Below, piece after piece: positions 1 through 15,967 of a DNA stretch of 15,967 nt. Each line of letters opens with the position of its first letter. Position 1 is the stretch's first letter. Under the pieces are notes generated by a model, which saw only the letters and a list, made by a program, of their open reading frames with translations, was not told the DNA's origin and did not search any database. The position numbers and the translations under genes were made by a program. Source of the stretch: Opitutales bacterium (GTDB lineage Bacteria; Verrucomicrobiota; Verrucomicrobiia; Opitutales; Intestinicryptomonadaceae); contig JAJXPD010000032.1 in NCBI GenBank assembly GCA_021641325.1, positions 1 through 15,967 of the forward strand. The letters are read 5' to 3'.

Positions 1-240
1 GCCCGATTCGGAGAGCATGAAGCCCATGAACACGAACATCGGCAGCGTCAGCATGGGATACCAGTTGAATAGCTTGATTGCCGCGTTGAAACCTATCGCC
101 GAGCTGCCGTCGCCCCACAGGAACAACGCCGCCGCGACGCCGACAAACCCCATCGCCGCAAATACCCTTTGCCCCGTGAGCATAAGGAGCATGAGCGTGG
201 AGAACATCAGCAGAATAATAATTTCGGGAGAGAGACTCAT
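1..240 (-). CDS. dctM: TRAP transporter large permease subunit DctM, N-terminal part (cut by window edge)
   Basis: This is the large membrane subunit of a tripartite ATP-independent periplasmic (TRAP) transporter, the sodium- or proton-driven channel that receives substrate from the binding protein DctP. Only the first 80 codons are present; the gene runs off the left edge. The translation begins MSLSPEIIILLMFSTLML, then a glycine-rich helix (TGQRVFAAMGFVG), and reaches WYPMLTLPMFVFMGFMLSE, the usual DctM N-terminal pattern. The start is supported by a good Shine-Dalgarno site, AAGGA, lying inside the end of dctQ nine bases upstream. The stop of dctQ and this ATG are separated by one base, so translation is probably coupled. 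The family is clear from order and sequence; the substrate cannot be read from this fragment. Confidence 0.93.
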   Translation of the reverse strand, partial: MSLSPEIIILLMFSTLMLLMLTGQRVFAAMGFVGVAAALFLWGDGSSAIGFNAAIKLFNWYPMLTLPMFVFMGFMLSESG

Positions 241-241
241 A

Positions 242-838
242 TCAATACTTCCTTCCTATCGCCCTGCAAAAATCCTTCAAAAGCTCGGCTACGGCTTGCA
301 GGAACATCAACGCCATACCCGCGGTCATGACAATCTTGATTGGAGCCATCGGCGGCTTCCAAACGCTGTGGTTGCGCTGGTCGAATTCGAGCGCGAACGC
401 CGAACTGTCCCAGCCGCCCTTCACCATTATGTAGAGGTAGAACAGCAGGAAAAACACGGTGAAGACGTCCACGATTGCCTTTGTGCGCGGCTTCCACCGC
501 TCGTACAAAAAGTCCATGCGGACGTGTATTCCGTGTTTGAGGCTGCTTGCGCCACCCAAAATATAATATGCCGCCATCGTAAACTGCGACATCTCCATTA
601 CCCATATCACGGGGTGGTGCATTGCGTTGGTGATAATGGAATATAAAAGTATGCCCATCATCGCCAAAAGCAGGTACATCGCGCCCTCGCCGACGAACTC
701 GCTGAATTTTCCGACCGAACGAATGTAAAGGCGGATAAGCTTCATCATGGGAGCGCCCGTGTTTTCCTTTACCTTCTTCCAGTCCACGGTTTCAAGCCAG
801 TCGTCGAAATCGTCGAATCTCGTTCTTCTGATAATCAT
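242..838 (-). CDS. dctQ: TRAP transporter small permease subunit DctQ
   Basis: 198-residue small membrane subunit of the TRAP transporter; with DctM it forms the inner-membrane complex that takes substrate from DctP. Four hydrophobic segments are visible, at about residues 50-70, 74-96, 119-139 and 157-180. The polar loop after the second carries the typical HVRMDFLYER pattern of the DctQ family. The N-terminal ~45 residues are charged (DDFDDWLETVDW) and longer than usual, so translation might instead begin at Met31 or Met32; neither start has a convincing Shine-Dalgarno site. It lies 86 bases after dctP and one base before dctM. The intercistronic gap upstream holds a stem-loop described separately. 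Family assignment is firm; the substrate is unknown. Confidence 0.92.
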   Translation of the reverse strand: MIIRRTRFDDFDDWLETVDWKKVKENTGAPMMKLIRLYIRSVGKFSEFVGEGAMYLLLAMMGILLYSIITNAMHHPVIWVMEMSQFTMAAYYILGGASSLKHGIHVRMDFLYERWKPRTKAIVDVFTVFFLLFYLYIMVKGGWDSSAFALEFDQRNHSVWKPPMAPIKIVMTAGMALMFLQAVAELLKDFCRAIGRKY

Positions 839-862
839 AAAGTCGGAATGTTTGTAGTTTTA

Positions 863-900
863 CGCATCGGGGCGCACCCGTCCCCGAAGGAGCGAATGCG
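863..900 (-). other. Intercistronic stem-loop between dctP and dctQ
   Basis: Within the 86-base gap, an outer CGCAT (863-867) pairs with ATGCG (896-900), and an inner TCGGGG (867-872) pairs with CCCCGA (882-887). T867 can be used by only one of the two stems. No T-run follows in the direction of transcription, so it does not look like a terminator. A hairpin just after the binding-protein gene could stabilise the dctP part of the message, as described for some other transport operons; that role is inference. Confidence 0.4.
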
Positions 901-924
901 CCCGACAGTTTTAGAAAACGCGGT

Positions 925-2007
925 TTAGCGGTACGGCGAGCCTGCCTTTTCCATCATCGCGTTGTAGTCCCTGAAAATCTTGACGACTTCCTTCTGACGC
1001 GGAGTACCCTTTGCGACCATCTCGTCCCAGAATTTGAGCGCGCCGTCCTCGACGCTCTTCCATTCGCTTTCGGGAATCGTGGTAAGCTTGAGCTTGCCGC
1101 CGTTGACGCGCAGGTTCGCCTCGCCCGCCCAGTACCAGTATTGGCGGTAGTAGTGCGATGAATCCATGCACAGCTTGAACAGCTCCTGCAAGTGCGGGGG
1201 AACTTTCGCCCAAGACTTGCTGTTGGCGACAAACGAGCCAATCCACGCGCCCGAAATGTTGTTTGTGAGGAAGTATTTTGTGGCGTTCGCCCAGCCTACC
1301 GTGTACGCCTCGGTGATGCCGCACCACACGACGCCGTCAAGCTCGCCCGTGCGCAACGCCATTTCGATGTCCTCGACGGGAATTGTAATCGGGACGATTC
1401 CGAAGCGCGACAGAAACCTGCCCGCCGTCGGGAACGTGTAGAGCTTTTTGCCCTTGATGTCGGCGAGCGAGCGAATCGGCTCTTTTGTGATGAAGTTGCA
1501 GGGGTCCCACGAGCCGGAGCTTAGCCACGTTACGTTTTTGACGTCGTTGTAGGAATCCGCCCAGATCTTGCCGAGTCCGAACTCGTTGAAGAGCGCGGGA
1601 ACGTCGAGCGAATAGCGGGTCGCAAGCGGGAAGTACGCGCTGAACGGCGCGACGTCGGCGGGAGAGCCCATGGAATCGTCGTCGCTTTGCACGCAGTCGA
1701 GAGTGCCTTGTTGGAGCGCGCTGAAAAGCTCGCTCGTCGGAACGAGTTGGTCGGCGTAGTACAGCTCGATTTTCATCTCGCTGCCCGCTATTTTGTTGAA
1801 AGCGTCAACTGCGGGCTTGATTACGTGCGCCCCGAGCGCGGTGCTCGCGTATGTCTGCAACCTCCACCGAATGGGCTTTTTAGACGCGCCCATTACATAC
1901 GGAGCGCCGAATGCCGCCGCCGCCCCGACTCCGAGCTTTTTGAGAAAGCTCCTCTTGTTCATACGTCCAGCGGACGCGACCGAGTTCCTTGCGATGTTTT
2001 CGTTCAT
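925..2007 (-). CDS. dctP: TRAP transporter substrate-binding protein DctP
   Basis: 360-residue periplasmic binding protein that captures the substrate and hands it to DctQM. The N-terminus has a twin-arginine-like signal with a K-R pair (NKRSFLKK, residues 17-24) followed by an alanine/glycine-rich hydrophobic stretch to about residue 40; export through Tat is plausible, not proven. DctP-family marks include WRLQTYAS (48-55), EPIRSLADIKGKKL (176-189) and the hinge segment GELDGVVW (221-228). The position that normally carries the carboxylate-binding Arg after GKK-hydrophobic appears to be Tyr190 (see findings). The start is supported by GGAAGGA (2015-2021) seven bases upstream; Met16 has no such site. 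It follows the outer-membrane gene by 29 bases and precedes dctQ. Best matched to the TakP-like part of the family; the ligand is unknown. Confidence 0.93.
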   Translation of the reverse strand: MNENIARNSVASAGRMNKRSFLKKLGVGAAAAFGAPYVMGASKKPIRWRLQTYASTALGAHVIKPAVDAFNKIAGSEMKIELYYADQLVPTSELFSALQQGTLDCVQSDDDSMGSPADVAPFSAYFPLATRYSLDVPALFNEFGLGKIWADSYNDVKNVTWLSSGSWDPCNFITKEPIRSLADIKGKKLYTFPTAGRFLSRFGIVPITIPVEDIEMALRTGELDGVVWCGITEAYTVGWANATKYFLTNNISGAWIGSFVANSKSWAKVPPHLQELFKLCMDSSHYYRQYWYWAGEANLRVNGGKLKLTTIPESEWKSVEDGALKFWDEMVAKGTPRQKEVVKIFRDYNAMMEKAGSPYR

Positions 2008-2014
2008 TTTATTG

Positions 2015-2021
2015 TCCTTCC
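2015..2021 (-). promoter_or_regulatory. Ribosome binding site of dctP
   Basis: GGAAGGA on the minus strand, seven bases before the ATG at 2007. It decides the start at 2007 over the in-frame Met16 and is one of the few clear Shine-Dalgarno sites in the window. Confidence 0.75.
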
Positions 2022-2036
2022 GTTTTTAGGAGTAAA

Positions 2037-2855
2037 TTAGAAGCCTATCGACGTACCCACACCGAACCAGATGTTGTTTTCCTTGCCCGCGACAGCCGCG
2101 TAGCCGCCGTCGGAGTCGTTATTGCACGCATAGCGCACGCCCGCAGAGAGTTTCCAGTAGTCGCTTACGGCAACCGTCGCGCCCGCCGAGAAGCCAGCGT
2201 AGGCGTAGCCGCCGACTTCGGTCATTCCGCCGATGTAGTCGGCATATCCGCCGAACGCCGCCAAGTCTATCGTGCCCCAGTTTTCGCCGAGAACCCATTT
2301 TGTGATTGGCGCGGAATACGAAAGCCCCGCCTCTAATACAGTGCCCGAATATGTCAGGTTGTAGAAGCCGCTGACGTAGGGCGAAACTGCGAAATCGCCG
2401 AGATATTCGGAGGTGTCGTAGCTGAGCGAAAGTTTAAGCTCGTTCTCGACGGTCGAACCCGACGACGGATACGTGTACGCAGTGTAGCCGAAATCTACGG
2501 TGAAGTTTTCGATTGAATACGTCGCGCCCGCGTAGAGGTCGTTCTCGCCGTATCCCGCGCCGTCGGTCGAATAGCAGCCCCACCAGCCGATGTACGCGCC
2601 GAAGCCCGCGCCGATGTCGTAGGCGACGTCCACTTCGGGGCAAACTACCGAGCCGGCAAGCTGTTTTCCCCTGAAAATGAACTCGCTCTCGTATCCGACG
2701 GACGCGGACGCCGAGAATTTGGAAAGGACATCGCTTGCAACCTGCATGTCGGAAAGCGAATTTATTTCCTTTTCGGGTGTTGAAGCGCCGGCCGCAAATG
2801 CGGACGCGGCGGCGATTGTCAATGCGCAGGTCAATGCTGTAATTTTGTTTGCCAT
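2037..2855 (-). CDS. Outer-membrane beta-barrel protein, TorF-like putative porin, first gene of the TRAP operon
   Basis: 272 residues. It starts with a clear signal peptide (MANKITALTCALTIAAASAFA, cleavage probably near residue 21). The mature part is full of alternating aromatic/small residues typical of amphipathic strands, e.g. ASVGYESEFIFRGKQLAG, DLYAGATYSI, VDFGYTAYTYP, and it ends in Phe (GVGTSIGF), the usual recognition signal for outer-membrane insertion. The FRG segment and the Y-G-Y strand pattern recall the TorF / gcw_chp putative porin family. The reading frame extends upstream to 3110, but that part is arginine-rich, lacks a signal peptide and would cover the sigma-54 promoter, so the ATG at 2855 is chosen despite no clear Shine-Dalgarno site. 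It precedes dctP by 29 bases, suggesting it opens the outer membrane to the same substrate. Barrel: high confidence; family name: moderate. Confidence 0.8.
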   Translation of the reverse strand: MANKITALTCALTIAAASAFAAGASTPEKEINSLSDMQVASDVLSKFSASASVGYESEFIFRGKQLAGSVVCPEVDVAYDIGAGFGAYIGWWGCYSTDGAGYGENDLYAGATYSIENFTVDFGYTAYTYPSSGSTVENELKLSLSYDTSEYLGDFAVSPYVSGFYNLTYSGTVLEAGLSYSAPITKWVLGENWGTIDLAAFGGYADYIGGMTEVGGYAYAGFSAGATVAVSDYWKLSAGVRYACNNDSDGGYAAVAGKENNIWFGVGTSIGF

Positions 2856-2918
2856 AGTTTTTTTCGTTTGATGTTTGTATTCGCGTCCGCCGAGCCTCGA
2901 CGAACACAAAACCCATAC

Positions 2919-2935
2919 AGCAGAAGGCGTGCCAG
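2919..2935 (-). promoter_or_regulatory. Sigma-54 (RpoN) -24/-12 promoter of the porin-TRAP operon
   Basis: Minus strand reads CTGGCACG-CCTT-CTGCT. It matches the sigma-54 consensus YTGGCACG-N4-TTGCW at all positions but one in the -12 box. The invariant GG (2932-2933) and GC (2920-2921) are separated by exactly 10 bases, as the class requires. Transcription should start near 2908, giving a leader of about 53 bases before the porin ATG. A promoter of this class needs an enhancer-binding activator; none is encoded in the window. Confidence 0.72.
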
Positions 2936-2963
2936 TTTTTGGGACGCGCACAAAGACGCTAAA

Positions 2964-2976
2964 AATCAAAAACATG
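2964..2976 (+). promoter_or_regulatory. IHF-like site between activator site and sigma-54 promoter
   Basis: Plus strand reads AATCAA-AAAC-ATG, one mismatch from the E. coli IHF consensus WATCAA-N4-TTR. It is centred about 62 bases upstream of the predicted start, where IHF bends DNA in known sigma-54 promoters. The position is persuasive, but the site is AT-rich and degenerate, so chance is possible. Confidence 0.35.
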
Positions 2977-3043
2977 GCGCGGAAACGCCGATTCGCGGCG
3001 GCATGCGGACAAAACCGACCGCAACATTTTCGTATGCGCAAAC

Positions 3044-3055
3044 TACAAATTTGTA
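3044..3055. promoter_or_regulatory. Candidate upstream activator site (palindrome)
   Basis: Perfect 12-base palindrome TACAAATTTGTA, centred about 142 bases upstream of the predicted sigma-54 start, within the usual range for enhancer-binding proteins. It stands out in an otherwise GC-rich region. No second copy was seen nearby, so its role as activator site is inference. Confidence 0.35.
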
Positions 3056-3108
3056 AAACGGCAACGCCCCGGCTTCGCGCAAAGCCGCAATGCGCAATGC
3101 GCGGGCAC

Positions 3109-3139
3109 AAAAAAACTCCCCGAATTTTTCGGGGAGTTT
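3109..3139 (-). terminator. Intrinsic terminator of the ABC transporter gene
   Basis: Perfect 12-bp stem: AAACTCCCCGAA (3113-3124) pairs with TTCGGGGAGTTT (3128-3139) around a 3-base loop. On the minus strand a run of seven T follows (complement of 3109-3115). It lies 49 bases after the ABC stop codon. In the plus direction no T-run follows, so it is one-directional. Confidence 0.9.
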
Positions 3140-3187
3140 AAAATGAGCGCAAGCCGCTCGGCTGAAATTCGGGAACCGCGTCGGGAA

Positions 3188-4927
3188 TTATTTTGCCGAC
3201 TGCTTTTCGTAGAGCCTGCGGTATTCGGGGCAGCGGTCGATAAGCTCGGAGTGCGTGCCGTAGTCCACTATCGCGCCGTCCTTGAAAACTATTATCATGC
3301 GGACGTTGCGGATTGTGCTGAAACGGTGCGCGATGATTAGCATGGTTCTGTCGCGCATGAGGGAATCGACCGCCTTCTGAATAAACGCCTCGCTGTTGAC
3401 GTCGAGCGCGGAGGTAGCCTCGTCGAGAACGATGAACGGCGGATTTTTCAGGAACACGCGGGCGAGCGCGATGCGCTGTTTCTGCCCGCCGGAGAGCCTG
3501 TCGCCGCGCTCGCCGACGACCGTTTCGTAGCCGTCGTCGAGGCTTTCGATGAACTCGTGCGCATAGGCGGTCTTTGCGGCCGCTATGACTTCGTCGCGAG
3601 TGGCGTCGGGACGCGCGGCGAGAATGTTGTTGTAGACGGTGTCGTTGAACAAAACGGGATACTGCGGAACGCTTCCGAGATTTTCGACGAAATCGGCGGA
3701 GGAAATGTCGCGCAAATCGACGCCGTCGATTTTCACCGAGCCTGAGACGGGATCGTACAAACGCATCGCAAGCCGCGCGAACGTGCTCTTGCCCGCGCCG
3801 CTTTCGCCGACGAGCGCGCAGCTCGTGCCTGCGGGAATCACGATGTTCACGCCTTTGAGAACGGTCTTGTTGTTGTACGCAAATTCGACGTTTTCGAAGC
3901 GCAGTTCGCCGCGTACGCGCCCGATTTTCACGGGGTTTGCGGGTTCGGGAACGGTCGTCCGGTAGTCGAGCACGGCGGAGAGGCGTTCGACAAGCGGCAT
4001 GATTTTCACGAAGTCGGTAAACATTCGCGCTATTCTCTTAATGGGGTCGATTGTGAAATAGAGCGCGATGCCGATTGCCGAAAAGGTCGGGAAGTCGATG
4101 TCGCCGAAATACGCGTAGACGAAAGTTATCGAAACCATCGTAGCCGCGAGGAACTCCATGAACGGCTGCTGCATAAGCTCGAACTTCGCCATTTTAAGCG
4201 AGTACCATTTGACCTCGCCGTTCATGTTGTCGAACTTTTTTATCTGCGGCTGTTGGAGGGCGAAGACCCTGACTTCGTGCGCGGCGTCGAGGTTTTCGCC
4301 GAAGAGCTGCGCCATGTCGCTTAGCTTCACCTGTGCCTTGCCCGCGTAGAGCTTCATGTTTTTGCGTATCATCTGGACGGGCAGAATGCAAAACGGCACA
4401 GCCACCAAGAACACGAGAAGAAACACAACCTGCCCTTTCGTACAGCAAAGATAAAGCAGATAGCCCAACGCGCCCACAACCTGCAAGGGCTGTCTGAATA
4501 TTTCCGAGGAGAACGAAAGCAGGACATTCTGGACGGAGACGGTGTCGCTTGTAAGGCGCGTAAGGAGGTCGCCCGTGGTGAACTTGTCGAAGAACGCGAT
4601 TGGGTAGCTCTGGATTCTGCGGAAAATGTCGCCTTTGAGAGTCCGCAGAATTTCGAGCGACGAATAGGTCATCAAATATCCGCTGAGGTAGCCGAAGATT
4701 GCCCTCAGCGCGAAAATCGTCGGCAGCAGCATTGCGATTCCGAAAATGTACCAGAGCGACTGCTCCTCGACGGTTTTCTCCATGAAGATTTTGCGGAGAA
4801 CCTTGTCGAAAATAACGGGCATGCCGAAGCCGCTGCACGCGCCGAACAACGCGCCGAAAATCACCGCCGCCACGAGCTGCGGCAGGCACGGCTTGACGTA
4901 TACTTTGAATCTGAGAAGTTTTTTCAT
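3188..4927 (-). CDS. ABC half-transporter, MsbA-like (fused membrane and ATPase domains)
   Basis: 579 residues, the normal length for an MsbA/LmrA-type exporter that works as a homodimer in the inner membrane. The N-terminal domain (about 1-320) has the six-helix layout, with hydrophobic segments near 15-38, 60-85, 145-165, 168-185 and 255-275, and an intracellular TGDLLTRLTSD segment (118-128). The ATPase domain (about 335-579) has Walker A GESGAGKST (374-382), Q-loop Gln422, signature LSGGQ (478-482), Walker B FIVLDEA with catalytic Glu503, and H-loop His534. All are intact. It stands alone between a terminator downstream and the divergent receptor operon, with a 196-base shared upstream region; no clear Shine-Dalgarno site is present. 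Lipid A-core or other lipid export fits the family, but drug or peptide export cannot be excluded, so no gene symbol is given. Confidence 0.92.
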   Translation of the reverse strand: MKKLLRFKVYVKPCLPQLVAAVIFGALFGACSGFGMPVIFDKVLRKIFMEKTVEEQSLWYIFGIAMLLPTIFALRAIFGYLSGYLMTYSSLEILRTLKGDIFRRIQSYPIAFFDKFTTGDLLTRLTSDTVSVQNVLLSFSSEIFRQPLQVVGALGYLLYLCCTKGQVVFLLVFLVAVPFCILPVQMIRKNMKLYAGKAQVKLSDMAQLFGENLDAAHEVRVFALQQPQIKKFDNMNGEVKWYSLKMAKFELMQQPFMEFLAATMVSITFVYAYFGDIDFPTFSAIGIALYFTIDPIKRIARMFTDFVKIMPLVERLSAVLDYRTTVPEPANPVKIGRVRGELRFENVEFAYNNKTVLKGVNIVIPAGTSCALVGESGAGKSTFARLAMRLYDPVSGSVKIDGVDLRDISSADFVENLGSVPQYPVLFNDTVYNNILAARPDATRDEVIAAAKTAYAHEFIESLDDGYETVVGERGDRLSGGQKQRIALARVFLKNPPFIVLDEATSALDVNSEAFIQKAVDSLMRDRTMLIIAHRFSTIRNVRMIIVFKDGAIVDYGTHSELIDRCPEYRRLYEKQSAK

Positions 4928-5123
4928 GGAAAATAAGCTTTGGATTTTTCGTAAAATCCACCCGATTAGTCAAGTTTTTACGCATGCGCGGGCGCGGCGC
5001 ACAGCCCGAACAAAGCGATGGCGCATTCGCAAGGCGGCGCAAAAACCGCGGGACGGTTTTGAGGGGGCGCGGCGTAAAAATCGGCTTGAAACGGAACGCC
5101 GCTTTGCTACGCTGTCTCGGAGT
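4928..5123. promoter_or_regulatory. Divergent intergenic region between the ABC transporter and the receptor operon
   Basis: The 196 bases hold two inverted repeats. One is TGGATTTT-TCGT-AAAATCCA (4941-4960), 8-bp arms close to the ABC start; the other is AAAACCG-CGGGA-CGGTTTT (5042-5060). A weak sigma-70-like pair for the receptors is TTGAAA (5086-5091), 16 bases, TACGCT (5108-5113), with three of six -10 matches. No strong promoter is visible for the ABC gene. The first repeat could be an operator or a leader hairpin; neither is established. Confidence 0.35.
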
Positions 5124-7337
5124 ATGAAAGCTTCGATGAAGTCGTCTTTGCTGGGGCTGGGGATTTCCGTTACGGTCGTCCCCGCGGTCGCCATGTTCGC
5201 CTTCATCGCGCTGATGGGCTCGGACATCGTAAAAACCGCGAACTCCGAATTCCGCGCCGCCGCCCTCGAAGCCGCGCGTCAGGCGACGGTGGACATCCGC
5301 CAAATGTGCGACGTAATCGAAATCTCCGACGACGTCGCGACGGAGGCGGCAAAAAGCATAATCTCGGAGGAAATCGGCAAGCTCGGCAAAATCTCCGTCG
5401 CAAGCAAGCCGACGTCGTTTTCGGTGTTCCCGCTGAAATCGCCCGAAGCCAAGCAGATTGTGGCGGCGCGGCTGATAAGAATGGGGAACGACGAAATCTC
5501 GCCCGACGACTTCGACGGAAAGCTCCCCAAGCTGCTCGAATCGCTCAAAGCGCGGCTGTTTTGCGACATCTCGGTATACTCGCCGATTCCGGAGTCTGAC
5601 TTTTTTGTAAACGTTGCAAGCACCCTGACCTACCCCACGGGCGAAAGCTATGCCGGCGGCACGGTGTCGCCAAAAGACGGCGGCGGGCTGGGCGCGCTGT
5701 TCGCAAAGACGCTGGAAACAAAAAGCCCCGCGGGCGGGCTTGTAAAAATCAACTCGGAGCACTACTCGGCAAACTGCGTTCCGCTCGAACGCGACGACGG
5801 CCAAATAGGCGCGGTTGCCGTGTTCGGCTCGCCGATGCCGGCGGTGGCGGAGCTTGAAAAATACCTGCAAAACTCGAACGTGGGCGAAACCGGCTCGGTG
5901 TGGGTTATCGACATTTCGGACCCGTCGTCGCCCGCGCTCACCGTCTCGCGCGACAACTCCGCGGCGGGAAAAATCGAGGACGACCCCATCGAAGCCCGAC
6001 GCGCCTTCCTGCGCCAGATTATAGAAAAGAGCCAAAACCTGCGCGACGGCGAAATAGGAGTGGAAACCGTAAACATTCCCTCGAAAGACAGGCGGCGCGA
6101 CATTGTAAGGCTTGTAACCTACACAAACTACAAGCCGTGGAAGCGCATAATCGGAACTTCGCTCGACGCCGACGAATTTTCGGGCAGCGAAACCGCCCTG
6201 CTCTCGCAGATAGACTCGTTTTCGAAAACGATAGTCTACGTCGGCGCGGTGTTCACGGTTTTGGCAATCGGGATTTCGTGGATTTTGGCGTCGCAGATGT
6301 CGAGGCCGCTGAAAATTCTGCGCCGCGTGGCGCGGCACCACTCGCGCGGGAACATGGCGGCGGCGGAGTCCGAACTTGCCGCCTACCGCGACAGGGGCGG
6401 CGCGAGAATCGCCGAGTTCGACAGCCTGATTCTCGCAATCTACGACATGACAATCGGGCTTTCCGATTTGATAAAATCGATACGCGACGACGGCGAATAC
6501 GTAGCCGACGGCGCAGTGCAGATTTCGGAGCTTGCGCGGTCGCTCGAATCAATCTCGCATTCGGAGGTGGCGTCGATGAGGCGCGTCGCGGCGACGGGGA
6601 AATCGATTTCGTTTTCGGCGGACGCAATCAACAGGGCGGCGCGTTCGTCGGCGGCGCGGGTGCGCAAAACGCTCGACAGCAGTCGCGAAGGCGGCGACAA
6701 CCTGCTGCTTCTAAAACGCAACTACGACGCGCTTTTCGCCGCGACGGAAAACGTCGCCGAAAGGCTCTCGGTAATCAACGGCAACGCCGAAAAAATCACG
6801 GCGGTTGTCACGGCAATCGGCGAAATCAACAAGCGCACGAACCTGCTTTCGCTCAACGCCTCGATAGAGGCGGAAAAAGCGGGGGAAGTCGGGCTTGGCT
6901 TCGCGGTAGTGGCGCGGCAGATACGCAGGCTCGCCGACAAAACCTCGAAAGCGGCTTCCGACATCGAAAACGCCGTAAGGCAGATGCAGTCGGCGGTAAA
7001 TTCGGGCGTGATGGAAATGGACAGGTTCGGGGCGAGCATGCGCCAGAGCCTTAAAATCATTCTGGAAACGGCGGACTCGCTTTCGAGGGTCGTGGGCGAC
7101 ATCGAGGGCGTCGGTCCGAAGTTCGAAAACATCGCGGGGCGCATCGCGGGCATGTCGGACAGCGCGCGCAGAATCAGCGAAACTATGACGGAGCTTTCCG
7201 CAAATTCGGAACGCATGCGCGACACCGTCTTCGAATTCAAGTCGGCGACAAGCTCGCTCGACGCCACGAGCGACTCGCTTCTCGACGAAGTTTCGCGCTT
7301 CAAAACCGCGGGGGAAGGAGGCGTTGCGCGAAAATGA
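5124..7337 (+). CDS. Chemoreceptor-like protein 1 (double Cache sensor, HAMP, WspA-like signalling domain)
   Basis: 737 residues. A transmembrane helix (about 9-31) is followed by a periplasmic sensor (about 35-365) with features of a Cache_3-Cache_2-type domain, including NVGETGSVWVIDIS (252-265) and YKPWKRIIGTS (336-346). A second helix (about 368-389), a HAMP with the usual proline (SRPLKILRR, 393-401) and a long helical signalling domain follow. The tip TNLLSLNASIEAEKAGE (572-588) and the following GFAVVARQIRRLADKT and MQSAVNSGVMEMDRF segments are strikingly like Pseudomonas WspA. No pairs of methylatable Glu/Gln and no C-terminal pentapeptide were seen. The start at 5124 is chosen because it aligns without gaps to the start of the downstream paralogue; the frame is open upstream to 4746 but that part is not conserved. 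The stop overlaps the next start by four bases. The ligand is unknown. Confidence 0.9.
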   Translation: MKASMKSSLLGLGISVTVVPAVAMFAFIALMGSDIVKTANSEFRAAALEAARQATVDIRQMCDVIEISDDVATEAAKSIISEEIGKLGKISVASKPTSFSVFPLKSPEAKQIVAARLIRMGNDEISPDDFDGKLPKLLESLKARLFCDISVYSPIPESDFFVNVASTLTYPTGESYAGGTVSPKDGGGLGALFAKTLETKSPAGGLVKINSEHYSANCVPLERDDGQIGAVAVFGSPMPAVAELEKYLQNSNVGETGSVWVIDISDPSSPALTVSRDNSAAGKIEDDPIEARRAFLRQIIEKSQNLRDGEIGVETVNIPSKDRRRDIVRLVTYTNYKPWKRIIGTSLDADEFSGSETALLSQIDSFSKTIVYVGAVFTVLAIGISWILASQMSRPLKILRRVARHHSRGNMAAAESELAAYRDRGGARIAEFDSLILAIYDMTIGLSDLIKSIRDDGEYVADGAVQISELARSLESISHSEVASMRRVAATGKSISFSADAINRAARSSAARVRKTLDSSREGGDNLLLLKRNYDALFAATENVAERLSVINGNAEKITAVVTAIGEINKRTNLLSLNASIEAEKAGEVGLGFAVVARQIRRLADKTSKAASDIENAVRQMQSAVNSGVMEMDRFGASMRQSLKIILETADSLSRVVGDIEGVGPKFENIAGRIAGMSDSARRISETMTELSANSERMRDTVFEFKSATSSLDATSDSLLDEVSRFKTAGEGGVARK
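6833..6875 (+). repeat. Receptor tip repeat, copy 1
   Basis: 43 bases encoding the hairpin tip of receptor 1. It matches 9058-9100 in receptor 2 at 41 of 43 positions, including third codon positions. Confidence 0.8.
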
Positions 7338-9547
7338 AAATTCCGCTGAAAAAGACGCTCGCGGCTTTCTCCGTGGGGCTTTCCGCGCTTCCGGTAATCG
7401 TCATCGGGCTTCTCGTGCTGATGATGAACAGCGACATCAGGGAAATCGTAAACTCCGAATTCGACAAAATCGGCGCGCGCGCGACGCGCCAAATTGTGGA
7501 AGACACCGTGCGGATTTGCAAAATAATCCGCCGCACGCAGCTCGACGAAGACGACAAGGCGCGGGACGCCGTCCGCGAACGCCTCTGGAATATCGGCTTT
7601 CCGAAACTGCTCGACAAAAAGGCGAAAATCCGCGTGGCGTCGCAAATGACGCCGACGGAATTCAAGACGGCGGAAATTCCCGCAATGGCTTTCGGCAACA
7701 GCGAAATAGTCTTGAAGATGTCGCCCGACGGCTCGCTCGAAAGGGCGTCGGGACGCGCCGCGGAAATCCTCGAACAGCTTAAAACCGAGACGGGGCTTGA
7801 CTTCGCGATACTCCAAAAAATCGACGCCGACGGCAACATGCTGCGCATAGCATCGACCGCGCTCGACGCCGAGGGAACGCCCTTTGTGGGCACATACATT
7901 CCCGCAAACGGCGGCTACGACGACGGCGCGATTGTCCGCACACTGCTTGCCCGCAAGGCGTTTTCGGGAATTTCGCGCGGGGGGGCGGTCAACTTCATCG
8001 CAAACTACGAGCCAATCATAGACCAGTACGGCGACGTTATCGGGGCGGTGGCGTTCGGACGCCCGCAGGCGTCGATTGCGTACCTGCTAAAATATTTCGA
8101 AAACATAAGAATAGGCAACACGGGCTACGTCTGGGCAATAGAGCTTGTCGGGCGCGGCGAGTCGGTTGTGAGGATTTCGCGCGACGGCAAGCGCAACGGC
8201 TTCATCGTCGAGGGCGACACGTTCAGGGAACGGCGCGAGGCGACGCTCGAAATCATAGCCTCCGCCGTCGCGCAGGGCGAAAAAATCACCGTGCGCGACT
8301 ACAAGTCGGGAGCGGAGCGCAGCCTCACCGACCTCATAACCGCCTACACATATTTCAAGCCGTGGAACCTCGTGATAGGGTCGAGCGGGTACAGGAACGA
8401 CTACGCCGCGGGGGTGGAAAGAATAGACGCCTCCGCGCGAAACTTCGTCTTCATGCTCGTGCCCGTCGGTCTTGCGATGCTCTTCTTTGCGGGCTTTGCG
8501 GCGTGGCTTGCGGGTGTGCGCGGCGTCCAAATGGTGGACGGGCTAAAACGCGCAATCGGGAAAATCAAAGGCGGCGACATTCCCGCCGCGCAGGCGGAAC
8601 TTGCGGAACTTGCCGACCCGCGCCAGTGGAGCAACTCGGAAATTTTCAGGCTGTCGCTCGCGCTCGACACAATGTCGGCAAACATCTCGAAGCTCGTGGC
8701 AAAAGTTCAGGACGCAGGCGAAAACCTCGCCCAAAGCGCGGCGAAAATCTCGTCGGGCGCGGAGGACATAGCAAAGACCACAAGCGCGAGGGCGGAAAGG
8801 CTCTCCGACATTCTCGGCACGATAGACTCAATTTCAAACTCGGCGTCGCTGCTAAACGCCGACGCGCTCGACGCGGCGAAAAACATAGAGGCGTCGCTCG
8901 AAATCATGAGCGACGGCGGCAACCTGCTCGGCAGGCTCAACGAAAACGCGGCAATTCTGCTCGGCGCGGCGGACTCCGTTTCGGCGAGGCTTGCGGTCAT
9001 AAAGGACAAGACCGAGCGCATTCTCGCGGCAATGTCCACAATCAACGCGGTCAGCGAGCGCACGAACATGCTTTCGCTCAACGCCTCGATTGAGGCGGAA
9101 CGCGCAGCGGACGCAAACGGCGGCTTCGCGGCGGTGTCGGCGGAAATCACGCGGCTTGCCGACCGCACGGCGGTCGCGGCAATGAACGTCTCGCGCATGG
9201 TCGCCGAAATGGACGACTCCGTAAACCTCGGCGTGGGCGACATGGACGACTTCGCCGCAAGAATGAAATCGAACTCCGAAATGATAAGCAAAGTTCACGA
9301 CAACCTCGCGTCGGCGGAGGGGCAGATTGCGGAGCTTGGCCCGAAGTTCGAGTCGCTCGCGGAGGACGTTTCGGGGCAGGAGAAAAACGCGGGCGCTATC
9401 GCCTCGCAAACGCAGTCGCTCGCGGAACTTGGCGAGAAAACCCGCGCGCAGGTCGACGCTCTCAGGGAAACCACGGTGTCCATTTCGCGCACGTCGGAGG
9501 CTCTCGCCGCAAAGGTTTCGAGCTTCGCGGTAATCCGCAAAAAGTAG
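7334..9547 (+). CDS. Chemoreceptor-like protein 2, paralogue with altered tip and HAMP
   Basis: Also exactly 737 residues, same plan as the gene before it: helix 1 (about 9-31), periplasmic sensor with IRIGNTGYVWAIE (248-260), ISRDGKRNGF (271-280) and YFKPWNLVIGSS (330-341) typical of Cache_3-Cache_2, helix 2 (about 361-384), HAMP-like segment and helical signalling domain. The ATG overlaps the previous stop as ATGA, so translation is coupled. Two departures are visible. The HAMP entry (GVRGVQMVDGLKRAIG, 385-400) lacks the usual proline. The tip reads TNMLSLNASIEAERAADANGGF (567-588), with the canonical AGE-x-GRGF changed to AAD-A-NGGF. No pentapeptide tail is present. It could be a modified partner receptor rather than a full chemotaxis receptor; that is inference. 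Confidence 0.89.
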   Translation: MKIPLKKTLAAFSVGLSALPVIVIGLLVLMMNSDIREIVNSEFDKIGARATRQIVEDTVRICKIIRRTQLDEDDKARDAVRERLWNIGFPKLLDKKAKIRVASQMTPTEFKTAEIPAMAFGNSEIVLKMSPDGSLERASGRAAEILEQLKTETGLDFAILQKIDADGNMLRIASTALDAEGTPFVGTYIPANGGYDDGAIVRTLLARKAFSGISRGGAVNFIANYEPIIDQYGDVIGAVAFGRPQASIAYLLKYFENIRIGNTGYVWAIELVGRGESVVRISRDGKRNGFIVEGDTFRERREATLEIIASAVAQGEKITVRDYKSGAERSLTDLITAYTYFKPWNLVIGSSGYRNDYAAGVERIDASARNFVFMLVPVGLAMLFFAGFAAWLAGVRGVQMVDGLKRAIGKIKGGDIPAAQAELAELADPRQWSNSEIFRLSLALDTMSANISKLVAKVQDAGENLAQSAAKISSGAEDIAKTTSARAERLSDILGTIDSISNSASLLNADALDAAKNIEASLEIMSDGGNLLGRLNENAAILLGAADSVSARLAVIKDKTERILAAMSTINAVSERTNMLSLNASIEAERAADANGGFAAVSAEITRLADRTAVAAMNVSRMVAEMDDSVNLGVGDMDDFAARMKSNSEMISKVHDNLASAEGQIAELGPKFESLAEDVSGQEKNAGAIASQTQSLAELGEKTRAQVDALRETTVSISRTSEALAAKVSSFAVIRKK
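9058..9100 (+). repeat. Receptor tip repeat, copy 2
   Basis: Second copy of the 43-base tip segment at 6833-6875, differing at two positions (C to A, A to T). Confidence 0.8.
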
Positions 9548-9587
9548 CGGACGCAAAAAAGGACGGAAAAGAAACGAACGCGAAACC

Positions 9588-9601
9588 GCGCCCGCGGGCG
9601 C
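9588..9601. repeat. GC-rich perfect palindrome downstream of receptor 2
   Basis: GCGCCCGCGGGCGC is a perfect 14-base palindrome, 40 bases after the receptor stop codon and one base before operator 1. No T-run follows directly. It may help the operator/terminator hairpin behind it, or may be chance in GC-rich DNA. Confidence 0.35.
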
Positions 9602-9621
9602 AAGTGAACACATGTTCACTT
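9602..9621. promoter_or_regulatory. Operator 1 of the cyclase-TetR operon (also terminator-like)
   Basis: AAGTGAACA-CA-TGTTCACTT: 9-base arms, perfectly symmetric around a 2-base centre, the size of a typical TetR-family operator. It lies seven bases upstream of the -35 box. In the plus direction it is followed by TTTTT, so as RNA it also resembles an intrinsic terminator for the receptor pair. Confidence 0.72.
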
Positions 9622-9627
9622 TTTTTC

Positions 9628-9656
9628 TTGACGGGTGAACGAGTGTTCTTTTTTAT
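9628..9656 (+). promoter_or_regulatory. Sigma-70-type promoter of the cyclase-TetR operon
   Basis: The -35 box is TTGACG (five of six matches), the spacer is 17 bases and the -10 box is TTTTAT (9651-9656, four of six). Transcription would start at about 9662-9664, only a few bases before the first ATG at 9666. The spacer is occupied by operator 2. Confidence 0.6.
9634..9651. promoter_or_regulatory. Operator 2, inside the -35/-10 spacer
   Basis: GGTGAACG-AG-TGTTCTTT shares GTGAAC and TGTTC with operator 1 in the same register. Only the core GAAC/GTTC is symmetric, so it is probably the weaker site. Its centre is 31 bases from the centre of operator 1, about three helical turns, placing both on the same face. 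Binding here should block RNA polymerase. Confidence 0.6.
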
Positions 9657-9665
9657 CCGCGCAAT

Positions 9666-11630
9666 ATGGAAGAAAAATCGCACATGCAAAAGGCGTCCGA
9701 CTGGCTTTTCGAACGCCAACTCCCCGAAGGCTACTGGAACGCGCACCTCGAAACAAACTGCTGCATGGAGGCGCAGTGGCTGATGGCGTGCAAATTCTGC
9801 GGAATCGAAAGCGGAAAAAACGCGGGAATCATAGAATACATTTTGAATTCGCAACGCCACGACGGCAGCTGGGACGTCTACTACGGCGCGGAAAACGGCG
9901 ACGTCAACACGACGCTCGAATGCTACTACGCGCTGCGCATTTTCGGCTTCCCAAAGGACGACCCGCGCATGGCGGCGGCGCGGGAATGGCTGCTGAAATA
10001 CGAGTGGTACAAGCACGTGAGGGTGTTCACAAAATACTGGCTCGCGCTTTTCGGCGAATGGGACTGGTCTAAAACGCCCGCGCTTCCGCCCGAAATAATC
10101 TACTTTCCGAAATGGTTTCCGTTCAACATATACCGCTTTGCGGCGTGGGCGCGGGCGACAATCATGCCGCTTTGCGTGGTGACGTCAAAAAAACCCGTCA
10201 AGACGCTCGCGCCGGAGCTTAGAATAGACGAGCTTTTCCCCGTCGGGCGTGAAACCGCCTACGAAATGCGGAAAACCGACGACGGCGAAAAGTTTTCGAC
10301 TAAAAAAATATTCCTCGCCGCCGACAAAATCTTCCATTTCTTCAACGACAAATCGGGCGACTCCGCCCTGCGCAAACGCGCAATCAAAGACGCCATGGAC
10401 TGGATTATAGAGCATCAGGACGACGACGGCTTTTGGGGCGGAATCCAGCCGCCGTGGATTTACGGCATAATTGCGATGCACATTCTGGGCTATCCGCAAA
10501 CGCAGGAAAACATGGCAAAAGCCGTCAACGCCGTCAATCTGCACTGGACGGAGCAGACGGAAAAAGGCACGCGCATAAAGGCGAGCGAAAGCCCCGTGTG
10601 GGACACAATGCTTGCCGTAAACGCCCTGCTCGACGCCCGCGCGAGCGTTTCAGACTCCCGACTTTCGAAAGCCGTCGACTACCTGCTCGAAAACGAAAAC
10701 CGCTACTACGGCGACTGGTCCGAAACCGTCGGGCGCGGAGTCAAGCCGAGCGGGTGGTCGTTCCAGCGGGCAAACAAATTCTACCCCGACATCGACGACA
10801 CCGCGGTCGCGATTGTCGCACTCCTGAAATACCGCGACGCCCTGCCGAAGTCGGATCCGCGCGCCGCGAAAATTTCGGAAGCCATCGGGCGCGCGGCGAA
10901 ATGGATTGTCGCAATGCAGTCGAAAAACGGCGGCTGGGCGGCCTTCGACCGCGACAACACAACCGAGCTTGTGACGAAAATCCCGTTCTGCGACTTCGGC
11001 GAAGTGCTAGACCCCCCGAGCGTAGACGTCAGCGCGCACGTCGTGGAGGCCCTGCTCAAATGCGGCTATTCAAAAGACTGCGAGTGCGTCTCGCGCGGCA
11101 TAAAATTCATTCTCGGCGAGCAGGAGGACGACGGCTCGTGGTTCGGCCGCTGGGGAATCAACTATATCTACGGCACTTGGTGCGCTATGACCTCTCTCAA
11201 AGCCGCGGGCTTCGAGTACTCGTCGCCCGAAATCAAACGCGCGGCGGACTGGCTTGCGGGCAGGCAGAACCCCGACGGCGGCTGGGGCGAGCGGGCTTCC
11301 ACCTACATGCAGCCTCGCAGCAAAAGCGGCTCGACCGCCTCGCAGACGGCGTGGGCGTTGATTGCGCTGATGTCGTTCGAAACGCCCTACGGCGAAAATA
11401 TCCGCAGGGGCTTGGACTACCTCAAAAACACGCAGACACCCGACGGAACTTGGGTTGAGGCCGAGTACACGGGGACGGGCTTCCCCGGATACGGGCTGGG
11501 CGCGAAAGTCGATTTGCGCAACGGCGCGCCGCTTCCGCAGGGCAAGGAGCTGTCGCGCGGATTCATGCTGCGCTACGGTTATTATTGCCATTACTTCCCG
11601 ATTATGGCACTCTCGCGCGAAATACAATGA
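9666..11630 (+). CDS. shc: Squalene-hopene cyclase family protein
   Basis: 654 residues, normal for class II triterpene cyclases that turn squalene into hopene, a hopanoid precursor acting at the membrane. The catalytic DxDD acid motif is DIDD (365-368), after QRANKFYP. Conserved blocks include GGWAAFDRDN (412-421), PFCDFGEVLDPP (430-441) and GRWGINYIYGTW (484-495). At least six QW-type repeats are seen, such as RQLPEGYW, HQDDDGFW, QSKNGGW, QEDDGSW, RQNPDGGW and TQTPDGTW. The C-terminus has GTGFPGYG (593-600) and ELSRGFML (618-625). The first ATG is only a few bases after the predicted transcription start; Met7 (9684), with GGAAG upstream, is an alternative start. No squalene synthesis or hpn gene is adjacent. 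The stop overlaps the TetR start as ATGA. A variant cyclase with another product cannot be excluded. Confidence 0.93.
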   Translation: MEEKSHMQKASDWLFERQLPEGYWNAHLETNCCMEAQWLMACKFCGIESGKNAGIIEYILNSQRHDGSWDVYYGAENGDVNTTLECYYALRIFGFPKDDPRMAAAREWLLKYEWYKHVRVFTKYWLALFGEWDWSKTPALPPEIIYFPKWFPFNIYRFAAWARATIMPLCVVTSKKPVKTLAPELRIDELFPVGRETAYEMRKTDDGEKFSTKKIFLAADKIFHFFNDKSGDSALRKRAIKDAMDWIIEHQDDDGFWGGIQPPWIYGIIAMHILGYPQTQENMAKAVNAVNLHWTEQTEKGTRIKASESPVWDTMLAVNALLDARASVSDSRLSKAVDYLLENENRYYGDWSETVGRGVKPSGWSFQRANKFYPDIDDTAVAIVALLKYRDALPKSDPRAAKISEAIGRAAKWIVAMQSKNGGWAAFDRDNTTELVTKIPFCDFGEVLDPPSVDVSAHVVEALLKCGYSKDCECVSRGIKFILGEQEDDGSWFGRWGINYIYGTWCAMTSLKAAGFEYSSPEIKRAADWLAGRQNPDGGWGERASTYMQPRSKSGSTASQTAWALIALMSFETPYGENIRRGLDYLKNTQTPDGTWVEAEYTGTGFPGYGLGAKVDLRNGAPLPQGKELSRGFMLRYGYYCHYFPIMALSREIQ

Positions 11631-12208
11631 AGGACACGAGGGAAAAAATACTCGAAACGGCGTTCGCGCTGCTCGTAAAAAACGGCTACAACGGCGTTTC
11701 GATAGGCGACATCACAAAGGCGCTCGAAATCACCCGAAGCCTGCCATACCGCTACTTCCCCTCGAAGCGCGATCTGCTCTTCGAGGCGTGCAAGCTCTAC
11801 TACTACGAACGCTTTTTCCCCGAAAGATTCGACGCGGGAAAAGCGTCGCTAAAAGAGCTTCTCGAAGTGATTTCGCAAAACATGGAGCGCATAATTTTAG
11901 GGCTGTCGCGCTCGCTCGGCAGGGAGCTTTCGGTGTTCGACTACAACGTAATGTACTTCGACGCCCTCCGCAACGAGCCGCGTTTCAGACGCTACATGCG
12001 CTCGAAAATGCTCGAGCTGCGGGCAATAGCGGAGAACGCCGTAAAAAATTCCGAAATAAAAAAGGGGATTTCCGCCGAATTTGTCGAACGCGTTTTTACC
12101 GACATTTGGAGCCGCTGCGCCCATGTGCAGGACAACGCGTCGAACCGCGTAAATCTTGCGCGAATCCTCGACGACATCGGCACATTCTACAAGCTCGTTT
12201 CGGCGTAG
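11627..12208 (+). CDS. TetR-family transcriptional regulator, likely repressor of its own operon with the cyclase
   Basis: 193 residues, typical TetR size. The DNA-binding domain occupies about residues 1-50: TREKILETAFALLVKNG, then GVSIGDITKALEITRSLPYRYFPSKRDLL with the recognition helix near ITRSLPYRYF. The remaining helical part (about 55-193) is the ligand-binding and dimer domain and matches no subfamily that I recognise. The start chosen overlaps the cyclase stop by four bases (ATGA). The frame is open 42 bases further upstream inside the cyclase gene, but the helix-turn-helix begins directly after the chosen Met. Being the last gene of a unit whose promoter holds two TetR-type palindromes, it most likely binds those sites. 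The inducer is unknown; a hopanoid, isoprenoid or membrane-stress ligand is speculation. Confidence 0.9.
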   Translation: MKDTREKILETAFALLVKNGYNGVSIGDITKALEITRSLPYRYFPSKRDLLFEACKLYYYERFFPERFDAGKASLKELLEVISQNMERIILGLSRSLGRELSVFDYNVMYFDALRNEPRFRRYMRSKMLELRAIAENAVKNSEIKKGISAEFVERVFTDIWSRCAHVQDNASNRVNLARILDDIGTFYKLVSA

Positions 12209-12285
12209 CGCAATCCGCGCCGAGAGCGGGCGGAACGAAACGCGCCCTGCCCCGCAGCCGCTGCGCGAAGCGTTTTACCGAAACA

Positions 12286-12358
12286 AAAAAATCCGCACCC
12301 TGCCCTTTTCTGCCCGCCCCGTTTCGGGGCGCGGTTCGCGGGAGCTTGCGGATTTTTT
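12286..12358. terminator. Nested bidirectional terminator between tetR and the pyrE fusion
   Basis: Outer arms AAAAAATCCGCA (12286-12297) and TGCGGATTTTTT (12347-12358) are perfect 12-base complements. Inside sits a second hairpin, GCCCCG-TTT-CGGGGC (12316-12330). The outer arms give a T-run in both directions, which suits the two converging transcripts ending at 12208 and 12369. The outer loop of about 49 bases is large, so the working structure may be the inner hairpin or a branched form. Confidence 0.65.
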
Positions 12359-12368
12359 GCGCGTTTTT

Positions 12369-13442
12369 CTACGAGCCGGGGTGGCACGCGGGAATCGACG
12401 CAAGCTCGGCGGGAATCGCGTCGGGCGCGTAGGTCGGGAACGAAAATTCGAGGAGGCTCACGCAGGGCACTTCGAACTTCGCCTTGCCCTCGCTTCTATC
12501 GACAAGAACCGCGACCGCCGCGGGCTTGCCGCCGTTCGCCTTGACGATGTCGATGCATTCCTGAACGCGTCCGCCGCGCGTGATTACGTCTTCCACAATC
12601 AGGATTTTCTCGCCGTCGCCGATTTTGAAGTTGCGGCGCAGAACGAGGTTGCCGTCCTGCTTTTCCGCAAAGATGAAGCGCTTGCCGAGCTGTCTTGCGA
12701 CTTCCTGACCGAGCACAAGCCCGCCCATCGCGGGGGCGAGAACGGTGTCGCATTCAACGCCCGCGAGTTTCTTTGCGAGCATTGCCACAAGCTCCGACAC
12801 TCTGTCCATGTGCTCGCAAACGCGCGCGCACTGGAAGAAATGTCCGCTGTGGAGGCCGCTGCGGAGGATAAAATGCCCCTCCATGAGCGCGCCGGTGTCC
12901 CTGAATATTTCGAGAATTTTTTCGTTGTCGTTCATAGGTTTTATAGTCTGTTCGAAAGTCCAGGAGAGTTCGCCCGCCCGCGAGCAGTCGGCGCGGAGAA
13001 CCGCCATGCCGCCGTCGCAAAATCTTTCGCGGACGTCCCAGAGAAGTTTTTTGTCGGTTTCGGGAATTTTGATTTTTCCGCCCCGAATTTCGGAGTAGTC
13101 GAAAAACGCGAAGCCGCCCTCGCCGATGTCGGGCGGGAGCTTTTCGAGACGCTTTTTGCACTCGAAAAGGAACATCAGCCAGTGCGCGCTGCCCTCGTAG
13201 CCGCGCTCGCTCGTCATCGAGAACAGGTGGAGGTCGGACGCCTCCAATTCAAGCCCGATTTCCTCGCGCGTTTCGCGGATTGCGCATTCAAACGGCGACT
13301 CGCCGTCCGCCATTTCGAGCTTGCCGCCAATCGGACTCCAGCAATCTTTGTTCGGCTCCTTCGCGCGGCGGATAAGCAGAAACTTTCCGTCCGCGTTTCG
13401 GACGAAAACAAGCACGCTGATTTTAAACGGAAGCTTCTCCAT
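12369..13442 (-). CDS. pyrE: NUDIX hydrolase-orotate phosphoribosyltransferase fusion
   Basis: 357 residues in one frame. Residues 1 to about 168 are a NUDIX hydrolase: FKISVLVFVRNADGKFLLIRR, WSPIGGKLE (35-43) and a box ending RETREEIGL (56-64), with two extra residues in the first part of the box. Residues 170-357 are an orotate phosphoribosyltransferase of the Thermus-type PyrE group: GALMEGHFILRSGLHS (184-199), APAMGG (236-241), EKQDGNLVLRRNF (260-272) and the PRPP-binding VEDVITRGG (283-291). This half makes orotidine monophosphate in pyrimidine synthesis. The NUDIX substrate is unknown. No stop or overlapping start separates the halves; Met170 could allow internal initiation but has no Shine-Dalgarno site. 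The ATG at 13442 is chosen because an earlier one (13508) would overlap purU by 58 bases with no NUDIX-like sequence. It is last in the dapL-purU unit. Confidence 0.88.
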   Translation of the reverse strand: MEKLPFKISVLVFVRNADGKFLLIRRAKEPNKDCWSPIGGKLEMADGESPFECAIRETREEIGLELEASDLHLFSMTSERGYEGSAHWLMFLFECKKRLEKLPPDIGEGGFAFFDYSEIRGGKIKIPETDKKLLWDVRERFCDGGMAVLRADCSRAGELSWTFEQTIKPMNDNEKILEIFRDTGALMEGHFILRSGLHSGHFFQCARVCEHMDRVSELVAMLAKKLAGVECDTVLAPAMGGLVLGQEVARQLGKRFIFAEKQDGNLVLRRNFKIGDGEKILIVEDVITRGGRVQECIDIVKANGGKPAAVAVLVDRSEGKAKFEVPCVSLLEFSFPTYAPDAIPAELASIPACHPGS

Positions 13443-13450
13443 TTCGAAAA

Positions 13451-14302
13451 TCAGTCGAAGATTACGGTCTTGTTTTTGTAGGCGAGAATGCGCCCCTCGA
13501 TGTGCCACCTTACGGCGTCGGCGAGAACCGAGCGTTCAAGCTCGCGCCCCTTGCGCATCAAATCCTCCACGCTGTTGCGGTGGTTGACGGGAGCTACCGA
13601 CTGCGCGATAATAGGGCCTTCGTCCAAATCCTTCGTGGCGTAGTGCGCGGTTGCGCCTATGAGCTTTACGCCGCGGGCGTACGCCTTGTGGTAGGGCTTT
13701 GCGCCCGCGAACGCGGGCAGGAAGCTGTGGTGGATATTGATGACGGGGCACCCCACGTTGTCGATGAAATCGCCGCTTAGAATCTGCATGTAGCGCGCCA
13801 TCACGACAAGCTCCGCGCCGCTCTCGCGGATTATCCGCATTTGCTCGGCTTCGGTTTCGGGCTTTGTCTCTTTTGAAATCGGCGTGTAGTGGAATTTCAG
13901 CCCGAACATTTCGCTCATTTCGCGCAAGTCCTCGTGGTTCGAGATTACGCAGGCGATGTCGCAGTGAAGCTCGCCAGAGCGGCAGCGCAAAACGATGTCG
14001 CTGAAACAGTGCTCGAATTTCGAGACCATCACCGCGATTTTCGGGCGCACCGACGACTTCTGCACCGACGCCTCCATTTCCAAATCCGACGCGGCGAACT
14101 CCCTGAACAGGCGCATTTCCTCGTCTACGTCGCCCGCGGGAATCCACTCGACGCGCTGGAAGAAAATGCCCTCCTGACGATCTCGGTGCTGGTCGGCGTG
14201 GAGAATGTTTCCGCCGCGGGCGTAAATCCAGCCCGACACGCGGGCGACTATGCCCGCGCGGTCGTGGCCGTGCAACAATGCAACAATTCTTTCTTCTGAC
14301 AT
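13451..14302 (-). CDS. purU: Formyltetrahydrofolate deformylase
   Basis: 283 residues, normal for PurU, which hydrolyses 10-formyltetrahydrofolate to tetrahydrofolate and formate and so balances one-carbon units for purine synthesis. The N-terminal ACT-type domain (about 5-80) begins RIVALLHGHDRAGIVARVSGWI. The C-terminal formyltransferase-fold domain holds VINIHHSFLPAF (187-198), giving the catalytic Asn189 and His191, and GATAHYATKDLDEGPII (216-232), giving Asp227. All appear intact. It starts 54 bases after dapL and ends eight bases before the NUDIX-OPRT start, so all three are probably co-transcribed. No clear Shine-Dalgarno site is visible. A fully regulatory or other hydroxymethyl/formyl transferase role is unlikely given the ACT plus deformylase architecture. 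Confidence 0.94.
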   Translation of the reverse strand: MSEERIVALLHGHDRAGIVARVSGWIYARGGNILHADQHRDRQEGIFFQRVEWIPAGDVDEEMRLFREFAASDLEMEASVQKSSVRPKIAVMVSKFEHCFSDIVLRCRSGELHCDIACVISNHEDLREMSEMFGLKFHYTPISKETKPETEAEQMRIIRESGAELVVMARYMQILSGDFIDNVGCPVINIHHSFLPAFAGAKPYHKAYARGVKLIGATAHYATKDLDEGPIIAQSVAPVNHRNSVEDLMRKGRELERSVLADAVRWHIEGRILAYKNKTVIFD

Positions 14303-14323
14303 ATCACTAAACTTGCTTGCGCG

Positions 14324-14344
14324 GCGCGCGGACTTTGCGCGCGC
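14324..14344 (-). other. GC-rich stem-loop between dapL and purU
   Basis: GCGCGCG (14324-14330) pairs with CGCGCGC (14338-14344) around a 7-base loop, inside a 54-base gap made almost only of G and C. No T-run follows, so it is not an intrinsic terminator. It could affect message stability between the two genes. Confidence 0.4.
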
Positions 14345-14356
14345 GGCGCGGTTTTG

Positions 14357-15601
14357 TTAAAACTCGAATTTCGAGCGTCCCATGCGGCGGGCGATTTCCT
14401 CTACTACCGCCTTTTCGCCGTCCTCTCCGTGCGCTTCGAAAGTTACGGAGAAACGGACGAACGCGCCTGCGTCGTCCCACGGAACGGTGCTAATGAGGTG
14501 CTCGGAAATCATCCACTGCGAGAAGTCCTCGCCGGTCTTGAACTCCGTGCGCGAGCCGTCGGGCTGGATTGCCGACTTGGGCGCGGGCATATAGAGGAAG
14601 AATCCCGCCTTGGGCTTGCGCGGCGAGAAGCCGAGGTTTTTGAGAACGCCGACAAGCAAATCCATTCTGCGCGAGTACTTGGCGGCAATCGCGCGGGTTA
14701 TCGACGGATTTTCAAGACCCTTTGCCGCCGCGAGCTGAATGCCGAGGAACTGTCCCGAGTCCGTATTGTCCTTGACATCGCCGTACGCCTTTACGATTAG
14801 CGGATTCCCGCAGACCCAGCCGATGCGCCAGCCCGTCATGTTGTGGCTTTTCGAGAGCGAGTGAAGCTCTACCGCGACGTCCTTTGCGCCCTCTATTTGG
14901 AGAATCGACAGCGCGTTGCCGTCGAACGTAAGCGACGCGTACGCGGCGTCGGAAACCACTATTATGTTGTTGCGCTTCGCAAACGCCACAAGCTTTTCGA
15001 AAAATTCGCGCGTGGCGCTCGCGCCCGTCGGGTTGTTGGGGTAGTTTACGACAATCGCCTTGGCGCGTTTGAGAACGTCGGCGGGAATCGAATCGAGGTC
15101 GGGCAGGAAGCTGTTTTCCGCCGAAAGTTTGAGGTTGTAGACTTCGCCGCCGAGGTATTTTGCATGCGTGCCGAAAACGGGATAGCCTGGGGTCGTCATG
15201 ATGACGACGTCGCCGGGGTTCACAAAGCAGTTCGGCAGAATGCTGAGGGCGGCTTTCGAGCCTATCGAGTGGAGGATTTCGGTGTCGGGGTCAAGCTCGA
15301 CGCCGAAGACCGCCTTCATGTATCCCGCGGCGGCAACCTTGAAGTCGCGACCGCCGTTGTCGGCATAGCCCCTGTTTGCGGGGTCTTTCGCGGCGGCGTA
15401 GAGGGCTTCGACCACTTCGGGGAAAGCCATTTCGTCGGGCTCGCCCACGCCCATGTCGATGAGCGCGACGTCGGGCTTCGCGGCCTTTGCGGCGCGCTTT
15501 GCGCGTTTGATTTTCTCGAACTTGTAGATGGCATTGCTTTTGCCGTAGTTCGCGCCGCCGATTCTTTCGGCGAAGAGGTTTTGAATGTATGAGTCGCTCA
15601 T
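14357..15601 (-). CDS. dapL: LL-diaminopimelate aminotransferase
   Basis: 414 residues, the usual length for DapL, a PLP enzyme that converts tetrahydrodipicolinate directly to LL-diaminopimelate for lysine and peptidoglycan. The start YIQNLFAERIGGANYGKS and IYKFEKIKRAK are characteristic of DapL. Fold-type I aminotransferase marks are PGYPVFG (138-144), VVNYPNNPTG (184-193), SDAAY (217-221), the PLP-binding Lys251 in SLSKSHNMTGWRIGW, and the arginine of FVRFSVTF (371-378). DapL is known from Chlamydiae and Verrucomicrobia, among others, which agrees with the suggested host. It is first in a unit with purU and the NUDIX-OPRT fusion and divergent from panC, with 83 bases between the two starts. 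No clear Shine-Dalgarno site or convincing promoter was found in that gap. Confidence 0.95.
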   Translation of the reverse strand: MSDSYIQNLFAERIGGANYGKSNAIYKFEKIKRAKRAAKAAKPDVALIDMGVGEPDEMAFPEVVEALYAAAKDPANRGYADNGGRDFKVAAAGYMKAVFGVELDPDTEILHSIGSKAALSILPNCFVNPGDVVIMTTPGYPVFGTHAKYLGGEVYNLKLSAENSFLPDLDSIPADVLKRAKAIVVNYPNNPTGASATREFFEKLVAFAKRNNIIVVSDAAYASLTFDGNALSILQIEGAKDVAVELHSLSKSHNMTGWRIGWVCGNPLIVKAYGDVKDNTDSGQFLGIQLAAAKGLENPSITRAIAAKYSRRMDLLVGVLKNLGFSPRKPKAGFFLYMPAPKSAIQPDGSRTEFKTGEDFSQWMISEHLISTVPWDDAGAFVRFSVTFEAHGEDGEKAVVEEIARRMGRSKFEF

Positions 15602-15670
15602 TGAATCCGTCTTGTTTTTAATGGGTTGATTTTTTTAAAAAAGTGTCAAGTATGAAAGGAAATAAGAGAG

Positions 15671-15675
15671 AAGGA
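15671..15675 (+). promoter_or_regulatory. Ribosome binding site of panC
   Basis: AAGGA, nine bases before the ATG at 15685. It supports this start over an in-frame ATG at 15652, whose extra 11 residues are not PanC-like. Confidence 0.7.
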
Positions 15676-15684
15676 CTAAAATCA

Positions 15685-15967
15685 ATGAAAATAATAAGCT
15701 CTCCCAAAGAAATGAAGGAATTTTCCGCGAACGCGAAAGCCGTAGGCAAAAAAATCGCGCTCGTACCCACCATGGGCGCACTGCACGACGGGCATTTGAG
15801 CCTCATCGACAAGGCGAAATCGCTGGCGGACGTAGTGGTCGTGTCGGTTTTCGTCAACCCCACGCAGTTCGGCCCGAACGAAGACTACGACAAATACCCG
15901 CGCCAGCTCGAAGCGACTCGCACCCCGTGCAGGCTGCCAATCTTGGGGGGAGTGGGTGGTGAATTTC
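15685..15967 (+). CDS. panC: Pantothenate synthetase, N-terminal part (cut by window edge)
   Basis: 94 codons are present. PanC joins pantoate and beta-alanine, using ATP, in the last step of pantothenate (vitamin B5, coenzyme A precursor) synthesis. The translation [10 protein letters not shown] continues to [19 protein letters not shown] (22-40), with the nucleotide-binding HDGH (34-37), and [19 protein letters not shown] (55-73), all diagnostic of the family. After Ala77 (base 15916 on) the sequence [17 protein letters not shown] no longer resembles PanC, although the frame stays open to the edge. This may be sequence error at a contig end (see findings). The start is set by AAGGA nine bases upstream. 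It is transcribed divergently from dapL. Confidence 0.9.

Follow-up and report, generated by a model that had tools for sequence, protein, structure and literature searches.

Hopanoids are cholesterol-like membrane lipids, and to our knowledge the transcriptional control of their amount seems to be thinly described. The locus presented here raises the question whether a TetR-family regulator, encoded directly behind a gene for squalene-hopene cyclase, is the switch of that cyclase. It lies in a 15,967-nucleotide stretch of DNA from an Opitutales bacterium (contig JAJXPD010000032.1 of assembly GCA_021641325.1), and this whole stretch is called the window.

The cyclase, named SHC-A, scored 642.9 bits with the squalene-hopene cyclase profile TIGR01507 (cut-off 431.1) and carries the DXDD catalytic motif, and on these features it is assigned to the squalene-hopene cyclases. 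The catalytic motifs are intact in all 13 SHC-A sequences compared, with PDIDDT followed by AV, GV or AM. The regulator scored 45.4 bits with TetR_N (PF00440, cut-off 24) and has the N-terminal helix-turn-helix and the all-helical ligand domain of the TetR family; the profile searches and the structure model were made with the protein lacking its first Met (from 11630). The overlap of the TetR start with the cyclase stop by ATGA, as given in the preliminary description, was found at the positions listed in Table 1.

Table 1. Features of the cyclase-TetR unit and its promoter, in positions of the window
Feature	Position	Strand	Remarks
Operator 1, GTGAACACATGTTCAC	9604-9619	none	Upstream of -35 box; kept in relatives
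-35 box, TTGACG	9628-9633	+	From sequence and relatives
Operator 2, GTGAACGAGTGTTCTT	9635-9650	none	Fills the -35/-10 spacer; kept in relatives
Likely -10 box, TTTTAT	9651-9656	+	17-base spacer; from sequence
Squalene-hopene cyclase SHC-A	9666-11630	+	654 aa; PDIDDTAV catalytic motif
TetR-family regulator	11627-12208	+	193 aa; ATG at 11627; overlap ATGA of start and cyclase stop at 11627-11630

Two palindromes had been described in the cyclase promoter, and both sites and their start-to-start distance of 31 bp were confirmed, but the motif GTGAAC-N4-TGTTC given for them was off by one. The element common to both sites is GTGAAC-N3-TGTTC, and the former pattern recovered neither window site with up to two mismatches. 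Direct reading of the sequence shows perfect arms in operator 1 (7-2-7) and a gap of 8 bases from it to the -35 box, and operator 2 takes up 16 of the 17 spacer bases; the described placement, one site upstream of the -35 box and one in the 17-base spacer, agrees with these coordinates. At the level of sequence, operator-like palindromes overlay the promoter of the very operon which encodes the TetR protein, and a likeness at a glance to the operators of fatty-acid TetR regulators such as DesT had been suggested in the preliminary description. A promoter consensus scan did not list the window promoter because its -10 box is too weak. TTGAC is present in all nine SHC-A promoters and lies 36-40 nt from the ATG in eight of the nine loci, so the cyclase start codon would fall about 0-4 nt past the expected transcription start and the mRNA is probably leaderless. 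The paired arrangement was compared with chance by 1000 dinucleotide shuffles of each of the nine 130-bp SHC-A upstream regions, in which no GARC-N4-GYTC pair 28-36 bp apart was obtained. The same search in 1.16 Mb of loci, which were chosen for cyclase or TetR content and include some stretches counted twice, gave 19 pairs at 13 distinct promoters, namely seven SHC-A and six FadL-TetR loci. In 1.24 Mb, three unrelated loci (L042, L050, L071) also had a loose pair with one mismatch.

The TetR gene is placed directly 3' of SHC-A in all seven other assessable loci (L001-L007), L025 being left out of this count as its sequence ends within the cyclase. Two operators without mismatch surround TTGAC in 7/9 SHC-A promoters, at a spacing of 30-33 bp. 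Both palindromes persist in five of the seven relatives which keep the SHC-A/TetR pair, and in an eighth, G010, where the TetR gene is not visible; absence of the sites from pair-keeping relatives, which would have spoken against the preliminary description, was not what we found. The other two are G005, with one full and one damaged operator, and G006, with one operator and a longer leader, whose TetR clusters with a second branch of the family on the TetR tree.

In this second branch, 14 TetR paralogues adjoin a FadL-like gene for an outer-membrane porin. An operator pair with TTGAC between the sites was found at 12 of these 14 FadL promoters when one mismatch was allowed in 16 core positions and at six of the 14 loci without mismatch, with a spacing of 28-31 bp, and most of the FadL promoters having the pair point away from the TetR gene. 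One TetR of the FadL branch (L091 in G136) has no FadL within its 1.5-kb flanks and no operator. The operators are split into two classes, GAAC and GAGC, and the class follows TetR residue 26 in VS(I/T)GDI, where I or V goes with GAAC and T with GAGC; in the predicted structure this residue starts helix 2. Five genomes (G002, G003, G004, G005 and G007) have both codes, the SHC-linked TetR having T with GAGC sites and the FadL-linked TetR having V or I with GAAC sites, although in G007 the FadL promoter has imperfect GAAC sites only, which were identified by eye. The switch of residue 26 and GAGC forms one clade on the TetR tree and is therefore not many independent observations. These data show directly how the unit is built, that it is conserved, and that TetR and operator vary together.

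The genomes in which an SHC-type TetR occurs without SHC-A are two, G011 and G027, and among the 15 genomes scanned only these two have an operator in the 400 bp before the gene of another cyclase type, SHC-B. The class matches in both, with T26 and GAGC in G011 and I26 and GAAC in G027, and by label shuffling the coincidence has a chance of 1 in 105. The sites occur singly and in divergent regions, with TTGAC 27 and 37 bp downstream of them; in G027, 66 bp lie between the site and the start of the divergent gene, and this gene could be the target instead of SHC-B. The TetR genes of both genomes are away from any cyclase and have no adjacent operator, which argues against autoregulation there, and the description of the unit as self-contained is thus valid for the window and not for these two genomes. 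In the apparently cultured strain Marseille-Q1082 (G011; L012) one cyclase only was found, and the TetR is predicted from the sequence to act on it. Taken as sequence evidence, the conserved pairing, the operator-TTGAC-operator promoter, the tracking of operator class and the SHC-B operators found where TetR is unlinked support the earlier proposal that the TetR protein controls the cyclase and itself by way of the two operators.

SHC-B is present in seven of the eight SHC-A genomes, and none of its 15 loci (L010-L024, of which L024 stops at the gene end) has a TetR of this family; by gene content SHC-A is an extra cyclase in most carriers of this Opitutales group, and SHC-B is probably the housekeeping one. 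Squalene/phytoene synthase family genes were detected in 18 and HpnH above cut-off in 16 of the 19 family genomes. Coordinated control of the whole hopanoid pathway is not supported, since no operator pair occurs at any of the 20 squalene/phytoene synthase and two HpnH loci (L139-L160); five of these 22 have a loose single site. Single-site searches gave 10 forward matches and 16 matches of the reversed-pattern control in 11 genomes, and 22 and 36 in 19 genomes, and as forward counts are below the control no further regulon target is claimed. Apart from the G002 promoter, three GAGC-class palindromes were inspected and not counted, L137 and L138 being within long reading frames and L136 in a T-flanked stretch with no TTGAC after it.

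On this evidence the TetR protein is probably an autoregulated repressor of SHC-A which would act through the two promoter operators and be released by a hydrophobic ligand. We infer the binding, repression, ligand and membrane response as follows. The TetR protein, co-transcribed 3' of the cyclase, would occupy the palindrome flanking the -35 box and the one filling the -35/-10 spacer, and RNA polymerase would therefore be excluded and both cyclase and TetR kept low. A hydrophobic small molecule, such as a fatty acyl compound, a hopanoid-pathway lipid or a membrane-active amphiphile, would free the operators and switch on SHC-A, so that more squalene would be converted to hopanoid whenever the membrane requires this. 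The second branch of this TetR family in the bacterial group, beside the FadL-type porin, has promoters of the same design.

The ligand class was approached by comparison with known TetR proteins. None of the ten NCBIfam named families listed (RefZ, KstR, PsrA, AcrR, AcuR and others) reached its cut-off, the best being RefZ with 37.1 against 180. The predicted fold has tied scores with TetR proteins of very different ligands, and the structure comparison singled out no ligand class among the families listed. Sequence matches to solved TetR proteins mostly span the DNA-binding domain only; the best is FadR of Sulfolobus acidocaldarius (6el2/6en8, 50.2 bits), the tenth is FadR of Bacillus subtilis (3whb, 35.2 bits), and no chain named DesT is among the best 60 of 256 matches. 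A lipid-type ligand is plausible because a paralogous TetR adjoins FadL and the best solved relative is the acyl-CoA-responsive FadR.

The signal may instead be a membrane-damaging amphiphile or drug, such as bile acids, plant saponins or cationic compounds, rather than a fatty-acid or hopanoid metabolite, and SHC-A would then be a membrane-hardening stress gene under the same repressor. We consider this possible but rather doubtful. The cyclase of Burkholderia cenocepacia with a divergent TetR is chlorpromazine-induced and its deletion makes the cells more chlorhexidine-sensitive, according to the accessible part of the report (PMC3155924), and in G002 the reading frames that start about 1.1 kb after TetR look, by eye, like an efflux set of the MacAB type. 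In B. pyrrocinia, however, the counterpart TetR is unrelated in sequence and its ligand is therefore not transferable to the SHC-A-linked TetR, whose paralogue adjoins FadL, a lipid porin family. Likewise compatible with the repressor is a cooperative mode in which two TetR dimers would fill the operators from the same side of the helix, for which the 31 bp, about three helical turns, and the retention of both sites in seven of nine SHC-A promoters can be cited. The spacing at SHC-A and FadL promoters nevertheless ranges over 28-33 bp, a drift of about half a helical turn, G006 manages with one site, and filling of each site independently, with the -35 box as anchor, accounts for the layout equally well; the helically phased cooperativity proposed earlier is not supported by this drift, and we think cooperation somewhat improbable.

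Two further explanations compete with that of the autoregulated repressor. The palindromes might be bound in trans by another regulator, for example a FadL-linked TetR present in the same cell, with the cyclase-linked TetR acting elsewhere, as the FadL operators (ATGAAC, CTGAAC, and GTGAAC in G112) are similar to SHC-A operators of the GAAC class. This is unlikely, as each of the five genomes named above has GAGC sites at SHC-A, in agreement with its SHC-linked TetR, together with GAAC sites at FadL, and where SHC-A is missing and TetR kept an operator of the right class stands upstream of SHC-B. The palindromes with their T-runs could also be no operators but intrinsic terminators that end transcription of the chemoreceptor genes upstream. 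Operator 1 scores like a terminator when read on the + strand (a stem of 8 pairs, loop of 4, T-tail), the predicted folding energy of the 43 nt that include it is -13.6 kcal/mol (z -2.55), and the region has 10 terminator-like sites against a shuffle mean of 6.9. A second copy within the promoter spacer, the recurrence of the pair around TTGAC at the SHC-A and FadL promoters and the orientation of most FadL promoters away from the TetR gene make this explanation very improbable, although operator 1 could double as a terminator in the window.

The earlier statement that no cyclase-TetR pair of this form is described needs qualification, since adjacent pairs with other layouts have been published for Burkholderia cenocepacia and Zymomonas mobilis and the pairing as such is not new. 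In the part of the Burkholderia report available (PMC3155924), B. cenocepacia BCAS0167 (cyclase) and BCAS0168 (TetR) are both raised by chlorpromazine and membrane protection is proposed; cyclase and TetR are neighbors as in the window but, from the description, divergent. The B. pyrrocinia counterpart (L161, a plasmid record) has a 53-bp gap and no GAAC/GAGC palindrome, its cyclase is 34% identical to SHC-A, and in this one representative the TetR is not homologous to that of the window (BLASTP E 0.53), which does not belong to a Burkholderia-type pair on this comparison. In Mycetohabitans, the annotation of the cyclase locus L163 shows no TetR; the unannotated Caballeronia locus L162 is left out of this comparison. 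In Zymomonas mobilis, ZMO1547 (TetR) and ZMO1548 (cyclase) are predicted to be co-transcribed and cyclase control is only speculated in the part of the paper available (PMC10998469); by its description co-transcription is as in the window, but the TetR gene comes first. FadR of S. acidocaldarius is a TetR repressor tied to acyl-CoA which binds only four genomic sites, as stated in the accessible portion of PMC6449355; it and FadR of B. subtilis are acyl-CoA-linked but act on fatty-acid breakdown genes. AcuR of Rhodobacter sphaeroides is a TetR repressor whose own leaderless operon has an inverted repeat across its promoter (PMC3017554); this system differs, in the text available, in having one inverted repeat described, acrylate metabolism and the TetR gene first; the window TetR scored 22 bits with the NCBIfam AcuR model (cut-off 247). 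DesT of Pseudomonas aeruginosa represses a membrane-lipid gene set and has acyl-CoA ligands, from the available part of PMC3536700. A limited literature search turned up no account of a TetR protein binding to cyclase operators.

An extra cyclase, operators and a candidate repressor come together here in a compact unit which can be tested. Cells with both GAAC and GAGC operators also offer an example from nature of paralogous repressors, two in number, whose DNA codes have separated. More widely, and with a little less than even confidence, we suggest a two-branch lipid switch, one branch for the FadL porin and one for hopanoid cyclization, which would share a promoter design, be insulated from each other in one lineage, following their split, by the change from I to T in the part of TetR that reads DNA and the matching change from GAAC to GAGC in the operators, and be rewired to the other cyclase where SHC-A is absent. 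If this is true, hopanoid synthesis would stay under TetR control even without a dedicated cyclase, and the system would act as a homeostat of bacterial sterol analogues, with a purpose like that of eukaryotic sterol sensing.

The cyclase-TetR unit of the window (features in the table) is strongly supported as real by the comparison of sequences. The two palindromes have GTGAAC-N3-TGTTC in common, 31 bp apart; the preliminary description had given this distance correctly, with a gap of N4 that matches neither site. The TGA stop of the cyclase overlaps the ATG of TetR. Two tandem Cache-domain chemoreceptor genes (MCPsignal profile) lie directly upstream at 4746-9547, and at 12372-13508 a NUDIX domain is fused to orotate phosphoribosyltransferase (pyrE_Therm, 201.4 bits), a frame of similar length and start being present in the related locus L001.

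Features of the cyclase-TetR unit in the window
Feature	Position	Remark	Source
Operator 1, palindrome	9604-9619	just before the -35 box	sequence
Operator 2, palindrome	9635-9650	fills the -35/-10 spacer	sequence
-35 box TTGACG	9628-9633	between both palindromes	
TTTTAT	9651-9656	17-base spacer from TTGACG	
Squalene-hopene cyclase SHC-A	start 9666		profile search
TetR regulator	11627-12208		profile search

The scan of genome contigs for cyclases confirmed 149 stretches, and the best 80 of the 149 loci, among which several Opitutales genomes are present twice, were retained. Within these 80 the TetR profile matches exactly L001-L007, always directly behind SHC-A; in L025 (genome G010) the contig ends inside SHC-A and the TetR position is not visible. 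The downstream side is common to the window and L001 and the upstream side to L003 and L004, while the flanking genes of the other SHC-A loci look different, so cyclase and TetR, judged by gene order, behave as a unit. L008 and L009 come from metagenome-assembled genomes under the labels Pseudomonadota and Deltaproteobacteria, and their SHC-A-like cyclases would be explained by transfer between phyla or by misbinning; the TetR profile search found no TetR of the window kind at either.

A quick cyclase tree (67 sequences, SH-aLRT support, midpoint root) holds an SHC-A group of 24 rows with support 99 (21, and 3 from genomes labelled Pseudomonadota or Deltaproteobacteria) and beside it the SHC-B group without TetR (15 loci, 17 rows, support 99); the two types may have arisen by duplication or by early transfer. 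Cyclase is present in 18 of the 19 genomes of G001's family and SHC-A in eight (G001-G007 and, cut off, G010). Seven of these eight also have SHC-B, and in G006 one cyclase only was found; the window-type SHC-A is an extra cyclase. The fragments L122 and L123 (G136, G207) have, by eye, SHC-B-type residues near the C-terminus. Catalytic motifs are intact in both types, and the squalene/phytoene synthase family (18/19) and HpnH above cut-off (16/19) make hopanoid synthesis likely in this family. Squalene/phytoene synthase-family genes stand in tandem in L139-L158, one per pair often in an open frame of ~670-940 codons, which suggests a fused HpnD-HpnE-type protein.

Nine SHC-A promoters were compared (window, G001-G007 and G010), that of G002 being pieced from two contig ends with 22 common bases. 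The palindromes (GARC-N4-GYTC) are kept in relatives with the gene pair: a strict pair, without mismatch, surrounds TTGAC in seven of the nine promoters at a spacing of 30-33 bp, G005 has site 2 intact and site 1 damaged, and G006 has site 1 only. No operator pair arose in 1000 shuffles of each upstream region. All 19 strict pairs in 1.16 Mb of loci belong to SHC-A or FadL-TetR promoters; that set favours the surroundings of cyclase and TetR genes and includes some stretches twice. TTGAC stands 36-40 nt from the ATG in eight of the nine, leaving little room for a leader, and a leaderless mRNA is likely; an operon of this sort, leaderless and under TetR control, has been described (PMC3017554).

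The TetR alignment was searched against 372 genomes of the order, and relatives were found in 16 (E up to 1e-15). Fourteen second-branch TetR genes (L090, L092-L104) adjoin a gene for a FadL-like porin, with the motif EQGA[AS]N common to the ORFs and PF03349 scores of 190 and 250 bits for the two porins profiled; one further gene of this branch, L091, has neither FadL nearby nor an operator. When one mismatch was allowed in 16 core positions, paired sites enclose TTGAC in 12 of the 14 FadL promoters, mainly 28-31 bp apart, and six of the 14 loci have a mismatch-free pair.

SHC-A operators are of the GAAC class in the window, G001, G006 and G010 and of the GAGC class in G002, G003, G004, G005 and G007. 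At residue 26 the TetR proteins of the GAAC set carry I or V where visible (the G010 TetR is not) and those of the GAGC set carry T, whereas the FadL TetR of the five GAGC genomes has V or I there and GAAC sites at FadL (in G007 imperfect and read by eye, in G003 one strict site). Operator and regulator, as read from these sequences, change together. The T26 group is one clade, and the switch is therefore one event plus a paralogue contrast, with no independent replicates.

Two genomes, G011 (Marseille-Q1082) and G027, have the SHC-type TetR and no SHC-A. TetR stands alone in G011; in G027 (L132) two chemoreceptor genes run straight into it, the gene order of the window minus operators and cyclase. 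No operator is found beside the TetR gene in either. The SHC-B genes served as an out-of-sample test: 15 of them, each from a different genome (L010-L024), were scanned over the preceding 400 bp, and exactly two have a GARC-N4-GYTC site: L012, TTGAGCAACTGCTCAT, and L023, GTGAACAACTGTTCAC. L012 belongs to G011, as known before the scan, and L023 to G027, as established after it. The class agrees in both genomes, GAGC going with T26 and GAAC with I26. Elsewhere, complete six-base palindromes of this type are rare: 929 kb contained five, one of them L023 itself and three in stretches chosen for carrying one. The agreement has its limits: each of the two SHC-B genes has one site only, 27 and 37 bp before TTGAC, and that of G027 is 66 bp from a divergent gene; G001 (L022) has a gene of similar length divergent from SHC-B, and the 400-bp scan found no operator there. 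A single TAG stands within the SHC-B frame of G027 and may mark a pseudogene, a sequencing error or readthrough.

Operator 2 in the spacer and operator 1 just before the -35 box form the simple layout of a repressor that blocks the polymerase, and TetR would regulate itself because it is co-transcribed with the cyclase. Of the cooperative, phased operators proposed earlier, cooperative filling is possible, and the drift of spacing between loci argues against strict phasing. The ligand is probably hydrophobic, given the FadL paralogue and the best sequence match among solved structures, the Sulfolobus acidocaldarius FadR (residues 3-161, 50.2 bits). The fold predicted for the TetR (pLDDT 91.8) resembles TetR structures solved with a steroid, acyl-CoA, a hormone or a dye to much the same degree and so does not point to one ligand class.

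It had also been supposed that no cyclase-TetR pair of this form was described; adjacent pairs are in print, in other layouts. In Burkholderia cenocepacia, chlorpromazine raises the cyclase and an adjacent divergent TetR gene together, and loss of the cyclase increases sensitivity to chlorhexidine (PMC3155924); in Zymomonas, TetR and cyclase are proposed to form an operon (PMC10998469). The similarly arranged TetR of B. pyrrocinia is unrelated to that of the window. TetR genes thus seem to have come to lie beside cyclases on more than one occasion, and the unit in the window is a distinct and well-conserved instance that has an operator system of its own.

We regard it as quite probable that TetR is an autoregulated repressor of SHC-A acting through both operators; a two-branch TetR lipid switch, one branch for the FadL porin and one for hopanoid cyclization, is put forward tentatively, at somewhat less than even chance. 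Our confidence in both is slightly reduced by where the SHC-B sites lie and by the gene divergent from SHC-B. The mechanism is conventional and the evolutionary behaviour notable, and the FadL-like porin with its paralogous TetR and mostly doubled operator is a lipid-porin switch worth a study of its own.
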